Of a DNA stretch of 64,000 nt, positions 1 to 64,000 are shown piece after piece. This stretch comes from Ruminococcus sp. (GTDB lineage: Bacteria > Bacillota > Clostridia > Oscillospirales > Ruminococcaceae): assembly GCA_017525915.1 (NCBI GenBank), contig JAFXSC010000021.1:1-64000 (forward strand), given 5' to 3'. The notes beneath the pieces are model-generated. The model was not told the DNA's origin and ran no database searches. It was given only the letters and a program-made list of their open reading frames with translations. The translations under genes and the position numbers were made by a program. The first letter of the stretch is position 1, and each line of letters opens with the position of its first letter.

Positions 1-46
1 CTCCGTGGTCGGCTACACGCTGCCTGGATTTTACTTGTTTGTTCAT
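1..46 (-). CDS. Start of a probable DNA (adenine) methyltransferase, cut by the window edge
   Basis: Only the first 15 codons are present, reading leftward from an ATG at 44-46 with an AAAGGAA ribosome site just upstream. They give MNKQVKSRQRVADHG. The K/R-x-R-V-x-D-H-G pattern is the usual opening of large Firmicute methylase/restriction proteins carried on integrative elements (the sequence normally continues E-V-F-T). It is divergent from the XRE regulator gene at 174, so the two probably share a control region. The assignment rests on a very short stretch and could be wrong; the reading frame and ribosome site are directly visible. Confidence 0.5.
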   Translation of the reverse strand, partial: MNKQVKSRQRVADHG

Positions 47-173
47 AATGGTTCCTTTATAGAATTTCTATCTATTTATTTGAATAAAATTCATCTATTA
101 TTCTACAATTATATCATAATATAGAATTAAATTCAAGTTTCGCACTGTAAAATTTTAATGTGAGGAAAATTCT
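47..173. promoter_or_regulatory. Divergent control region with three AT-rich palindromes
   Basis: Between the divergent methylase-like and XRE genes lie three short inverted repeats of related sequence: TAGAATTTCTA (60-70), TGAATAAAATTCA (81-93) and GAATTAAATTC (124-134). All share a GAAT/ATTC half-site. They are good candidates for operators of the adjacent XRE repressor. A GAGGAAAA ribosome site precedes the ATG at 174. Function is inferred from position and symmetry. Confidence 0.4.
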
Positions 174-539
174 ATGCATGAACCGTATGATTTTGGAATA
201 ATACTGAGAGATCTTAGAAAAAGTAAGGGTTATACGCAAAAGCGCCTTGCAGATATGCTTGGTCTGTCCGTTACAGCAGTTAGTAAATATGAGATAAATC
301 AGTCGTCCCCGCCTCTCGAAACACTTCGTGCCATTTCAAATATCTTCAATGTTTCTATTGATGAACTGTTGGGGACTGAGCAGCGAGGCAAACTCTCTAC
401 TACAGGGCTGAGTGAAGAGCAGACTGATATAGTCAAAAAGCTCATTGCTTCGTTCCGAAATAATTCGTCCAAAAATAAAAAACTCTCCCCCGAAAGCTGT
501 CAGCTTTTGGGAGAGATCGTTGAGGAGTTGTCTAAGTAA
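174..539 (+). CDS. XRE-family helix-turn-helix transcriptional regulator
   Basis: This 121-residue protein has a classic Cro/CI-type HTH in residues about 9-65 (L-R-K-S-K-G-Y-T-Q-K-R-L-A-D... S-x-x-A-V-S-K-Y-E), followed by the 'ISNIFNVSIDELLG' ending typical of the HTH_3 family. The C-terminal 50 residues are charged and probably dimerise. It should bind palindromic DNA; three candidate sites lie just upstream. It sits between a divergent methylase-like gene and an Abi-type gene, so it probably controls this cargo. The last 60 bases of the gene fold into a hairpin (483-489 with 509-515, and 493-498 with 502-507) that has no T-run and so is not an obvious terminator. Confidence 0.85.
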   Translation: MHEPYDFGIILRDLRKSKGYTQKRLADMLGLSVTAVSKYEINQSSPPLETLRAISNIFNVSIDELLGTEQRGKLSTTGLSEEQTDIVKKLIASFRNNSSKNKKLSPESCQLLGEIVEELSK

Positions 540-582
540 ATAATTGTTAAAATAAAATTAATATTTTTCCATATTCTTTCTA

Positions 583-611
583 TTGACTTTTTTACTCGGA
601 TAGCATATAAT
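583..611 (+). promoter_or_regulatory. Sigma-A promoter for hairpin RNA and Abi gene
   Basis: TTGACT at 583-588 and TATAAT at 606-611 are separated by exactly 17 bases. The predicted start is near 618, immediately before the hairpin at 624-661, so the transcript would begin with that structure. Confidence 0.75.
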
Positions 612-617
612 ATAAGT

Positions 618-663
618 AACAGAACCCGACACGCCTCTAAACTATGCGTACCACGTCGGGTCA
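618..663 (+). ncRNA. Compact hairpin RNA upstream of the Abi gene
   Basis: The sequence folds into an outer stem ACCCGAC/GTCGGGT (624-630 with 655-661), a 3'-side bulge of five bases (650-654) and an inner stem ACGC/GCGT (631-634 with 646-649) closing an 11-base loop. It starts a few bases after a strong promoter and ends 24 bases before the Abi ATG. No T-run follows, so it can be a 5' leader or a processed small RNA. A structured RNA class linked to abiF-type genes (abiF RNA) is known from comparative genomics; membership of this hairpin in that class is my inference. Confidence 0.55.
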
Positions 664-684
664 TTTAATTATTGGGAGAAAAAT

Positions 685-1551
685 ATGGAACTTAAACAAC
701 AGCAGCCTGCTATGAACGTTGATGAGCAGATTGAAAATCTTAAGCGACTGGGTTTAGTTATAAATGATGAAGAATATGCCAAGCGGATTTTAGGAGATAT
801 TTCATATTTCCGACTTATAAAAGCCTATGGGCTTGGCTTAAAAAAGAAAAATGATCGCTTTGACGGAACTACTACTTTTGAGCAGATAGTAGAACTTTAC
901 CTGTTTAACGCAAATTTCAGACAGCTATTATTTTCAAGGATAGAGCAGATTGAAGTTAATCTAAGGTGTAGACTTGCAAATTATTTTTCTTGTAAATATG
1001 GTGTTCTTGGGTATGATACTCCTTCGAATTTTGTAAATCCCGATTATCATAATGAATTTTTATTGGATATTCAAAATGAAATAGAACGAAATAGTCGTGC
1101 TCCTTTTGTTAAGAACTTTCATAATAATTATGTTGACGGAAGAATTCCTTTCTACGCACTTGTAGAGCTGTTTAGTTTTGGTACGCTATCTAAATTTTAT
1201 AAAAATATGAAACCAGCTGATAAAAAGGAGATTGCTAAGTCTTATGGGGTAGGATATACATACCTTGAAAGCTGGATGGAGCATATTGCTTTTGTGCGCA
1301 ATATTTGCGCTCACTATGGCAGACTCTATAACGTAAATCTTGTCAAAACTCCTATGTTGTACAAGCAGTACAATCAAGCAGGGATAAGTAATATACGTGT
1401 ATTTGCAACGATTATTTGTATGAAGCACTTGTTGCCTACTGACAGTCATTGGAGTGAATTTGTTGATACAATTGCTCAATATCTTGAGAAGTATCCTCAT
1501 GTTGATATTCGTCTTATGGGATTTCCGAATAATTGGAAAGAATATATGTAG
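685..1551 (+). CDS. Abi_2/AbiF-type abortive infection protein (HEPN fold)
   Basis: The 288-residue protein matches the Abi_2 (AbiD/AbiF) family: the N-terminal 'Q...L...G...I.D...A...L..ISYFRL..Y' signature, a central 'LYLFNANFRQLLFSRIEQIEVNLRCRLA' type helix region, and a C-terminal R205-N-I-C-A-H210 motif. That R-x4-H pattern is the HEPN ribonuclease active-site signature. Family knowledge says such proteins act as growth-arresting toxins in phage defence. GGGAGAA precedes the ATG. It has its own promoter and a hairpin in the leader that may serve as RNA antidote or regulator. The low GC and neighbours fit mobile cargo. The family call is secure; RNase activity is inferred from the motif. 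Confidence 0.85.
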   Translation: MELKQQQPAMNVDEQIENLKRLGLVINDEEYAKRILGDISYFRLIKAYGLGLKKKNDRFDGTTTFEQIVELYLFNANFRQLLFSRIEQIEVNLRCRLANYFSCKYGVLGYDTPSNFVNPDYHNEFLLDIQNEIERNSRAPFVKNFHNNYVDGRIPFYALVELFSFGTLSKFYKNMKPADKKEIAKSYGVGYTYLESWMEHIAFVRNICAHYGRLYNVNLVKTPMLYKQYNQAGISNIRVFATIICMKHLLPTDSHWSEFVDTIAQYLEKYPHVDIRLMGFPNNWKEYM

Positions 1552-1682
1552 AATAGATTCATATTGTTGGATAATTATAAACTTATAAAGCCTTGCATAC
1601 TCCTTATTTTATTTCACAGTGTCAAAAATAGTTGTTTCTATGCTTTTTGATACTTTTGTTTGAATCTACGAAAGGAGAACAA

Positions 1683-2687
1683 ATGTCAATATATTTTCAT
1701 GATTATGATAAGCTATATCCGGAGCTTGTAATTGAAATTCTTGAATATTTTGAAATTTCGAACGCTACTGACGGAAAGCCTAATGATAAGTCAATAAGAA
1801 AGTTTTGCGCAAAAAACAATTTCAAATATCAACCAGTTCCAATCAATAGAATATGCAAACGTCTTTGTGAATGTAATCATATGGACATTGTTCGTAGTGG
1901 AGGATTTTTAGATCTTGATAGTAATTATGTTGTAATATTTAAAGATAAAGCTCTTTTTGAATCACAACGAAACCAGCTTTCTTTCTATTTCAATTCTGTA
2001 GTTTATGGCTTTGAGTATATTTATAGAATATATAAAGATCTTGTTGTGCCATTAGTATGGGAAAGAGAAAATGGTGAGTATTCTGCTGGAACTGGATTTA
2101 AGTTTAAAGATGGCATAGTTACAGCTAAGCACTGTGTAACTGATGTAACTAATTTGCAAATAAAGGGCTATAAGGCCGAGGACTTAGAAGGAAAACCAAT
2201 TTATATTTCTGAAAACGAAGGAGTGGATTTAGCTTTTATTGAAACAGGTAAAATATCTACCCCTATATTGCTTGCTGAGGAAGGGGAAATAATGCAGGAA
2301 GTTATTGTTATGGGATACCCTAAAATACCTGCATTTACTCAATTTTTAACAGCTGAAAAGGCTACAATTTCAAGTAAAGCATCATCAAGGATTACGCCAA
2401 CCAAAGGAGCAATTGCTGCATATGGATATGAGTATTTATCTAAAATTGATGCCATGCTTATTACTGCAAGAATAAGAGGTGGAAATAGCGGCGGTCCAAT
2501 CATTAATCAAAACGGCTGCCTTGTTGGAGTAGCTTGTCATATACCTGATGCCAATCCTGAAAATGGAGATTATGATGATATGGGATATGGTGTGGCGATA
2601 CCTGTTAGTTATTTATTGGATTTAATTGATAAAAAAAGCAAGCAATTGCCCACACACCATAACTTCTTTAAAGATTTTATTGAATAG
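1683..2687 (+). CDS. Intracellular trypsin-like serine protease with unknown N-terminal domain
   Basis: A 334-residue protein with a chymotrypsin/trypsin-fold peptidase in residues about 125-325. The full triad is visible: H150 in 'TAKHC', D182 in 'GVDLAF', and S269 in 'GGNSGGP'. No signal peptide or membrane segment is present, so it should act in the cytoplasm. Residues 1 to about 110 are unrecognised, with a K/R-rich helical pattern that could be a winged helix. The start at 1683 is chosen because AAAGGAGAAC lies 5-13 bases upstream; an upstream TTG at 1632 lacks a ribosome site. It follows the Abi gene on the same strand by 131 bases. Cytoplasmic trypsin-like proteases occur as effectors in some bacterial immunity systems; that role here is a hypothesis. 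Confidence 0.75.
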   Translation: MSIYFHDYDKLYPELVIEILEYFEISNATDGKPNDKSIRKFCAKNNFKYQPVPINRICKRLCECNHMDIVRSGGFLDLDSNYVVIFKDKALFESQRNQLSFYFNSVVYGFEYIYRIYKDLVVPLVWERENGEYSAGTGFKFKDGIVTAKHCVTDVTNLQIKGYKAEDLEGKPIYISENEGVDLAFIETGKISTPILLAEEGEIMQEVIVMGYPKIPAFTQFLTAEKATISSKASSRITPTKGAIAAYGYEYLSKIDAMLITARIRGGNSGGPIINQNGCLVGVACHIPDANPENGDYDDMGYGVAIPVSYLLDLIDKKSKQLPTHHNFFKDFIE

Positions 2688-2738
2688 GATTGCATAGTTA
2701 TTCTTTGATCAGTGTTATCTATCATGTAAGAGCATATT

Positions 2739-3890
2739 TTATATCCTAATAAGCTCCTGATACTCCTCCATCTCCAGCTCGCCATCAGCAGCTTTTGTAC
2801 GAAGCTCAATAGCGTAGTCACCCCACTCAGCGAACTGGGACTTGCTCATTTTCTTTTTCATATAGCGAGCGTAGTGCTGCTTGTATGCGCGGTTGTATAT
2901 CTCCCACACAGGATCACTCTTTATCTTCTCCTTGAAGTTATGACTCATTGCATTGTCACGACAAGTCTTCGGAGGATTGCTGCTGACCAGTCGCTTGCAG
3001 TAGTGTGAGAATGTAGTGTGCTTCATGATGAACCACCGACCGCAGTTGCGGCACTTGACAGGCATGAACTTCTCTTCAATGCATTTGAACAATTCAAAAT
3101 ACAGAAAGGCTCCCAGCGATGTGAAACGATAAGTCTCACAGAGTATGGGACCTTTTTTCGTCTCGATAACTGTGTGTCCCATGCACATACTTCCGCTTGA
3201 AATAATGCCCCTATATTTTTGAAATGTGTCAATCACTTTCTGAGTTGTCGGATAACTGTTGTGGTCACAAAGCTCGTCTACAAACGGCATAAAGATTTTC
3301 TTGACGCGGATAATGTCCTCGATAAAAGTTGAGAACTCGTTCGTCATCTGTTCGATACAAGTTGTGAAATCGGCAGCATCTTTTCTGTTCTCGTAGTTGC
3401 TGAAAACCTTCTTGCTGTCAAATTCGTAATCAGATAACGCTCGCAGTTCATTCAACTCTTCCGTGATATACATTTCCTCATAGGACACAGGAGTACTCTC
3501 TGCGTTGACAAAGTGTTCGTTGTAGTCATCGACTTCAAACTCCGAGTCCTCATAAAATGGCTCATCAAAAATGTCGTTGTAGTACGCAAACAGATTTCTA
3601 AGCAGACCATGTTTGAAATGTTTTGTGTCGTAGGGCGGAAGTGACTTCGCAATGTCCATGATGCTATCGTATGCGAATTCAATTTCCTGTGCGCACTTGC
3701 CTATGTCAGCAGGACAGAACAAGGAACTGATGTTCAGCTCAGACTTTGCACGTTCACATACGTCAAACAGTTCACCTAAGTCATAAAAATTCATTGAAGA
3801 ATAGCGCTGAAGTATCTCTCCGAGCGGATAAACTCTGCCGTCGGAAAGATATATTTTTCTGTCATGGTAGTGTGCTTCTATCTCAAACAT
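2739..3890 (-). CDS. DUF6076-like protein with C-terminal zinc-binding motif
   Basis: This 383-residue protein is not assignable to a biochemical function. It resembles DUF6076 proteins common on Firmicute integrative elements. Residues about 280-305 contain C280-x2-C283-G-R-W-F, then H-Y-C and a later C-R-D-N, a probable zinc-ribbon-like site. A Lys/Arg-rich helical stretch ('YNRAYKQHYARYMKKKM') follows and may contact nucleic acid. The N-terminal 250 residues are acidic and probably helical. AAAGGAA lies before the ATG at 3888-3890. It runs opposite to its neighbours, leaving a 260-base gap that holds a divergent promoter. Confidence 0.6.
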   Translation of the reverse strand: MFEIEAHYHDRKIYLSDGRVYPLGEILQRYSSMNFYDLGELFDVCERAKSELNISSLFCPADIGKCAQEIEFAYDSIMDIAKSLPPYDTKHFKHGLLRNLFAYYNDIFDEPFYEDSEFEVDDYNEHFVNAESTPVSYEEMYITEELNELRALSDYEFDSKKVFSNYENRKDAADFTTCIEQMTNEFSTFIEDIIRVKKIFMPFVDELCDHNSYPTTQKVIDTFQKYRGIISSGSMCMGHTVIETKKGPILCETYRFTSLGAFLYFELFKCIEEKFMPVKCRNCGRWFIMKHTTFSHYCKRLVSSNPPKTCRDNAMSHNFKEKIKSDPVWEIYNRAYKQHYARYMKKKMSKSQFAEWGDYAIELRTKAADGELEMEEYQELIRI

Positions 3891-4033
3891 AATAATTCCT
3901 TTCAGAAATAGCGTTCTATTTCGTCAGAGTGTATAACACTGCGGATTGCTTTGAAAATAGCTGTATAAATAGCTTGAAATCAAAAGTTTACAATTTGTTC
4001 ACAAAAATAGATTATAGATTGAACTCGGTAGAG

Positions 4034-4079
4034 ATAGTATACTATATCTATTGACTTTTGTCAAGAGAGCGTGTATACT
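4034..4079 (+). promoter_or_regulatory. Promoter with overlapping palindromes for the winged-helix gene
   Basis: TTGACT (4051-4056) and TATACT (4074-4079) are spaced by 17 bases. The palindrome ATAGTATACTAT (4034-4045) lies immediately upstream and TTGACTTTTGTCAA (4051-4064) overlaps the -35 box, so repression by a dimeric regulator is likely. The regulator is unknown. Confidence 0.6.
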
Positions 4080-4151
4080 GAATGCAGTTAAGACGTCCGG
4101 ACAGCTCTTGACATCACAAGTAAAAACTCGAAACGCTAAAGGAAGATGTAG

Positions 4152-4517
4152 ATGAAAGATTTGAACGTTATCAACTGCACAGCGTACTCTAACGGCGTCA
4201 ATTCACCGCTTGAGTATCTCAACATCACTACGCCTGCCGAGTTCAAGGTGGTGATGGATCTACTCTGTTACTACGACATTGAAAAGAAAAACTCGACCAT
4301 TAGCCGTACAGGTATTGCAAGAGACACTGCAATGTCGGTGAGCAATGTTGAGCGAGCACTGAAAACTCTTGCGCAGAAGGATATCATTCGCATACACAAC
4401 AACTATGCTGACAACGGTCGCCAGATTGAAAACTCTTATGAGGTAGCGTTCCTCAACTATGATATGGATGAGGACAAACTTCATGATGCAGAGTTGGCAT
4501 TGAAATTTAAAAGCTGA
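4152..4517 (+). CDS. Winged-helix DNA-binding protein
   Basis: A 121-residue protein whose residues about 25-95 have a winged-helix pattern: 'FKVVMDLLCYYD', a recognition-helix stretch 'MSVSNVERALKTLAQKDIIRI', then a wing with 'GRQIENSYEVAFLNYD'. The 'Y-x-V-N/A-F-L' strand ending resembles replication-initiator or MarR-like winged helices. AAAGGAAG precedes the ATG. It has its own palindrome-overlapped promoter. On mobile elements such proteins often control replication or transfer modules; none is visible next to it, so its target is unknown. Confidence 0.6.
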   Translation: MKDLNVINCTAYSNGVNSPLEYLNITTPAEFKVVMDLLCYYDIEKKNSTISRTGIARDTAMSVSNVERALKTLAQKDIIRIHNNYADNGRQIENSYEVAFLNYDMDEDKLHDAELALKFKS

Positions 4518-4555
4518 TTGTCATAGGGGCTGTGTCATGATGTCATACGCTTATA

Positions 4556-4587
4556 TATTAAGTATACAAGAGAATATATACTTAATA
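4556..4587. repeat. Perfect 11-base inverted repeat
   Basis: TATTAAGTATA (4556-4566) and TATACTTAATA (4577-4587) are separated by 10 bases, in an AT-rich stretch just after the winged-helix gene. It may be a binding site, a transfer/replication site of the element, or a terminator; no T-run follows on either strand. Confidence 0.5.
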
Positions 4588-4747
4588 CAGAGAAGGAAGA
4601 TATTATATTACTTGATAGTTATATAAACTATGCGCCTTCTTTTCTTTGCAATAATAACTATGATAGGAAACGTGTAAGGATCGATTATCCTAAACACGCG
4701 CAGAAAGCCTCGAGTTTGCCGCCTTCAAAACCAAAATAGTATAGTTA

Positions 4748-4983
4748 CCCCACCGCTCCCGTTGAATGCGGTTGTCGCGCAACGTGGAGCGAGTGTGGGG
4801 ATTATACAGGTATCGGAGAAACGAAAGAGTTGGGGGTATGGAAGTCGGTCAGCAAGACCGGCAAGCATAGCAAATGGCGTTCCGTTTGCCGCTGAAACGG
4901 GAGAACCCGTGCCCCTTTTTGGTTTGCAGGAAAAAGGCTGGCGTCAAACCGCCCGCCATTCCACATCGGACGGGCAGTGCCCG
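4748..4983 (+). other. Block of consecutive hairpins (structured RNA or transfer origin)
   Basis: This stretch has no convincing gene but is packed with stems. A long arm pairs 4748-4753 with 4795-4800, 4755-4759 with 4786-4790 and 4760-4764 with 480-84 of the same kilobase (4780-4784). Then follow CGGTC/GACCG (4846-4850, 4856-4860), an 8-bp stem 4870-4877 with 4882-4889, ACGGG-AGAA-CCCGT (4897-4910), GGTTTG/CAAACC (4921-4926, 4945-4950) and CGGGC-AGT-GCCCG (4971-4983). The region is richer in GC than the flanking cargo. A 112-codon frame (4762-5100) crosses it but has no ribosome site. An oriT or structured RNA of the element is the likeliest explanation. Confidence 0.5.
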
Positions 4984-5167
4984 CCGGAATATCGGAACTT
5001 ACAGTATTTGCAAATTGGCGTCAAAATAAGAAAACGAGAAAAATCTTGGAGTCAGAAAAAGAAAAAACTACAATTATCGCCTATAATTAGGGAGGTGTGA
5101 CCGGAGTCAGAGAATCTTTTAAAATTGAATATTAAGTTTGAAAAAGTGTGACGTGAAAGGAGTTCAT

Positions 5168-5329
5168 ATGAAATCTGAAACGAATGAAAAAGCTCTTTGC
5201 GTTGACAAGAAGATTACCATTAACGGACAAACCTTTGACGTGACGCTTGTTTTCAAACCTCCTGAAAAGCCGAGCGAAACCGTTGAGGATAAGATCAAGC
5301 ACTTGATAAATGGTGAAAGAATAAGCTGA
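5168..5329 (+). CDS. TnpW-like transposon-encoded small protein
   Basis: A 53-residue protein of the kind annotated TnpW, found directly before the large serine recombinase in Tn4451-like elements. The core reads 'KKITINGQTFDVTLVFKPPEKP' in spirit: a short beta hairpin followed by a helix ('VEDKIKHLI') . The start at 5168 has GAAAGGAG seven bases upstream, better than the upstream frame extension. Its function is unknown even in the family. Its position 95 bases before the recombinase reading frame supports the element assignment. Confidence 0.7.
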   Translation: MKSETNEKALCVDKKITINGQTFDVTLVFKPPEKPSETVEDKIKHLINGERIS

Positions 5330-5424
5330 AAAAAGTCTGGACTTTCGAGCCGAGTAGTGATATACTGTTGGTGTATCCTATTCGGTTTGATTCCAGAAGC
5401 AGCTGCTTCGGAACAGGAGGATAT

Positions 5425-7077
5425 ATGAAAACAGAATCAAACACGAATCAGATAACAGCGCTGTACTGCCGCCTCAGTTAGGAAGATATGCGTGCAGGCG
5501 AGTCGCTGTCAATTGAAAATCAAAGATTGATGTTGAAGGAATATGCAGACAAGAACGGCTTCCGCAATTGTCAGTATTACATCGATGACGGATACAGCGG
5601 CACCGATAATACTCGTCCAGAGTACGTTCATATGCTCAGAGATGTTGAAAACGGACTTGTCGGAGCAGTCATTGTGAAAGACCAGTCGAGACTTGGACGT
5701 GACCACTTAGATACCGATAGGCTTATGGAACTGGTGTTCCCTGCATACGATGTGCGCTTCATTGCTATCACCGACAACGTGGACAGTGCCAATGGTATCA
5801 ACGAGATGTCAGGTATCAAAAATCTGTTCAACGATATGTACGCCCGGGACTGTTCAAAAAAGATAAGGGCTGTACTCAGAGCAAAAGGCGAACGCGGAGA
5901 ACGTCTTGCAGCATGGATAGCATACGGTTATATGAGAGATCCAAGCAATCCAAAGCAGATTATACCAGATCCTGAGACAGCACCTGTCGTCAAGCGAATC
6001 TTTGAAATGTACGCAAGTGGAATAGGCATCAAACGCATCTGCGGAATTCTTGAACAGGAACAAGTGCTGTCACCCAGCGCTTACAATTACCGAAAGAACG
6101 GCAGCCGTTCAAGAGACTTAAAGCTTGACAAGCCTTACGCATGGGCGAAAAATACTATACGCAAAATGCTATCGAATCAAATTTACTGCGGAGATACGGT
6201 CAACTTCAAGACCTATTCAAAGTCCAACAAGCTGAAAAAGCGTATCAAGAACGCTCCAGAGAATATGAGGATATTCCCGAATACCCATGAAGCGATCATC
6301 GACAGAGCGACATTTGATCTTGTACAGAAGAACTTTGAAGGACGAAAGCGTGCAGACAAGCGCGGCGAGTTGGACAAGTATGCAGGTTACCTTTACTGTG
6401 CAGAATGCGGTTCGAGGCTGTACCGTAATCGAGACAATGCTCATGGATACGATAGCTACCGCTGCGGACACTATGAAAGCCGCAAAAGCGACTGCACTTC
6501 ACATTACATTCGTGAAAGTGTGCTCGACGAGATAGTGTTAAGAGCACTGAAAAAGGTAACAAAATACGCAAGGGAGCGCTCGGACGAGTTTTACAAAGAC
6601 GCCATGAGAAACGGCGAAGCAGAAGCTGCAAAGAATTTGAAAGAGTCAGAAAGCCTTAGAATTGAATACGAGTCCAAGATAAAGCAGATTGACAACGCAA
6701 TACAGCTTCTCTATATGGACAGGTCTAACGGCAAAATTACAGACGAGCGTTATGAACTTCTATCTGCAAGTTTTGAAAATGAGCAGACTGAGCTGAAAGC
6801 AAAGCTCAGCACCCTCAACTCGCAGCTTGATGAAGTGAAAGTGCGTGAGAAATGTATCCGTTACTTTATCACCAAGGCTAAGAGGTATGTAACAATTTCA
6901 AAGGTTACGCCTGAGCTCCTGAGAGCTTTTATAGAGCGAATCGAAGTCCACGAAAAGGCTGTAAAACGTTCAAGGACCTGCGGTAATCACATAGTCATCT
7001 ACTTCACATTTCACCCGGACAAAGCCTTCAGGCTTGACGGAGAGATGGACGAGCTTGGCATGACTAAGTTTGCATAA
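5425..7077 (+). pseudogene. tnpX: TnpX-type large serine recombinase, broken by a nonsense codon
   Basis: The ancestral gene starts at ATG 5425 after CAGGAGG and begins M-K-T-E-S-N-T-N-Q-I-T-A-L-Y-C-R-L-S, the catalytic-serine motif (Y-x-R-x-S). The next codon, 5479-5481, is TAG; the frame then continues E-D-M-R-A-G-E-S-L-S-I-E-N-Q without a shift for 532 codons. Relatives usually have Q, K or R at this place, so one base change (for example CAG to TAG) explains it. The rest is intact: resolvase domain, recombinase domain, zinc ribbon C-x2-C ... C, a coiled coil and a DUF4368-like end. Restart at ATG 5488 would lack the nucleophile. A GAAGCAGCTGCTTC palindrome (5396-5409) precedes the ribosome site. 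Mobility is probably lost. Confidence 0.85.
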
Positions 7078-7082
7078 TAAAA

Positions 7083-7109
7083 ATCTCCGAGGATGACCTC
7101 CTCGGAGAT
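7083..7109. terminator. Hairpin terminator after the recombinase
   Basis: ATCTCCGAGGA (7083-7093) pairs with TCCTCGGAGAT (7099-7109) around a five-base loop. The A-run on the left would give a U-run for leftward transcripts; rightward the following AATACATAATT is weaker. Confidence 0.6.
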
Positions 7110-7143
7110 AATACATAATTAACTGCGTTAAGAACACCATACA

Positions 7144-7346
7144 GAGGAAAGGTTCTTCCCCCGTACCCCTTTTCCAAAGACTTTTATTTTTGTTTTCCCC
7201 GCAATGGTATAATAGCCGGAAGTCATGAGAACTTCCGGCTTTGTTTTTCTATCCAAAAGCGTATACCGTTGCGGGGAAAACCAGATGAAAGTTTTCGGGA
7301 AGGAGTTTGAGGAAAGCCCCTTTTTCAAAAGGGGTTTCCTCAATAG
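7144..7346 (+). repeat. Interspersed hairpin repeat A, copy 1
   Basis: A near-perfect 19-base inverted repeat (7193-7211 with 7262-7280) encloses a terminator-like stem GCCGGAAGT/ACTTCCGGC (7215-7223, 7231-7239) followed by a T-run. A second strong hairpin, GAGGAAA..CCCCTTTT/AAAAGGGG..TTTCCTC, spans 7309-7341 and ends in CAATAG. The right half recurs at 27611-27723. This fills the gap between the mobile element and rqcP. Confidence 0.6.
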
Positions 7347-7406
7347 TCAGCGCATTATTTGCATCTTGGTACGGTATACAAAGTGCCGTAATAATTGAGA
7401 TCGGGG

Positions 7407-7649
7407 TTATTCGATGACGGAATAGTTATCGGCGGCGGTGTCTTTGGTGGCGTGTTCCGAGACGCTGAGCACCTTGACTTTGAGGGGGCGGGTACCCATA
7501 TTGATCTCGATTATATCGCCGACCTTGACCTCGTAGCTTGCTCGGGCGATCTTGCCGTTGACGGATATCTTCTCGGCGTCGCAGGCTTCATTGGCAACGG
7601 TGCGGCGCTTGATAAGTCTTGTGACCTTGAGGTACTTATCGAGTCTCAT
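7407..7649 (-). CDS. rqcP: S4-domain RNA-binding protein RqcP (YabO/Hsp15-like)
   Basis: An 80-residue single S4 RNA-binding domain: 'MRLDKYLKVTRLIKRRTVANEACDAEKISVNG' pattern with the R-L-D-K-x-L opening and V-N-G-K turn. In Bacillus, RqcP works with RqcH on stalled 50S subunits to add alanine tails during ribosome quality control. It lies immediately downstream of HU and MazG on the same strand with a 48-base gap, a widely conserved Firmicute order. Length and motif fit the family fully. Confidence 0.85.
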   Translation of the reverse strand: MRLDKYLKVTRLIKRRTVANEACDAEKISVNGKIARASYEVKVGDIIEINMGTRPLKVKVLSVSEHATKDTAADNYSVIE

Positions 7650-7697
7650 AAAAAATCATCTCCTGACGTAAAAAGGGCGGATAAACCGCCCTTCTGC

Positions 7698-7973
7698 TTA
7701 CTTATTGACTGCTTCCTTGAGAGTTCTGCCAGCCTTGAAAGCGGGTGCCTTGCTGGGCGGGCAAACCATCTTCTTCTTAGTTCTGGGGTTGATGCAGGTC
7801 TTTTCGCCTCTCTCGCGGATCTCGAAAGTGCCGAAGCCTGTGATAGATACCTTTTCGCCCTTTTCGAGGGATTCATTGATAACAGCAACAGTAGCGTCAA
7901 GAGCAGCGGCAGCGTCCTTCTTGGTGCAGCCAGCCTTTTCTGCGATAGAATTGATGAGTTCAGTTTTAGTCAT
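7698..7973 (-). CDS. hup: DNA-binding protein HU
   Basis: A 91-residue histone-like protein: 'MTKTELINSIAEKAGCTKK' opening, 'GFGTFEIRER' turn and 'NPRTKK' DNA-clasping arm, then 'PAFKAGRTLKEAV'. It bends and compacts DNA as a dimer. The start at 7971-7973 is set by GGAGGAA ten bases upstream and by the family's N-terminus. It overlaps the last 8 bases of mazG, so the two are translationally coupled, and is followed by rqcP. The frame can be extended upstream but that stretch lies inside mazG. Confidence 0.95.
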   Translation of the reverse strand: MTKTELINSIAEKAGCTKKDAAAALDATVAVINESLEKGEKVSITGFGTFEIRERGEKTCINPRTKKKMVCPPSKAPAFKAGRTLKEAVNK

Positions 7974-8787
7974 TGTCCATTTCCTCCGATTCAATGATTT
8001 TTTTAGCTTTTGCCCAATAAACGTCGAGTTCTTCAATTGGAAGCTTTTTCATATCGAGCTTATCCTTTGCGGTAAGCTCCTCAGTAACGGCAAACCGTTT
8101 GATGAATTTATCTGTTGAGGCTTTCAGAGCGAGTTCAGCGTCGATACCAAGATGCCTTGCTGCGTTCACGCAGGAAAAGAGCAGATCACCGAGTTCCTCC
8201 TCGATATTCTTCTTGTCTCCTGCTGAGATAGCCTTGTCAAGCTCAGCTTTTTCAGCGGCTATACAGGCAACGGCGTCATCCGCACAGCGGAAGTCCATAC
8301 CGGCTCGCATAGCGCGTTTGCCGATCTTTTGTGCTCTCATCAGAGCGGGCAGCGACCTTGCGACGCTGTTGAGCGTATCGGTGTAGGTCTCCTGTCCTTT
8401 GGTTTCCATTTTTATCGCGTCCCAGTTTTTAAGGACCTGATCGGTAGTATCAGCTGATACATCGCCGAAAACGTGAGGATGGCGCACGATCAGCTTTTTG
8501 CATATCTCATCGCATACGTCATCGAAAGTGAAGGTACCTGCTTCCTCCTCAATGCGGCTGTGGAAAACCACCTGTAACAGCACATCTCCGAGTTCTTCGC
8601 GGAGGAGTTCCTTGTCGTCGAGGTCGATAGCCTCGATGACTTCGCAGGTCTCCTCTATGAGGTCGCTCTTAATGGAAGTATGTGTCTGTTCTCTGTCCCA
8701 GGGACAGCCGCCCTCGCCGCGGAGGAGCCTGACGATATCGACAAGATCGCCGATCGAATAATGTTTCTTCTGCTGATATTCTACCAT
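7966..8787 (-). CDS. mazG: Nucleoside triphosphate pyrophosphohydrolase MazG
   Basis: A 273-residue full-length MazG with two repeated domains. The first shows 'GGCPWDREQTH' and the metal-binding 'EETCEVIEAI ... REELGDVLLQVVFH' (residues about 26-80); the second has 'EEELGDLLFSCVNAARHLG' (about 195-215). MazG hydrolyses non-canonical NTPs to NMP and pyrophosphate and can lower ppGpp. It is first in the mazG-hup-rqcP operon, with a promoter (8840-8868) about 50 bases upstream. Confidence 0.93.
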   Translation of the reverse strand: MVEYQQKKHYSIGDLVDIVRLLRGEGGCPWDREQTHTSIKSDLIEETCEVIEAIDLDDKELLREELGDVLLQVVFHSRIEEEAGTFTFDDVCDEICKKLIVRHPHVFGDVSADTTDQVLKNWDAIKMETKGQETYTDTLNSVARSLPALMRAQKIGKRAMRAGMDFRCADDAVACIAAEKAELDKAISAGDKKNIEEELGDLLFSCVNAARHLGIDAELALKASTDKFIKRFAVTEELTAKDKLDMKKLPIEELDVYWAKAKKIIESEEMDND

Positions 8788-8839
8788 GAAAAAACTCTCC
8801 TTTAAGCCTGAAATCAGACTATCAGACGGGCTATACTTA

Positions 8840-8868
8840 ATAATACCCTATTTTTCGGGAAATTGCAA
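8840..8868 (-). promoter_or_regulatory. Promoter of the mazG-hup-rqcP operon
   Basis: Reading leftward, TTGCAA (8868-8863) and TATTAT (8845-8840) are spaced by 17 bases. The predicted start is some 45-50 bases before the mazG ATG. Confidence 0.55.
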
Positions 8869-8967
8869 GTCATATTTGAATTTTTTGTCAATTCGGCAAA
8901 ATATATGCTTAAAAATGTTGCCCGTTTGTTAATTGTAACATAGGCTTTTCCGCAAAATGCCGCGTTA

Positions 8968-9966
8968 TTACTTCAAATCCACAAATCCGACCTTGTGGTA
9001 TACCTTCGCGACAGTGCGCGAGGATATCTTCATAGCGCGTTCTGCGCCCTCGGTATAGCACTTTTTGAGGTATGCCTTGTCAGCGATGAGACGGGCATAC
9101 TCAGTCCTTACGGGTTCGAGGTGGTCGGCAACAGCCTCGCCGACAGCTGTCTTGAAGTCGCCGTAGCCCTTGCCGGCGAATTCAGCTTCGATAGAAGCGA
9201 AGTCCTTGCCGGTGACAGCGGAGTATATCGTCATGAGGTTATTGATGCCGTCCTTGCCATCGCGGAAGCAGACCTCCGCCTCGCTGTCGGTGACTGCACG
9301 CTTGAACTTGCGGACGATAGTGTCCTTGTCGTCGAGAATGAGTATGCAAGCATTGGGGTTCTCGTCGGACTTGGACATCTTCTTTGTGGGCTCCTGAAGG
9401 GACATTACCTTTGCGCCGACGTCAATGATGTACGGCTCGGGCAGGGTGAAGAAGTCGCCGTAGCGCTGGTTGAAGCGCTGTGCGATGTTCCTTGAAAGTT
9501 CAAGGTGCTGCTTCTGGTCTATGCCTACCGGTACGAAATCGGCGTTATAAGCGAGGATATCCGCAGCCATGAGGGAGGGATATGTGAACAGACCGGCGTT
9601 GATATCGTCGGGGTGCTTCTGGCTCTTGTCCTTGAACTGCGTCATGCGCGAGAGCTCACCGAACTGCGTATTGCAGCAGAGTATCCAGTTGAGCATGGCG
9701 TGTGTGGGAACGTGGCTCTGGATAAAGAGTATCGAGCGCTCCGGGTCGATGCCGCACGCCATGAGCAGTGCGTAGGAGCTGAGGATGTTCTGGCGGAGCT
9801 TTGCAGGCTCCTGCTTTACGGTAATAGCGTGCATATCGGCAACGCAGTAGATGCAGTCATACTTGTCCTGGAGCGGCGCCCAGTTGCGGACGGCTCCGAT
9901 GTAGTTGCCGAGCGTGAATGTGCCTGTGGGCTGGATAGCGCTGAAAATGAGCTTCTTTTCTTCCAT
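8968..9966 (-). CDS. trpS: Tryptophanyl-tRNA synthetase
   Basis: A 332-residue class I synthetase of the bacterial TrpRS type. The N-terminus carries 'SAIQPTGTFTLGNYIGA' (HIGH-like motif at about residues 13-22), and 'KKMSKSDENPNA' is the KMSKS loop near residue 195. It attaches tryptophan to tRNA-Trp in the cytoplasm. It is transcribed after the hypothetical gene at 9979 with 12 bases between them. No T-box leader was found upstream of this pair. Confidence 0.95.
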   Translation of the reverse strand: MEEKKLIFSAIQPTGTFTLGNYIGAVRNWAPLQDKYDCIYCVADMHAITVKQEPAKLRQNILSSYALLMACGIDPERSILFIQSHVPTHAMLNWILCCNTQFGELSRMTQFKDKSQKHPDDINAGLFTYPSLMAADILAYNADFVPVGIDQKQHLELSRNIAQRFNQRYGDFFTLPEPYIIDVGAKVMSLQEPTKKMSKSDENPNACILILDDKDTIVRKFKRAVTDSEAEVCFRDGKDGINNLMTIYSAVTGKDFASIEAEFAGKGYGDFKTAVGEAVADHLEPVRTEYARLIADKAYLKKCYTEGAERAMKISSRTVAKVYHKVGFVDLK

Positions 9967-9978
9967 GCTGGCGGCTCC

Positions 9979-10500
9979 TTACTTTGCAGCCTTGCGCTGT
10001 TCAGCGTCGTCCTTGAGCTGGCAGTTGCGGAGCTCGCCGAGAACGCGCTGATAGAGAACGTAGATGGAGCGCTTCTCCGGCTCATCTTCGGGGATTATGC
10101 CAGCCTGTATCTCGACCTTGTAAACGCCGCCCTTGGTGAGAAGGAATACGAAGTTGGTCCTGCCGGTGGGAAGATCGAACTTGGTGGTCTTCTGAGCCTT
10201 GGCAACGAGGGGAGAAGCGTTTGCAACGAGGTTGTGAGCAGCCTGAACGAGGTTGCGGTACTTCTGGGAAGCGCCGGAATACTCGGCACCGTTGTTGAAA
10301 TAGAGGTTGGCAGCTCCGTTGATGAAGCATACCATAGTTGTGAGGACATCAGCAGCCATGGGGATATCTATTACCATGCCGTATACCTCATCGCGCTTGA
10401 AGCTTGCGTTGAAATACTGAGCAGGGAAGTTGAGTGCCTGACCTCTGGTCATGAGGTATTTCTGGGTGACAGGATATCTGCCGGTCATATTGTTTGCCAT
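9979..10500 (-). CDS. Conserved hypothetical protein
   Basis: A 173-residue soluble protein that I do not recognise. It has no signal peptide or membrane segment. Residues 50-130 alternate hydrophobic strands and short helices ('YGMVIDIPMAADVLTTMVCFING', 'TNFVFLLTKGGVYKVEI'), and the C-terminus is a charged helix. It has AAAGGAACC before its ATG and lies 12 bases before trpS, so it is probably co-transcribed with it. The long clean frame and ribosome site argue it is real. Confidence 0.7.
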   Translation of the reverse strand: MANNMTGRYPVTQKYLMTRGQALNFPAQYFNASFKRDEVYGMVIDIPMAADVLTTMVCFINGAANLYFNNGAEYSGASQKYRNLVQAAHNLVANASPLVAKAQKTTKFDLPTGRTNFVFLLTKGGVYKVEIQAGIIPEDEPEKRSIYVLYQRVLGELRNCQLKDDAEQRKAAK

Positions 10501-10571
10501 ATCATTGGTTCCTTTCGGTTATTTGTCTTTATAATATTCAGCGGACGTGCTTATCCGCGGACAGGTGTATA

Positions 10572-11765
10572 TCAGCCGAGCATATCGCGCGTCATGCGTG
10601 CGAGTATCTCCATGCCCTTTTCGATCTGGGCATTTGTGGGTGTGGAGTAGTTGAGGCGGAAGGAGTGGCTTACCTCGTCGGCGCGTATGCTGAACGAGTT
10701 TCCGGGTACTACTGCGACCTTGTAGTCCTTTACTGCCTTGGTGCAGAAAGCGTTCATATCGCAGCTTTCGGGGAGGGTACACCAGATGAACAGACCGCCC
10801 TCCGGACGTACATAGCTTATCTCCTTGGAGAAGCCCTCGTCGATATACCTGCACATGAGTCCGCACTTCTCGCGGTAGATGCCGCGCAGTCTGTTGAAGT
10901 GAGCTTCGCGGTCAACTGTGGTCATGAACCTGTGGGAAACGACCTGCGCCCAGATGTTCGAGTGAACGTCAGCGACCTGCTTGCATACCACTATCTTCTG
11001 GATTATCGGAGCAGGAGCGGAAACATAGCCCGTGCGGAAGCCGGAGGATATGAGCTTGGAGAAGGTGCTGGAGTAGATGACTCTGCCCTCGGTGTCGAGG
11101 CTCTTTATCGTGGGAACGTTTTCGCCGGCAAATCTCAGCTCGCCGTAGGGGTCGTCCTCGAGTATGATGAAGTCGTACCTGCACGCAAGCTCGTAGACAG
11201 CCTTTCTCTTTGCGAGCGACATAGTTCTGCCGGTCGGGTTCTGGAAGTTCGGGATAAGGTAGAGGAGCTTGACGTTGGGCTCGGTTTTAAGCGCATTTTC
11301 GAGCTTTTCGAGGTCGATGCCGTCGTCCTCCATATCAACTCCCACGAGATTGACATGATATGAGCGGAATGCGTTGAGCGAGCCGATGAAGCTCGGAGAC
11401 TCGCAGAGGAGGGTGTCGCCCTCATTGAGGAGCACCTTGCAGGAGAGCTCGTTGGCCTGCTGACCGCCCGATGTGATGATAAGGTCGTCGAATTCCTTGT
11501 GGAAGCAGCCCTTCTCGGTCATCCAGCCTTTGAGGAACTCGCGGAGGGGAGTATAGCCCTCGGTTATGCTGTACTGGAGGGCGAGTATCGGGTCGTCGCG
11601 GAGGAGCTCAGCCGATATCTCAGCTATCCTCTCAGTGGGGAAAGCCTCGGGGGCGGGATTGCCGGCAGCGAAGGAAATTACCTCCGGGTCGGCTGTGAAT
11701 TTAAGTATCTCACGGATGGCCGAAGCCTGAAGCCCGGTCACCTTGTCGGAAAATTTATATTCCAT
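10572..11765 (-). CDS. PLP-dependent aminotransferase, class I/II (LysN/MocR-like)
   Basis: A 397-residue fold-type I aminotransferase. It shows 'ISFAAGNPAPEAFP' near residue 35, 'YSITEGYTPLREFL' (substrate loop), 'IITSGGQQA' (PLP phosphate loop), 'NFQNPTGRTMS', 'ILEDDPYGELRF' (the aspartate that contacts the PLP ring) and 'STFSKLISSGFRTG' with the Schiff-base lysine near 232. Such enzymes usually transfer amino groups between 2-aminoadipate or aromatic/branched amino acids and 2-oxoglutarate; the exact substrate cannot be read here. It lies 71 bases before the hypothetical-trpS pair on the same strand. Confidence 0.85.
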   Translation of the reverse strand: MEYKFSDKVTGLQASAIREILKFTADPEVISFAAGNPAPEAFPTERIAEISAELLRDDPILALQYSITEGYTPLREFLKGWMTEKGCFHKEFDDLIITSGGQQANELSCKVLLNEGDTLLCESPSFIGSLNAFRSYHVNLVGVDMEDDGIDLEKLENALKTEPNVKLLYLIPNFQNPTGRTMSLAKRKAVYELACRYDFIILEDDPYGELRFAGENVPTIKSLDTEGRVIYSSTFSKLISSGFRTGYVSAPAPIIQKIVVCKQVADVHSNIWAQVVSHRFMTTVDREAHFNRLRGIYREKCGLMCRYIDEGFSKEISYVRPEGGLFIWCTLPESCDMNAFCTKAVKDYKVAVVPGNSFSIRADEVSHSFRLNYSTPTNAQIEKGMEILARMTRDMLG

Positions 11766-11948
11766 AGTTATACCAGCCTTTCGGGATAAATAGTCTATCC
11801 TATATTATAACACAATATCGCCGATAAAGCAACACCAACACGGAAATTTTAGCGTATTTTGAGAAATATAGAGTTAAAACTTGTACTATTCGCATAAAAA
11901 ATCCACGGTGTTCATATATATCTGACGAAAAAATATTTGGAGGACAGA

Positions 11949-13586
11949 ATGAAGAAGCAGAACTATCTCAAAGGCTCGCTGATACTGATGCTGTCGGCAA
12001 TAGCCGCAAAAGCGCTCGGGGCAGTGTTCAGGATACCCCTGACGAATATCCTCGGCGGCGTCGGAATGAGCTATTTCGGCTGTGCTTACAGCCTTTTCAT
12101 GCCGGTATATGCACTCATCGTCACGGGTATCTCCTCAGCGGTCGCCCGTATGACTGCCGCGCGTGCAGCCCTCGGACTTTACGCCAGTGTCCGGCGCATC
12201 AGAAGCACGGCGCTGATGCTTTTTACTGCCGCAGGTGCTCCCGCGAGCGTTCTCATGGTGCTTCTCGCAAGGCCTTACAGCATTTGTTCTGCCGGGAGCG
12301 CGGAGGCTGCACCGGCTGTCGCGATGATAGCTCCGGCGGTCATTTTCGGCTGTATCACGGCGGTCGAGAGGGGCTATTACGAGGGGCTCAGCAATATGTA
12401 CCCGACCGCGCTCTCGCAGGTCGCGGAGGGCATTGTCAAGGTCGCGGCTGGGCTTTTCCTGTGCAGCTATACGGTCTCACATGAGGAAATGGTACGCGTA
12501 CTTTTCCCAGGTATATCGGACGTAAGAGCGCTCGCGGCGGCGGCAGGCATACTCGGAGTTACGCTCTCGTCAGCCGGAGCGGTGGTGTACTTCCGGATAT
12601 TGCGGCTCGTCTCTGCACCTCTGCCGGAGGGCGGAGACTGTTCCGAGCGGCGCACGGAGATAGCCTCAGAGCTGATAAGTGCCGCGCTTCCCATCGGTGC
12701 AGCCGCTCTCGTCACAAATCTTTCCGCGCTGATAGATATGTGGACCGTTATCGGTTGTCTTTCGCAGAACGGCGCCTATGAGGGAGTGTTTCCGGGTGTC
12801 GGGGATGGCGAGAGCGCAAGGTTCGTATACGGCTCGTTTTCGGGCATTGCCCTGACCGTGTTCAACCTTGTGCCGTCCGTGACGAATATGCTCGGAAAAG
12901 GCGCACTTACCGGCACTGCCGCGGCGCGTGAGCTCGGAGACCGCAAAGCTCTCAGAAACAGCAGCGTTCAGGCATTGCTTGCGGCGGAGGTCATAGCTCT
13001 GCCGGCAGCGGTCGGGCTCGGAATATTCGCTCCGGAAACGCTCGGTATGCTCTTTCCGCGTCAGCCGGACGAGGTGGGCGTGTGCATAAGCGCACTGCGG
13101 CTCCTTATGCCGGGAATGGTCTTTCTGTGCCTGTCTTACCCGGTTTTCAGTATGCTTCAGGGCATAGGCAGAGCCGGCGTCCCTCTCAGGATAATGCTTG
13201 CCGGCACAGCCGCAAAGCTTGCCGGAAATATATTGCTGATACCGGAAACGGGCGTTGACGGTGCCGCCATTTCGACTTCGCTCAGCTACGCGCTGATACT
13301 TTTTCTCGCATTGAGGACTTACTTCCGCGAGGCAGACATAACTCTTCCTGCCGCCCCCTTTGTGAAGGTGCTGTACGCCGGTGCAATGTGCGGCGGAGCG
13401 GCGTGGCTTGCGGCAGGAAGGGTGCCGGGAAATGCCCTGCGGCTGATTATCGCCGGAACGGTCGGGGGAGCGGTATATGCGGCAGTTCTGCGGTATGCTC
13501 TGGAAATGAAAATGCCCCGGAAGGACCGGGGCAGAGATGTTACTTTTTCAGTTCGTCGGGAAGCGGAACGATATCGGAAGACTTGA
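11949..13586 (+). CDS. MOP-superfamily flippase (SpoVB/MurJ-like)
   Basis: A 545-residue membrane protein with about 14 predicted helices. The opening 'LKGSLILMLSAIAAKALGAVFRIPLTNILG' and 'GMSYFGCAYSLFMPVYALIVTGISSAVARM' are hallmarks of the SpoVB/polysaccharide-exporter branch that flips lipid-linked sugars such as lipid II. The ATG at 11949 is chosen because TTGGAGGACAG precedes it; the in-frame TTG at 11937 is part of that ribosome site. Its 3' end overlaps the convergent lipoprotein gene by 47 bases, and the convergent gene's terminator hairpin (13514-13532) lies inside its coding sequence. GC content is high. Whether it serves peptidoglycan, spore cortex or capsule is not decidable here. 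Confidence 0.85.
   Translation: MKKQNYLKGSLILMLSAIAAKALGAVFRIPLTNILGGVGMSYFGCAYSLFMPVYALIVTGISSAVARMTAARAALGLYASVRRIRSTALMLFTAAGAPASVLMVLLARPYSICSAGSAEAAPAVAMIAPAVIFGCITAVERGYYEGLSNMYPTALSQVAEGIVKVAAGLFLCSYTVSHEEMVRVLFPGISDVRALAAAAGILGVTLSSAGAVVYFRILRLVSAPLPEGGDCSERRTEIASELISAALPIGAAALVTNLSALIDMWTVIGCLSQNGAYEGVFPGVGDGESARFVYGSFSGIALTVFNLVPSVTNMLGKGALTGTAAARELGDRKALRNSSVQALLAAEVIALPAAVGLGIFAPETLGMLFPRQPDEVGVCISALRLLMPGMVFLCLSYPVFSMLQGIGRAGVPLRIMLAGTAAKLAGNILLIPETGVDGAAISTSLSYALILFLALRTYFREADITLPAAPFVKVLYAGAMCGGAAWLAAGRVPGNALRLIIAGTVGGAVYAAVLRYALEMKMPRKDRGRDVTFSVRREAERYRKT
13507..13532 (-). terminator. Terminator embedded in the flippase gene
   Basis: For leftward transcription, GCCCCGG-AAGGA-CCGGGGC (13514-13532, written on plus) forms a stem followed by ATTTTC. 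It ends the lipoprotein transcript while being translated as the C-terminus of the flippase. Confidence 0.7.
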
Positions 13587-14130
13587 TAGGGATAAGGATA
13601 ACGTTCTTCTTGTCCTCAGTGTTCTCACGGGTAGGGAAGAAGCCTATCGTGAAGTCAAACTGGTCCTCTCTGAGGACGTAGCCGCCGATTATTCCGGAGA
13701 ATGTGCCGCCTGCCGGAACTGTGAACGGGCTCTTCTTGTACTGGTCGGAGAAGTTGTTGATAGCGTAAAGCTCGGTTCTTACGGCGCTTGAGACCTCGGT
13801 GCCGTCCGGGAGAACGATGTAGAAGTTGTTGAGACGGCTGAGTTCGTACTCGGTTGCGGTAGTGTTTCTTACAGTCACGTCGAGGTATACATAGTGCTCG
13901 CCGTTTTCGGTCTGTGCGCCTGCGTCGATGACCCTGTTCACGCTGAATTCAGTCTCGTTTGCAGTTACCTTCTCATCGAGGGAAGCGTTGATCTTAACAG
14001 CGCCGACATCGGGGTTATCGGCGTATTTTGTGGTATCCGAGCTGCTTATCTTCTCGTGCTTGCAGCCGGCAGCCGGTGCGAGAGCAAGAGCGGCTGCGAG
14101 AATGAGTGCGGTGAGTTTGCAATATTTCAT
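13540..14130 (-). CDS. DUF4352-like lipoprotein
   Basis: A 196-residue lipoprotein: signal sequence with lipobox ending A-P-A-A-G-C23, so it should be anchored on the outer face of the membrane. The mature part, residues about 50-175, is an immunoglobulin-like beta domain with 'TVRNTTATEYELS' and 'PDGTEV', resembling DUF4352/telomeric-repeat-like lipoproteins of Firmicutes. Function is unknown; such domains are thought to be extracellular adaptors. It is convergent with the flippase gene and overlaps it by 47 bases. Its terminator lies inside that gene. Confidence 0.75.
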   Translation of the reverse strand: MKYCKLTALILAAALALAPAAGCKHEKISSSDTTKYADNPDVGAVKINASLDEKVTANETEFSVNRVIDAGAQTENGEHYVYLDVTVRNTTATEYELSRLNNFYIVLPDGTEVSSAVRTELYAINNFSDQYKKSPFTVPAGGTFSGIIGGYVLREDQFDFTIGFFPTRENTEDKKNVILIPIKSSDIVPLPDELKK

Positions 14131-14251
14131 ATCCAGATCCTCCGGTCGAATTCATTATAGCAAAGAATATTATATCACACTTCCGCAGGGAATGTCAAGA
14201 GGGGAGCTTAGTGAGCAATTAATTGGCGATAGAATAACATGATAACGGCAG

Positions 14252-14281
14252 AAAAAAACAGTCCCCGTTGACCGGGGACTG
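14252..14281 (-). terminator. Terminator of the ferredoxin gene
   Basis: CAGTCCCCG-TTGAC-CGGGGACTG (14259-14281) with seven A on the left, that is a seven-U run for leftward transcripts. It lies 27 bases past the ferredoxin stop. Confidence 0.85.
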
Positions 14282-14307
14282 AGCTTTGCATTCTGATATC
14301 TCTGTAA

Positions 14308-14478
14308 TTATTCAGCAGAAGGAGCTGAAACAGGACATACGCCAGCGCAAGCACCGCACTCTACACAAGTGTCAGCGTCGATAACGTATTTTCCGTCGCC
14401 TTCAGAAATAGCGCTTACAGGACATTCAGCAGCGCAAGCGCCGCACATGATGCAATCGTCTGAAATATTGTATGCCAT
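14308..14478 (-). CDS. 2[4Fe-4S] ferredoxin
   Basis: A 56-residue clostridial ferredoxin. Two cluster motifs are complete: C9-x2-C12-x2-C15-x3-C19-P and C38-x2-C41-x2-C44-x3-C48-P. It shuttles low-potential electrons between oxidoreductases, for example the indolepyruvate oxidoreductase encoded in this window, or hydrogenase. The start at 14476-14478 is fixed by CGGAGGTGC upstream and by the standard family start M-A-Y. It is a single-gene transcript with its own terminator. Confidence 0.95.
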   Translation of the reverse strand: MAYNISDDCIMCGACAAECPVSAISEGDGKYVIDADTCVECGACAGVCPVSAPSAE

Positions 14479-14582
14479 AATATGCACCTCCGTATATTTA
14501 AGGACAGCCGTTGCGGCGTTCCTCATTAATATCATTTTATCATGTTTTGGCGAAAAATCAAGACCTTTTTGTTAGTCTGTAC

Positions 14583-16286
14583 TTACTTGCTGTTTTTGCC
14601 TTTATTTCCGGATTTTCCGGTGTTGTTCCTGCTGCCGGACTTGTTTCCGGAGGCTTTCTGCGCGGCAGAGGGCTTTTCGGCTTCCGGTGCACCGGCATCG
14701 TCTGCGGGCTTCCGGTCTTCTCCGGACTTTCCGTCAGGCTTTTCGCTCTCCTGAGGCTCGTCCTTTTCCGTATCCTTCGGAGCGGCAGGGGCTTCCGGCT
14801 TCTTTGCCGAGCGGTCAGCCTTCATCGCCTTTGCCTTTACCTTCGGGTCGCTTGCCGGAAGCTGAGCACAGGCTGCACCGACGCAAGCCCAGAATATAGG
14901 CGAGAACGTGATGTTGCTGCATCCTATGAGGAATACCAGCATACCGCAGACCGTCAGCAGGAACGGTGCGGCATTTGCTAAGTCGGCGGACTTGCGGAGC
15001 TTCTTTACGCCAATGGCCAGCGCTGATATAAGCACTGCCGCCATGAACAGGAGCGAGGGTATACCGCGTGTTGCGGCGGTATAGAGGTACTCGTTGTACA
15101 CCTTGTCGAAGGTGCCGGGGTTCTTGGGAGCGATATCGGTGATAGGAGCGTTTGATTTGAGATGACCGTAGGTGTAAATCTGCGGATAGACGAGCTGCTC
15201 GGGACCTGTTCCGTCGAGCGGATAGCGCTTGATGATGTCGATAGTCTCCTTGTTGAGGTAGGTGTAAACGTCGTAGGTATCCTCGATGTCGAGGTCAAGG
15301 TGCTTGCCCTCGTCAGTGGCGGAGCTGTAATTACCGCAGGCGGAAACTCTCTGCCATGCGTCATCGCTCCAGAGGATATAGCCGTCGTAGAGGTGATAGC
15401 CCTTCCTGTTGCCTGATTTGAACGTTCCGGCGACCATGATGCCTATACCTGCGGCGACTATTACCGCAACGGCAGTCATTATCCTCTCCTTGGGCTTCTT
15501 TGCGATGAATACGGCGGCAATTGCGATGATAACGCTGAGAATTACTCCTGCGATACCTATGAACGTTCTTGTGAAGACCATCACAAAGGCGAAGAGCATC
15601 GCGCAGAGCGTGGCAATCGCACGATATTTCTCAGTCTCGCCGGTCGTGCTGACGATGAGTGCTGCGGAAAGCGCGAGCGTGAGTACCATTGCAAGGAAAA
15701 GCGGCGACTGTGAAAGTCCGGAGGGTGCGCGTGCGATGACGTTGACGGAGATGTCCGTGTAGGCGTAGAACATCAGCTTGCCGGTGAATATCTGGATAAG
15801 CGCCCAGAGCGCGTTCAGCAGACCTGCGCCGACTATTCCGGCAAGCAGGCAGCTCACGGCGCGTTTCCGCCGCAGGGAAGCCGCGGTCACGAAGATGCCG
15901 AAGTAGAACATCAGCGCGAGAAGTCCCTCCCCACGCTGCGGGAAGCCGTAGAAGCCGACGTCGATGTCGTATGATCTTGCGAGCGACAGACCGCCCCAGC
16001 CGAGCATGGCTGCGAAGGCGGCGGCAGGTACTATTATGCTTCCGCGGACGTATTTCTTGATGATAGCTATGAGTGCGAGCACGAGGCAGATAACGCCTGA
16101 TACCGCAAGACCTGTGGCACACACGGAGTAGGTGTTGCCTTCGCTGACCTCCGGCAGTATCGCGGAGAGCGAAGTGGTGAAGCAGGCGGCGATCAGCCCG
16201 AATGAGGCATATTTAGCGTACTGCTCCTCAGTCATATTCAGTATGAAATTGGACTTGTCAGAGGAGCCAAGCAGTGTTTTTGCCAT
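14583..16286 (-). CDS. O-antigen-ligase-like membrane protein with charged C-terminal tail
   Basis: A 567-residue polytopic protein. About 12 hydrophobic segments cover residues 25-480. 'FPQRGEGLLALMFYFGIF' and 'APSGLSQSPLFLAMVL' match the Wzy_C/WaaL family, where a large outer loop ('RYPLDGTGPEQLVYPQIYTYGHLKSNAP') carries the active region. Family members polymerise or ligate lipid-linked glycans. The last 85 residues form a Lys/Glu/Pro/Ser/Asn-rich low-complexity tail, not typical for the family. In a Gram-positive host it would act on surface polysaccharide. It lies 70 bases downstream of the RNase Y gene but is separated by a terminator. Confidence 0.75.
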   Translation of the reverse strand: MAKTLLGSSDKSNFILNMTEEQYAKYASFGLIAACFTTSLSAILPEVSEGNTYSVCATGLAVSGVICLVLALIAIIKKYVRGSIIVPAAAFAAMLGWGGLSLARSYDIDVGFYGFPQRGEGLLALMFYFGIFVTAASLRRKRAVSCLLAGIVGAGLLNALWALIQIFTGKLMFYAYTDISVNVIARAPSGLSQSPLFLAMVLTLALSAALIVSTTGETEKYRAIATLCAMLFAFVMVFTRTFIGIAGVILSVIIAIAAVFIAKKPKERIMTAVAVIVAAGIGIMVAGTFKSGNRKGYHLYDGYILWSDDAWQRVSACGNYSSATDEGKHLDLDIEDTYDVYTYLNKETIDIIKRYPLDGTGPEQLVYPQIYTYGHLKSNAPITDIAPKNPGTFDKVYNEYLYTAATRGIPSLLFMAAVLISALAIGVKKLRKSADLANAAPFLLTVCGMLVFLIGCSNITFSPIFWACVGAACAQLPASDPKVKAKAMKADRSAKKPEAPAAPKDTEKDEPQESEKPDGKSGEDRKPADDAGAPEAEKPSAAQKASGNKSGSRNNTGKSGNKGKNSK

Positions 16287-16315
16287 AGAAAAGACCTTCC
16301 TTTGCGTTCGTGTAA

Positions 16316-16347
16316 TAAAAAGGCTGCCGGGGGATGCCCGACAGCCT
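16316..16347 (-). terminator. Terminator of rny
   Basis: AGGCTG.CGGG/CCCG.CAGCCT stem (16321-16331 with 16337-16347 on plus, one G-U pair) followed leftward by TTTTTATT. It sits right after the rny stop. Confidence 0.8.
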
Positions 16348-16357
16348 GTGAAACGCG

Positions 16358-17935
16358 TTATTTAGCGTAATCTGTAACTCTGCTCTCGCGGATAAGGTTG
16401 ACCTTGATCTGACCGGGATAGTCCATCTCAGCTTCGATCTGCTGAGCGATCTGTCTTGCGACAAGGACCATCTTCTCATCGTTGATGACCTCCGGAACGA
16501 CCATGATCCTGACCTCACGACCCGCCTGAACTGCAAAGCACTTTTCAACTCCGTCATAGGAATTGCATATTTCCTCAAGCTTCTGGAGACGCTTGATATA
16601 GCTTTCGTAATTTTCGCTTCTTGCGGCAGGTCTTGCAGCGGAGATAGCATCGGCTGCCTGAACGATACAGGCGATGACAGTTTTGGGCTCGACGTCGTTG
16701 TGGTGAGCCTCAACTGCGTGGATGATAACGGGGCTTTCGTTGTACTTCTTACAAACGTCAACACCGATCTGTACATGAGAGCCTTCGATCTCAGAGGTAA
16801 GGGCCTTACCGATATCGTGGAGGAGACCTGCACGTCTTGCGACATTTGCGTCAACTCCGAGCTCAGATGCGAGCACACCGCAGAGCTTTGCGACCTCGAT
16901 AGAGTGGTCGAGGACGTTCTGGCGGTAGCTTGTACGGAATTTAAGGCGTCCGATGAGCTTGATGAGCTCGTGGTTGAGACCGTGTACATTGGTCTCGATA
17001 ACGGCGCGTTCACCCTCCTGCTTGATGCGGTACTCGACCTCGCGGCGGGCTTTATCGACCATTTCCTCGATGCGTGTGGGGTGGATGCGTCCGTCGGCGA
17101 TGAGCTTTTCGAGGGCTATCCTTGCTACCTCACGGCGTATCTGGTCGAAGCATGAAAGCGTGATAGCTTCGGGGGTGTCGTCGATGATAAGATCGACACC
17201 GGTAAGAGTTTCGAGGGTGCGGATATTACGTCCCTCACGTCCGATTATGCGTCCCTTCATCTCGTCATTGGGGAGGGGAACAACGGACACTGCGGCTTCG
17301 GAGACCTGATCTGCGGCTACCTTTGCGATAGCGAGGGAGATGTAGCTCCTTGCCTTTTCCTGACATTCGTCCTTGACCTGCTGTTCGTAAGCAGCGATCT
17401 TGACGGCTTTTTCGTGGACGAGGTCGTCCTCAAGCTTGGAGATTATGTATTCCTTAGCCTGATCCTTGGTAAATTCCGATATCCTTTCGAGAACATCGAG
17501 CTGACTTTTCTTGATCGTTTCAGCTTCCTTCAGCTTTTCGTCGGCTGATTTGATCTTCTGGTTGAGTACATCTTCTTTTTTCTCAAGATTATCGGTCTTT
17601 TTGTCGAGATTTTCTTCCTTTTGCTGCATACGTCTTTCCTGACGAGACAGCTCTGCTCTGCGATCCTTGATCTCTTTATCTGCGTCGGTGCGAAGCTTGT
17701 GGATCTCATCCTTTGCTTCTATGAGGGCGCTCTTCTTTTTATTGTCCGCGTCCTTTTCGGCATCCTCGATTATGCGGGCAGCCTGCTGTTCGGCTGAGCC
17801 GACCATACTTTCGGCGTCATGCTTACGCTGCTCGATTCCGGCGTTCACGCCTTTTTTGTAGAACAGGGCATAGCCGATACCGATACCTGCGGCGAGTGCA
17901 ACGACGATGAGAACGATTGCTATTACAGGATCCAT
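16358..17935 (-). CDS. rny: Ribonuclease Y
   Basis: A 525-residue endoribonuclease that initiates mRNA decay at the membrane. An N-terminal transmembrane helix (residues about 5-25) is followed by a long coiled coil (30-190, Glu/Lys-rich), a KH domain with '[19 protein letters not shown]' (about 210-230) and an HD domain with '[10 protein letters not shown]' (about 365). The start MDPVIA at 17935 is preferred over an ATG nine bases earlier because AAAGGAGG is 11 bases from the former and only two from the latter. It has a strong promoter (18191-18219) and a 250-base structured leader. Confidence 0.95.
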
Positions 17936-18184
17936 ACAGTGCATTACCTCCTTTGTATAAATTTAGTTTGTATCATAAACCTAATTACTACAAGGCGGTA
18001 AATGCCGCATTATTTTATTCATTTTTAAATATATCAAGAGCCTCTGGCGGCTCATAAAACAGAGAGGACGCACTTGACGTCCGTATTTTGTTTTATTATA
18101 TAACGGAATATATGTATATTTCCGTAATGATGTAAAACAAAGCTGCATATACTGCCATAGTAATATTATGCAAATAAATACAAC
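17936..18184 (-). promoter_or_regulatory. Long structured 5' leader of rny
   Basis: The predicted rny transcript starts near 18184, about 250 bases before the ATG. The leader holds three clear stems: ACGGAA/TTCCGT (18103-18108, 18120-18125), GGACG/CGTCC (18066-18070, 18078-18082) and GAGCC/GGCTC (18038-18042, 18049-18053). I do not match it to a known riboswitch. It accounts for this gene-free stretch. Confidence 0.5.
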
Positions 18185-18190
18185 ATAATT

Positions 18191-18219
18191 ATTATATACT
18201 ATTTTTAATGAAAAGTCAA
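18191..18219 (-). promoter_or_regulatory. Promoter of rny
   Basis: Leftward TTGACT (18219-18214) and TATAAT (18196-18191), 17-base spacer. Confidence 0.75.
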
Positions 18220-18289
18220 TAGGCTTGCGGCGCAATAAAGCAGGCGGCAATTATTTTTATGATTTAACTTTAAAATATACCACCTTGTA

Positions 18290-18425
18290 TCTCGTGCGGA
18301 GGAAGTTCCGCAGGCACGGAATGCACGGTTTCAACAAGGAGACGCTCCCTTGTGGCCCGTTTCACGGGCTGACCTGTACAAATAACGCTTGGCTGCTTTC
18401 ACTTGCTGCTGCCGTTTTCAACAGA
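18290..18425 (+). repeat. Interspersed hairpin repeat B, copy 1
   Basis: This stretch matches 44648-44795 in order and structure: GCGGA/TCCGC (18296-18311), ACAAGG/CCTTGT (18334-18339, 18348-18353) and GCCCG-TTTCA-CGGGC (18355-18369) followed by CTGAC. Loop bases differ between copies while the stems persist. It ends just before the promoter at 18430. Confidence 0.55.
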
Positions 18426-18429
18426 ATGC

Positions 18430-18458
18430 TTGACATATGAGCGATACAGTGATATAAT
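18430..18458 (+). promoter_or_regulatory. Consensus promoter of the lipoprotein gene
   Basis: TTGACA (18430-18435) and TATAAT (18453-18458) with a 17-base spacer. Start expected near 18465, 44 bases before the ATG. Confidence 0.8.
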
Positions 18459-18508
18459 GTATTGCGGCGATAATCATTGACTATTTTGTTTATCGGGTGG
18501 GATATTAT

Positions 18509-19048
18509 ATGAAAACCAGTAAACTTATCTCTGCCGCAATGGCACTCTGTATGTGCTTTACCGTGTTCACAGGCTGTGATGACGGCGGAAGCGGCTTCGG
18601 TTCGGGGCACAACAGCCCGGAAACTGCGGCTTATACCCTGCTCGATGCGGTGAACTCAAAGGACGGCGAACAGCTCGTTGATGCGCTCATTCCCGGCGAA
18701 TGGATAGCCGGCGTTAAGAGTGCGAGCAGCTCGAAATACCGCGCTTTTGTTTCAGATTATCAAGATTATATCGACGAATGCTCCGGCTATTTCGGCAAAG
18801 ACTACTATATCACTGCCGATGTTACCGGCGTGACCGGTCTTTCAGGCAGAAAGCTCGACAGGTACAGCAGCTATGCTGAAAAGCAGTGCAGGAAGTACGG
18901 CGTCAAGGACTGTTCGATCACCGAGGGAAAGATAGTTGAGTTCAAGTATACTGCGGAGGGCAGCAAGAGGAAAAAAAGCGGTACCGGAGAACTCTTTGTC
19001 GTCAATTATGCCGGCTACGGCTGGTATGCTATGGACATTGACTACTGA
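18509..19048 (+). CDS. Lipoprotein of unknown function
   Basis: A 179-residue protein with a lipoprotein signal: K-T-S-K-L then a hydrophobic core and lipobox V-F-T-G-C22. The mature domain (residues 45-175) looks like an NTF2-like or DUF4878-type fold: 'AYTLLDAVNSKDGEQLVDALIP' is a helix pair common in such lipoproteins, followed by four strands. The ATG at 18509 is preferred to a GTG twelve bases earlier because GGGTGGG then sits at proper distance. It has a perfect sigma-A promoter, so it is probably constitutively expressed. It is a single-gene unit with a hairpin terminator at 19057. Confidence 0.7.
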   Translation: MKTSKLISAAMALCMCFTVFTGCDDGGSGFGSGHNSPETAAYTLLDAVNSKDGEQLVDALIPGEWIAGVKSASSSKYRAFVSDYQDYIDECSGYFGKDYYITADVTGVTGLSGRKLDRYSSYAEKQCRKYGVKDCSITEGKIVEFKYTAEGSKRKKSGTGELFVVNYAGYGWYAMDIDY

Positions 19049-19056
19049 CAGAATGA

Positions 19057-19079
19057 GGGCGAACGAAGTTCGCCCCCTT
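19057..19079. terminator. Convergent terminator between lipoprotein and arsR genes
   Basis: GGGCGAAC-GAA-GTTCGCCC (19057-19075), followed by CCTT. It lies between two converging stop codons; T-runs are short on both sides. Confidence 0.55.
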
Positions 19080-19080
19080 G

Positions 19081-19422
19081 TTATTCCATAACGTGTTCCA
19101 TTGCGTAGTAAAATATGGTCCGGACGTGCTCGTCGCAGAGGGAATAGTAAATGGTCTTCCCGTCGCGGCGCGAGCTCACGAGCCTCGCCTGCTTCAGTAC
19201 CCTGAGCTGGTGGGATATCGCAGACTGGGTCATGCCGAGCGCACTGGCTATGTCGCACACGCAGAGCTCTTTCCGGCAGAGCACGAAGATTATGCGTATA
19301 CGGGTCGGGTCGCCGAATACTTTCAGCAGCTCGGCTGCCTCGTAGAGAACGGATTCATCGGGCATGACCTTTGAGAGCCTGTCCGCTATACCGCTGTGAG
19401 CTTCGCAGATGTGTTCTTCCAT
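19081..19422 (-). CDS. ArsR/SmtB-family metal-responsive repressor
   Basis: A 113-residue winged-helix repressor. Residues about 25-100 show the ArsR fold: 'LLKVFGDPTRIRIIFVL', 'ELCVCDIASALGMTQSAISHQLRVLKQARLVSSRRDGKTIYYSL'. The E-L-C-V-C-D box in helix 3 is the metal site of the CadC/ArsR type, and C6 plus H9 at the N-terminus ('EEHICEAH') could complete a CadC-like thiolate site for Cd, Pb or Zn. It lies 20 bases after a small membrane-protein gene with which it is probably co-transcribed. No metal pump is next to it, so its target is unknown. Confidence 0.9.
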   Translation of the reverse strand: MEEHICEAHSGIADRLSKVMPDESVLYEAAELLKVFGDPTRIRIIFVLCRKELCVCDIASALGMTQSAISHQLRVLKQARLVSSRRDGKTIYYSLCDEHVRTIFYYAMEHVME

Positions 19423-19442
19423 AATTCCTCCTTATGTGCGTA

Positions 19443-19883
19443 TCATAAAACTCCCGTCAGCAGGAGAATCGCTGCCGCCGAAACGCCTGTGCAGAAAAAA
19501 GTCCCGATAGTGCAGGTGGTAACGGCAAAGCGGTCGTAGACGTATTTTTTCTTTCTGTCGAGCAGCACATGATAGGTCTTGTCCTTCTTGTAGAGCTTGC
19601 TTTCGAGGAAGCCTTCCTCCGGAAAGATGTTGGGATATTCGCTGCCTTCCACGAGGTAGTATGCCACCTTGAAGGGGCTGCGCGGAGACTTGTCTATCCT
19701 CGTGAAGCTGGCTTCCGTCCGCTTTGAACGAAGCATTTTCACGAAGAACCAGATGAAGAAAATGTTCGTCAGGACGAACAGCAGTCCTAAGATGCCGAGC
19801 CCTATGAGGAGCAGAGTCATGGCTTTGAAGCCGAGCAGGAGCATGACTGCCGAGATAACTGCGATCGCTGCGATGACCTCCAT
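19443..19883 (-). CDS. Small membrane protein of unknown function
   Basis: A 146-residue protein with two strongly hydrophobic helices at residues about 3-50, a charged cytoplasmic-type domain of 65 residues ('FFVKMLRSKRTEASFTRIDKSPRSPFKVAYYLVEG') and a final transmembrane helix. I do not recognise the family. The start at 19883 is fixed by GGAGGTGTGGT upstream; the open frame can be extended but without a ribosome site. It precedes the ArsR gene by 20 bases, so it may be part of the same regulated unit. Confidence 0.65.
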   Translation of the reverse strand: MEVIAAIAVISAVMLLLGFKAMTLLLIGLGILGLLFVLTNIFFIWFFVKMLRSKRTEASFTRIDKSPRSPFKVAYYLVEGSEYPNIFPEEGFLESKLYKKDKTYHVLLDRKKKYVYDRFAVTTCTIGTFFCTGVSAAAILLLTGVL

Positions 19884-20162
19884 ACCACACCTCCGTTGCT
19901 TGTAATGGGAGCAGACCGTGTGCTGACTACTGATATTATAGCACATTTCCGTCCGGAATGCAAGCCGGAAATGAACGAATACTCTCCGGAGCTATGAGGC
20001 TTCCGCGGAGGGTAAATAAAAAGATTGTTGCAATTAACAAATGTTTTAGAAAATGCTTCTAATTTTATAACACTGAGATCCTGCAAATGTGTTAATATTA
20101 TACTGATACAATGCTGATGCTCTGCCGGTTCGGGCGGAGACAGGCGGAGAGGAGGCAGTCAC

Positions 20163-21374
20163 ATGGCAAAAAAAGCAAGACAGGCAAAAACAGATAATAA
20201 GGCGGTTCTGTCAGAAGCGTCCCAGCACGATCTCGTCAATGTTGTCGAGGATTTTGACTGCTCCACTCAGAATGTAGCCTATAACAGGGATTTCAAGAAA
20301 TGGCGCGGGCAGAAGGACAACCCCTATGCCTTCCGCTTCAAGGCGAACCGCCGCGAAAAGGTCTTCAACGACAGCCGCGGCTTCGAGGTGAGCTCGCAGA
20401 GCGATGAGGAAAAGCGCATCGTCGGAAGGATAATGTACGTCCTCGGCATCGCCGTCCTCCTGTACGTCGTGATCGATACCATAATCGGAAAGCTATTCGC
20501 CGTTGCTCTCGGCGCTATCGGCTGCGATGTCCACATGAGCATTTTCAGCTCGGCACTGTACGGCGATGTTTCTGCCGTTGTGGGCACTATCCTCTTTGTC
20601 TCAACGCTGGAGCTGCTGGTGCCGGTGATATACATTCAGCTAAAGCTGAAAACGCCTGCAAGAGTGGGCTTCATGAGCAAGGTCAACAGCTCCGCCGAGA
20701 TCATCAACGCGGTCGGACTGACTTTCATCGCCTGCACGCTCGTGTGCCTGCCGACGGCTTATTCAAGCGATACAAAGGAGATCTTCGCCTACTTCCGCAC
20801 CGCTGACACTGATGTCTACAAGTGGGGACAGAGCGAGTTCGTATTCTACACTGTTTTCAGCATAGTCATTCTTCCGATAATTACCGAGCTTTTTGTGCAT
20901 GGTCCGATATTTGCAGCACTCAGACAGTTCGGAGACCCCTTCGCGCTCATCGTTACCACCTGCACTTCGTGCCTGCTTATACGGGATATCGGCGAACTGC
21001 CGGCTGCCCTGATCCTTTCGATGCTCGCAGGTGTGACCATGCTCAGAAGCGGCACTATCATGTCGGCGTTCATAGTCAGCGTTACCTACCGTATGTACGT
21101 CTTTGCACTCATAATGTTCGAGGGCAGCACTTCCGCGAATATGCTCCTGAGAAGAAATATGTTCATGCTCATAACCCTTGCGGCTGGTATCGTTATTTCC
21201 GGCGGTATCTACATCGCAAGGAAGATAATGCACCGCAAAAGGCGCTATATCGCCGTGTATCAGTCGGAGGCCACTCCCGCGAGGCTGCTACTGACCGCAG
21301 CAAGGACTTTTCCGTTCACGGCGGTCGCTCTCATCTGCATCGCAGGTATCATCATCAGGGCGGTCTTCTGGTAA
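20163..21374 (+). CDS. CPBP-like polytopic membrane protein, active site degenerate
   Basis: A 403-residue protein with a charged N-terminal domain of about 85 residues and roughly eight transmembrane helices. 'ILPIITELFVHGPIFAALRQFG' (near residue 245) lies where CPBP/CAAX-type intramembrane proteases carry E-E-x3-R, and the later 'PAALILSMLAGVTMLRSGTIMSAFIVSVTYRMYVF' resembles the family's third and fourth motifs, but the EE pair and second histidine are not intact. It may be a non-catalytic relative. GAGGAGGCAGTC precedes the ATG. It is followed by tadA after 15 bases, so the two are probably one operon. Confidence 0.6.
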   Translation: MAKKARQAKTDNKAVLSEASQHDLVNVVEDFDCSTQNVAYNRDFKKWRGQKDNPYAFRFKANRREKVFNDSRGFEVSSQSDEEKRIVGRIMYVLGIAVLLYVVIDTIIGKLFAVALGAIGCDVHMSIFSSALYGDVSAVVGTILFVSTLELLVPVIYIQLKLKTPARVGFMSKVNSSAEIINAVGLTFIACTLVCLPTAYSSDTKEIFAYFRTADTDVYKWGQSEFVFYTVFSIVILPIITELFVHGPIFAALRQFGDPFALIVTTCTSCLLIRDIGELPAALILSMLAGVTMLRSGTIMSAFIVSVTYRMYVFALIMFEGSTSANMLLRRNMFMLITLAAGIVISGGIYIARKIMHRKRRYIAVYQSEATPARLLLTAARTFPFTAVALICIAGIIIRAVFW

Positions 21375-21389
21375 CTGGAAGGTGCAGCT

Positions 21390-21863
21390 ATGGATATGAA
21401 GTATATGGAAAGAGCTCTCGTACTGGCTAAGGAGGCTTATGATGAGGGCGAAGTCCCCGTTGGCGCAGTGGTGGTGAGGACTTCCACAGGCGAGATTGTG
21501 GGCGAGGGGAGAAACAGGCGTGAGGGCGCGAAAAATGCGCTCGCCCACGCCGAACTCATTGCGATAGATATGGCTTGCAGACGGCTCGGCGGCTGGAGAC
21601 TGCCGCAGTGCGAGCTCTATGTCACGCTCGAGCCCTGCCCGATGTGCTGCGGCGCTATCATCAATTCGAGGGTGGACAGCGTGGTGTTCGGGGCGTACGA
21701 CTATAAAAGCGGCTCGGCAGTTTCGGTGCAGAGAATGTTCGACCTGCCCTACAACTGGCGTCCGGAGGTAATGGGCGGCGTCATGGAGGAGGAGTGCAAA
21801 GCGCTCCTGTCCGGTTTTTTCCGCGAATTAAGGGCGAAAAAGGCTTCTCCGGAAATGCCGTGA
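21390..21863 (+). CDS. tadA: tRNA adenosine(34) deaminase
   Basis: A 157-residue cytidine-deaminase-fold enzyme. The zinc site is complete: H53-A-E55 and P82-C83-P-M-C86. TadA converts A34 to inosine in tRNA-Arg(ACG), allowing decoding of CGN codons. It follows the CPBP-like gene by 15 bases and precedes the tRNA-Leu gene. The 'VPVGAVVV' and 'NALAHAELIAI' segments and the length match the family. Confidence 0.95.
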   Translation: MDMKYMERALVLAKEAYDEGEVPVGAVVVRTSTGEIVGEGRNRREGAKNALAHAELIAIDMACRRLGGWRLPQCELYVTLEPCPMCCGAIINSRVDSVVFGAYDYKSGSAVSVQRMFDLPYNWRPEVMGGVMEEECKALLSGFFRELRAKKASPEMP

Positions 21864-21893
21864 AAATTTTTTGAAAAAATTTTCAGAAAACGC

Positions 21894-21922
21894 TTGACAA
21901 ACCTTTTTGTTTCTGGTATAAT
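21894..21922 (+). promoter_or_regulatory. Promoter of tRNA-Leu
   Basis: TTGACA (21894-21899), 17-base spacer, and TATAAT (21917-21922) with a TG extension two bases before it. This is a full-consensus promoter fitting a stable RNA gene. Confidence 0.9.
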
Positions 21923-21950
21923 GTTAAAGCAGTCAGTCAAGACTGCAAAT

Positions 21951-22035
21951 GCGAGTGTGCTGGAATTGGCAGACAGGCACGTTTGAGGGGCGTGTGTCGA
22001 CAGACGTATGGGTTCAAGTCCCATTACTCGCACCA
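21951..22035 (+). tRNA. tRNA-Leu (anticodon GAG)
   Basis: A type II tRNA of 85 bases including an encoded CCA. The acceptor GCGAGTG pairs with TACTCGC, the anticodon stem CACGT (21978-21982) pairs with GCGTG (21990-21994), and the loop TTGAGGG places GAG at 21985-21987. A long variable arm and the GGTTCAAGTCC T-arm follow. It reads CUC and CUU codons. It is a single-gene unit with its own promoter and terminator. Confidence 0.95.
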
Positions 22036-22036
22036 G

Positions 22037-22070
22037 AGACCTACCGTGAAAACGGTAGGTCTTTTGTTTT
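22037..22070 (+). terminator. Terminator of tRNA-Leu
   Basis: AGACCTACCGT-GAAA-ACGGTAGGTCT (22037-22062) followed by TTTGTTTT: an 11-bp stem with a GNRA loop two bases after the CCA. Confidence 0.95.
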
Positions 22071-22153
22071 GCTCTGGCAGTGTAGGGGCGATATCTGCAT
22101 TGCCCCGCCTCTACGCTAATTATACCAATCACACCTTTATTTTTACAAGCAAA

Positions 22154-22179
22154 GGGAGACCATACGGTCTCCCTTTTTT
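22154..22179. terminator. Bidirectional terminator after spoIVA
   Basis: GGGAGACC-ATAC-GGTCTCCC (22154-22173), followed by six T on plus and by TTTGC on the left strand. It ends the spoIVA transcript and backs up the tRNA terminator. The gap to the tRNA also has a degenerate TGTAGGGGCG tract at 22080-22090. Confidence 0.8.
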
Positions 22180-23654
22180 CACAGTATAAAGCAGATAAGT
22201 CCGGAGCAGCCGTCGTTGATGACGCGCTGGAGCGTTTCCTGCAATTTCATTCTCGCTTCGACCGGCATCTTGTAGAGCTTGTTGTGCAGTCCCTCGTTCA
22301 CCAACTCGTGCAGGGACTTTCCGAAGATGTTGGACTCCCATATCTTCTTCGGATCGTCGTTGAAGCCGTCGAGCAGGTACATCACAAGCTCCTCGGACTG
22401 CTTCTCCGTGCCGACTATCGGGCTTATCGTGGTATTGATATTCGCCTTCATCATGTGTATCGAGGGCGCGGACGCCTTGAGCCTTACGCCGTACTTTCCG
22501 CCCTGACGGATAATTTTCGGCTCTTCGAGGGAAAGCTCCTCAAGCTCTGGCATGACGATACCGTAGCCGGTCGCCTCGACCTCGGCAAGTGCAGGGGCGA
22601 TGCGCTGGTACTTCCGGCGGATATCGTTCAGCTCCATGAGAAGCGGCATGAGGTCGCTCTCGCTCTCTATCTCAATGCCGGTAGCCTCGCCGAGTATCTT
22701 GTAGAAAAGATCGCCGTCAAGGTCTGCGGTTATCGTGACAGAGCCTTTTCCGAGGTCGATCGAGCTTACCGCTGCGCTCACTATATGCTCACACCGGGCG
22801 ATAGCGTCAGCGGCAGCTGAAGCTTCCCGGACGAGCCGGATATCCTTTGCGGCTTCGCGTATGCAGCCGAGTATCTCCGAGCGCAGCCAGTGGCCCTTTT
22901 CGAGCGTGTTTATCCACCTTGCCATGCGGATATTTATCTCCTTTATCGGGAAGGAGAACAGTATCTCCTGCAATATTCCGCGGATATCCTCCTCGGTGAG
23001 GTCGAGACAGCTCACGGCTATGACCTTCGCACCGTACTTTTCCGTGAGTTCTTCCGCAAGGGACTGAGCCTCCGGGGAATCCGGCGATGCCGAATTGAGC
23101 AGTACAACAAAGGGCTTCCCGAGCTCCTTCAGCTCGCGCACCACTCTTTCCTCACATTCGGCGTACTCCTCGCGTGGGATATCGGATATCGTGCCGTCGG
23201 TGGTGACGACGAGCCCGATGGTCGAATGGTCGGTTATGACCTTCTGAGTGCCTATCTCAGCAGCCATGTTGAAGGGTATCTCCTCATCGAACCACGATGT
23301 CATGACCATGCGCGGCTGTTCGTTCTCGATATAGCCGAGCGAGCTCGGAACGATATACCCAACGCAGTCGATGAGCCGGACGCTGAACGCGGCGCTTTCG
23401 CCGAGCTCGACCTCGACCGCTTCCTCGGGTATGAACTTAGGCTCGGTAGTCATAATGGTCTTGCCGGCGGCGGACTGCGGAAGCTCGTCAAGGGCGCGTT
23501 CACGCTTGAATTCGCTTTTTATGTTGGGTATCACAAGTGTCTCCATGAAGCGCTTGATGAAGGTGGATTTGCCTGTGCGGACAGGACCGACTACCCCTAT
23601 GTAGATGTCACCGCCTGTACGCTCGGCGATATTGCTGTATATATCTTTTGCCAT
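22179..23654 (-). CDS. spoIVA: Stage IV sporulation protein A, spore coat ATPase
   Basis: A 491-residue SpoIVA: N-terminus 'MAKDIYSNIAERTGGDIYIG', Walker A G23-P-V-R-T-G-K-S-T31, and the conserved C-terminal ending 'GLICFIL'. SpoIVA polymerises by ATP hydrolysis on the forespore outer membrane and forms the base layer of the coat. Its presence shows the organism has, or recently had, endospore genes. It lies 41 bases downstream of a DUF3794-LysM gene on the same strand, whose product is the probable partner SipL. Confidence 0.97.
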   Translation of the reverse strand: MAKDIYSNIAERTGGDIYIGVVGPVRTGKSTFIKRFMETLVIPNIKSEFKRERALDELPQSAAGKTIMTTEPKFIPEEAVEVELGESAAFSVRLIDCVGYIVPSSLGYIENEQPRMVMTSWFDEEIPFNMAAEIGTQKVITDHSTIGLVVTTDGTISDIPREEYAECEERVVRELKELGKPFVVLLNSASPDSPEAQSLAEELTEKYGAKVIAVSCLDLTEEDIRGILQEILFSFPIKEINIRMARWINTLEKGHWLRSEILGCIREAAKDIRLVREASAAADAIARCEHIVSAAVSSIDLGKGSVTITADLDGDLFYKILGEATGIEIESESDLMPLLMELNDIRRKYQRIAPALAEVEATGYGIVMPELEELSLEEPKIIRQGGKYGVRLKASAPSIHMMKANINTTISPIVGTEKQSEELVMYLLDGFNDDPKKIWESNIFGKSLHELVNEGLHNKLYKMPVEARMKLQETLQRVINDGCSGLICFIL

Positions 23655-23695
23655 GATATTCTCCTTTATCAGTTCATATTCTTATGCGCCTGCGT

Positions 23696-25249
23696 TCATG
23701 TAACAATGGGAATGAGCAGCATACCTCCGGCAGTGAGACGGTCGCCGTCAAGGTCGTTCTCCTCCATGACAGCAGAAACGCTCGTGCTGTAACGCTTTGC
23801 GATGTCCCACACGTCCTCGTCCGGAACGCCGTAATAGAGCTTTACTGCGTAATCGCCGTCCCTTTCCTTCTTCACAGAGCCGTCTGCCGTTATGTCCGAG
23901 ACGGCTCTGACGGAAGCCTTTGCGGCAGCGTATATCCTTGCGCCGAGTTCAGCTTTCGCCGTGAGAACGCCGTCCGGAGAGATGTTAAAGGAGACGTCCC
24001 TTGCCGATATATCGGCTGAAACTGCCGCTCCGGAAAGGTCATCACCGATAGCTATCGTCTCCTCGAAGGTCTCGTCCCTGTCCGGCATGGATATCATTCC
24101 CGAGCTCTCCCTGACAGCCATAGAATAGGTGAGCATACCGCTTATCACGACCGATCTTCCGTCCTCGCCGGGACGGGTATTGATATTCTTCGGCGTACAC
24201 CAGATCGAGTATACTGTCTCGGGAACGCTGTCGCCCTCCGCGAGCCTTGCGGTATGCCGGAAGCTCTCGTCATAGACCGTCGGCGACTGCGCCGCGCTAA
24301 TATCCGTGAAGGTAACTTCGCACGGATATACCGTAGAATAGGCATCTGTGCCGATCATGGCTGTGGCTGTCCTCACGGCGCGGCAGATGAGCCTTAGCTC
24401 GGCTTCACAGCGGATAATGCGGTTGTCGCCGTCCCTGCCGGCAGCTGGTGTGATGTCGCAGGCAATGACCTCGGGAACGATGCTGCATTCGTAGCTCTCG
24501 TCAAGTCCCTCGATATCGATTATCTGGCTGTAAGGCAGTTCAAAGCGGAGCGGTTCGACGGTACCTTCGCCGGAGCGCTCGCAGGAATAGAGTATATCGA
24601 CGGCAAGGCTTCCCTTTGCGAGGAGCTTGCCGGATATCATCTTTTTCTCGCACTCCGAAGCGGTGCAGCGTGTACTGATTATCCCCGAAACAGAGGGCTG
24701 AGAAGGCTGGAGCTCGGTCTCCTCGCTGATGCGGAGCTGCTTGTCGGCGGAAAGTCTTCCGGCGGCGTATCTGAGGGGGATAGTGCGGAGCTGCATATTC
24801 ATTCCCGATACTACGGATACGACTTCCTGCGGACTTTCACAGGTGACCGCTATCCTTACGGAAACGCAGCCGCGAAGGTCGAGCCTGCGCTTGTTGACGG
24901 CTCTGTAATTGATGTGGTCGGTCTTGGGGACGAGACGGACGTCCGGGGAAGTGCAGTCGCCGGAGAGCTCTGCGGTCTTGCGGAAGGTCTGCGTCTGAGC
25001 GACCGAGCGGATAATGCTGTCGCCCTCTCCGCAGTAGAGAATGCGTATATCGCAGCGGAGCCCGTAGGTGAGTTTTCCGCCGCTGACCGACCAGTCTGTG
25101 ACAACGGGAACTGCCTCGCAGCGGACAAGTCTGAATATATCGGGACAGTAGTCCGGGAGGATATAGTCGAGCTCGATGCCCTGTTCCTGGATGCCCTCAT
25201 AAATGCTCACGGCAGCCGGTATGGTCTCTTTCGTCATTTTCAGTTCCAT
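23696..25249 (-). CDS. sipL: SipL-like coat morphogenetic protein (DUF3794 repeats plus LysM)
   Basis: A 517-residue protein without a signal peptide. The N-terminal two thirds hold repeated DUF3794/SPOCS-type segments ('YILPDYCPDIFRLVRCEAVPVVTDWSV' type openings), and the last 50 residues are a LysM domain ('VWDIAKRYSTSVSAVMEENDLDGDRLTAGGMLLIP'). This architecture is that of clostridial SipL, which binds SpoIVA through LysM to build the coat. The start at 25249 follows CAAGGAGG; a farther upstream start lacks one. Direct linkage to spoIVA supports the role. The alternative is a generic SPOCS protein. Confidence 0.8.
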   Translation of the reverse strand: MELKMTKETIPAAVSIYEGIQEQGIELDYILPDYCPDIFRLVRCEAVPVVTDWSVSGGKLTYGLRCDIRILYCGEGDSIIRSVAQTQTFRKTAELSGDCTSPDVRLVPKTDHINYRAVNKRRLDLRGCVSVRIAVTCESPQEVVSVVSGMNMQLRTIPLRYAAGRLSADKQLRISEETELQPSQPSVSGIISTRCTASECEKKMISGKLLAKGSLAVDILYSCERSGEGTVEPLRFELPYSQIIDIEGLDESYECSIVPEVIACDITPAAGRDGDNRIIRCEAELRLICRAVRTATAMIGTDAYSTVYPCEVTFTDISAAQSPTVYDESFRHTARLAEGDSVPETVYSIWCTPKNINTRPGEDGRSVVISGMLTYSMAVRESSGMISMPDRDETFEETIAIGDDLSGAAVSADISARDVSFNISPDGVLTAKAELGARIYAAAKASVRAVSDITADGSVKKERDGDYAVKLYYGVPDEDVWDIAKRYSTSVSAVMEENDLDGDRLTAGGMLLIPIVT

Positions 25250-25384
25250 ATATTGACCTCCTTGAAAAATGCTTTGTACTATCATATTCACAGGCGGGGC
25301 GATTAATGCGTAATTAGTGGTAAGTGTATAGTGCGTAGTTATCTGCTGCGGTGTCCGCCTGCGCGGATTAATGCGCGAAAGGTA

Positions 25385-25413
25385 TTTACATACGGCTGAA
25401 AATGTGGTATCAT
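25385..25413 (+). promoter_or_regulatory. Promoter of the GH25 gene cluster
   Basis: TTTACA (25385-25390) and TATCAT (25408-25413), 17-base spacer, about 60 bases before the ATG at 25471. The rest of the divergent gap to sipL (25250-25384) shows no further feature. Confidence 0.55.
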
Positions 25414-25470
25414 ATATATATCACCATTTCCCGGCAGGATACCCCTGCCGCGGTCAGCATGGAGGCAAAA

Positions 25471-26610
25471 ATGTCAGATAAAAATCAGAAGATCAAAAAA
25501 AGCTCCGGCGGCTGGAAAAAATTCGCCGCTGTTGAGTTTGCAGCTATAATTGCCCTCGGCGGTGCTCTCGGGTGGAGCCTCTATCTGAGGGACAATGACG
25601 AAAACGAAAAGACAGTCCCCGTGAACGCCGGCACTTCCGCCGAATCCGAGCCGGAAGTCCGTACCCGTGCCGTCATCGAGAAGGAGGAGACCTTCTATCA
25701 GCTCAGCGGAAAGAAGATACTCTACAAGGACAGCGCTATCGGCGAGGTCTTCCTTCCTGTTTATGAGGACGTTCCCGCCTGTTCGCTCGATATGGCTTCG
25801 CTCACTACAAGGAACGGCTATTCGTTCTACCGCGAAAACGGCGAAACTTCGTCCATAGCAGGCATCGACGTTTCGGAGTTCCAGGGCGATATCGACTGGG
25901 AAAAAGTAAAGGCTGCCGGCATAGACTTCGTTATCGTCCGCGTGGGCGTAAGGACCTACGGCGGCGGTGACCTCGTCCTCGACAAGAAATATGCAGAGAA
26001 TATCTCCGGCGCACAGGCTGCCGGTCTGCACGTCGGCGCTTACTTCTTCTCGCAGGCTACCAGCACCGACGAGGCTATCGAGGAGGCGGACAAGCTCATC
26101 GACGCGGTCGCGCCCTACGATATCACTTATCCGCTCATCTTCGACTGGGAGATAATCAGCGGCGACAGCGCACGCACGGACACGGTCTCGGTCGATACCC
26201 TCGCGGACTGCTGTATCGCCTTCTGCGAAAGGGTGAAGTCTGCCGGATATACCCCCATGATATACCAGAACAAGTATACATCTATGATGAAGCTCGATGT
26301 CCAGCGCCTGAAGGACTACGATTTCTGGCTTGCCGAGTATAACACCAAGCCTACATATTACTATGACTTCCAGATGTGGCAGTACGCTTCGGACGGCTAT
26401 ATTCCGGGCATCAGCGGTGAGGTCGATATGAATATCTGCTTCCGCGATTACAGCAAGCCCGGTGCTCCGTCAGTCCTCTCCGGTAAAAAGGAGCAGCCGG
26501 CGGAGACTTCCGCTTCGACTACTACCACTGCAACCGCAACTACCACGGTATCGACAACGACCGTCACGACAACTGCTGACAAAAAAACTGAAAATAATGA
26601 TGAGGAGTAA
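25471..26610 (+). CDS. Membrane-anchored GH25 lysozyme
   Basis: A 379-residue protein with one N-terminal membrane anchor (residues about 18-38) and a GH25 (Chalaropsis-type) muramidase domain in about 130-325. Diagnostic strands are visible: 'GIDVSEFQGDIDWEKVK', 'FVIVRVGVRTYG', 'HVGAYFFSQATS', 'PLIFDWEI' with the catalytic D-x-E, and 'FWLAEYNT ... QMWQYAS'. It cleaves the beta-1,4 bond of peptidoglycan outside the cell. The last 45 residues are a Thr/Ser-rich tail ending in charged residues. The start at 25471 follows ATGGAGG. The next gene begins 5 bases after the stop, so the three genes to 27616 form one operon. Confidence 0.9.
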   Translation: MSDKNQKIKKSSGGWKKFAAVEFAAIIALGGALGWSLYLRDNDENEKTVPVNAGTSAESEPEVRTRAVIEKEETFYQLSGKKILYKDSAIGEVFLPVYEDVPACSLDMASLTTRNGYSFYRENGETSSIAGIDVSEFQGDIDWEKVKAAGIDFVIVRVGVRTYGGGDLVLDKKYAENISGAQAAGLHVGAYFFSQATSTDEAIEEADKLIDAVAPYDITYPLIFDWEIISGDSARTDTVSVDTLADCCIAFCERVKSAGYTPMIYQNKYTSMMKLDVQRLKDYDFWLAEYNTKPTYYYDFQMWQYASDGYIPGISGEVDMNICFRDYSKPGAPSVLSGKKEQPAETSASTTTTATATTTVSTTTVTTTADKKTENNDEE

Positions 26611-26615
26611 TACCT

Positions 26616-27272
26616 ATGCCGTTGATTACAGAAACCAAGGACTTCGTATGCAGCGTATGCGGAGCTTCTTCAGAACATACGATAATCACTGAGACCGACC
26701 CTCCGAAGGACGCTCCCGACCTTGACCTCCGTCCTGCCGAGCCACACCGCAGCTATATGAGGTACTGGGTCATGCAGTGTCCCGGCTGCGGCTACTGCAA
26801 CGCTATGCTCGATATGCCTGCGGACATCGACCGCGATTACCTAAGCAGCGAGGAATACCTCTCGTTCGGCGGCATCAGCGGAGTTTCCGGAAAGCCTGCG
26901 GAGATGATAAAAAAAGCCCTTATCTGCCTTAAAGGACACGATTACAGGGAGGCTTTGCAGACCTACGTCTATGCGGCGTGGCTTCTCGATGACGAGAAGC
27001 TGGACGAGCAGGCTGCGGCTTGCAGAAAGGCTGCCGTGCGGATATACGACGAGCATCCGGTAACATTCAGGAAGGACCCGAATTTCAGCGTGCTCATCGC
27101 CGACCTTCTCAGGCGTTCCGGCGAATTTTCGCGTGTTGTCCGTGATTACGAGGGACAGGCTTACCCTTCTCGCGTAATGACTTCGATAGCCTTCTTTGAG
27201 GTAAATCTTGCCGCAAAGGGCGACAGGGACGCTCACCGTGCTGACGAGGTCCCCGGTATCACCGCGATATAA
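26616..27272 (+). CDS. DUF2225-like zinc-ribbon/TPR protein
   Basis: A 218-residue cytoplasmic protein. Two C-x2-C pairs (C12-x2-C15 and C-P-G-C-G-Y-C near residue 55) make a zinc ribbon; the remainder (about 85-200) is helical with a TPR-like repeat ('HDYREALQTYVYAAWLLDDEK', 'ACRKAAVRIYDE'). This matches the DUF2225 arrangement in Firmicutes. Its biochemical role is unknown. It begins 5 bases after the lysozyme stop and its stop overlaps the ATG of the GIY-YIG gene (TAATG). Confidence 0.7.
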   Translation: MPLITETKDFVCSVCGASSEHTIITETDPPKDAPDLDLRPAEPHRSYMRYWVMQCPGCGYCNAMLDMPADIDRDYLSSEEYLSFGGISGVSGKPAEMIKKALICLKGHDYREALQTYVYAAWLLDDEKLDEQAAACRKAAVRIYDEHPVTFRKDPNFSVLIADLLRRSGEFSRVVRDYEGQAYPSRVMTSIAFFEVNLAAKGDRDAHRADEVPGITAI

Positions 27273-27616
27273 TGTACTATGTCTATATTATCCGCTGTAC
27301 CGGCGGACTGCTCTATACCGGGATAACGAACGACGTTGAGCGCCGTATGAGCGAGCATTTCGGACAGACGGAAAAGTGCGCGAAGTATACCCGTTCGCAT
27401 CAGGCAGAGGCGCTCGAAGCGCTGTGGAGCGCTCCGGACAGAAGCCACGCTTCACGTCTCGAATACCGGATAAAACAGCTCCCGAAAGCCAAAAAGCTCC
27501 GGCTCATCGAGGACGATTCCTGCCTTGCCGAATTCTTCGGCACTGCCGCAGCGGATACGTTTTCAAGGCTCAGCCTTCCCGGAAGCTTTCATACGGTTCC
27601 CCGCGCAAAGGTATAA
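27272..27616 (+). CDS. GIY-YIG nuclease family protein (UPF0213-like)
   Basis: A 114-residue protein. 'YYVYIIRCTGGLLYTGIT' and 'DVERRMSEHFG', with 'LEYRIKQLPKAKKLRLI', are the core of the UPF0213/YhbQ GIY-YIG fold. Such small proteins are single-domain structure-selective or DNA-repair-type nucleases. Start overlaps the previous stop, so translation is coupled. The last 25 residues run past the usual family end. It is followed by a strong terminator within repeat A. Confidence 0.85.
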   Translation: MYYVYIIRCTGGLLYTGITNDVERRMSEHFGQTEKCAKYTRSHQAEALEALWSAPDRSHASRLEYRIKQLPKAKKLRLIEDDSCLAEFFGTAAADTFSRLSLPGSFHTVPRAKV

Positions 27617-27723
27617 AAATACCGGAAGTCAAGCAGACTTCCGGTATTTGTTTTTTCATGGAATATACATTTGCGGAAAAATGTACGGGGAAGCCCATTT
27701 TTCAAAAGGTGTTTCCTCAATAG
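27611..27723 (+). repeat. Interspersed hairpin repeat A, copy 2, serving as terminator
   Basis: AATACCGGAAGTC-AAGCA-GACTTCCGGTATT (27618-27648) followed by TGTTTTTT terminates the GIY-YIG operon. The stretch through GGTGTTTCCTCAATAG (to 27723) matches 7206-7346. It shows how this repeat supplies a terminator at an operon end. Confidence 0.7.
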
Positions 27724-27775
27724 TTTGCAGAAATACTTCCATATTAGCATCACGCATAAATACGGCTGTTATATC

Positions 27776-30121
27776 TTACTTGATGAGCCAGATGTTCTCG
27801 GCGTAGTCGGCGATTGTGCGGTCGGAGCTGAATTTTCCGGCATTGCACATATTGAGCCACTGCTTCCTTGCGAACGCGAGGCGGTTTTCCGCGTAGTCAC
27901 GGCAGCAGCGGAGCTTTGTCTCAACATAGCTCTCGATATCGCCGAGGAGGTAGTAATTATCCGGCTTGTGCCAGCTTGCGCCGTCGAGCAGGGACATATA
28001 CAGCTCGCGGAAATCTCCGCTGCCGCCGTCGGAGACAGTGCCGTCGATGAGCGAGGAAACGACCTTCTTGATGCGCTTGTTTCCGGCAAAAACCGCACGG
28101 CTGTCGTACTCGGGCATGATGTTTTCGAGCTCCTCGACCTTTGCGCCGAAGATGTAGTTGTTATCCTCTCCGGCTTCCTGAACTATCTCGATGTTTGCAC
28201 CGTCGTAGGTGCCGAGGGTGACAGCGCCGTTGAGCATGAGCTTCATATTTCCGGTACCGCTCGCCTCAGTGCCGGCAGTCGATATCTGCTCGGAAACATC
28301 AGCCGCAGCGACGAGCTTTTCCGCGTATGAAACGTTGTAATTCTGGACGAAAACGACCTTGATGAGGTCCTTCGTGTCGGGGTCGGAGGAGACAAGTCTG
28401 CCGATCTCATTGATATATTTGATTATTGCCTTCGCACGGCGGTAGCCGGGAGCGGATTTTGCGCCGAAAATGAAGGCAGTTGGCGTAAAATCGGTAATTG
28501 TACCGTCCTTGATGCCGTAGTATATCCACAGTATCGAGAAGGCGTTGAGAAGCTGGCGCTTGTACTCGTGGAGACGCTTTATCTGTATGTCGAACACCGA
28601 CTTCGGGTCGATAGTGACGTCCTCGCGCTCGCTGATGAAGTCTGCGAGCTGCTGCTTCTTGGACTGCTTGATGTCGATGAAACGGCGGAGTACAGCCTCA
28701 TCGTCGGCGTACTTCGCAAGCTCTTTCAGCTTGTCAAGGTCAGTGACCCAGTCGCTGCTGCCAAGAAGCTCGGTGATAAGTCCGGAAAGCTCCATGTTGC
28801 ACAGTGCGAGCCAGCGGCGCTGAGTGATGCCGTTCGTTTCGTTGCGGAAGCGCTCTGGGCAGACGCTGAACCAGTCCGCGAGGACGGTGTCTTTGAGTAT
28901 CTGCGTGTGTATCTCCGCAACGCCGTTGATGTGGCTGGAGGCATAGCACGCCATGTCCGCCATATGGATAAGCTCGCCCTTGATTATCTTCATACGGTCG
29001 ATCTTGTCTTTCTGTGCACCGGCGGCGTACAGTTCTGCGATAAGCTCCTCGTTTATCTGAATGATTATCTCATAGATGCGCGGGAGGACTTCCTGCACCA
29101 GACCGATCCACCACTTCTCCAGAGCCTCCTGCATAACGGTATGGTTGGTGTAGTTGAACACCTTCTTGGCTGTGGCAAGGGCTTTATCGAACGTCCAGCC
29201 CTCAATGTCAACGAGCTGACGGATAAGCTCCGGGATAGAAATTACCGGGTGGGTGTCGTTGAGCTGGATAGAAATATAGTCGGCAAGGTTATCGAGGGTA
29301 CCGTAGCGAGCCTTGTGCTTGCGGAGAATGTCCGTAAGTGACGCACAGCTGAAGAAATACTGCTGCTTCAGACGGAGCTTCTTGCCCTCGTTGGTATCGT
29401 CGTTGGGGTAGAGCACGCGCGAGATGTCCTCCGCGAAGATCTTCTCCTTCGAGGCTTCGAGGTAGTCCTGCTTGTTGAAGGTGTCAAAGTCGAACTCTTT
29501 CACCGGCTCAGCCTGCCAGAGACGGAGAGTGCCGACATTCTGCGTACCATAGGCAAAAACCGGCATATCGTAGGGGACAGCCTTCACGGTCTGACCGTTG
29601 AAGTTTATGAGGACCGTATCATCGTCGCAGCGCTTCGACCACGGGTCGCCGTAGCGTGTCCAGTCGTCGATATCCTCTTTCTGGAAGCCGTCAACGATGG
29701 ACTGTTTGAAAAGGCCGTACTTGTAGCGGATACCGTAGCCGTCGAGGGGAAGGCTGAGAGTAGCCGCACTTTCGAGGAAGCAGGCGGCAAGACGTCCGAG
29801 ACCGCCGTTTCCGAGGGCAGCGTCCTCGATCTCTTCGAGGTCGGCGAGGTTCAGTCCGAGCTCCGAGAAAACGTCCTGAACGTCCTTGTAGATGCCGAGC
29901 ACGAGGAGGTTGTTGAACACGGCGCGTCCCACGAGGAATTCCATTGAAAGATAGGCGGCACGGCGCTTGGCAAGGTGCTCCTGACGGGCAGTGTTCCAGC
30001 GGTCGGCGAACATTTCCATGACGGTATCGCCGAGGGCATTGTGGAGCTGCTGCGGTGTCGCGGACTTGATGTTGCGGGGCAGTCTGCCTGTGAATTTCTC
30101 CATAAATACATTTTTATCCAT
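27776..30121 (-). CDS. glgP: Glycogen/starch/alpha-glucan phosphorylase
   Basis: A 781-residue GT35 phosphorylase that releases glucose 1-phosphate from alpha-1,4-glucans using PLP. Family segments are clear: 'YLSMEFLVGRAVFNNL' near 50, 'GNGGLGRLAACFLES', 'YGIRYKYGLF', and near residue 650 'GTEASGTGNMKLMLNGAVTLGT', the phosphate/PLP loop. The lysine site follows the family order. It lies 170 bases downstream of malQ on the same strand, separated by repeat C. Both genes serve storage or dietary alpha-glucan degradation in the cytoplasm. Confidence 0.96.
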   Translation of the reverse strand: MDKNVFMEKFTGRLPRNIKSATPQQLHNALGDTVMEMFADRWNTARQEHLAKRRAAYLSMEFLVGRAVFNNLLVLGIYKDVQDVFSELGLNLADLEEIEDAALGNGGLGRLAACFLESAATLSLPLDGYGIRYKYGLFKQSIVDGFQKEDIDDWTRYGDPWSKRCDDDTVLINFNGQTVKAVPYDMPVFAYGTQNVGTLRLWQAEPVKEFDFDTFNKQDYLEASKEKIFAEDISRVLYPNDDTNEGKKLRLKQQYFFSCASLTDILRKHKARYGTLDNLADYISIQLNDTHPVISIPELIRQLVDIEGWTFDKALATAKKVFNYTNHTVMQEALEKWWIGLVQEVLPRIYEIIIQINEELIAELYAAGAQKDKIDRMKIIKGELIHMADMACYASSHINGVAEIHTQILKDTVLADWFSVCPERFRNETNGITQRRWLALCNMELSGLITELLGSSDWVTDLDKLKELAKYADDEAVLRRFIDIKQSKKQQLADFISEREDVTIDPKSVFDIQIKRLHEYKRQLLNAFSILWIYYGIKDGTITDFTPTAFIFGAKSAPGYRRAKAIIKYINEIGRLVSSDPDTKDLIKVVFVQNYNVSYAEKLVAAADVSEQISTAGTEASGTGNMKLMLNGAVTLGTYDGANIEIVQEAGEDNNYIFGAKVEELENIMPEYDSRAVFAGNKRIKKVVSSLIDGTVSDGGSGDFRELYMSLLDGASWHKPDNYYLLGDIESYVETKLRCCRDYAENRLAFARKQWLNMCNAGKFSSDRTIADYAENIWLIK

Positions 30122-30143
30122 TTTTCAAACTCCAATCCTGATT

Positions 30144-30285
30144 TGTAGGGGACGGTCTCACCTGTCGGTTCGGTCGGTGTTTCTGCTTCGCAGAGGTGTC
30201 CACCGGACACCCACACCGTCCTCGACGTCCCATGAATTTTATCTCCGCCTAACGGTGAGGACTGTCGGGGACGCCAGCCCCTACA
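30144..30285. repeat. Inverted-repeat-bounded intergenic element (repeat C)
   Basis: TGTAGGGG (30144-30151) and CCCCTACA (30278-30285) bound a 142-base stretch containing internal complementarity such as GGTGTCC/GGACACC. It looks like a small non-coding mobile element or MITE lying between malQ and glgP. A degenerate TGTAGGGGCG tract also occurs at 22080. Confidence 0.45.
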
Positions 30286-30292
30286 GTCATAA

Positions 30293-31765
30293 TCACCTGT
30301 TATAAAGCTTGTTCAGCTTGTGAATCTTCTTTGCAAGCTCCGGCGTGAAATCGCTCTCCTTCGTGCGGAACTGCCAGTTCGTGCCGAGGGTCGAGGGCGT
30401 ATTCATCCTGCCCTCCTTGGGACTGTCGAGGAAGTCCTGTATCTGGGCGCAGGCTACCTCCGCAACGCTGCCCCATGCCGCACGGACAACTGCCTCCGGT
30501 ATTTCGCCCTTCTTGCGGACACAGAGGTACTTCTTGGCGAATTTCAGCGATTTCTTGTCAAGCGTCTCCACCCAGCCGTTGAGGGTCTCGTTATCGTGAG
30601 TACCGGTGTAGGCGAAGCAGTTCGTGGTCGTGAAATTGTGGGGGAGGTATTCGTTTGCCCCGTCCGAGAAGCCGAACTGGAGCACTTTCATGCCGGGATA
30701 TCCGCATTTTGCGAGCATCTTGTGTACTTCCGGCGTGAGGAAGCCGAGGTCCTCCGCGATGATATTCAGCCTGCCGAGCTTTTCCTCAGCGAGCTTGAAA
30801 AGCTCATGGTCGGGTCCCTTCTTCCACTCTCCCACGGTCGCGTCCTCGCTGCCGTAGGGGATAGTGTAGTAGCTCTCGAAGCCGCGGAAGTGGTCTATGC
30901 GGACGATATCGTAAAGCTTGGTCGCGGACTTTATGCGGTCTATCCACCACTTGTAGCCGGTCTTTTTGTGGTATTCCCAGTCGTAGAGGGGATTGCCCCA
31001 GAGCTGACCGGTCGGGGAGAAGTCATCGGGCGGACAGCCTGCAACGCATACCGGGCGGCGCTTTCTGTCGAACCAGAAAAGCTTGTGGTCAGCCCACGCC
31101 TCAACGCTGTCGAGGGCGCAGTATATCGGGATATCGCCGATTATCTCGATGCCGCTGCCGTTGGCGTATTTCTTCAGTTCTCTCCATTGCCTTGCGAACT
31201 CGAACTGTATGAACTTATAGAAGCCGATGTCCTTCTTGAGCTGCTTTTTAGCTTCGGCGACCGCCTTGGGCTTGTGGAGGGAGATGTCGCCTTCCCATTC
31301 ATACCATGCCTTGCCGCCGTTCTGGGCTTTCAGCGCCATAAACAGGGCATATTCGTCGAGCCAGTGCTTGTTCTCGTCGCAGAAAAGCTTGTAATCCGGG
31401 AATTTTGCTGGCTTGAACCTTGTATATGCAAGGCGGAGCACCTCGAAGCAGTTCTTGTAGATAAGGCTGTAATCGACCTTGTCCGGTTCGCTCTCCCATG
31501 TGTAGGAGGCGAACTCGTGGTGTTCGAGAAGTCCTTCCGCTTCGAGTATCTCGAAGTCGATGAAGTAGGGATTTCCGGCGTTCACCGAGAACGACTGGTA
31601 TGGCGAATCACCGTAGCTCGTGGGTGAGAGCGGCAATATCTGCCAGCACTTCACTCCCGCGCTTTTCAGGAAATCAACGAAAGCAAAGGCGTGTCTGCCC
31701 ATTTTGCCTATGCCGTACTCCGAGGGCAGGCTTGAAATATGAATAAGTATGCAGCTTTTCCGCAT
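30293..31765 (-). CDS. malQ: 4-alpha-glucanotransferase (amylomaltase)
   Basis: A 490-residue GH77 enzyme. 'GVKCWQILPLSPTSYGDSPYQSFSVNAGNPYFID' type opening, 'IIGDIPIYCALDS', nucleophile region 'VRIDHFRGFESYY', acid/base region 'IIAEDLGFLTPEV', and 'TGTHDNETLNGW' are all present. It disproportionates malto-oligosaccharides and feeds glgP, which lies next on the same strand. The standard MalQ length is near 500, so it is complete. A divergent small membrane protein gene lies upstream. Confidence 0.97.
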   Translation of the reverse strand: MRKSCILIHISSLPSEYGIGKMGRHAFAFVDFLKSAGVKCWQILPLSPTSYGDSPYQSFSVNAGNPYFIDFEILEAEGLLEHHEFASYTWESEPDKVDYSLIYKNCFEVLRLAYTRFKPAKFPDYKLFCDENKHWLDEYALFMALKAQNGGKAWYEWEGDISLHKPKAVAEAKKQLKKDIGFYKFIQFEFARQWRELKKYANGSGIEIIGDIPIYCALDSVEAWADHKLFWFDRKRRPVCVAGCPPDDFSPTGQLWGNPLYDWEYHKKTGYKWWIDRIKSATKLYDIVRIDHFRGFESYYTIPYGSEDATVGEWKKGPDHELFKLAEEKLGRLNIIAEDLGFLTPEVHKMLAKCGYPGMKVLQFGFSDGANEYLPHNFTTTNCFAYTGTHDNETLNGWVETLDKKSLKFAKKYLCVRKKGEIPEAVVRAAWGSVAEVACAQIQDFLDSPKEGRMNTPSTLGTNWQFRTKESDFTPELAKKIHKLNKLYNR

Positions 31766-31844
31766 TTGACATAACTCCTTTGACCGTATATATCAGCCCT
31801 TCCGGTAAATAATATCAAATATGAAGCTTACAGGGGGCGGTGAT

Positions 31845-32231
31845 ATGAGGTATTCACAGTATATTTTTTCGTTTTTTATGGGATTTTTTCTTTACAGCCT
31901 TGTTGAGATAGTCGGCAGGGGATATACCCACTGGACTATGGCGCTGACCGGCGGCATGATATTATCGCTGCTCTACGCGGTGAACACTCGCAGTTCGGTA
32001 ACTCTGCTGCGGAGCTGCATGGCAGGCTCGCTGATAATAACAGGCATCGAGCTCGTTGTAGGGCTGTTTGATAATATTATTATGCACTGGCAGGTGTGGG
32101 ATTACTCAGATATGCCGCTTAATCTTTTCGGGCAGATATGCCTGCCGTTCTCGTGCTTCTGGTTCGTGCTGTGCATACCTGCGAGGTATGTATGCCGCGT
32201 GATACGCAGGAGGTTTGAGGATTCACGTTAA
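31845..32231 (+). CDS. Small polytopic membrane protein (putative ABC_trans_CmpB type)
   Basis: A 128-residue protein with four hydrophobic helices (residues about 4-22, 30-48, 55-75 and 92-115). 'FLYSLVEIVGRGYTHWTMALTGG' and 'GIELVVGLFDNIIMHWQVWDYSDMP' match the COG4905 family, called putative ABC transporter permease though no ATPase is nearby. The ATG at 31845 follows GGGGGCGGTG. Function is not known. Confidence 0.7.
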   Translation: MRYSQYIFSFFMGFFLYSLVEIVGRGYTHWTMALTGGMILSLLYAVNTRSSVTLLRSCMAGSLIITGIELVVGLFDNIIMHWQVWDYSDMPLNLFGQICLPFSCFWFVLCIPARYVCRVIRRRFEDSR

Positions 32232-32238
32232 AAAACAA

Positions 32239-32262
32239 GCTGTTCCGAGATCTCGGAACAGC
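32239..32262. terminator. Palindromic terminator between convergent genes
   Basis: GCTGTTCCGAGATCTCGGAACAGC minus its outer bases is a perfect palindrome (32239-32262). The A-run on its left gives TTGTTTTTT for leftward transcripts, so it mainly ends the zinc-ribbon gene. Confidence 0.8.
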
Positions 32263-32270
32263 CGTTATGA

Positions 32271-32705
32271 TCAATAATTCTGGTTTGAATCTGCGTTGAA
32301 GAAATTATTGCTGCTCTCAGTGTAGTAATCGTTAGGCTCGAGAGATAAGAAGTCCTCGTCCTCGATATCAGGAAGTCTTGCGCCGCAGCGTCCGCAGAAC
32401 TGGAAACGCTCGTTTACCTCAGCATCACACTTCGGGCAGATCTTATAGCCTCTGATACCGTTGAGCTCATATCTCATCTTCTTGATCCTTCTGCGTCTCT
32501 GGTCGATATCATCGCACAGAGTCTTGAGCTCAGAGGTCTCGCCGTCGGGATTCTTGTAATACTTCTTGCCGATATCGGTGAAGATCTCGACGATTCTTTC
32601 CTCTTCGTATAATATTTTCCTCTTCAGATTATTAGCTTCTGAAAGATTTTTTGCCTTATCGGAGGCGCCTTTGCTCACACTTCCGAGAGCGTCGAGAAGA
32701 CCCAT
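32271..32705 (-). CDS. Zinc-ribbon protein with coiled coil
   Basis: A 144-residue cytoplasmic protein. Residues 15-85 form a charged coiled coil; 'ICPKCDAEVNERFQFCGRCGARLP' (about 89-112) is a C-x2-C ... C-x2-C zinc ribbon of the double-zinc-ribbon type. The tail is acidic and Asn-rich. Function unknown; such proteins are frequent in Ruminococcus-like genomes. AGGAGTGATG lies before its ATG. Confidence 0.7.
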   Translation of the reverse strand: MGLLDALGSVSKGASDKAKNLSEANNLKRKILYEEERIVEIFTDIGKKYYKNPDGETSELKTLCDDIDQRRRRIKKMRYELNGIRGYKICPKCDAEVNERFQFCGRCGARLPDIEDEDFLSLEPNDYYTESSNNFFNADSNQNY

Positions 32706-32830
32706 TATACATCACTCCTGTCGGGAAATTTTCTCGTTTATTGCTGTAAATATATTATACACCAAATCTTGCGAATTTGTCAAGCGTTTTCAAAACAAAT
32801 TTAATTACGCATAACTTTTTTGTGTATTAT

Positions 32831-33265
32831 TTACATTTCAGCAATGTCATTTTCGGTAAGCTGTATAATGCCGTTTCTGGTGAGGACTTCCGCTGCGTGA
32901 GCGTTGTCGTCAACGCGGATAACGAAGGATACGGCGTTATCGGAGGTGCCGAGGAAAGAGTACATATACTCTACGTTTACATTGTCCTGACCGAGAGCGT
33001 CAAGGACACGGCTGAGCTGTCCGGGAGAATCCGGTATCGAGATAGCTACTACTTCCGTAACGTTTACCGCATATGAAGCTGCTCTGAGGATATCAACGGT
33101 CTTTTCCGTGTCGTTTGCAATGAGTCTGATTATGCCGAAATCTGCCGTATCAGCGAGGCTGAGAGCGCGGAGATTGATGCCGCTCTCCTTGATAAGGCGC
33201 ATCGCGCCCGCCGACTGACCGGGCTTGTTGTCCACGAATACTGAGATCTGTTTTACATTTGCCAT
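32831..33265 (-). CDS. Tandem ACT-domain protein
   Basis: A 144-residue protein of two ACT domains: 'KQISVFVDNKPGQSAGAMRLIKESGINLRALSLADTADFGIIRLIAND' (residues 4-52) and 'VVAISIPDSPGQLSRVLDALGQDNVNVEYMYSFLG' (about 72-107). ACT pairs bind amino acids and usually regulate amino-acid enzymes. No catalytic domain is present. In many Clostridia this protein follows phenylacetate-CoA ligase and indolepyruvate oxidoreductase genes; here paaK lies 2.8 kb upstream on the same strand, so a role in sensing aromatic amino acids is plausible. Confidence 0.88.
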   Translation of the reverse strand: MANVKQISVFVDNKPGQSAGAMRLIKESGINLRALSLADTADFGIIRLIANDTEKTVDILRAASYAVNVTEVVAISIPDSPGQLSRVLDALGQDNVNVEYMYSFLGTSDNAVSFVIRVDDNAHAAEVLTRNGIIQLTENDIAEM

Positions 33266-33287
33266 AGTAATTTCCTCCTTGGCTTAT

Positions 33288-34541
33288 TCATGTTATAAAT
33301 TTCAATAGTACAGGATATGTCACTTCGCCGCTGTCTGTTATATAGAGCAGCAGGATATTTGCATCGGACATATATTTTTCTTTCGCTTGGCTGTCGTTGT
33401 TCTTTGAGGTCTCATCAATGCCCATTACGACAAGACCGGGATAGGTCTTGCTTTCCGCGTAATAGCCGTTGTTGAGGAGGGTTCCTGCGGAGGACTTCCA
33501 CTCCCATTTTCCGCCGCTGAACGTTATCTCGGTGGAGGTGTCGCCGCTGTCCTCGGGGAGACCGTAGGCTGTTTTTATGTTGGAGATATAAATGCTGCTG
33601 AGCAGCTCGTCCTTCTCCTCCTGAGTCTTCTTTTTGTTATAGCTGGAGTTCGGGTCTTCCTTCTGTACCTTTATCTGGTCGTAGCTTACCGAGAAATCGC
33701 TTCCCGGAGTGTACGAGCCGTTCAGCTCTGTTCCGTAGGTCTTGTGATAGAGGACATCGCCGGAGGCATAGAGCTCTGCCGGCGGGAGATTGGTGCCGGC
33801 ACTGGCATAGAGAAAAGGCATATAATCATATTGGATAAGCTTGTCGAAGGTGCATATCCTCGGAACGAGACGGGTATAGTAAAGTCCTTCTGCATTGAGC
33901 TCATTGAGATTGTTAATGACAGCGTTGAACTTTTTCTTCTTGGATTCATCTTCCGGCTCCGGGTCGTTGATGCTAAAGCTGTCAGAACTGCTGCCGTCAC
34001 TGGTGACAGCATCGTAGTTCTCATAGTCGAACCAAAGTCTGCCGTTCTGCTCATATACCTTTCCGGAATAGAAAATCGAGTACTTACCGTTATTTTTTCC
34101 CATGCTGAACTCTCCGTCATTGAAGCTCAGGCTGTAAGGATTGTAGGTCCTGCTGTCGCCCTTCAGCAGGGAGGAATTGTTCTGTTCAAGTCCCTTGCGG
34201 ATAGATTCATCGGCATCTCCGGTGTACCATTCGGAGATTTTCATTGTGTCTGTCGGGCTGAGATAAAGTCCGCTGAGCGCTGAAAGCTCGGAGGGCTTTC
34301 CCGTGACTGCCGGTGCCGTGAGGACTTCCTGCGGCGCGGTGGTGGGCTTTTCCGCCGTCGCAGGAGCAGTAGTTGTTTCGGGCTCTGTGCCGGTCTCGGG
34401 CTCGGTCAGAGCCTCAGTGCCGGCAGTTGTGTTCGCGGATGCCGCCGGAGTGCTGTCGCTTCCGCCGCTGCTACCGCATGATGTGCAGCAGGCAAGTATA
34501 GAGAATGCCGCCGCTGCCGCTGAAATACGTCTGAAATTCAT
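33288..34541 (-). CDS. Lipoprotein of unknown function, paralogue 1
   Basis: A 417-residue lipoprotein with lipobox C-T-S-C and a long Thr/Glu/Pro/Ala-rich linker (residues about 25-85), then a beta-rich domain with 'GLYLSPTDTMKISEWYTG', 'SLSFNDGEFSMGKNNGKYSIFYSGKVY', 'GTELNGSYTPGSDFSVSYDQIKV' and 'ISFSGGKWEWKSSAGTLLNNGYYAES'. The same motifs occur in the upstream neighbour, so the two are paralogues. The start at 34541 is chosen because AAGGTG is 11-12 bases away; two earlier ATGs are too close. It overlaps nothing but lies 13 bases after the neighbour's stop. It is probably exposed at the cell surface; no partner is known. Confidence 0.7.
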   Translation of the reverse strand: MNFRRISAAAAAFSILACCTSCGSSGGSDSTPAASANTTAGTEALTEPETGTEPETTTAPATAEKPTTAPQEVLTAPAVTGKPSELSALSGLYLSPTDTMKISEWYTGDADESIRKGLEQNNSSLLKGDSRTYNPYSLSFNDGEFSMGKNNGKYSIFYSGKVYEQNGRLWFDYENYDAVTSDGSSSDSFSINDPEPEDESKKKKFNAVINNLNELNAEGLYYTRLVPRICTFDKLIQYDYMPFLYASAGTNLPPAELYASGDVLYHKTYGTELNGSYTPGSDFSVSYDQIKVQKEDPNSSYNKKKTQEEKDELLSSIYISNIKTAYGLPEDSGDTSTEITFSGGKWEWKSSAGTLLNNGYYAESKTYPGLVVMGIDETSKNNDSQAKEKYMSDANILLLYITDSGEVTYPVLLKFIT

Positions 34542-34554
34542 ATGTTTCATCACC

Positions 34555-35694
34555 TTAGTTCATTTTCACCCAGTTGGGGTACCAGATATTGCCGTCGCCG
34601 TCGATGTAGAAAAGGAGCGGACTTAGCTGCTGATATGTCTTGTCGTTGACCTTTGAGCTCTCGTTGACGAACATACCGATAAGTCCGCTGTGCTCGGTGC
34701 TTTCGAGATAGGTGCCGTTGTTTATCAGCTCGCCGTCGGCGTTCGTCCATGTCCACTTTCCGTTGGAGAAGGAGATAGTAGTATTTCTGCTTTCGGCGAA
34801 ATAGCGTTCGAGGTATGTCTGATATCTTTCATCGTATCTTTTACGCGAATCAGGTTCAAGATTGTAGTTTGAATACTCATCGTCATAAAGCGGAGCGAGC
34901 AGGTCGAAGCTTACTGTGAAATCTCTGCCGATACTGTAACCGCCTTCAAGCTTCATGCCGAAGGTCTCAACGCATATCAGACCGTCCATCGGGCAGAGCA
35001 TATACGGAGTGCCGGTGCGTTTCTGAATTCCCGAAAAGCGTGCACTGTACATAGGCAGTGCATTCGGTAAAGAAGCCTTGTCACTCAACAGAAGTTTCGG
35101 CTCGACCTTGTTCCAGTATGTACCTGTCTCGTTGAATTCAGCCATTTTTTCCTGAAGCTTTTTCTTTGTAAGCAACAGCTGTTCAGCTCTGATACGCTCT
35201 GTCTGTTCGTCCTTCGGAAGATCCTTGACAGCAGCTGCATGACGGTTTTTGGTGATTATATCATTATCCGGTTCGGGGACGGCTTCGTTTAAATTTACAG
35301 CTAAGTCCTCACAGGAGTAATCGGTATAATTGAAGATGATCTTCCCGTCACTAAGGGTATAGGTGCCGCTGTATACAGCATATTCCTTATTGACCAAATT
35401 TCCGAGCATCCTGAAGCTGCCGCTCTCGAAGCTGAGAGATGTGAGAGCATTGGACTTATAGTCCTGTATTGCATAAAGCAGACCGTTATCTATTCCGTTA
35501 TCGAAAATATTCGTCGGTGAATGCAGCCCCGTGACAGTTGCATAGTCTCCGTCAAGCACTGTGGACTTGCCTGTGATCGGATTTCCGCCGGTGAGATTGT
35601 CTTTAGCTCCCGAACCGTCACTGTCTCCGCATGATGTGCAGCAGGCGAGTATTGAGACTGCCGCAGCTGCCGCAAGAATACGCTTCTTTTCCAA
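34555..35694 (-). CDS. Lipoprotein of unknown function, paralogue 2
   Basis: A 379-residue lipoprotein with signal 'RILAAAAAVSILACCTSC'. It shares the order of motifs with the next gene: 'GLHSPTNIFDNG', 'LSFESGSFRMLGNLVNKEYAVYSGTYTL', 'GMKLEGGYSIGRDFTVSFDLL' and 'ISFSNGKWTWTNADGELINNGTYLES'. It lacks the long linker. A TTG at 35692-35694 is taken as start because GAGGAG lies eight bases upstream, while a GTG nine bases earlier would overlap it. The two genes are a tandem duplication in one operon. Confidence 0.7.
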   Translation of the reverse strand: MEKKRILAAAAAVSILACCTSCGDSDGSGAKDNLTGGNPITGKSTVLDGDYATVTGLHSPTNIFDNGIDNGLLYAIQDYKSNALTSLSFESGSFRMLGNLVNKEYAVYSGTYTLSDGKIIFNYTDYSCEDLAVNLNEAVPEPDNDIITKNRHAAAVKDLPKDEQTERIRAEQLLLTKKKLQEKMAEFNETGTYWNKVEPKLLLSDKASLPNALPMYSARFSGIQKRTGTPYMLCPMDGLICVETFGMKLEGGYSIGRDFTVSFDLLAPLYDDEYSNYNLEPDSRKRYDERYQTYLERYFAESRNTTISFSNGKWTWTNADGELINNGTYLESTEHSGLIGMFVNESSKVNDKTYQQLSPLLFYIDGDGNIWYPNWVKMN

Positions 35695-35755
35695 TGTTAC
35701 CACTCCTCATTTCATTATGCAAAGCGGCACCCGTTAGAGCGCCGCTTCAACGGGC

Positions 35756-35980
35756 TTAGTTCTTGCCCTTTTCTTCATAAAGAACGAGAGCTGAGAAATC
35801 CTCAGTGTACTCATTTACATGGGTCTGAGCATCATGACACATAGCAGCAGCGGTGCTGTACTTGATATCGATGACCTTAACGGTCTCTATGAACTGGTTG
35901 AGTTCGTTCTCAAATGTTACGAATTTCTCGTACTTCTCCTGCTCGGGCATAAAGTTGGTCGAAAAGATTTTAACTTTCAT
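35756..35980 (-). CDS. Cse60-like small protein
   Basis: A 74-residue protein beginning 'MKVKIFSTN' with 'VTFENELNQFIETVKVIDIKYSTAAAM' and a C-terminal 'FSALVLYEE' strand. The pattern fits Cse60-type proteins, known in Bacillus as a sigma-E-dependent sporulation product of unknown function. It follows paaK by 55 bases on the same strand and has its own GGAGGAAATC ribosome site. The family call is by motif order only. Confidence 0.55.
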   Translation of the reverse strand: MKVKIFSTNFMPEQEKYEKFVTFENELNQFIETVKVIDIKYSTAAAMCHDAQTHVNEYTEDFSALVLYEEKGKN

Positions 35981-36035
35981 AATGATTTCCTCCTGTAATT
36001 GTAATGTTTATTTGATAGCCGTCGGCTATAAATGC

Positions 36036-37343
36036 TTAGTCGTGGAGCTTGCGCCTGTCGATGACACGGACAGCCTTGCCCTCGCTTCTGGTGATCGACT
36101 TGGGCGATACAAGGTGTACCTTCGGGTTAATGCCTATCATCGCCTTCATTGCCTCAGCGAGCTCATGCTCCTGCTTCTGCATATCCTTGACCTTGTCGGA
36201 GAACTGGTCAGGGTTCATCTCGACGTTGATGTCAAGGGTATCGGTATTGTTCACGCGGTCCACCTCGATGAGGTAGTTGGGTGAATAGCCCTGTGCGATG
36301 AGGACGGTCTCGATCTGTGACGGGAATACGTTTACTCCGCGGATTATCATCATATCGTCGCTTCTGCCCTTGGGCTTGGTCATCTTGATGAGAGTGCGTC
36401 CGCATGAGCACTTCTTCCTGCTAAGAACGCAGAGGTCGCGTGTACGGTAACGGAGAAGCGGGAAAGCCTCCTTGGTGATGCTTGTGAATACGAGCTCACC
36501 GACCTCGCCGTCCGGGAGAACTTCTCCGGTCTCGGGATTGATTATCTCGGGAATGAAGTGGTCCTCGTTTATGTGCATACCGCTCTGCTCGCAGCACTCG
36601 AATGCAACGCCGGGACCGCTGGTCTCGGTAAGACCGTAGATATCGTAAGCCTTGAGACCGAGAGATTCCTCGATAGAATGGCGCATTTCCTCTGTCCAGG
36701 GCTCAGCGCCGAAGATACCTGCCTTGAGGTCGATATCAGCGGGAGTAAGTCCCATATCGTGCAGGGTTTCGCCTATATAAGCCGCATACGAAGGGGTGCA
36801 GCAGAGGATAGTGGAATGAAGGTCCTGCATGAAGGTTATCTGTCGCTCGGTATTTCCGGAAGACATCGGAAGGGTGAGACAGCCGACCTTGTGGGAGCCG
36901 CCGTTGAGACCGGCTCCTCCGGTGAAAAGTCCGAAGCCGTAGGCGATCTGGCAGACGTCCTCGTTCGTGCCGCCGGCAGCAGTGATAGCTCTTGCGGTGC
37001 AGTCGTCCCAGAGGTCGATATCGTTCTGGGTGTAGAAGGCGACAACGCGCTTTCCGGTAGTACCGCTTGTGGAGTGTATCCTTACGCATTCGCTGAGCGG
37101 AACAGCGAGCAGACCGTAGGGGTAAGCGTCGCGGAGGTCGGCCTTGCTCAGGAACGGAAGCTTGTGAAGGTCATCAACTCCCTTGATATCCTCGGGCTTT
37201 ACGCCCTTTTCGTCCATTTTGTCACGGTAATACTTAACGTTGTCGTACACATGATGTACCTGCTTGACGAGACGTTCGTCCTGAAGCTTTTTCATATCCT
37301 CACGGGACATGGTCTCGATCTCTTCATTCCAGTATCTTTCCAT
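36036..37343 (-). CDS. paaK: Phenylacetate-CoA ligase
   Basis: A 435-residue adenylate-forming enzyme. 'HSTSGTTGKRVVAFYT' is the phosphate-binding loop, 'YGLTETSGPGVAFECCEQSG' the family A5 motif, and 'YRTRDLC ... GRSDDMMIIRGVNVFP' the hinge region. It converts phenylacetate (or indoleacetate and related acids) to the CoA ester with ATP. With IorAB from the neighbouring genes it can connect arylacetates to arylpyruvates. It is preceded by a coupled 10-codon leader ORF and a terminator-like hairpin at 37399-37451. Confidence 0.93.
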   Translation of the reverse strand: MERYWNEEIETMSREDMKKLQDERLVKQVHHVYDNVKYYRDKMDEKGVKPEDIKGVDDLHKLPFLSKADLRDAYPYGLLAVPLSECVRIHSTSGTTGKRVVAFYTQNDIDLWDDCTARAITAAGGTNEDVCQIAYGFGLFTGGAGLNGGSHKVGCLTLPMSSGNTERQITFMQDLHSTILCCTPSYAAYIGETLHDMGLTPADIDLKAGIFGAEPWTEEMRHSIEESLGLKAYDIYGLTETSGPGVAFECCEQSGMHINEDHFIPEIINPETGEVLPDGEVGELVFTSITKEAFPLLRYRTRDLCVLSRKKCSCGRTLIKMTKPKGRSDDMMIIRGVNVFPSQIETVLIAQGYSPNYLIEVDRVNNTDTLDINVEMNPDQFSDKVKDMQKQEHELAEAMKAMIGINPKVHLVSPKSITRSEGKAVRVIDRRKLHD

Positions 37344-37346
37344 TGG

Positions 37347-37379
37347 TTATTTCTCCTTTTTTACAGGGGACATCGCCAT
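37347..37379 (-). CDS. Ten-codon leader ORF before paaK
   Basis: AGGAGGCATCA is followed by ATG (37377-37379) encoding M-A-M-S-P-V-K-K-E-K, then TAA at 37347-37349, three bases before the paaK ATG. The paaK ribosome site (AAGGAGA) lies inside the leader codons, so translation of the leader would affect paaK initiation. Its ribosome site is stronger than many real genes'; the peptide itself has no recognisable function. Confidence 0.4.
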   Translation of the reverse strand: MAMSPVKKEK

Positions 37380-37398
37380 TGATGCCTCCTGAGAATAA

Positions 37399-37451
37399 CA
37401 AAAAAATGCTGATTCATAATTCGTACTGCGAAATTGGTTGTGTCAATCAGC
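37399..37451 (-). terminator. Terminator or attenuator between iorB and paaK
   Basis: Leftward GCTGATT pairs with AATCAGC (37445-37451 with 37408-37414) around an inner AATTTCG/CGAATT stem, followed by ATTTTTTTG. A second stem CAGTGGG..CCCACTG lies just upstream (about 37455-37483). Confidence 0.55.
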
Positions 37452-37519
37452 CTTGCAGTGGGCCCCGTTCTCGGGCTCCCACTGGTCTGTATGTTTGCCC
37501 GGGACTATGCACTAACAGC

Positions 37520-38095
37520 TTACTTCGCCGCTTTTCCGAGCTCGAATGCCTTCTTGTTGAGTTCGAGGAACTTGGGCGGTACGCACTGTTCGAGCGCCTT
37601 CTGCCAGAGCTCCTCCGGGTAGTCGGTTATTGCCGAGAATACGCCCATGAGCACCACGTTTGAAGCCTTTGCAGTACCTGCCTGCTCGGCAAGGCTGAGT
37701 GCGTCAACAGCGATGAGCTCCGCACCGGCAGCCTTTATCTTCTCTGCGAGGTTTTCCGGATATGATGCTGCACCGGTGATAACGGGCATCGGGTCAATCT
37801 GCTGGGTCGAGGTTATGAGCTTTCCGCCCTTTCTGAGGTAGGGGAGGCACCTTGCGGCCTCAAGCATCTCGAAGGAAATAACGGCATCAGCCTCGCCCTT
37901 TTCGATAACGGGGGAGTATACCTTATCGCCGTACTTGACGTATGTTACTACCGAACCACCGCGCTGGCTCATGCCGTGGACCTCGCTGACCTTTACGTCA
38001 TAGCCCTGTGCGAGCAGCACGTTTCCGAGAAGTCTTGAAGCGAGCAGCGAACCCTGTCCGCCTACGCCGACTATCATTACTGATCTTGTTTCCAT
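37520..38095 (-). CDS. iorB: Indolepyruvate:ferredoxin oxidoreductase, beta subunit
   Basis: A 191-residue gamma/beta-type subunit of the 2-oxoacid:ferredoxin oxidoreductases. 'IVGVGGQGSLLASRLLGNVLLAQGYDVKVSEVHGMSQRGGSVVTYVKYG' is the diagnostic region (residues 8-55). With IorA it oxidises indolepyruvate, phenylpyruvate or hydroxyphenylpyruvate to aryl-acetyl-CoA with CoA and ferredoxin, reversibly. Unusually it is separated from iorA by three small genes. The intervening genes are on the same strand with overlaps, so co-transcription is likely. Confidence 0.93.
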   Translation of the reverse strand: METRSVMIVGVGGQGSLLASRLLGNVLLAQGYDVKVSEVHGMSQRGGSVVTYVKYGDKVYSPVIEKGEADAVISFEMLEAARCLPYLRKGGKLITSTQQIDPMPVITGAASYPENLAEKIKAAGAELIAVDALSLAEQAGTAKASNVVLMGVFSAITDYPEELWQKALEQCVPPKFLELNKKAFELGKAAK

Positions 38096-38123
38096 TTATT
38101 ATTACTCCTTATGTATCCTGATC

Positions 38124-38771
38124 TCAGGTTTTTTTGGCTTTATTCTTTGAACTGCCGAGCTGGCTGCTGACCATGCTCCGGACCTGGTTCTTCATAAGCG
38201 ATGCAGCTCCGAGTATCGCAGAGATATAACTCTCGACGAGCGATGTGAAGAAGTCCTTCTTTACTCCGAAGAAGCCTATCAGGTCGTAGAAATGCGTGAA
38301 GCAGTTGCCGAAGCTCGGTTCGGCAAAGCCGAAGGTCTTCAGGTTGAGCGCGGCAACGCTCTTGCGGACGCTCTCCTCAGTGACGTTGGTATTGCCCTGT
38401 GTTGCGGCGTATACCTGTTCGTTGAGGTAGGCGATGGTGTCGCTGAACGACTCCGTGATGCTCCATGTCCAGATTATCCTCTGGGTGAGGTAGACCGATA
38501 CCGTCATTATGACCGTGCATATCAGTATCCCCCAGCAGCGCCGCAGCGGACGGTTCCTTGTCATTCTTCCGAAGCCCCAGACTGTTCCGGCGGCGAGGAA
38601 GAAGCCGAGTATCATCGACCTTATGCCGAATTTACCGAGGATTATCCACACTGTCATTCCCGGAAGCGAACCGAGGAACGCTCCGAGCACTCCGTACAGG
38701 AAGGCGTTCCCGGACTTCATATCCGGCGGCGCATCGGTCACGGCAGGCTTGTCTGCGAGCTTTTCAGCCAT
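38124..38771 (-). CDS. Membrane protein of unknown function
   Basis: A 215-residue protein with four hydrophobic helices (residues about 25-45, 50-65, 82-100 and a weaker one near 160) and basic ends. I do not recognise the family. Its start overlaps the end of the upstream acidic-protein gene by 8 bases, and it precedes iorB by 28 bases. The C-terminus is Ser/Lys-rich. Context suggests it is part of the ior transcript, but function is unknown. Confidence 0.65.
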   Translation of the reverse strand: MAEKLADKPAVTDAPPDMKSGNAFLYGVLGAFLGSLPGMTVWIILGKFGIRSMILGFFLAAGTVWGFGRMTRNRPLRRCWGILICTVIMTVSVYLTQRIIWTWSITESFSDTIAYLNEQVYAATQGNTNVTEESVRKSVAALNLKTFGFAEPSFGNCFTHFYDLIGFFGVKKDFFTSLVESYISAILGAASLMKNQVRSMVSSQLGSSKNKAKKT

Positions 38772-39177
38772 TGTCCTCAGCTCTGTACAGCAGTTCGAGT
38801 TCGCCGTCCACGAAGCCTATCGCGATGCCCTGTGCGGCTGTGAGTATGCGGCTGTATTTTCCGCCGGAGAGGTATTCCCTCACCATTTCAGCGTACAGAT
38901 CCTGAGCGTGTTTCCAGCCGGTATCCTCCTCGTCGGAGGTGTCAACGGTGAAGATATCCTCCTCCGAGCTCCATACCTCCTCGCAAGCCCAGTCACCGCC
39001 CTTGTCGTCAGGGTCGAATTCACCTGCGGCTATGAGCTGTACAGCGTAGATATGCTCCTCTTCCGATTCCTCATAGAGGTTGAAGCAGAAAGCCTTCGCA
39101 TCGTCGGGCATATCATTGTTTTCGAGGAGTTCATCGAGCCAGCGGGCGAATTCCTCATATATCGATAACTGTATCAT
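38764..39177 (-). CDS. Acidic protein of unknown function
   Basis: A 137-residue acidic protein (many Asp/Glu) with a helical N-terminus ('YEEFARWLDELLEN') and a C-terminal alpha/beta part ('GKYSRILTAAQGIAIGFVDGELELLYR') that looks like a small immunity- or SMI1-like fold, though this is not firm. It overlaps its upstream neighbour by 23 bases and its downstream neighbour by 8, indicating strict translational coupling within the iorA-iorB cluster. Confidence 0.65.
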   Translation of the reverse strand: MIQLSIYEEFARWLDELLENNDMPDDAKAFCFNLYEESEEEHIYAVQLIAAGEFDPDDKGGDWACEEVWSSEEDIFTVDTSDEEDTGWKHAQDLYAEMVREYLSGGKYSRILTAAQGIAIGFVDGELELLYRAEDNG

Positions 39178-39391
39178 CTTTGGTATTTTTCCTCTTTGTG
39201 TTCATGTCGCTGCGGAAGAATTCAAACTTGCCGCAGCCCGGACATTCGTATATGCTCACAGGAAGCGCACCGGAGAGCCAGTGGTCGAGGTGCTCGAAGA
39301 TGATGCCGCTCTTTCCGAGCTGTATCTTCTTGCTTCCTATGTATTGCATCGGTATTTTGCAGTAGGGGCAATCGACCTTTCTTATTTTCAT
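39155..39391 (-). CDS. Small zinc-ribbon protein
   Basis: A 78-residue protein: 'DCPYCKIPMQYIG' (C-x2-C) and 'YECPGCGKFEFF' (C-x2-C) make a PF20097-type ribbon found in small Firmicute proteins. It is a probable single zinc-ribbon fold. It begins 39 bases after the iorA stop and overlaps the next gene by 23 bases. GGAGGAAAATGA precedes the start. Its role is unknown. Confidence 0.7.
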   Translation of the reverse strand: MKIRKVDCPYCKIPMQYIGSKKIQLGKSGIIFEHLDHWLSGALPVSIYECPGCGKFEFFRSDMNTKRKNTKDDTVIDI

Positions 39392-39430
39392 ATCATTTTC
39401 CTCCGGGACACAATAATTGTGAATTACGGA

Positions 39431-41161
39431 TTATCCGATAGCTCCGACCTTGCACTGCTCCTGACAGATGCCGCAGCCTACGCACTGGGTGTGGTCGATG
39501 ACAGCCTTGCCGTCACGCATGGATATAGCGGGACATCCGAGCTTCATGCACATCTTGCAGCCCACGCACTTGTCGGTGTTGACCCTGAGGGGCGGATTGT
39601 GCTTGACGTACTTCAGCAGAGCGCACGGACGGCGCGAGATGATAACGGAAGCCTCGTCAGCAGCAAGCTCCTCCTTGATAGCAGCCTCGGTCTCGGCAAG
39701 GTGGTAGGGGTCAACAACGCGGACTCTCTTGATACCGATAGCCTTGCAGAGTTCCTCAAGGTTTACAGCGGCAGCAGGGTCGCCCTTGAGGTTCTTGCCG
39801 GTGGTGGGGTTCTGCTGGTGACCGGTCATGCCGGTTATGGAGTTGTCAAGGATAATTACTGTAGAATTGGAATTGTTGTAGGCGATGTTCACAAGACCTG
39901 TCATGCCGCTGTGCATGAAGGTGGAATCGCCGATAACTGCAACGGTCTTGTGCTCGGACTCAGCTCCGCGTGCCTTGTTGAAGCCGTGGAGACCCGAGAT
40001 AGAAGCGCCCATGCAGATAGTTGTATCAACGGCAAACAGCGGTGCAACAGCTCCGAGAGTGTAGCAGCCGATATCGCCGGAAACGGTTATCTTGTTCTTG
40101 CTGAGGCAGTAGAAAAGTCCTCTGTGGGGACATCCCGGACACATTACAGGCGGTCTCATGGGGATATTCTCGTCAAGAGCGGTGAACTCCTTCTTCTCGC
40201 CGAGAAGCTTCTCAGCGATAGCGGACTGGTGTATCTCGCCGATGCAGCCGAATATCTCCTTGCCGACAACGTTTGTAACGCCGATGTTGCGGCAGTGCTG
40301 CTCGATTATGCCGTCGAGCTCCTCGATAACGTATACCTTGTCGAACTTAGAGGCAAAGTCCTGTATGAGCTTTACGGGAAGCGGATTTACCATGCCGAGC
40401 TTCAGCACGGAAGCCTTCTCGCCGAGAGCTTCCTTGACGTACTGGTAAGCCGCACCGTTGGTGATGACGGCGAACTCAGCCTTGTCCGAGAGCTCAACGC
40501 GGTTGAGGGGAGTGGTCTCAGCGTACTCGGTGAGCTTCTTTGTGCGCTCCTCGACGAAAACGTGTCTCAGTTTGGCGTAAGCCGGCATCATGACGTATTT
40601 CTGGGCGTTCTTCTCATAGGGGAGAAGCTCGCGCTCCTGTCTGTCCTCTATTTCAACAATGCTCTGGGAGTGTGCAACTCTTGTGGACATTCTCACGATG
40701 AACGGTGCATCGAACTGCTCCGAGAGCTCGAATGCGAGCTTGACGAACTCCTTGCACTCGCCGGAATCTGAAGGCTCGAGCATAGGAACTTTTGAAGCAA
40801 TAGCGTGGTGACGGCTGTCCTGCTCGTTCTGTGAGGAGTGCATACCCTGATCGTCGGCAACTGCAATGACCATACCTGCGTTCACGCCGGTATATCCTGC
40901 GGTGTAGAGCGGATCAGCGGCAACGTTCAGACCGACGTGCTTCATTCCGCAGAAGCTCCTCGCGCCTGCGATGGAAGCGCCGAGAGCAGTCTCCATAGCG
41001 ACCTTCTCGTTGGGTGCCCATTCAGCGTAAACCTCGTCGTATTTTGCGACTTCCTCGGTTATCTCAGTTGAGGGGGTGCCGGGATAGCTCGATACCACGC
41101 GGCAGCCTGCCTCATAAAGACCTCTTGCGAAAGCCTCGTTACCTAACATTAGTTTCTTCAT
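39431..41161 (-). CDS. iorA: Indolepyruvate:ferredoxin oxidoreductase, alpha subunit
   Basis: A 576-residue TPP- and iron-sulfur-dependent enzyme. The N-terminal pyrimidine-binding domain ('VVSSYPGTPSTEITEEVA'), the TPP-binding 'CPGCPHRGLFY ... SGDIGCYTLG ... GDSTFMHSGMTGLVNIAYNN' (about 350-460) and a C-terminal 2[4Fe-4S] domain (C-x2-C-x2-C-x4-C-P and C-x2-C-x2-C-x3-C) are complete. It catalyses oxidation of aryl pyruvates with ferredoxin, reversible in rumen Ruminococci. The ATG at 41161 has AAAGGA ten bases upstream. A TTG nine bases earlier is less likely. Confidence 0.95.
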   Translation of the reverse strand: MKKLMLGNEAFARGLYEAGCRVVSSYPGTPSTEITEEVAKYDEVYAEWAPNEKVAMETALGASIAGARSFCGMKHVGLNVAADPLYTAGYTGVNAGMVIAVADDQGMHSSQNEQDSRHHAIASKVPMLEPSDSGECKEFVKLAFELSEQFDAPFIVRMSTRVAHSQSIVEIEDRQERELLPYEKNAQKYVMMPAYAKLRHVFVEERTKKLTEYAETTPLNRVELSDKAEFAVITNGAAYQYVKEALGEKASVLKLGMVNPLPVKLIQDFASKFDKVYVIEELDGIIEQHCRNIGVTNVVGKEIFGCIGEIHQSAIAEKLLGEKKEFTALDENIPMRPPVMCPGCPHRGLFYCLSKNKITVSGDIGCYTLGAVAPLFAVDTTICMGASISGLHGFNKARGAESEHKTVAVIGDSTFMHSGMTGLVNIAYNNSNSTVIILDNSITGMTGHQQNPTTGKNLKGDPAAAVNLEELCKAIGIKRVRVVDPYHLAETEAAIKEELAADEASVIISRRPCALLKYVKHNPPLRVNTDKCVGCKMCMKLGCPAISMRDGKAVIDHTQCVGCGICQEQCKVGAIG

Positions 41162-41205
41162 TTTATGCAATTCCTTTCGATTATGATGTATATTGGACCG
41201 AGTTG

Positions 41206-42039
41206 TTACTCAGTATATTTACCTGAATTATCAGTCAGCCAGCGCACAACGCCGTCATTTCTGTTATCACCGATGACCAGATCGGCAGCGGATTTCAGTT
41301 CCTCGCGGGCGTTCCCGACAGCTATCCGCACATCGGCAGCCTCGAACATTGATAGGTCATTGAGGTTGTCCCCGAAGGCAACTACCCTCTCAAAGCCATA
41401 TTTTTCGCGGAGAAAGCGAATACCGTTAGCCTTTGAAGCCCTGTCGGAGAAAATTTCAAGGTACCATGCGCCGTTGTACACATCGAGGTAGAAGGCGCAG
41501 CTCACGCCGCTTATGCCTTCGATTTCGAGCTTCACCGGGAGCAGGTCGTCGTACGGACCGGTCGTGGTAATATAGACTGTGTGCTCGTCCGCCGCATCGG
41601 CAAGTCGGTCACACTGAACGAAGGGCTTTTTGTACTGCTTCTTCCTTGACTCCGCAAAGCTCCGCATGACTGCGGTCGTGAGGGCGGAATAATAGCAGGT
41701 GAGTACGCCGCCGTCTATGCGGTACATGAAGCAGTGGACGCCGTGACGCTCAAAAGCGTCAAGCACCTTCCGTGAAGCCTCCGGGTCTATGCAGCAGTTC
41801 CGGATATACGAGCTTTTGTCCAGGTCGTATACGCTGACGCCGTTCATAAGCAGACACGGCACCCGGATATCAACGCCCGACATCAGAGGTTCTGCGGAAT
41901 ATACCGAACGCGCAGTTGCAAAGGTGAAGTTCACGCCCTGAGCGATGAGCCTGTTCAGACTGTCCGCAGCGAAAGCAGTCAGTTCCCCCTTCGGGTCGAG
42001 CAGGGTACCGTCAAGGTCGGATATAAATAAAGTTTTCAA
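41206..42039 (-). CDS. HAD-superfamily (Cof-type) sugar phosphatase
   Basis: A 277-residue HAD-IIB phosphatase. Motif I is 'FISDLDGTLLDPKG' with D8 and D10, and motif IV is 'VVAFGDNLNDLSMFEAADVRIAVGNA'. The C2 cap sits between them. Such enzymes dephosphorylate sugar phosphates, nucleotides or FMN. It lies 45 bases upstream of iorA in transcription order and may share its promoter. Substrate is not readable. Confidence 0.93.
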   Translation of the reverse strand: MKTLFISDLDGTLLDPKGELTAFAADSLNRLIAQGVNFTFATARSVYSAEPLMSGVDIRVPCLLMNGVSVYDLDKSSYIRNCCIDPEASRKVLDAFERHGVHCFMYRIDGGVLTCYYSALTTAVMRSFAESRKKQYKKPFVQCDRLADAADEHTVYITTTGPYDDLLPVKLEIEGISGVSCAFYLDVYNGAWYLEIFSDRASKANGIRFLREKYGFERVVAFGDNLNDLSMFEAADVRIAVGNAREELKSAADLVIGDNRNDGVVRWLTDNSGKYTE

Positions 42040-42225
42040 AGCTTGTTCACCTCCGGCGGCAGCATGATACAGCTACTCACGTTATCATTATACCATATCT
42101 GTTAAAAAAAGTGAAGAAATATTTTGTGTCCGGAAGAAGATTTGGCGATTATCACTAATTTCACTGTCCGATAATGTCAATACTGCCTAAATAGTCAGGT
42201 GAGGGGATCCGATCTGTCCTAAAGC

Positions 42226-42253
42226 AAAAGAGCCGCGATTTTCCGCGGCTCTT
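42226..42253 (-). terminator. Terminator of the GH5 gene
   Basis: AAGAGCCGCG-ATTTTC-CGCGGCTCTT (42228-42253) with TTTTGCTTT on the leftward side. A second near-identical hairpin at 42369-42392 lacks the T-run and lies directly after the GH5 stop; between them is a 115-base non-coding stretch with a short GCATCAG-type repeat. Confidence 0.7.
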
Positions 42254-42368
42254 AGTTTGCCAAAAAGGTATTTATTATGTGCCTGGGCAAGGGCTGATGC
42301 AGGCATCAGCCACTACAAAACGGCTGTCCGACATCGCCCCACACTATTTCATTTTAATTGACAGTATT

Positions 42369-42392
42369 AGAGCCGCGTTTTACCGCGGCTCT
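42369..42392. repeat. Duplicate GAGCCGCG hairpin at the GH5 stop
   Basis: AGAGCCGCG (42369-42377) pairs with CGCGGCTCT (42384-42392). It is a near copy of the 42228-42253 hairpin without its T-run. The rest of the 357-base gap upstream to the HAD gene has no further feature beyond these and a low-identity tract (42283-42345). Confidence 0.5.
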
Positions 42393-42396
42393 CTGG

Positions 42397-44478
42397 TTAT
42401 TTTGAAACTGCCGTGATGGCATTTTTGATAGCTTCGTTCCATCTGTGGGTGGAGCGGTCATATATACCGTAGCTGCTTTCGCCCTCAAAGGCATTGTTGT
42501 CCCAGACGAAGCACTTTATGCCGGCTGCCCACGCGGTCTTGACGTAGTATTCGTAGAACTGTGCTCTGACTGCTGTATCCGCAGCCGCAACGCAGCCGAA
42601 TTCGCCGATGATGACCGGCTGGCCGTTGTCGATATACTTCTTTTTGAGCTCGCTGAACTTGTCGCTGAGCATCTTCTTTTCAGCATCGCCGAACGTTGTG
42701 CTCTTGCCGTCTGCAAACTCCCAAGGTGCGTAGTAATGCAGCGAAAGTATGATATTTCCACCGTTCGGGATAACGCAGTCGCTGATCGCTACCGTTTCCG
42801 CAGAGGCGGCATAGGAGGTAACGATGAGAGTTCTTTCGGAGTTGTTTCCGCCGGTTGAGCGTACTGTATCAACGAAATCCTTCTCGTACTTGTTCACGAC
42901 AGCACGTTCTGCAGCAGTACCGCCGGTCCATTCATTGGGACTTCCGACCGTTCTCGGCTCGTTCATGCCCTCAAAGAGGAGCCTGTCGCCGTAACCCGAG
43001 AAGCTTACGGATATCTGCTTCCAGATGGAAATGAGCTTTTCACGGCACTTTTCGTAGTCTTCGTCAGTGGGGGTGAGCCATAAATAGTCATCGTGGTGGA
43101 CGTTGAGTATTACGAACATTCCCTCGTTATAGGCGTAGTCCACGACCTCATGAACACGCTTGAGCCATTCACTGTCGATCTCTGTGCCGTTGAGGTGTTC
43201 ACCCCATGTGACAGGTATCCTTATCGCATTGAAGCCGGCAGCCTTGATGTCGAGGATCATATTCTTGGTGGTTATCGGGTTGCCCCATGCAGTTTCGGGC
43301 TCGCTCGCCCAGCTCTTGTAGCCGTAGCATTCAAGGGAATTTCCGAGGTTCCAGCCGACTTTGATCTCAGAGGAAATAGCAGCGGCACTCCTGAAATTGT
43401 ACTCGCTCGTGTAATTATCCGGCTCGCTGACCTTTTCGGCAGGTGGGATATATACCGGCACTGTGCCGTCGCCTTCGCTGTATTTCACGGTTATCGAATC
43501 GAGAGTAGCCTCCGCCTGTTTGCTGTACCAGTATCCGAGGGTGAACTCTCCGTCGGCGGCGATCAGAGCCTTTGCTTCCGGCGGAACGAACCATGTCAGC
43601 GACAGTGATGAGCTGTCCGTGAATACGGCAGAAGTCGGGGACTGGTAGCTTCCCGCCGACGAGGAATATCCGAAAGCGCCGGTGAATTTTCCGAATGCAC
43701 CGCCTGCGCTGACGTTATATACAACAGCCTCGGGGACTGCGTTTTCCGGTAGAATATCCGCCGCCTTGACCCTGATGATATTGTCATCAGCGCTGTAAGC
43801 GACGCTCTTGCCGACCTGAACGGTCTTGGTGCCGTCCACCGGTATCTCGCCTGACCTTGTGAAGGTGCATATCACGCTGTCTATCTTAATGCTGCCGGGA
43901 TTTCCCCACCAGTAGCCGAACATCACATCGCCCGAGGGGAGGATATAGTCCTTTATGTCATCGGGGACTTCCCAGGTTATCTCACCGTATGTCCCCTGTG
44001 TCTGGCGGGTGAAGTCAGGGCACTGATACCAGCCGTCTTTACCGGCAGGGCAGTCCTTGCTGACGTTTATGCCGCAGCCGCCCTTGTATGGACCGATGTT
44101 CATATCGGAGCTGACAATGAATGTGAAGGATTTGATTACGTCGCCCTCTCCGATGAATTCCTTTAGCGGGAACTTGATCGTATTGCTGCCGTCATCGCGC
44201 AGAATGGTTTTGTTTACGTCGAGCTGAACTCCGCATTCAGCGGAAAGATTCTCAACGGGGCTTATATGCTTAGTCACTGGTTCAGTAGTCTCCTCCTCCG
44301 AAAAAGGCTCGGTAGTAATTGTTCCGGGGTCTGAGGAAGCGGAAGTTAACGCTTCACCGCCGGCAGAGGTGGTTCCGTTCACAGCGGAACTGCTGCTCTT
44401 GCTTTTTCCGCCGCAGCCCGCAGAAGAAAGTGCGAGCAGGGCTGCTGAAATCACAGCCATGATCTTTTTTGATCTCAT
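42397..44478 (-). CDS. GH5 endoglucanase lipoprotein with two beta-sandwich modules
   Basis: A 693-residue surface lipoprotein: lipobox S-S-A-G-C, a Ser/Thr/Glu linker, two tandem beta-sandwich modules (residues about 80-205 and 212-335, both ending 'FGYWWGNP'/'LGYWYSKQ' style before 'I-K/T-V'), a short linker, and a GH5 catalytic domain (370-690). 'VGWNLGNSLE', 'GFNAIRIPVTW', 'HHDDYLW', acid/base E507 in 'NEPR' and nucleophile E626 in 'GEFGC' are intact. It should hydrolyse beta-1,4-glucans at the cell surface. No dockerin is present, so it is membrane-anchored rather than cellulosomal. The module family is unknown to me. Confidence 0.9.
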   Translation of the reverse strand: MRSKKIMAVISAALLALSSAGCGGKSKSSSSAVNGTTSAGGEALTSASSDPGTITTEPFSEEETTEPVTKHISPVENLSAECGVQLDVNKTILRDDGSNTIKFPLKEFIGEGDVIKSFTFIVSSDMNIGPYKGGCGINVSKDCPAGKDGWYQCPDFTRQTQGTYGEITWEVPDDIKDYILPSGDVMFGYWWGNPGSIKIDSVICTFTRSGEIPVDGTKTVQVGKSVAYSADDNIIRVKAADILPENAVPEAVVYNVSAGGAFGKFTGAFGYSSSAGSYQSPTSAVFTDSSSLSLTWFVPPEAKALIAADGEFTLGYWYSKQAEATLDSITVKYSEGDGTVPVYIPPAEKVSEPDNYTSEYNFRSAAAISSEIKVGWNLGNSLECYGYKSWASEPETAWGNPITTKNMILDIKAAGFNAIRIPVTWGEHLNGTEIDSEWLKRVHEVVDYAYNEGMFVILNVHHDDYLWLTPTDEDYEKCREKLISIWKQISVSFSGYGDRLLFEGMNEPRTVGSPNEWTGGTAAERAVVNKYEKDFVDTVRSTGGNNSERTLIVTSYAASAETVAISDCVIPNGGNIILSLHYYAPWEFADGKSTTFGDAEKKMLSDKFSELKKKYIDNGQPVIIGEFGCVAAADTAVRAQFYEYYVKTAWAAGIKCFVWDNNAFEGESSYGIYDRSTHRWNEAIKNAITAVSK

Positions 44479-44647
44479 AGTATTTCCGGGTCAGCAGGAC
44501 GTGCGGACGGTATGTCCGGCGGAAGGCTGCATACCCGTAATTCCTTTCTCAAAAGCGTTATACATCATTATACCATGTTTTTCCGCGGATTTCAAGACCT
44601 TTTGCGAAATATCCGCGTCAGCGGCGGTTACTTGTTAAGAAAGCCTG

Positions 44648-44795
44648 TTCGTGCGGAGGTAACTCCGCAGGCAAATAATACTGTAATGTCACAAGGGGAC
44701 GCCTTCTCTTGCAAGGGAGGACCTTCCTTGCAACCCTTTCCACGGGCTGACTTCTTCAAAACGGAAAGTCTGCTTTCGCTCACGGAAGCGGAGAC
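44648..44795 (+). repeat. Interspersed hairpin repeat B, copy 2
   Basis: GCGGAG-GTAA-CTCCGC (44653-44668), CAAGGGAGGACCTTCCTTGC and a following CACGGGCTGAC tract match the plan of the repeat at 18290. It fills the gap between the GH5 gene and the next terminator. No gene is evident. Confidence 0.5.
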
Positions 44796-44811
44796 ACCGC
44801 GATCATTCATT

Positions 44812-44842
44812 AATAAAAAAGCTGCCCCGGTGTGAGGCAGCT
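44812..44842 (-). terminator. Terminator of the RING-like gene
   Basis: AGCTGCC (44820-44826) pairs with GGCAGCT (44836-44842), leftward TTTTTTATT. It ends the membrane zinc-protein transcript. Confidence 0.85.
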
Positions 44843-44847
44843 TCTGT

Positions 44848-45804
44848 TCAGCTGTAAAGTATTTTCAGGCTGACGAGCAGTCCTGCGATGCCGATAGCGA
44901 ACATGACCAGCGTAATGAAGATTATATTCACGGGCTTTACGCCGCCGGCAGCTGCAAGCATCTCAGAGGAGGGCTTTTTGTCCGGAGCAGCAGACTTCAG
45001 ACGCTTCAGCGAGCGCAGGGTGTAGCGGTAGTACAGCCAGTTTCCGAAAAGACAGAAGGCGATACTTGTACACCAGCCGATCATGCCGAAATAGGAGTCG
45101 AGTGACTCGAGTGAGGACTTGTTGTCGATCACAGCCGAAATGAACTTTTCCGTGCCCTTAATGGAGGTGAAGGAATCCGCAAATTTCAGCAGTACCGCAG
45201 GAAGGTTGAGTATGACAGAGATGAGCGCTGAGAAGACTGCCCAGCCCCACATCTTTCGGTTCGCAAAATAGAAATAGGGGAATATCAGGCACGAGAGATT
45301 GAAGGAAATGCGTGAGCCGACGTCCTTCATATGCTTGAATATCGGGATATAGTAAAGGGTGTTCGAGCCTACGAACTGCGTAACTTCACTGAGAGTAGCA
45401 CCGCCCATATCCTCCTCGGGGTCGAATCCGAGGAATTCCTTCATCATGCCGATATCAGTATCGGCATACTCGCTGTTTTCGCCGCGGTCTGCCGCCGCAG
45501 CTCCGGCATCAGCCGTATCGAGGGGCGTTCCGCATCTGCTGCACTTTGTCTCACCGGCAGCGTTCGGGAACTTGCAGGACGGGCAAACGTTGGACGTTAT
45601 CGGAGAAACCGGCTTCTCTCTGAACGGAGAACCCTTGGGCTTCCATTTTTCACCGGAAGCGTGGAAAGCGATATTCGCACATCTGCCCAGTCTGACATAG
45701 CAGTCCCTGTGGTGCGGTGAACCGCAGTCAGGGCATACTACGACATCGTCTTCTGCGGTGAAAGCTTCTCCGCAGCCCGCGCAGTTTTCGCCTTTGTATT
45801 TCAT
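44848..45804 (-). CDS. RING/zinc-ribbon membrane protein
   Basis: A 318-residue protein. Residues 8-40 have a prokaryotic RING-type pattern (C-x2-C, C-P-D-C-G, H-H-R-D-C), followed by 'CPSCKFPNAAGETKCSRCGTPLD', a zinc ribbon. After an acidic linker come four transmembrane helices (about 175-315), with a DUF2628-like feel. RING-like proteins with membrane domains are common in Ruminococcus relatives and have no known function. The start at 45804 follows CGGAGGCAAG. A further in-frame start upstream lacks a site. Confidence 0.7.
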   Translation of the reverse strand: MKYKGENCAGCGEAFTAEDDVVVCPDCGSPHHRDCYVRLGRCANIAFHASGEKWKPKGSPFREKPVSPITSNVCPSCKFPNAAGETKCSRCGTPLDTADAGAAAADRGENSEYADTDIGMMKEFLGFDPEEDMGGATLSEVTQFVGSNTLYYIPIFKHMKDVGSRISFNLSCLIFPYFYFANRKMWGWAVFSALISVILNLPAVLLKFADSFTSIKGTEKFISAVIDNKSSLESLDSYFGMIGWCTSIAFCLFGNWLYYRYTLRSLKRLKSAAPDKKPSSEMLAAAGGVKPVNIIFITLVMFAIGIAGLLVSLKILYS

Positions 45805-45997
45805 ATCTTGCCTCCGATCGTTCTTTATAGCAGACGGCAGATTTTCCGGCGCCTGCAATCAGCCGGTCCGCACGGTGCAGACGAAGGTCTGCGGTGAGCG
45901 GTACACTTTAAAAGTATTTAATATACATATTATACCACTTATCCGGTGATAAAATCAAGTATTTTTTAAAAATAGTGGGATTACTGTATTTTGCGCC

Positions 45998-48274
45998 TTA
46001 CTTCTGCTTTATGCGGAAGCCGCTGTTGCGGAGCTGACTTGCGTCAAAGCCCTTCGGCTTACGCTCCTCACGCTTCTTCTGCGGACGGGGACGCTTTTCC
46101 TGCTTTTTCTCCTCCTCGTCGTTGAGACGCATGGTGAGGGATATGCGGTTGCGCTTGAGGTCAACATCGAGCACGCGCACCTTCACCACCTGATTTACCT
46201 TGACCGCTTCGAGGGGGTGCTTGATGAACTTGTTGCATATCTGCGAAATATGGACGAGACCGTCCTCGTGAACGCCGATGTCCACGAAAACGCCGAAATC
46301 TATGATGTTGCGGACCGTTCCGACAAGCTCCATACCGGGCTTGAGGTCCTTGATATCCATAACGTCGCCGCTTCTGAGGAGCGGAGGCGGAAGCTCGTCA
46401 CGGAGGTCGCGTCCGGGTTTTTTGAGCTCGCCTATGATATCGGTCAGCGTGGGAACACCGATGCCAAGGCTGCTGCTTATCTTGTCAAGTCCGAGGGAAT
46501 CAGCCTTTTCACCGATGCCGGCTGCACCGCCGCCCGAGATGTCGGCGAGGGTGAATCCGCACTCGTTCAGCAGGGAAGAAGCTGCCTCGTAGCTCTCGGG
46601 GTGAACGGCGGTATTATCGAGCGGATTTTTCCCGTCACGCACTCTGAGGAAGCCGGCACACTGCTCGAAAGCCTTCTTGCCGAGCTTTGCGACCTTGAGA
46701 AGCTCCTTGCGGTCGGTGAATTTACCGTTCTCCTCACGGTATGCTACTATATTCTTCGCAACGGAGGCGTTGATGCCTGCGATGTACGAAAGCAGTGAAT
46801 ATGAAGCTGTATTAAGGTCAACTCCGACCGAGTTGACGCAGTCCTCAACGACGCCGGAAAGCGCCTCGCTCATGCGTGCCTGCGGCATATCATGCTGGTA
46901 CTGACCTACACCGATAGCCTTCGGGTCTATCTTGACGAGCTCGGCGAGGGGGTCCTGCAGGCGCCTTGCAATGGAGATAGCTCCCCTTATGGATACATCG
47001 TATTCCGGGAATTCCTCCGCGGCAAGCTTTGAAGCGGAGTAGACCGAAGCGCCTGCCTCGCTTACTACCATATAGCTTACGTTTTCGGGTATCTCCTTCA
47101 GTATCTCGGCAACGAAGCTCTCGGTCTCGCGTGAAGCGGTGCCGTTTCCGATGGAGATAACGTTGACATTGTGCTTGGCGATGAGCTGCTTGACCTTCTT
47201 CTTAGCCTCCTCGACCCTCGCTGCGGAAGCAGTCTCCCTTACGGGGTAGATGATAGCGTGGTCGAGCACCTTGCCTGTGCCGTCGATGACAGCGGTCTTG
47301 CAGCCGTGAGCGTAGCCGGGGTCAAGGCCGAGGATAACGCTGTTTTTTAGCGGCGGCTGGAGGAGCAGCTGACGGAGGTTCGATGCGAACACCTTGATAG
47401 CTGATTCTGCGGCATTTGCGGACATCTCGGAACGTATCTCGCGCTCTATCGACGGGAAGATAAGTCTCTTGTAGCTGTCGGCGGCAGCGGCGCGGACAAG
47501 CTCTCCGCAGGCATTGTTCGCCTTGATGTATTTGCTGAAAATAACGTCCGTAGCGAGGTTCTCGTCGAGGGTGAGGGCAACCTTGAGGAAGCCTTCCTTT
47601 TCGCCTCTGTCGAGGGCGAGAACGCGGTGGTCAGCGACCTTCGGAACGGGCTCGGAGTATTCATAGTAGTTCTGATAAACGCTCTCAGCCTCGGGGTCGG
47701 AAGCCTTCGAGACGAGCTCGCCCTTCTCACCGGCAAGGGCACGGAGCTTCTTCCTTATGTCGGCATCGTCGGAGATATCCTCCGCGATGATGTCCATAGC
47801 GCCCTGCAAAGCGGTCTGTACGTCGGGGACGTTCTTCTCCTCGTTTACGAAAGCCTCGGCTTCCTTCTCGGGGTCAGCGCCGGACTGCTCAATGAGTATG
47901 ACTGCGAGCGGCTCGAGACCGTTCTCACGCGCGATGCTTGCACGGGTGCGGCGCTTGGGCTTGAAGGGACGGTATATATCCTCGACTTCCACGAGTGTCA
48001 TTGCGGCGTTTATCGCTGCCTCTATCTCGGGAGTCATCTTCTCCTGTTCGGTGATGGAATTGGTCACCTCCTCCTTGCGCTTTTCGAGGTTGCGGAGGTA
48101 CATGAGCCTGTCGTAGAGCTCACGGAGCACCTGATCGTCGAGCGAGCCGGTGAGCTCCTTGCGGTAACGTGCGATGAAAGGGATAGTCTTGTCATCGTCG
48201 ATGAGGGCAACGGTGTTGTCCACCTGTTCCTGTCTGAGACTGAATTCCTTTGCGAGTATGCTGTTGATTTCCAT
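45998..48274 (-). CDS. tex: Tex-type RNA-binding transcription factor
   Basis: A 758-residue Tex/YqgF-fold protein. The N-terminal helical part is followed by a YqgF nuclease-like fold ('NSVILGLDPGYAHGCKTAVID'), a helix-hairpin-helix pair ('LNTASYSLLSYIAGINASVAKNIVAYREENG', 'LGKKAFEQCAGFLRV') and an S1 domain ('ELVGTVRNIIDFGVFVDIGVHEDGLVHISQICN', about 655-690). The tail is basic. Tex binds nucleic acid and affects transcription and toxin genes in other bacteria. The next gene on the same strand begins 25 bases upstream. Confidence 0.95.
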   Translation of the reverse strand: MEINSILAKEFSLRQEQVDNTVALIDDDKTIPFIARYRKELTGSLDDQVLRELYDRLMYLRNLEKRKEEVTNSITEQEKMTPEIEAAINAAMTLVEVEDIYRPFKPKRRTRASIARENGLEPLAVILIEQSGADPEKEAEAFVNEEKNVPDVQTALQGAMDIIAEDISDDADIRKKLRALAGEKGELVSKASDPEAESVYQNYYEYSEPVPKVADHRVLALDRGEKEGFLKVALTLDENLATDVIFSKYIKANNACGELVRAAAADSYKRLIFPSIEREIRSEMSANAAESAIKVFASNLRQLLLQPPLKNSVILGLDPGYAHGCKTAVIDGTGKVLDHAIIYPVRETASAARVEEAKKKVKQLIAKHNVNVISIGNGTASRETESFVAEILKEIPENVSYMVVSEAGASVYSASKLAAEEFPEYDVSIRGAISIARRLQDPLAELVKIDPKAIGVGQYQHDMPQARMSEALSGVVEDCVNSVGVDLNTASYSLLSYIAGINASVAKNIVAYREENGKFTDRKELLKVAKLGKKAFEQCAGFLRVRDGKNPLDNTAVHPESYEAASSLLNECGFTLADISGGGAAGIGEKADSLGLDKISSSLGIGVPTLTDIIGELKKPGRDLRDELPPPLLRSGDVMDIKDLKPGMELVGTVRNIIDFGVFVDIGVHEDGLVHISQICNKFIKHPLEAVKVNQVVKVRVLDVDLKRNRISLTMRLNDEEEKKQEKRPRPQKKREERKPKGFDASQLRNSGFRIKQK

Positions 48275-48299
48275 TTATATTATCCTTTCGTTGAGTATA

Positions 48300-49283
48300 T
48301 CATTCCTGCGGCATTTCCTGGGCGGCAAGCTTGTCCGCGGCGTCCTCGTTGAACCTGTCTATCCATGAGAACAGGGTCTTTGCGATATCCTTCCACACTG
48401 CGGCACTGTTCCTTTCGTTGAGGACTTCGTGGCGCATACCCTCGAACAGACGGTGCGAGATGCTGTCGTAGCCGAGCTTTTCGAGCAGGGCGACCGCCTT
48501 GAAGAACTTCTTCTGAGAGAGCATACAGGGGTCGTCTGCGCCGGATATAAAGCGTATCGGAAGGCGCGGGTTCTGCATCTGCCAGCCGCGTTTGGAGTAG
48601 GTCTCGTGGAACAGCCAGAGCAGTCCCTCATAGCCGTTCATGGTGTACCTGAAATTGCAGAGCGGGTCGGCGTTGAAAGCGTCAACGACCTCCTTTTCGC
48701 TGCATATCCACGAATGCGGCAGAGTGCGGTCGAAGTTCCTGTTGAGCACCGATTCCGAAATGTCGTATATCTTTTCGCTCCTGTAACGGCTCCCGAGGTT
48801 CTTGACGAGCTCGGAGTTTATAGTGCGTATTATGCCGGAAAATCTGCTGTAACACGGACAGCCGAGAAGGACTGTGCCGTTTATCATATTGTCATGTTTC
48901 TTGAGGAAGCAGCGGACACCGAGCGAGCCCATACTGTGACCGATCATGAATATCGGAAGCTGTGGGTAGGTCTCCCTGACTATCCTTGTGAGCTGGGCAA
49001 TGTCGCTGACGAAGCCCTCACCACCGTCCTTGAACATGAAGCCGAGGTCGTCCGGGGAGCAGATGCTCCTGCCGTGGCCGCGGTTGTCGTGGATGACGGT
49101 TATGAAGCCTTCTTCGGCAAGGTAGTCCATGAAGGGGTAATAGCGTTCTTTATGTTCATTCATTCCGTGGACGAGCTGGACAACGCCGTTCGGTTCGCCT
49201 GACGGGAGGGCGATGACCGCGGAGATAACAAGACCGTCGTGTTCGGAGGTGAATTCAAAATCTTTTATATCAGCATTAAGCAT
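48300..49283 (-). CDS. Alpha/beta-hydrolase (monoacylglycerol lipase-like)
   Basis: A 327-residue serine hydrolase. 'FMIGHSMGSLGVRCFL' contains the nucleophile elbow G-x-S-x-G, 'HDNRGHGRS' precedes it, 'FISGADDPCM' carries the acid, and 'GMRHEVLNE' the histidine. The pattern is that of the lysophospholipase/monoacylglycerol lipase (Hydrolase_4) family. The start at 49283 follows CAGGAGG; a longer frame upstream has no site. It probably shares a transcript with tex downstream. Confidence 0.9.
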   Translation of the reverse strand: MLNADIKDFEFTSEHDGLVISAVIALPSGEPNGVVQLVHGMNEHKERYYPFMDYLAEEGFITVIHDNRGHGRSICSPDDLGFMFKDGGEGFVSDIAQLTRIVRETYPQLPIFMIGHSMGSLGVRCFLKKHDNMINGTVLLGCPCYSRFSGIIRTINSELVKNLGSRYRSEKIYDISESVLNRNFDRTLPHSWICSEKEVVDAFNADPLCNFRYTMNGYEGLLWLFHETYSKRGWQMQNPRLPIRFISGADDPCMLSQKKFFKAVALLEKLGYDSISHRLFEGMRHEVLNERNSAAVWKDIAKTLFSWIDRFNEDAADKLAAQEMPQE

Positions 49284-49445
49284 ATTTTCCTCCTGAATAA
49301 GATGGATACAATCATTATACCACAAAGCTTGCCATAAATCAAGCCCGATGTTCACGCCGGTGCGATTATGGCTTAAAAGCGCGGAATCCAGCCGCTTGCC
49401 GTTGATTTAGGAAGGAGAATGCTGTGAGTCCAACGCCGTTCATAC

Positions 49446-49485
49446 GGAAAAACTGCCGTATGCTCTCTTTCACGCATACGGCAGT
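49446..49485 (-). terminator. Terminator of the HD-GYP gene
   Basis: ACTGCCGTATGC (49452-49463) pairs with GCATACGGCAGT (49474-49485), leftward TTTTTCC. It sits directly after the HD-GYP stop. Confidence 0.85.
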
Positions 49486-49487
49486 GT

Positions 49488-51551
49488 TCAGTGTATCCTT
49501 ATATTCGTAACAGCGACCTGATCTCCGGAAACAGCGGCATATATCTTCCTGTCGATGCCTGTGACCGTCACCGTGCTTTTCACGGTAATACCCGCATTCT
49601 CGGTGACAACGGTTATCGTGCTGCCTTCCACGCTGAAGGTCACAACGGTGTCATAACCTGCGAGGTTGAACGCCTTCCATTCGTCCCAGCCTTTGAAGTT
49701 ATCACTTTTGCTTACTTCGAGGTCGATGAAGCATTTCGGGTCGCACTCCCAGCTCTCGCCGTCGAACCTTATGAACGCAAGTCCGCGGTAGTTCTCGCCG
49801 TTCACCCTTCTGTCATCGGCACAGAAAAGCTCAATGGACGGGCAGTGCCATACGAGCCTTGCGGTGGGAAGGCTCATCGTCCGGAAGGATATCTTCAGAC
49901 CGTCCCTGACCTCTATGCCCTCTGAGGCGGCAGAGCGGAAGCTGTCTACCTGGACGTTCGGGATATCGCCGGCAGGAACGTTGATATAGCTTATCTCCTC
50001 CGCTATCCTCGGTATAGCGTCCGCCGGGTATTCCTTCGGCGACACATAGGAGATGATATCGGTTATCCTGCAATGCTCGCCGGAAAGTCCGATATACAGG
50101 TATCTTGAACTGTCCGGGAGAGCAACGACAGTCTCGGTCATGCTGTACTTGCCGTATATCCTTATGAGCGCGTGGTCCTTTATCCTCACAGCTTCGAGCT
50201 TGTAGCCGCCTTTCAGCGGTATATCTGGCGAACCTGTCTCAACTGTCCTGGTCTCGATCTTTCGTGCGGCGGTTTTTGAAGTGCGTCCGCTGAACCATAT
50301 CTCGCCGTACTCGGTATAGTTCATCTCCTCAGCCTGCCTGTCATCAGTATGCACGATGCCGTCCATAGAATCGAACAGCACTATTATCGGTACTGGAGTT
50401 ATACCGGAAGGCTCGTCGTCTGAGCCGACAGTCATGCGGACGGTTGTCATGCGCTGGGTTATCAGTATGCCGGGAGCAACGGCGCTCCTGTATCTGCTTA
50501 CGGTCAGCTCACTGCTGCCGGACTCGCCGGCTTCCGACCTCTCCTTCATCTCATACGCAGTATCTATATCTATGAGGTGGAGCATCAGCCTTCCGTAAAC
50601 CGGGTCGAACTGAGTGCCGAGCCCCTTGACTATCTCCTCGCGCACCTTTTCCTGCGGTATCGGGTCGCGGTAGCTCCTTATCGAGGTCATGGCATCGTAG
50701 GCGTCCGTAACGGCAATTATCCTCGCTATCTCGGGGATATCGTCGCCCCTGAGCCCATCGGGATAGCCGCTGCCGTCATACCGCTCATGGTGGTAGTGTG
50801 CGCCTAAGCTGAGGAAAGGGTATTCGCTTATCGTTTCGAGTATCTGGGCACCTTTCACCGGGTGCTGCTTTATTATGTCGTATTCCTCGCCCGTGAGCTT
50901 GTCGGGCTTATTGATAATGCTTCCCGGAACGCCTATCTTTCCTACGTCATGCAGGAGAGCGGCGTAGTAGACCATGTCGCATTCCTCCGGGCTCTTGCAG
51001 TTCATCTCTGCAAGCTTGGCTGCGTACTTTGCAACTCTTGAGGAATGGCCGTGGGTATAGGTATCCTTTGCATCTATCGCATTGACGAGAGCGGTAGCGG
51101 TCTGCTCAAAGAGCTTCTGTACCTGCTGCTTGTCATTCTCCATTTTTGACTGACTGCGGTTTATTATCGTTATCATCACTATGGTTATCAGAGCCGTGAA
51201 CAGTCCGGGGAGATACATAGGATTGTTTTTCAGTATTACCCAGTAGGCAGTTCCCGGCAGCTGAAAGATAACTATGATGGCTAATGTTATCAAGAAGCCG
51301 GGCTTTTTATAATAAAGCACCGTTACTATAAGGCAGATGCTTGCGAGTGCCGAGAATACGCCTGCGAACGTTGATATCTCGAGCGTACCGCCTCTGAAGG
51401 AGAGCGAACCGTCCGAACGGGCTGCGGCTGTTGTACAGTAATACAGCACACCGTATATCAGCAGGGGTATGATAATGCTTATCCGTGGTTTCCTATCCCG
51501 GAGCGACAGCCGTCTGAAAGCTTCACCGATGCTTTTTTTGTATTTCTCCAT
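49488..51551 (-). CDS. HD-GYP cyclic-di-GMP phosphodiesterase, membrane-bound
   Basis: A 687-residue protein. Four or five helices (residues about 25-140) form a sensor, and the HD-GYP domain (about 160-330) is canonical: 'HGHSSRVAKYAAKLA', 'LLHDVGKIGVPGSIINKPDKLT', 'HHERYDGSGYPDGL'. It should hydrolyse cyclic di-GMP to GMP or pGpG. The C-terminal 320 residues are beta-rich ('WHCPSIELFCADDRRVNGEN', 'SFSVEGSTITVVT') and unrelated to known partners; they may be a ligand-binding beta propeller or sandwich. A GGDEF-EAL protein is encoded in the same window. Confidence 0.9.
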   Translation of the reverse strand: MEKYKKSIGEAFRRLSLRDRKPRISIIIPLLIYGVLYYCTTAAARSDGSLSFRGGTLEISTFAGVFSALASICLIVTVLYYKKPGFLITLAIIVIFQLPGTAYWVILKNNPMYLPGLFTALITIVMITIINRSQSKMENDKQQVQKLFEQTATALVNAIDAKDTYTHGHSSRVAKYAAKLAEMNCKSPEECDMVYYAALLHDVGKIGVPGSIINKPDKLTGEEYDIIKQHPVKGAQILETISEYPFLSLGAHYHHERYDGSGYPDGLRGDDIPEIARIIAVTDAYDAMTSIRSYRDPIPQEKVREEIVKGLGTQFDPVYGRLMLHLIDIDTAYEMKERSEAGESGSSELTVSRYRSAVAPGILITQRMTTVRMTVGSDDEPSGITPVPIIVLFDSMDGIVHTDDRQAEEMNYTEYGEIWFSGRTSKTAARKIETRTVETGSPDIPLKGGYKLEAVRIKDHALIRIYGKYSMTETVVALPDSSRYLYIGLSGEHCRITDIISYVSPKEYPADAIPRIAEEISYINVPAGDIPNVQVDSFRSAASEGIEVRDGLKISFRTMSLPTARLVWHCPSIELFCADDRRVNGENYRGLAFIRFDGESWECDPKCFIDLEVSKSDNFKGWDEWKAFNLAGYDTVVTFSVEGSTITVVTENAGITVKSTVTVTGIDRKIYAAVSGDQVAVTNIRIH

Positions 51552-51968
51552 AGAAATTGTTATCCCCTTGTGGGCACTGTATTGATATATGCTCTTAGCG
51601 GCCGTGCCTTACCGGAGCAGATGAGGGTAAATATATTCGTGCTGCGGATATGAGGGTACCCGAAGCAGTGATACGATCTGTTATTTTTTTCACACAGGTT
51701 ATTATATCATGGTTTTTGCAGGATTGCAATATCCTTTCTGCAAAATCTTTGGCGTATTTTTGCCCTGTGTTTCATTCAGTTCTGCAAAAAGTTTATACAC
51801 TTTCAGCCGCATATTAAATATGATACTATAATTAAGGCGGTACAGGCTGTATCCCGGACGGCAGAGCCGTTTCTGAAAGTTGAATGAATTTTCGAGATAT
51901 TCAATGCTTTTCCGTTGAAAACGCGGCTGAAAGTGCCTGTTAGTGAGAGGGGAAACGGAGGTGTAATA
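51552..51968. other. Divergent intergenic region, no gene seen
   Basis: This 417-base gap between the HD-GYP gene and the lysis cassette is AT-rich. It holds a possible -10 box TATAAT at 51829-51834 for the rightward cassette and a GGAAACGGAGG site before the ATG at 51969. I find no riboswitch signature, including none of the cyclic-di-GMP type, and no credible small ORF. Confidence 0.4.
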
Positions 51969-52187
51969 ATGAACAGCAATGTTATTGTCGCAATGCTCTC
52001 GCTCATCGGCACGCTTGCAGGCTCGCTCGGCGGCATACTGGTCAGCTCGAAGCTCACGAACTACCGTCTCCAGCAGCTTGAGAACCGTGTCGCGGAGCAC
52101 AACAACTTCGCGCACCGTATGCCGGTGATCGAGGAGCAGATAAAAGTCATCAATCACAGACTGGAGGGGTTAGAGCATGAAGATTAA
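51969..52187 (+). CDS. Small phage-type membrane protein (holin-associated, XhlA-like)
   Basis: A 72-residue protein with one N-terminal transmembrane helix (residues about 4-26) and a C-terminal coiled coil ('YRLQQLENRVAEHNNFAHRMPVIEEQIKVINHRLEGLEHED'). This plan is that of XhlA/BhlA-type accessory holins, which anchor or regulate endolysin release. The start at 51969 follows GGAGGTG. It overlaps the next gene by 11 bases, in a three-gene cassette. Confidence 0.6.
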   Translation: MNSNVIVAMLSLIGTLAGSLGGILVSSKLTNYRLQQLENRVAEHNNFAHRMPVIEEQIKVINHRLEGLEHED

Positions 52188-52365
52188 GGACAGGCTCGCA
52201 AAGCTCATAGACGTGAAGTCGATAGTCACGCTCGCCCTGACCGGCGTATTCGGCTGTCTTTCGGTCACGGGACGCATTTCGGAGCAGCAGCTTCAGACCG
52301 TCTATACGGTCATCATCGGCTTCTATTTCGGAACGCAGTACCAGAAAAACAGCAGGGAGGAATGA
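52177..52365 (+). CDS. Small holin-like membrane protein
   Basis: A 62-residue protein with two short hydrophobic helices (residues about 15-30 and 42-56: 'TLALTGVFGCLSVTG', 'TVYTVIIGFYFGTQYQ') and charged ends. This matches phage holins that make pores for endolysin. It overlaps both its upstream (11 bases) and downstream neighbours, so all three are translated as a unit. Confirmation needs the family profile. Confidence 0.6.
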   Translation: MKIKDRLAKLIDVKSIVTLALTGVFGCLSVTGRISEQQLQTVYTVIIGFYFGTQYQKNSREE

Positions 52366-52367
52366 AT

Positions 52368-52889
52368 ATGAACAGTCCATACATGGGAAAATTCCGCGTA
52401 TCACAGCAGTACAAGCCCGGAGAGCACGACGGTCTTGACCTCGTCGGCATCGACAGCAAGGAGATACACGCAACGGTCAGCGGAACGGTACACTATGCCG
52501 GCTGGGAGAATGCTAACAACCACTCCCAGGGCTTCGGGCAGTACGTCTGCATCCGCGGTACGGACGGGCTCTACTACTACTACGGGCATCTCAGCGAACT
52601 GAGGGTGAAGTCCGGCGGCCTCATAGCCTGCACCGATGTTATCGGCATCGAGGGCAGTACCGGTCACTCCACCGGCAGCCATTGTCACTATGAGATACGC
52701 GGCGCATTCTACAAAGGTGCAAAGGTGTATGATGTATGTGCTAAGTCCGGTATTCCGAATGTGCAGGGCGGTACATACGATGACGGTTACCGTCCCGGAG
52801 CGTCACAGCCTGTCGTTGAGAAAAAGACCGTCAGGCTCACAATGGAGCTTGACGGTCACAGGTACAGCGGTACACTGACGGAGGAGTAA
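52368..52889 (+). CDS. M23-family endopeptidase (phage-type endolysin)
   Basis: A 173-residue lysostaphin-fold peptidase. 'FRVSQQYKPGEHDGLDLVG' gives the HxxxD zinc motif, 'TVHYAGWEN', 'YGHLSEL', and 'GSTGHSTGSHCHYEIR' the H-x-H motif. It cleaves peptide bridges in peptidoglycan. No signal peptide is present, consistent with release through a holin. The start at 52368 puts GGGAGG at 7 bases; an ATG at 52362 is too close. The C-terminal 40 residues are a short linker and a small cell-wall-binding-like strand set. No other phage genes are near. Confidence 0.85.
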   Translation: MNSPYMGKFRVSQQYKPGEHDGLDLVGIDSKEIHATVSGTVHYAGWENANNHSQGFGQYVCIRGTDGLYYYYGHLSELRVKSGGLIACTDVIGIEGSTGHSTGSHCHYEIRGAFYKGAKVYDVCAKSGIPNVQGGTYDDGYRPGASQPVVEKKTVRLTMELDGHRYSGTLTEE

Positions 52890-52890
52890 G

Positions 52891-52930
52891 AAAAAAGGGA
52901 GACGGAAAATCCGTCTCCCTCAGTTTTTTT
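52891..52930. terminator. Bidirectional terminator between lysis cassette and giant gene
   Basis: GGGAGACGG (52897-52905) pairs with CCGTCTCCC (52911-52919), six A on the left and seven T on the right. It ends both converging transcripts. Confidence 0.9.
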
Positions 52931-52942
52931 CAGATCTGAGAA

Positions 52943-53038
52943 TCAGCCTCTCTCGGTCTCCCAGGGATTGCTTGTAGTGATAACGTCGCTGTTATCAAAA
53001 GCGATGATCTCGATCTCAGGCTTTTCGTACTGAACCAT
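52943..53038 (-). CDS. Short peptide gene downstream of the giant secreted protein
   Basis: A 31-residue reading frame that is easy to miss: AAAGGAGG, eight bases, ATG (53036-53038), then M-V-Q-Y-E-K-P-E-I-E-I-I-A-F-D-N-S-D-V-I followed by T-T-S-N-P-W-E-T-E-R-G and TGA at 52943. It begins 31 bases after the giant gene's stop and ends 13 bases before the shared terminator. The 'KPEIEIIAFD' and 'DVITTS' pattern resembles short clostridial peptides seen near secreted or modified-peptide genes, but I cannot name a family. The excellent ribosome site makes it very likely translated. Confidence 0.7.
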   Translation of the reverse strand: MVQYEKPEIEIIAFDNSDVITTSNPWETERG

Positions 53039-53069
53039 TTATAACGCCTCCTTTGCGGGATATGTGGTA

Positions 53070-56000
53070 TTACTTGCCGAAGTAGAGCTTTGCGCTCTCA
53101 GCATAGTAGTAGAGTGACTCGTTCACGCGCTTGAGCTGAACTCTCTTTGCGCTGGAATCGTCCTTGACATAGATGCTCTTGAAGTAGCTGTTTATCGTTG
53201 CACCGTCGATGATGACAGTATTGCCGATATTCAGGCTGTAAGAGTTGTCAGATGTCAGGAGAGCAGCCGGGAGCTGGTCAGTCTCGATGAATATTTCGTT
53301 GCCTTCGATGCCGGTAGATGCGGAAATGCTGCTGTCTGTGAAGCGGATAGAATTGCCGTATGCAGCAAGTGCCGCGTCAGCTGTGCCGGAATTGGGCTTG
53401 AAGTAGTAGCGGAGCTTTACGCCGGAATCGAGCTGGAGCGATGAACCAGTGTAGGTAAGAGCGATGTTGTTGTCTGCAAGTATCTTGTTAACGGCTGCCC
53501 TGTCGATAATGTCTGTATTGTCCATCTTGGTCGTGTAGGCGGTGATGCCTGTTCTTGCAGCTGCTATCTGCTCGGCTGTAAGGGACTTGTTTGCATAGTT
53601 TGCTTCGATATTGTTGTAGTCGAAATACTTCTGTGCCTGTGTGCCGTAATCGAGCAGTGAGATCATTGCATTGACGAGCTTCTTGTTGGAAGAAGAAGCG
53701 ATCTTTCCGTTTGCATACTCAGCAACGCTGTAAACGTCTGTGAGAACAGGCTCAGTATCGCCTTTGGTATAAACGTTCATGGTTATGCGGTCGTTTATCA
53801 TTGCTGCTGCGAGCGGAACTGAGAAGCGGTACTCGTCAAATCCTGTGTTGTACTTGCAGGGAGCACCGTCCAGAGCGGCGAATGTGCCGATCTCGGTGGT
53901 GATCTCCTTCTTCTGTGTGCTGTCGTAGTGTGTGGAGAAGATCTTTGCTGTCAGAGCCTTGTTGTCATAGTCCTTGATGTCAACATAGAAATTCAGTGTG
54001 ATAGGACCGTCGAGTGAGAGTGAGTGGCCGTCCATCTGTGCAGTGCAGGGACCGCTGTACTTCCATTCGATATTTGTATCGCCGGATACTATCAGGCTCA
54101 TCGTGTTCTGTACAGTTGTCTGCTTTACGCCGTTGATGTACCAGGAGTAGTCTGCACCTGCGGGAGCGCTGATTGTGAGCTCAGAGCCCTTGGGAACGGT
54201 ATTGCCTGATGTTACGGTATACTTCACTGATTCCTCCTGAGCATTCACTGCTTCGTACTCAGCGCTGATGCCGCTGCCGAGAGTTATCGTGCAGGGTGCG
54301 CCCTTGAATACGGGGTAGAGTATCACAGGTGTATCGGTAACAGCTACCGTGATATCTCTTGTGGAGATAAGATAGGTCTTGCTGCCGACTACCTTGCTCC
54401 AGTAATCGAATACTGAATCGGAGGTATCCTTTGCGGAGAATGTGAATTCCTTGCCGACGGGGTATGTCTTTTCGCTGTCGAAATCGTTGGGGTAAACTAT
54501 CTTTCCGTCAGCCATGAATGTCTCGTCAACTATAACGCTGCCGAGTGCGGAAGGACTTGTATCCTTTGCGAAGAATGCGTGTACTTCCTGTGCCTTGGGT
54601 GACATGATGAATGAAGTGCTTGCGCTGGTTTCTGTTTTGCCGTTTACGGTCCAGTGGTCGAAGACGTAACCGGCGTAAGGATTGGCGTTAAGCTTTACGA
54701 GTGTACCGGATTCATATCTGAGAGTATCGGTCTCGAGGGATATGCTTTCCGGAGCTGTGAGGCGGACACCGCCTGCCGACTGGTCATCGACCTTTTCGCA
54801 GATGATATTCAGATCGTAAAGTCTTGCGTAGATCGAGATCATTTCAGAATAAAGCTGGAGGTCATAGTATTCTGTCTTGTTGCCTTCTGCTTGGCTTGGC
54901 TTGAGCTTTGCGTAGTAATTTCCGGGAGCCGTTCTGTTGTCGATTGTGATCTCACTTGAATCCGTACCGTTCTTGAAGACGAGAGTAGCGATCTCTTCGA
55001 GCTTGTCGCCTTCAACGAGACCGGAGATAACAACAGCCTCCGGGAGTTTGCCTTCAACGTCGCCTGCAAAGAGTGCGCCGGGATCGGATATGCCTATCTC
55101 AATGGGACGCTTTTTGAGCGTGTAGCTGTAAGAATAGTTCTTTCCGTCGGCAGTGATATTCTTTGTGTAAGTATCGGGCTTTGAATTGAGGAACTGGTCT
55201 TTTACGCCGTACTGGGCTGTAAGAGTGTCCATATACTGCTCGGATGTAACTCCGTCAGCGTTCTTGGTATACTTGTAGAACTTAAGGGTCAGCTTGTCGC
55301 CGTAGAAGAATGTCTCGGTCCTGTTGCCGTTCTGATCGAACAGAACAGGGTAGACAGCATCGTTTCCGACAAGTACGCTGACGGCTTCGGTCTGGAATGA
55401 GCCGTAGACATTGTCGCCGCCGTAGTAAGCAGAGATCTGGTAAATGCCGTTGGGGAGATCCTTGAGGTCTGCTGCGTCGGAGAGCTTGGCTGTTGATGTA
55501 CGTCTTGAAGCGTTCAGAGGAACTGAGTATGTGTTTTCAAAGGAAGCGCTCTGAACGGTGAATTCAACTGTGCCTGTCGGAGCGATGAGGCAGGCAGTAT
55601 TGGAAGGTACGAGAGAGAGGACTGCTTCGGGCTTGTTGCCCTTGCAGCTGACAGAATAGGAATTCTGCTTTACAGAACGCATCTTGAAGGTCAAGTCGAT
55701 ATCGTCCGTGAATACAGTGACGCCGACCTCGGAATTCCTTTCCTCGTTGAATGCCATTGCGTCAACACGGCAGCGGTATTTGCCTGCGGAATCAGCATCG
55801 GGGTCGCTTATCGTGAGAATGCTCGAATCTGCATTTGCGATATCCTTCCAGCCGGTCTTTTCCTTCTTCTGCCACTGGTAGGAGATGAACAGGAAGTCGT
55901 CCGCATTTCCTATCTCAGCGCCGATATTGTATTCTCTGTCTGGGTATACTGTAAGTTTGTTGTTTGTAACGCCTGTAAGGCTTATCTCGGGATATACGCC

Positions 56001-59000
56001 CTCTGCGTGTGTATATGCGTAGAGCACTTCGCTGGGCATTGATACGCACGGAGGAGATGAGGGACTTCTTGCGGCAACGATCTGGTATTCGTACTGTACG
56101 CCGGGGTTCATGATGATCCTGCCGCCGTTTGCGTTATTTCCTTTATCTTCGAGGGTATAGGTGTATGAACCGTCGCTGTTGAGTGTGCCCGAAGAAGCGG
56201 GAACAGTGTCAACGAGTATCCTTACCTGCTTGCCGTTGATGTTGGAAACACGGAAAACGTTGAAGAATTCAGCCTTTCCGGAATCGTCGTAGTCCCATTC
56301 GAGCATTACGCTGTAATCCGAGGAATTCTTGTAGTCCTGACGGAAGCTTGAAACAAGCGAAGGGGGCTGTATTACGTCAGTAACGAGATAATCCACAACG
56401 GGGAAGGTAACTGTATTTCCGGAAGCGTTTTTGTAGGAGCCTTCGTGAGAGAAGAGCTTCCATGACATACCGTAGCCGTACTCCTCGGCTTCCTTAGGCA
56501 TATTCTGCATAGTTGCCGTGAAGGATGAGCCCTCGGTAGTGGTGCTCATTGTGCCGGCTTCGTGACCGTAGCCTGCGCTTACGCCGACTGTAACGCCGCC
56601 TGCACCGCCGCCGACCTTCATCTCTACATCAACGCCGATGCTGGAGGTATAGCAGGTATCCTTTGTCATTTCGATCGACTGTGACTCTGTGATACCGCCG
56701 CCTGCGCTTGTGAAGTCAACAGCCATGTAGTTGCCGTCGAACTCGCGGACATTGTTGTAGCCCTTGGTAGACTTGGGGTAGCTGTCGGGGTTGCCGACCT
56801 CATGTTTGAGAACGTTGCTGAGATCGGGGAGCTCGCTGTAATTCTCAGCGATGGACTGATACTTTTCAAGCTCGATAGTTGCCGTGCAGGGCTGTTTCGG
56901 AATACAGAGAAGATTATTGATCTTCTTTTCCTTGCCGTTTTCACGGTAGACTATTTCATACTCATAGAACTCGAACGGTACAGAGTAGAATACAACTGCA
57001 TCTGCGCCGGAGCTCGTTGCGTATTCGAGAGAGTAGTTCAGCTCAACAGATTCCTCGTACTCGCTGGTGAAGGAGACATCTGTCGAGAGCTCGGCTTCAA
57101 AGGTCGCAACAGTTGCAAAGCCCATGAAGCTTATTTCCTGCTCGAAGCTTACATAAGCGCCGACAGAGAAGCTGTTGGACTGGGAACTGCCGCTGCCGGC
57201 ACCCTTTGTACTGCCGTAAGCAGTAGTGGATTCAGCATAGTTGCCGGAGAGGTCATCCTGTTCGAGCAGGTCCTTGAAGTAAGGAGGCGAAGCCAGAACA
57301 GCAAGCACCTTCGGGTCGGTATACTCGAACCAGTGCTTTCCGGTGTAGGACATATAGAAGGAATCATTGTCAGTATTGACAATGGCATACATATTGCATG
57401 CGTTCGGCTGATCGAAGCTGTAATTCGGTGATGTGCCGAATGAATGCGAGTGTATTTCTGAATTTGCTGCCGCGCCGTGATAGCTCCAATAGCCGCGGTT
57501 ATGGATCGTCTGATAGAATACCGTCTGCTTTCCGTCACCGTTAAGGTCGGCTGTCTGGAAGTCGAATGCGATGACTTCTTCTCTATTCTTGATCTCTTCG
57601 GCCGGGAAATCCTCAGTGAAGCCTGCATCAAAGCCGTTGTAATTGCCGGCGGTCAGTCCGCGGTGTGAGAACTTGAAGCAGGATTTGGTATTAGGTGAAC
57701 AGAGAGTGTCATTCAGATAATAGATCTCATTTGCAAGTGCAGGACGGTCAACTGTCATTGTGACTGACTTCGGTTCGCCTAACATCCTGTATTTTCCGTC
57801 TTCAAAGTGATAGGCTGAAAAAGCACCGTTTGGTCCCGAGCTTCCGAGAACACCTATATAGGTCTCTCTTTTTGTGGAAGATTTGCTTTCAAATACCGTT
57901 ACGCCGTACTTGTCCAGTCCTGAAGCAATAACGGTCTGATTTGCGAGCATATCCTTGCGGGCACCGTGATAGACAGTAACCGTTGCGGGTCTGTCTTCCG
58001 GGAGGTTCCTTGCATTGCTTTCGCCGACAATGAGGTCGTCGATGCCGTCACCGTTGACATCGCCTGCTGCAAGTGACAGCGCCTCGCCGGGATTTACAGG
58101 GAAAGTGCGCTTGAGCTCCCAGTCGTTGATGTTAAGAAGATCACCCTCGCCGTCATTGAGGGTATAGGCGTAGATGCTGATAACAGGACCTACATAGTCG
58201 TCAGTGATGTAGACGTTTGCTGCCACTTCATGTTTTTCTGCATTTCCGCTTCCGCCTTCATCCGCAACCATGGCGTAATAGCGCATTTCCCGGAAGATCG
58301 GAATGCCAAGCATAGGAAGAAGTATCAGGACTTCCGGATAAGGTTCCATATATTCAAAAAGCTCCTGACGGGTCATTCCGACTTTATTTTTAAGCGCGGT
58401 ATCAATATAATTATCATTCCAGTCATAAACGATGAATTTGTATAATATATCGCCTGTGCCGTCGTCTTTGCCGGTTTCGTCCTTGTGTTCTTCTCTTTTG
58501 ACAAAAAGATCATAGCCGTTCGGATGCTCACCGGTAGGGTCGTCGTAATGACCGTTCACATCCGGGAAATCAGACATCTTCTCATTGCCCTCATACGGTA
58601 CGGTTTCAGTGCATTTTGTAGAGTTGACCAGAGCAGCGATCTCGTCTCTGCCGTTTCCGTCAAAATCGCCGGTCGCGACAGCCATCTGAGAGATAGCGTA
58701 TGTGTTTTCGCGAGCAAATTCCTGGTCTCCGACCATATCTTTGCCTGTATAATTGTACAGCTTGAAATCCGCCGTGCCGTTTGTTGCACCTGTTAATGAG
58801 TCACAGACGGCAAGAGATGCGCTGTCTCTGGAGACACTTTCGCCAACAGAAAACCGCACATACTGATTAGTTCTTCCCTGGCGGTTTCCGTCGAAATTGC
58901 CGGCAACGGTCTTGGAAATGTAGTTATTCAGGAATGCGTTGTTATTATATTCGTCTTTCTCTTCAATTTCGCGGTAATACTGCAGTGAAACGGGAGAGGC

Positions 59001-59336
59001 GGTATTACTGTTGTTTATGGTGTAATAGCCTGCCTGGTCGTCATCATCGTAGGTTCCCGATTGATAGGCGTCTTTTTGGTAGCCTACAAGCACCTCGTTC
59101 GCTTCACCGAAAGTGATCGCCTTTCTGCCGTAGGGGTTTTTCATGTCGTCATCTTCATCAAAACCCTCCGGCGCATCTTCCTTCAAGCCGAGCGCCTTTG
59201 CAGCATTTGTTTCTGAATCTGCAGCTCTGGCAGTCAGCGGGTCCGGACGTATTATTTCCGGAAGATCAATACCGGAAAGCATTGTCAGAGCGGTCACTGC
59301 TGCAAGCGTTCGCTTGAGGATGCCGTGTTTCTTCAT
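53070..59336 (-). CDS. Giant secreted multidomain protein with FG-GAP/VCBS repeats and a beta-rich core
   Basis: A 2088-residue protein with a signal peptide (residues 1 to about 38, ending T-A-R-A). FG-GAP/VCBS-type repeats lie near 223 ('DFDGNGRDEIA'), 426 ('DVNGDGIDDLIVG') and 595 ('DLNGDGKQTVF'). Residues about 710-800 and 890-950 are long alternating Ser/Thr/Gly-rich strands like those of pore-forming or amphipathic barrel proteins. Fibronectin- and Ig-like segments follow (about 1020-1420), then MBG-like, InlB-B-repeat-like ('GYVFDHWTVNG') and a C-terminal Ruminococcus-type beta/helix domain. No LPXTG anchor or dockerin is visible. GGAGGAG precedes the ATG. It may be an adhesin or toxin; the function is not decidable from sequence. 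Confidence 0.8.
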   Translation of the reverse strand: MKKHGILKRTLAAVTALTMLSGIDLPEIIRPDPLTARAADSETNAAKALGLKEDAPEGFDEDDDMKNPYGRKAITFGEANEVLVGYQKDAYQSGTYDDDDQAGYYTINNSNTASPVSLQYYREIEEKDEYNNNAFLNNYISKTVAGNFDGNRQGRTNQYVRFSVGESVSRDSASLAVCDSLTGATNGTADFKLYNYTGKDMVGDQEFARENTYAISQMAVATGDFDGNGRDEIAALVNSTKCTETVPYEGNEKMSDFPDVNGHYDDPTGEHPNGYDLFVKREEHKDETGKDDGTGDILYKFIVYDWNDNYIDTALKNKVGMTRQELFEYMEPYPEVLILLPMLGIPIFREMRYYAMVADEGGSGNAEKHEVAANVYITDDYVGPVISIYAYTLNDGEGDLLNINDWELKRTFPVNPGEALSLAAGDVNGDGIDDLIVGESNARNLPEDRPATVTVYHGARKDMLANQTVIASGLDKYGVTVFESKSSTKRETYIGVLGSSGPNGAFSAYHFEDGKYRMLGEPKSVTMTVDRPALANEIYYLNDTLCSPNTKSCFKFSHRGLTAGNYNGFDAGFTEDFPAEEIKNREEVIAFDFQTADLNGDGKQTVFYQTIHNRGYWSYHGAAANSEIHSHSFGTSPNYSFDQPNACNMYAIVNTDNDSFYMSYTGKHWFEYTDPKVLAVLASPPYFKDLLEQDDLSGNYAESTTAYGSTKGAGSGSSQSNSFSVGAYVSFEQEISFMGFATVATFEAELSTDVSFTSEYEESVELNYSLEYATSSGADAVVFYSVPFEFYEYEIVYRENGKEKKINNLLCIPKQPCTATIELEKYQSIAENYSELPDLSNVLKHEVGNPDSYPKSTKGYNNVREFDGNYMAVDFTSAGGGITESQSIEMTKDTCYTSSIGVDVEMKVGGGAGGVTVGVSAGYGHEAGTMSTTTEGSSFTATMQNMPKEAEEYGYGMSWKLFSHEGSYKNASGNTVTFPVVDYLVTDVIQPPSLVSSFRQDYKNSSDYSVMLEWDYDDSGKAEFFNVFRVSNINGKQVRILVDTVPASSGTLNSDGSYTYTLEDKGNNANGGRIIMNPGVQYEYQIVAARSPSSPPCVSMPSEVLYAYTHAEGVYPEISLTGVTNNKLTVYPDREYNIGAEIGNADDFLFISYQWQKKEKTGWKDIANADSSILTISDPDADSAGKYRCRVDAMAFNEERNSEVGVTVFTDDIDLTFKMRSVKQNSYSVSCKGNKPEAVLSLVPSNTACLIAPTGTVEFTVQSASFENTYSVPLNASRRTSTAKLSDAADLKDLPNGIYQISAYYGGDNVYGSFQTEAVSVLVGNDAVYPVLFDQNGNRTETFFYGDKLTLKFYKYTKNADGVTSEQYMDTLTAQYGVKDQFLNSKPDTYTKNITADGKNYSYSYTLKKRPIEIGISDPGALFAGDVEGKLPEAVVISGLVEGDKLEEIATLVFKNGTDSSEITIDNRTAPGNYYAKLKPSQAEGNKTEYYDLQLYSEMISIYARLYDLNIICEKVDDQSAGGVRLTAPESISLETDTLRYESGTLVKLNANPYAGYVFDHWTVNGKTETSASTSFIMSPKAQEVHAFFAKDTSPSALGSVIVDETFMADGKIVYPNDFDSEKTYPVGKEFTFSAKDTSDSVFDYWSKVVGSKTYLISTRDITVAVTDTPVILYPVFKGAPCTITLGSGISAEYEAVNAQEESVKYTVTSGNTVPKGSELTISAPAGADYSWYINGVKQTTVQNTMSLIVSGDTNIEWKYSGPCTAQMDGHSLSLDGPITLNFYVDIKDYDNKALTAKIFSTHYDSTQKKEITTEIGTFAALDGAPCKYNTGFDEYRFSVPLAAAMINDRITMNVYTKGDTEPVLTDVYSVAEYANGKIASSSNKKLVNAMISLLDYGTQAQKYFDYNNIEANYANKSLTAEQIAAARTGITAYTTKMDNTDIIDRAAVNKILADNNIALTYTGSSLQLDSGVKLRYYFKPNSGTADAALAAYGNSIRFTDSSISASTGIEGNEIFIETDQLPAALLTSDNSYSLNIGNTVIIDGATINSYFKSIYVKDDSSAKRVQLKRVNESLYYYAESAKLYFGK

Positions 59337-59479
59337 ATAAACTCCTCCTTTAATAATAAGATATTATAACAAAAGCACACTTCACATGACAGACCTGTCC
59401 TGCAAAGTGTGCCTTTATTAACGCTTAAAATTGGAAAGGCGTGTTTAGACCATAAATGCCTGTTATCCTGCTTCATCAT
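59333..59479 (-). CDS. Cys-rich leader ORF coupled to the giant gene
   Basis: A 48-residue frame starts at ATG 59477-59479 after AAAGGGGCGG and ends in TGA overlapping the giant gene's ATG by ATGA (59333-59336). Its C-terminal third carries four cysteines in C-R-T-G-L-S-C-E-V-C-F-C. These codons lie within the hairpin at 59375-59412. Coupling and the ribosome site are visible; whether it is a regulatory leader peptide or a small secreted peptide is unknown. A 17-codon frame ending at this start is also possible. Confidence 0.45.
   Translation of the reverse strand: MMKQDNRHLWSKHAFPILSVNKGTLCRTGLSCEVCFCYNILLLKEEFI
59366..59412 (-). promoter_or_regulatory. Terminator-like hairpin in the giant gene leader
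   Basis: Leftward GCACACTT (59412-59405) pairs with AAGTGTGC (59382-59375), enclosing GACAG/CTGTC, followed by TTTTGTT. It lies about 30 bases before the giant gene and inside the leader ORF, in the place expected of an attenuator. Confidence 0.5.
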
Positions 59480-59537
59480 AAAGAACCGCCCCTTTCCCTT
59501 ATTATGAATAAACAAATCATCTCCCTCATTGTCATTT

Positions 59538-59566
59538 ATTTTAGCACACCTTGTAAAGAAAGTCAA
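59538..59566 (-). promoter_or_regulatory. Promoter of the giant gene transcript
   Basis: Leftward TTGACT (59566-59561) and TAAAAT (59543-59538), 17-base spacer. Start near 59531 gives a leader of about 195 bases. Confidence 0.65.
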
Positions 59567-59630
59567 TAGAGAACGGAACTATCATTTTTATTTTGTTCCG
59601 ACTTTTTTCTCCGCGGAAATGTGGGAACGG

Positions 59631-59661
59631 AAAATGCCCGCCGGGCGGCTGCCTGGCGGGC
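59631..59661 (-). terminator. Terminator of the sigma/anti-sigma operon
   Basis: GCCCGCC (59636-59642) pairs with GGCGGGC (59655-59661), leftward ATTTTC. It ends the operon just after the anti-sigma stop. Confidence 0.75.
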
Positions 59662-59681
59662 GGAAAGCTATGTTATTCAGT

Positions 59682-61352
59682 TCAGTTGTTATCAGCCGGC
59701 GGATCTGTCACAGGTGAAGTATCTGTTGCTTCCTGCGGAATGCCGTTGCCGTCAGTGGATACGGGAGCGCCGTCCCCATAGTGTGGAACTATCTGTTTTT
59801 CCTCCAGACCTGTGAAGTCGGGAGTTTTTACCGGCTCGGCTTCATCGTCAAATTTGAGATTTTCTACTACCGTGAAGCGTTTCAGCCTTCCTTCCGAATC
59901 GTAGCCGTTCATCCATACAGTCACGCCTGTTTCGATATCGACATAGAGCTCGAATTTCTTGACCGCGTCGTACTCAACATCGTATGTGCCCTCGATGCGG
60001 ACACAATTTCTGCCCAGTACCTCCTGAGTTCCGATAATATCCCACTTGTCGAAGTCCTGAAGGTAATCTACCGCCATTCTGTAATTCTCTATGCAGTCAA
60101 CGGCAATTCCTCCGAGCATCTGACGGCGGCTGTTCCAGTTGTCGTACTCATTGAAGGAATCGTCCTTCGGGCGAAGCTCCTCAAACGGAACAGTCGGTGT
60201 ATCTATGCGGTGTACAACGCCCGGTATCTTGGAGTAGGTGTCCTTTGAAATACCGGCAGTGTAGCAGTATTCACCGTCCTGCGAACTGATTATTGCCGTA
60301 TCATCTTTGGTTACGCTTTCATCGAGCGAGGTAAGATGTGTAGAGAAGCCATAATAGTTCTCCTCACACTCATATGCCTTTGCAGTGTTGAGATCGACCT
60401 GAAACTCGGATACCGCCATGCTTCCGTAGCCGCTGAGCTCAAATCCTCCGCGCTTTATAACGCCGGAAGCACGGTCGAAGTAGTCAAGGGTATTGTTCAT
60501 CTTGTAGAATATGTCCTTCTTGTCGGTCATATCGCATTCCTTAGCGCCGGCGCGTGTATTCTTCCAGATATCGTTCACATTTATGGAACTGATGTCGCAC
60601 CAGGTCAGATGATCTGAAATTGCATTCTCATAAGCCGCAGGATTTGCAGCCTCGGTGATAGCCTTTGCAGTTTCGGCAGGAACGTACCAGCGTGTCGCTT
60701 CTCCCATGCCTTCGAGTTTTACGGTATTGTCACCGTAGAGGGTGAGACTGTACGGTGCGCCGTTGTTGTAGACGTACATATTGAATGCTTCACCGTCGGG
60801 GAGCGGTGCGTTCACATCGCAGGGCGTCCAGCTGTCAGAATTGATCGCCGCTGCGAGCTTCTGCTGCTGATCTGCGGAGATATCGAGAAGATAAGGCGCA
60901 TAAGCCGCAGCCATAAAGCGTACCTCGTCGTTCGATATGTCAATGACCGGTGCTGCTGCCTGAACGGACACTGCATCAGTTGTTGCCGCTGTATCTGTTG
61001 CCGCGATATTCTGTTCCTCGGTAGTCAGTGCGGCAAGCATACTGTCGGAGGATTTAGGGCTCTTGTTCTTTATAACTGCGGCAGTGCCGATACCTCCGGC
61101 GATGAGCGCGACAGCCGCTGCCACGCCGAGAGCCTTGTGCCATACGGGACGGCGATACTTTTCAACGCCCGATACGGACTCTGCATATTCACTTACATTT
61201 CCCTTGTTCTTTTCGTTCATAAGCTCATCGAATTTCTTTTCACTCATGGATAATACCCTCTTTCTTGTTTCTTCATCTGACGAAAAAGGGGGGAGCTTTT
61301 CGATGATATCATCGTCTGCATTATCAAGAATACCGAGATCTATCTTTTTCAT
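59682..61352 (-). CDS. Membrane-anchored anti-sigma factor with outer beta domain
   Basis: A 556-residue protein: a cytoplasmic N-terminus (about 1-70, charged, the expected sigma-binding part), one transmembrane helix (about 75-95) and a large outer domain with MucB/LolA-like pattern at the end ('LGRNCVRIEGTYDVEYDAVKKFELYVDIETGVTVWMNGYDSEGRLK', about 455-500) and a Thr/Pro/Asp tail. Its start overlaps the ECF sigma stop by ATGA, which argues it is the cognate inhibitor. The signal sensed is unknown. Confidence 0.85.
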   Translation of the reverse strand: MKKIDLGILDNADDDIIEKLPPFSSDEETRKRVLSMSEKKFDELMNEKNKGNVSEYAESVSGVEKYRRPVWHKALGVAAAVALIAGGIGTAAVIKNKSPKSSDSMLAALTTEEQNIAATDTAATTDAVSVQAAAPVIDISNDEVRFMAAAYAPYLLDISADQQQKLAAAINSDSWTPCDVNAPLPDGEAFNMYVYNNGAPYSLTLYGDNTVKLEGMGEATRWYVPAETAKAITEAANPAAYENAISDHLTWCDISSINVNDIWKNTRAGAKECDMTDKKDIFYKMNNTLDYFDRASGVIKRGGFELSGYGSMAVSEFQVDLNTAKAYECEENYYGFSTHLTSLDESVTKDDTAIISSQDGEYCYTAGISKDTYSKIPGVVHRIDTPTVPFEELRPKDDSFNEYDNWNSRRQMLGGIAVDCIENYRMAVDYLQDFDKWDIIGTQEVLGRNCVRIEGTYDVEYDAVKKFELYVDIETGVTVWMNGYDSEGRLKRFTVVENLKFDDEAEPVKTPDFTGLEEKQIVPHYGDGAPVSTDGNGIPQEATDTSPVTDPPADNN

Positions 61353-61921
61353 AGCGATTCCTCCTTTATGCCTCTTTCCGCGAGAGCCGCACGGAGCTGT
61401 TCTCCGGCGCGTTTCACCCGCATCCTTACTGCGGACGGTTTCATGGAAAGAAGCCCTGCTATCTGGCGCGAAGTCTTGTTGTAGTAGAACTTCTGGATGA
61501 CTATGGTGGAGTCAGGCTCGCCGAGGGAGCTGATACAGTCCGCCACTATCCTCTGAAGCTCGCATCTTTCATTTTCAGCCTCCAGATCGTCGTCAGAGCT
61601 TATGCCGGAAAACTGTTCGTCGTCCAGCGATACTGATTTTTCAAACCTTCTGGAAAGGGATCTGAAACGGTCGATGCTCGTGCATTTGGCGACAGTTGCG
61701 ATGAACTTTCTCATATCGCCCGTTACCGGATGCTCCTCGAGCGAGAAGAAGATCTTTGCGAACACATCACTGATGCACTCCTCGGTATCTTCCGCCGCGG
61801 CGATGTTTCTGAGATGATTGACAACGATAGTGCCGACATAGTTGTAGTATTCCTCGAAAAGCAGTCTGTGAGCCTCCTCGCGGCTGCGTTTCCGGATACT
61901 GCTGTATTCTTCACCGTTCAA
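61349..61921 (-). CDS. ECF-type RNA polymerase sigma factor
   Basis: A 190-residue sigma-70 family protein with region 2 ('LLFEEYYNYVGTIVVNHLRN ... ECISDVFAKIFFSLEEH') and region 4 ('LGEPDSTIVIQKFYYNKTSRQIAGLLSMKPSAVRMRVKRAGEQLRAAL'). The start is a TTG at 61919-61921 with GGGAGGGATCATA just upstream; an in-frame TTG earlier would hold the ribosome site within it. It is coupled to the anti-sigma gene by ATGA. Target promoters are not known; a TGCAAACC tract near 61990 is a candidate for autoregulation. Confidence 0.88.
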   Translation of the reverse strand: MNGEEYSSIRKRSREEAHRLLFEEYYNYVGTIVVNHLRNIAAAEDTEECISDVFAKIFFSLEEHPVTGDMRKFIATVAKCTSIDRFRSLSRRFEKSVSLDDEQFSGISSDDDLEAENERCELQRIVADCISSLGEPDSTIVIQKFYYNKTSRQIAGLLSMKPSAVRMRVKRAGEQLRAALAERGIKEESL

Positions 61922-62189
61922 TATGATCCCTCCCTTCAATTATATAAGAGCTTCCATGGTTGCCTTCACTGTATAATATCGTCCGGTTTGCAGAAAGTGT
62001 CACATAATAAGAAACTTTATTTTATGTTCCTGAGAACACTTCAAAAGGGCTGTATACTGCTTGTAATTTTATCACGGATAGTGCCGGATTATCAATGGCT
62101 TTTTTGCACAAATCTGCCGCCGGCTTTTGATTGACAATACACAAAATTCGGCTCAGTGTTCGGTTTTTGGCAGTTGTTCCCGCTTTGCC
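61922..62189. other. Divergent intergenic region between ECF and GGDEF-EAL genes
   Basis: This stretch carries no evident ORF. Leftward TGCAAACC lies upstream of the sigma gene (about 61984-61991) and could be an ECF -35 box; another TTGACA is seen at about 62133-62138. No terminator or RNA structure stands out. Confidence 0.35.
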
Positions 62190-62190
62190 A

Positions 62191-62219
62191 TTGACAAATC
62201 ATCGGATTTCATTTATAAT
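62191..62219 (+). promoter_or_regulatory. Promoter of the GGDEF-EAL gene
   Basis: TTGACA (62191-62196) and TATAAT (62214-62219), 17-base spacer, 70 bases before the ATG. Confidence 0.8.
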
Positions 62220-62289
62220 AAGAAGTAGTTTCTATATAGATAGGTAAACTGATACATTGACCGTTATCAATTTGGAAAGGACGGTAAGT

Positions 62290-64000
62290 ATGGGGAATAT
62301 TAAAGGAAAGAAAATAATCGAAAATACACTCAATCGGCTTTCGTCAAGGAGAAACGCTCCTACGGCAGGGTTTGTGATCCTGCTGGTATTGTATGTGATA
62401 GCTTCGGCAATAGTAATCATCTCGGCAAGAACAGATTTCGATATATTGTTCTTCGGTATGTCGATACCGGGCAAATCGTTTACCGGCGTATTTTCTGCTA
62501 TCTCACAGGTATGTATCATCTTCATGACGTTATACTTCGGGAAAAAAGGCTACTTTACTGCTCTTGTTCTTCAGCTCTCCCAGCTTCCGCCGCTGTGTGT
62601 GAGTATTTTCGTCCAGAAAAACGTGATGAGCCTCCCGGGCGTGTTCAGCGCGATCCTTACGATATTGGCGATCACGATTATTTACCTGAACGGAAAGCAG
62701 ATGACTGCTTATCAGAAGGAACTGCGCGATCAGGCGGTGACCGATCAGCTTACCGGTCTGCCGAACCGCTTTGCCTGTTCAAGACTTGTGAAGGCTCTGG
62801 TGGAAAAAGGCGAGAAATTCGCTATGGTCTCAATTGACATCAACGAATTCAAGGGCATAAATGACGCACTGGGCTTCGATACCGGAAACCATGTGCTCTG
62901 CGAGATAGCTTCGCGCTGGAAGGCAATAGCAGATGACGGCAGCTCCGGAACGCTCGACTTTATCACGCGCATAGGCGGCGACGAATTCGTTCTTTTCATA
63001 AGGGATTATCAGTCGGACGAAGAAATCGTTAATACTATCAGGCAGTACGAGAAGGTCATATTCGACCGCATAACGGTCGATAACTGTGACCTGTACATCA
63101 GCGCAAGCTTCGGATATGCCGAATTCCCGAAGGACGCAGATACCAGGGACGCCATTTTCTCTGATGCCAATGCAGCGATGCACGAGGTGAAGCGCACCAA
63201 AAGCAGCAACCATATCCTGCGCTTCTCACCTGAGCTCATGAGGACAGAGCGTACCCTCGATCTTGAACGCAAGATAAGGGAAGCTCTTGAAAACGGAACG
63301 TTCTATTTCAACCTCCAGCCGCAGTTCGATATGCACCACAGGCTGCGCGGATTTGAGGCGCTTGCCAGAATGAAGGACACTGACGGTACTGCTATCAGTC
63401 CCGGCGAATTCATACCCGTTGCGGAGAAGGTCGGTCTGGTCGATAAGGTGGATGGCATAGTGCTCCGGAAATCAACAGCTTTCTTCGGTGAACTGCTGAA
63501 CAGGACAGGTGCGGATATCACGCTGAGCGTCAATATTTCCGTGCGACACCTGATGAAGAACGACTTCCTCGATGAGATACGCGAAGCATTGACAAGCAGC
63601 GGTGTTCCGGCGAATAATCTTGAAATTGAGATAACCGAGTCCATAATGATAGATTCGGTCGATAAGGCGCTGAAATGTATTGATGAACTAAAGGCAATGG
63701 GCATCAAGATCGCTATCGACGATTTCGGTACCGGTTATTCATCGCTCAGTTATCTCAACAGATTCCCTGCCGACCTGTTGAAGGTGGACAAGTCATTCAT
63801 CGACGAGATGAACACGAGCGAGTCCTCAAGGCAGTATGTTTCCGCGATAATATCCATGGGACATATCATGGGATTTGATGTTATTTCCGAGGGCGTTGAG
63901 GAGGAAGAGCAGATAGATACGCTGCGCGAGATAGGCTGTGACTTCATTCAGGGCTTTGTCTGGGGCAGACCTCTTATGCCTGACGCAGCTGAGAAGCTGG
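62290..64000 (+). CDS. Membrane-bound GGDEF-EAL protein, cut by the window end
   Basis: The frame opens at ATG 62290 after TTGGAAAGGA and stays open through the window end (570 codons). Four hydrophobic helices (residues about 25-140) form a sensor. The GGDEF domain (about 150-300) keeps I-G-G-D-E-F near residue 228; the EAL domain (about 330-570) keeps F-E-A-L-A near 354 and 'DDFGTGYSSLSYL' and 'EGVEEEEQ'. Both catalytic sites look intact, so it may make or break cyclic di-GMP. The C-terminus ('GFVWGRPL') is nearly complete. It pairs functionally with the HD-GYP protein at 49488. Confidence 0.93.
   Translation, partial: MGNIKGKKIIENTLNRLSSRRNAPTAGFVILLVLYVIASAIVIISARTDFDILFFGMSIPGKSFTGVFSAISQVCIIFMTLYFGKKGYFTALVLQLSQLPPLCVSIFVQKNVMSLPGVFSAILTILAITIIYLNGKQMTAYQKELRDQAVTDQLTGLPNRFACSRLVKALVEKGEKFAMVSIDINEFKGINDALGFDTGNHVLCEIASRWKAIADDGSSGTLDFITRIGGDEFVLFIRDYQSDEEIVNTIRQYEKVIFDRITVDNCDLYISASFGYAEFPKDADTRDAIFSDANAAMHEVKRTKSSNHILRFSPELMRTERTLDLERKIREALENGTFYFNLQPQFDMHHRLRGFEALARMKDTDGTAISPGEFIPVAEKVGLVDKVDGIVLRKSTAFFGELLNRTGADITLSVNISVRHLMKNDFLDEIREALTSSGVPANNLEIEITESIMIDSVDKALKCIDELKAMGIKIAIDDFGTGYSSLSYLNRFPADLLKVDKSFIDEMNTSESSRQYVSAIISMGHIMGFDVISEGVEEEEQIDTLREIGCDFIQGFVWGRPLMPDAAEKL

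Follow-up and report, generated by a model that had tools for sequence, protein, structure and literature searches.

An abiF RNA hairpin in the leader of an AbiF-type toxin gene from Ruminococcus, with solitary relatives of the RNA in phages

Introduction

At the start of a contig from Ruminococcus sp. (GenBank assembly GCA_017525915.1, contig JAFXSC010000021.1), a promoter is followed by a small hairpin and then by a gene for an Abi_2 protein with the catalytic motif of HEPN ribonucleases. What does the hairpin do for the protein? The original prediction, made from the letters alone, saw an RNA-controlled toxin, the hairpin serving either as a type III-like antidote RNA or as a leader that the toxin binds or cleaves, and regarded the mechanism as unsettled. 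That last point has been overtaken: work published in 2025 describes the toxicity of AbiF, its binding of RNA and its neutralisation (PMC12373285; published work is cited here from excerpts of the papers), and the RNA-toxin pairing at this locus is of a kind already in print. We analysed the first 64,000 nucleotides of the contig (the window) together with related loci from bacteria and phages. RNA control is supported, as the hairpin is conserved upstream of the toxin gene and its stems covary. By comparison with published relatives, the locus is very likely an AbiF-type toxin-antitoxin operon in which a hairpin RNA, AbiFr, would bind and silence AbiF.

Results

Toxin gene and leader

The features of the locus are collected in Table 1. 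We observed that RNA and toxin each fall into their family, that the RNA covaries, that the two are physically linked and that the catalytic motif is intact. The toxin matches one Pfam family only, PF07751 (Abi_2; E 2.6e-53, 181.5 bits against a cut-off of 25.6), as well as the PADLOC AbiD model (E 5.3e-101). In the PDB, the Abi family protein 8VZ6 aligns with residues 8–285 (E 1.1e-36) and is the sole relative at E ≤1. The R, N, C, A and H of RNICAH are invariant in a 16-sequence alignment (A4) that includes the protein of phage phiC2, and the Abi_2 gene with an intact HEPN R-x4-H motif (R205 and H210) is thereby borne out. The nearest named relative that we found belongs to Ruminococcus flavefaciens (96 percent protein identity); no relative came up when viral contigs were searched at protein level with the same toxin. 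A CRISPR-Cas13 effector is excluded by size and motif count, the protein having 288 residues and one R-x4-H motif as against a Cas13-size effector with two HEPN domains. A search of positions 1–4000 for a CRISPR array gave no direct repeat (at least 18 nt, copies at most 400 nt apart) with more than two copies.

Table 1. Coordinates of the promoter, leader and toxin features in the window.
Feature	Positions	Strand	Basis
Sigma-70-type promoter	583..611	+	-35 TTGACT 583-588, -10 TATAAT 606-611, 17-nt spacer
Conserved single-stranded tail AACAGA / predicted RNA 5' end	618..623	+	AACAGA invariant in close-homologue alignment; start site predicted
abiF RNA hairpin (RF03085)	624..661	+	Rfam match, MFE structure, covariation
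U-rich tail CATTTAATTATT, possible leaky terminator remnant	662..673	+	conserved in window clade; role putative
Ribosome-binding site GGGAGA	674..679	+	read from sequence, relative to ATG 685
abiF/abi_2 toxin gene, 288 aa, HEPN RNase family	685..1551	+	PF07751, PADLOC AbiD, PDB 8VZ6
HEPN catalytic motif R205-N-I-C-A-H210 (RNICAH, R-x4-H)	1297..1314	+	translation

The promoter agrees with the consensus at 11 of 12 positions and is the best-scoring site between positions 400 and 1750. Sites with at least nine matches are no commoner there than in shuffled sequence (7 observed, 6.6 expected), so the case for this promoter rests on conservation. TATAAT was scored 12 nt 5' of the stem in 10 of the 11 loci of the window clade, the window counted; in L009 it was scored at 17 nt, and since that sequence has another copy at 12 nt, all 11 have it. 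The consensus promoter expected ahead of the hairpin thus holds, on the near-complete match and on a -10 box conserved in the window clade. At the other end of the leader, the hairpin does lie close to the gene as originally described, though the distance given, 24 bases, needs correction: between the last hairpin base, 661, and the ATG at 685 there are 23 nt.

Structure and covariation of the hairpin

The minimum free energy fold reproduces the two-tier hairpin, stems included, that had been described beforehand: an outer stem of 7 bp (624–630/655–661) and an inner stem of 4 bp (631–634/646–649) enclose a loop at 635–645, with a bulge at 650–654. Rfam model RF03085 (abiF RNA) matches positions 625–661 at 38.0 bits, one bit over its gathering cut-off of 37, and places the hairpin in the family that the original prediction had brought up. 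Neither Rfam nor our covariance model R2 finds another abiF RNA in the host assembly, which has one Abi_2 gene. Folding energy alone makes a modest, marginal case (z of -2.9 for the 39-nt hairpin, -1.1 in a 70-nt context and -0.6 in a 91-nt context); it is conservation and covariation that make the hairpin convincing.

In an alignment of the window with ten close relatives, TATAAT, the AACAGA tail and the hairpin are present in 11 of 11 rows; absence of the hairpin upstream of close Abi_2 homologues, which would have spoken against the prediction, was found in none of the ten. The stems hardly vary among these relatives, which therefore yield little covariation. Across Bacillota, in an alignment of 34 sequences (A2), 95.7 percent of stem cells are paired, both partners are changed in 44 cells (11.7 in shuffles), and the covariation score is 0.407 against 0.160 in shuffles; sliding the partner by one column lowers pairing to 36–37 percent. 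As the A2 segments had been chosen by a script that demanded a stem of at least five pairs, some of this covariation arises by selection of the segments, and we therefore ran a stem-free test in which sites were anchored on loop sequence alone in 55 eligible upstream regions. The loop core was present in 29 of them, and all 29 have at least five of the six outer pairs (27 have all six). Random placement in the same regions equalled the pair count of a locus in 1 to 4.5 percent of the trials run for it. Among the other 26 regions, inspection by eye found some related hairpins with variant loops and some other hairpins; five loci of a hairpin-less clade (below), gene fragments and further unclassified loci (L011, L012) are also among them. 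Both stems covary across Bacillota and are kept by selection; the lack of covariation that would have told against the prediction was not seen. Two alignments, A3 and A5, were fitted to the model, A5 with toxin-linked copies included. A pairing of 5' AGAG with loop CUCU, noticed by eye, was dropped when several loci proved to have no CUCU, and covariance model R1, built with the promoter included, was set aside.

Sequence, and not pairing alone, is conserved. ACAG precedes the stem in 25 of the 29 loop-anchored loci, and the loop, the bulge and the 5' tail are conserved in sequence, the loop and bulge across families. This bears on a simple alternative, namely that the hairpin simply ends transcription arriving from upstream, as any intrinsic terminator would, and has no connection to the toxin. 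Its GC-rich stem and the U-rich tail behind it have the right look, but a terminator has no need of the conserved loop, bulge and tail, the hairpin begins about 6 nt downstream of its own predicted transcription start site, and a terminator scan of positions 400–1750 returned no terminator-like site. We regard a plain terminator as very improbable.

Linkage of the RNA to Abi_2 genes

Model R2 finds the element upstream and on the same strand in 36 of 56 Abi_2 loci; 34 of these 36 had gone into building the model, and two are the halves of a single broken gene. Among the 20 loci without it are Abi_2 groups whose leaders have different hairpins (judged by eye), fragments of genes, two loci left unclassified and a clade of five (L015, L016, L017, L018 and L020; SH-aLRT 99) that has an intact HEPN motif and no leader hairpin. 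Leader types were assigned by eye on a quick Abi_2 tree. Genes of the hairpin-less clade sit directly behind unrelated genes, by eye GpsA-like (two), histidine-phosphatase-like, AddA-like and LacI-like, and model R2, at E ≤0.1, gave only weak matches in one of the five genomes and none in the other four. These 20 loci indicate that Abi_2 proteins do not all require the RNA, which is common in the family and not universal. In one genome (G147, L036/L040), a single Abi_2 gene region has an abiF RNA on each side, ahead of it and behind it.

Neither the upstream helix-turn-helix (HTH) gene nor the downstream protease gene is conserved with the RNA-toxin pair among the loci compared, and for this reason we take RNA and toxin to be the unit. 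HTH genes often neighbour toxins, and the one at 174–539 lies 145 nt upstream of the toxin gene, where it might encode a protein antitoxin and leave the hairpin incidental. The only copy at that place among these loci is in L003, at 54 percent identity against 96 percent for the Abi_2 protein of the same locus; L006 has a weak match elsewhere in the locus (41 percent over 54 residues), its upstream sequence being too short to tell. Of the alternatives considered here, the HTH protein as partner is the least probable, and we give it next to no credence. The protease gene, trypsin-like, lies at 1632–2687 just 3' of the toxin gene and resembles part of RT-Protease defence models. Outside its own genome it has no match in L003 or the other compared loci, which indicates a variable island around the toxin. 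A serine recombinase gene (5488–7077) separates the variable stretch from housekeeping genes; an integrated element may carry the toxin.

Comparison with known systems and proposed action

Several published systems inform the reading of this locus. PbAbiF, from a Prevotellaceae bacterium of a different phylum from the window host, was solved with its ncRNA, a cis-encoded antitoxin (8VZ6; PMC12737573); it shares with our locus a homologous toxin (query residues 8–285) by protein comparison, and its ncRNA is likewise encoded in cis. The AbiF/AbiFr work of Zilberzwige-Tal et al. (Cell 2025) is cited here as described in PMC12737573, PMC12373285 and PMC12804078. In Clostridioides difficile, AbiFCd is toxic and the RNA RCd22 binds and neutralises it both in cis and in trans; mutations that break the RCd22 stem abolish neutralisation and pair-swapping ones do not, while changing R202 and H207 of AbiFCd together abolishes toxicity (PMC12373285). 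As described there, these loci (phi027, phiC2) resemble ours in having a sigma-A promoter, an abiF motif in the leader and an R-x4-H motif. The phiC2 Abi_2 protein is 34.9 percent identical to the window toxin, and the phiC2 leader has the same 5' ACAGA. The C. difficile RNA differs in its two motifs, its separate terminator and its place in a prophage lysis module (PMC12373285), whereas our locus has one motif and no separate terminator; a Pfam search of the six frames neighbouring the locus gave no lysis families.

ToxIN-type type III systems work alike in that an RNA antitoxin lies upstream of an RNase toxin, but they use tandem RNA repeats, a separate terminator and another toxin family (PMC5086642), none of which our locus has. 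Rfam and R2 find one element, a repeat search found no direct repeat there, and by sequence there is no ToxN-like toxin, Abi_2 being the sole Pfam family and 8VZ6 the sole PDB match. Judged on these matches, the locus would share the working of a type III system but not the ToxIN lineage; PMC12373285 and PMC12737573, in their available text, class AbiF under type III.

Guided by the published C. difficile mechanism and the invariance of R205 and H210, we read positions 618–673 as the putative antitoxin RNA and 685–1551 as the putative toxin. The leader hairpin is very probably the antidote of its toxin. Toxicity, RNA binding and neutralisation would be expected at this locus from the published relatives. 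In the course of events that we propose, the one promoter would give a transcript that opens with the single abiF RNA hairpin (AbiFr) and continues through the toxin gene. Once freed from the mRNA, by cutting or by termination, the hairpin would bind the dimeric HEPN ribonuclease AbiF and keep it inactive. Should phage infection or another stress stop new RNA synthesis or remove the RNA, AbiF would cleave RNA and growth would halt.

Release of the RNA

How might the hairpin come free of the mRNA? A run of at least four T follows the stem directly in 15 of 18 loop-anchored relatives outside the window clade, against 2 of 11 members of that clade, which has an interrupted TTTAATT tail in its place. 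In those relatives the hairpin may thus itself terminate. At our locus, where there is no separate terminator and the U-tract is interrupted (TTTAATTATT), weak termination at the hairpin and cleavage by the toxin are the candidates for freeing the RNA.

A terminator-like T-run in so many relatives is also what one would expect if the hairpin were mainly a cis-acting leader control, working as attenuator or translational switch rather than as a free antitoxin. The hairpin sits on the same transcript as the gene and 23 nt before its ATG, and RCd22 itself has a terminator by which it reduces expression in cis (PMC12373285). A further precedent is AbiD1 of Lactococcus lactis, a member of the same protein group, whose short leader contains a terminator and gives an early-terminated transcript of 50 bases; its control is described as translational activation by phage Orf1, and no RNA antitoxin role is described in the available text (PMC2661086). 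However, removal of that terminator from abiD1 translational fusions had no positive effect (PMC2661086). Moreover, RCd22 acts in trans (PMC12373285), and phage genomes that have no toxin gene keep the RNA, stem included (below). We consider a mainly cis-acting hairpin unlikely, although less so than either of the alternatives weighed above. Cis and trans roles are mutually compatible.

Solitary abiF RNAs in bacteria and phages

Not every abiF RNA has a toxin beside it. Of 28 RF03085 loci inspected for a toxin gene 3' of the RNA, 13 lacked any Abi_2-like frame within the locus (a contig end cuts two of these, and two have weak RNA scores), and two others had such frames upstream only. Bacterial abiF RNAs with no Abi_2-like frame in the locus are L037, L038, L042, L046, L047, L048, L051, L055 and L056; by eye, L047 looks like a toxin-deleted remnant and in L038 the RNA lies between repressor-like and integrase-like genes.

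Searching IMG/VR with the exact loop alone gave 103 stretches (L098–L200), and none with the reversed pattern. Loop conservation among these viral loci is by construction, given how they were chosen. The stem was not searched for, and 102 of the 103 have at least five of six outer stem pairs (93 have all six). An adjacent Abi_2 frame is present in nine and absent from 86, the remaining eight being cut off. Among the first 80 viral loci there are 65 distinct RNA segments; R2 matches 77 of these 80 at E ≤0.01, four of the 77 with a second copy, and the viral pairing covaries (score 0.453 against 0.113, toxin-linked copies included). A PF07751 search of whole records, covering 50 of the 103 loci, among them all eight adjacent-frame loci then known, found the family in 8 of 50 records (up to 182 kb, many of them fragments), the same eight. 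The first 80 loci include 56 distinct RNAs without a toxin; ten of these lie inside an ORF of at least 100 aa, compared with 881 of 1120 random placements. Some viral abiF RNAs stand in or beside tRNA arrays, and 14 of the 56 distinct toxin-less loci are within 600 nt of a tRNA gene, a count made without a control.

Nine named phages (L201–L209), taken from blastn matches, include the Bacillus phages SBSphiJ, phiNIT1 and Goe3 and the crAss-like cr7_1. R2 finds the RNA in all nine records (E 2e-10 to 1e-4), near locus positions 1483–1600 or, in L208, at 495–555; the matches in Stau2, phiSHEF4 and vB_EfaS_MF-DL are weak (27 bits). PF07751 is absent from all nine genomes, and the phiC2 control was positive. 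The RNA lies between annotated genes in each of the eight annotated records, that of SBSphiJ carrying no annotation; in P59 the model tail of the RNA touches the next tRNA. None of the nine reaches the Rfam cut-off, which may be why these RNAs are unannotated. In two records outside the nine, BSTP3 and SPG24 (NC_030903.1), a hypothetical protein is annotated over the RNA match. Skipping-rope RNAs (RF02924) above the gathering score occur at 2542–2612 in L202, 2906–2976 in L203 and 1421–1490 in L209, and share phage tRNA/small-RNA islands with the solitary abiF RNA.

The retention of a folded, covarying antitoxin RNA in phages that have no toxin suggests that it could serve as a decoy. On this proposal, for which we judge the balance to be even, abiF RNAs standing alone would be widespread in phages as decoy antitoxins, capturing host AbiF and thereby preventing abortive infection. 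The solitary RNA may instead have a phage-specific role unrelated to AbiF. There are precedents for countering defence by RNA mimicry in pseudo-ToxI, a phage RNA that silences ToxIN (PMC3475682), and in the solitary repeats that are RNA anti-CRISPRs (PMC10651486). A paper on cyanophage S-CREM1 reports one abiF sRNA and counts three phage genomes in Rfam, and its available text proposes no antitoxin role for the sRNA (PMC9964418). That copy is what our literature search aimed at toxin-less or phage-borne abiF RNAs gave; subscription papers lay mostly outside the search, so absence from print is not established.

Discussion

The locus is a compact, single-motif and terminator-poor example of the AbiF family, which recent work presents as the ancestor of Cas13 (PMC12737573). 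Its hairpin lies within the leader of its own toxin, and release of the antitoxin and its excess over the toxin thereby become directly testable questions. The abiF RNA has also proved useful as a probe, having led from an ordinary bacterial locus to toxin-less copies in phages. For the decoy proposal there are ready test phages in Bacillus subtilis, and if the proposal is true, AbiF would join ToxIN and CRISPR among the defences that phages counter by RNA mimicry.
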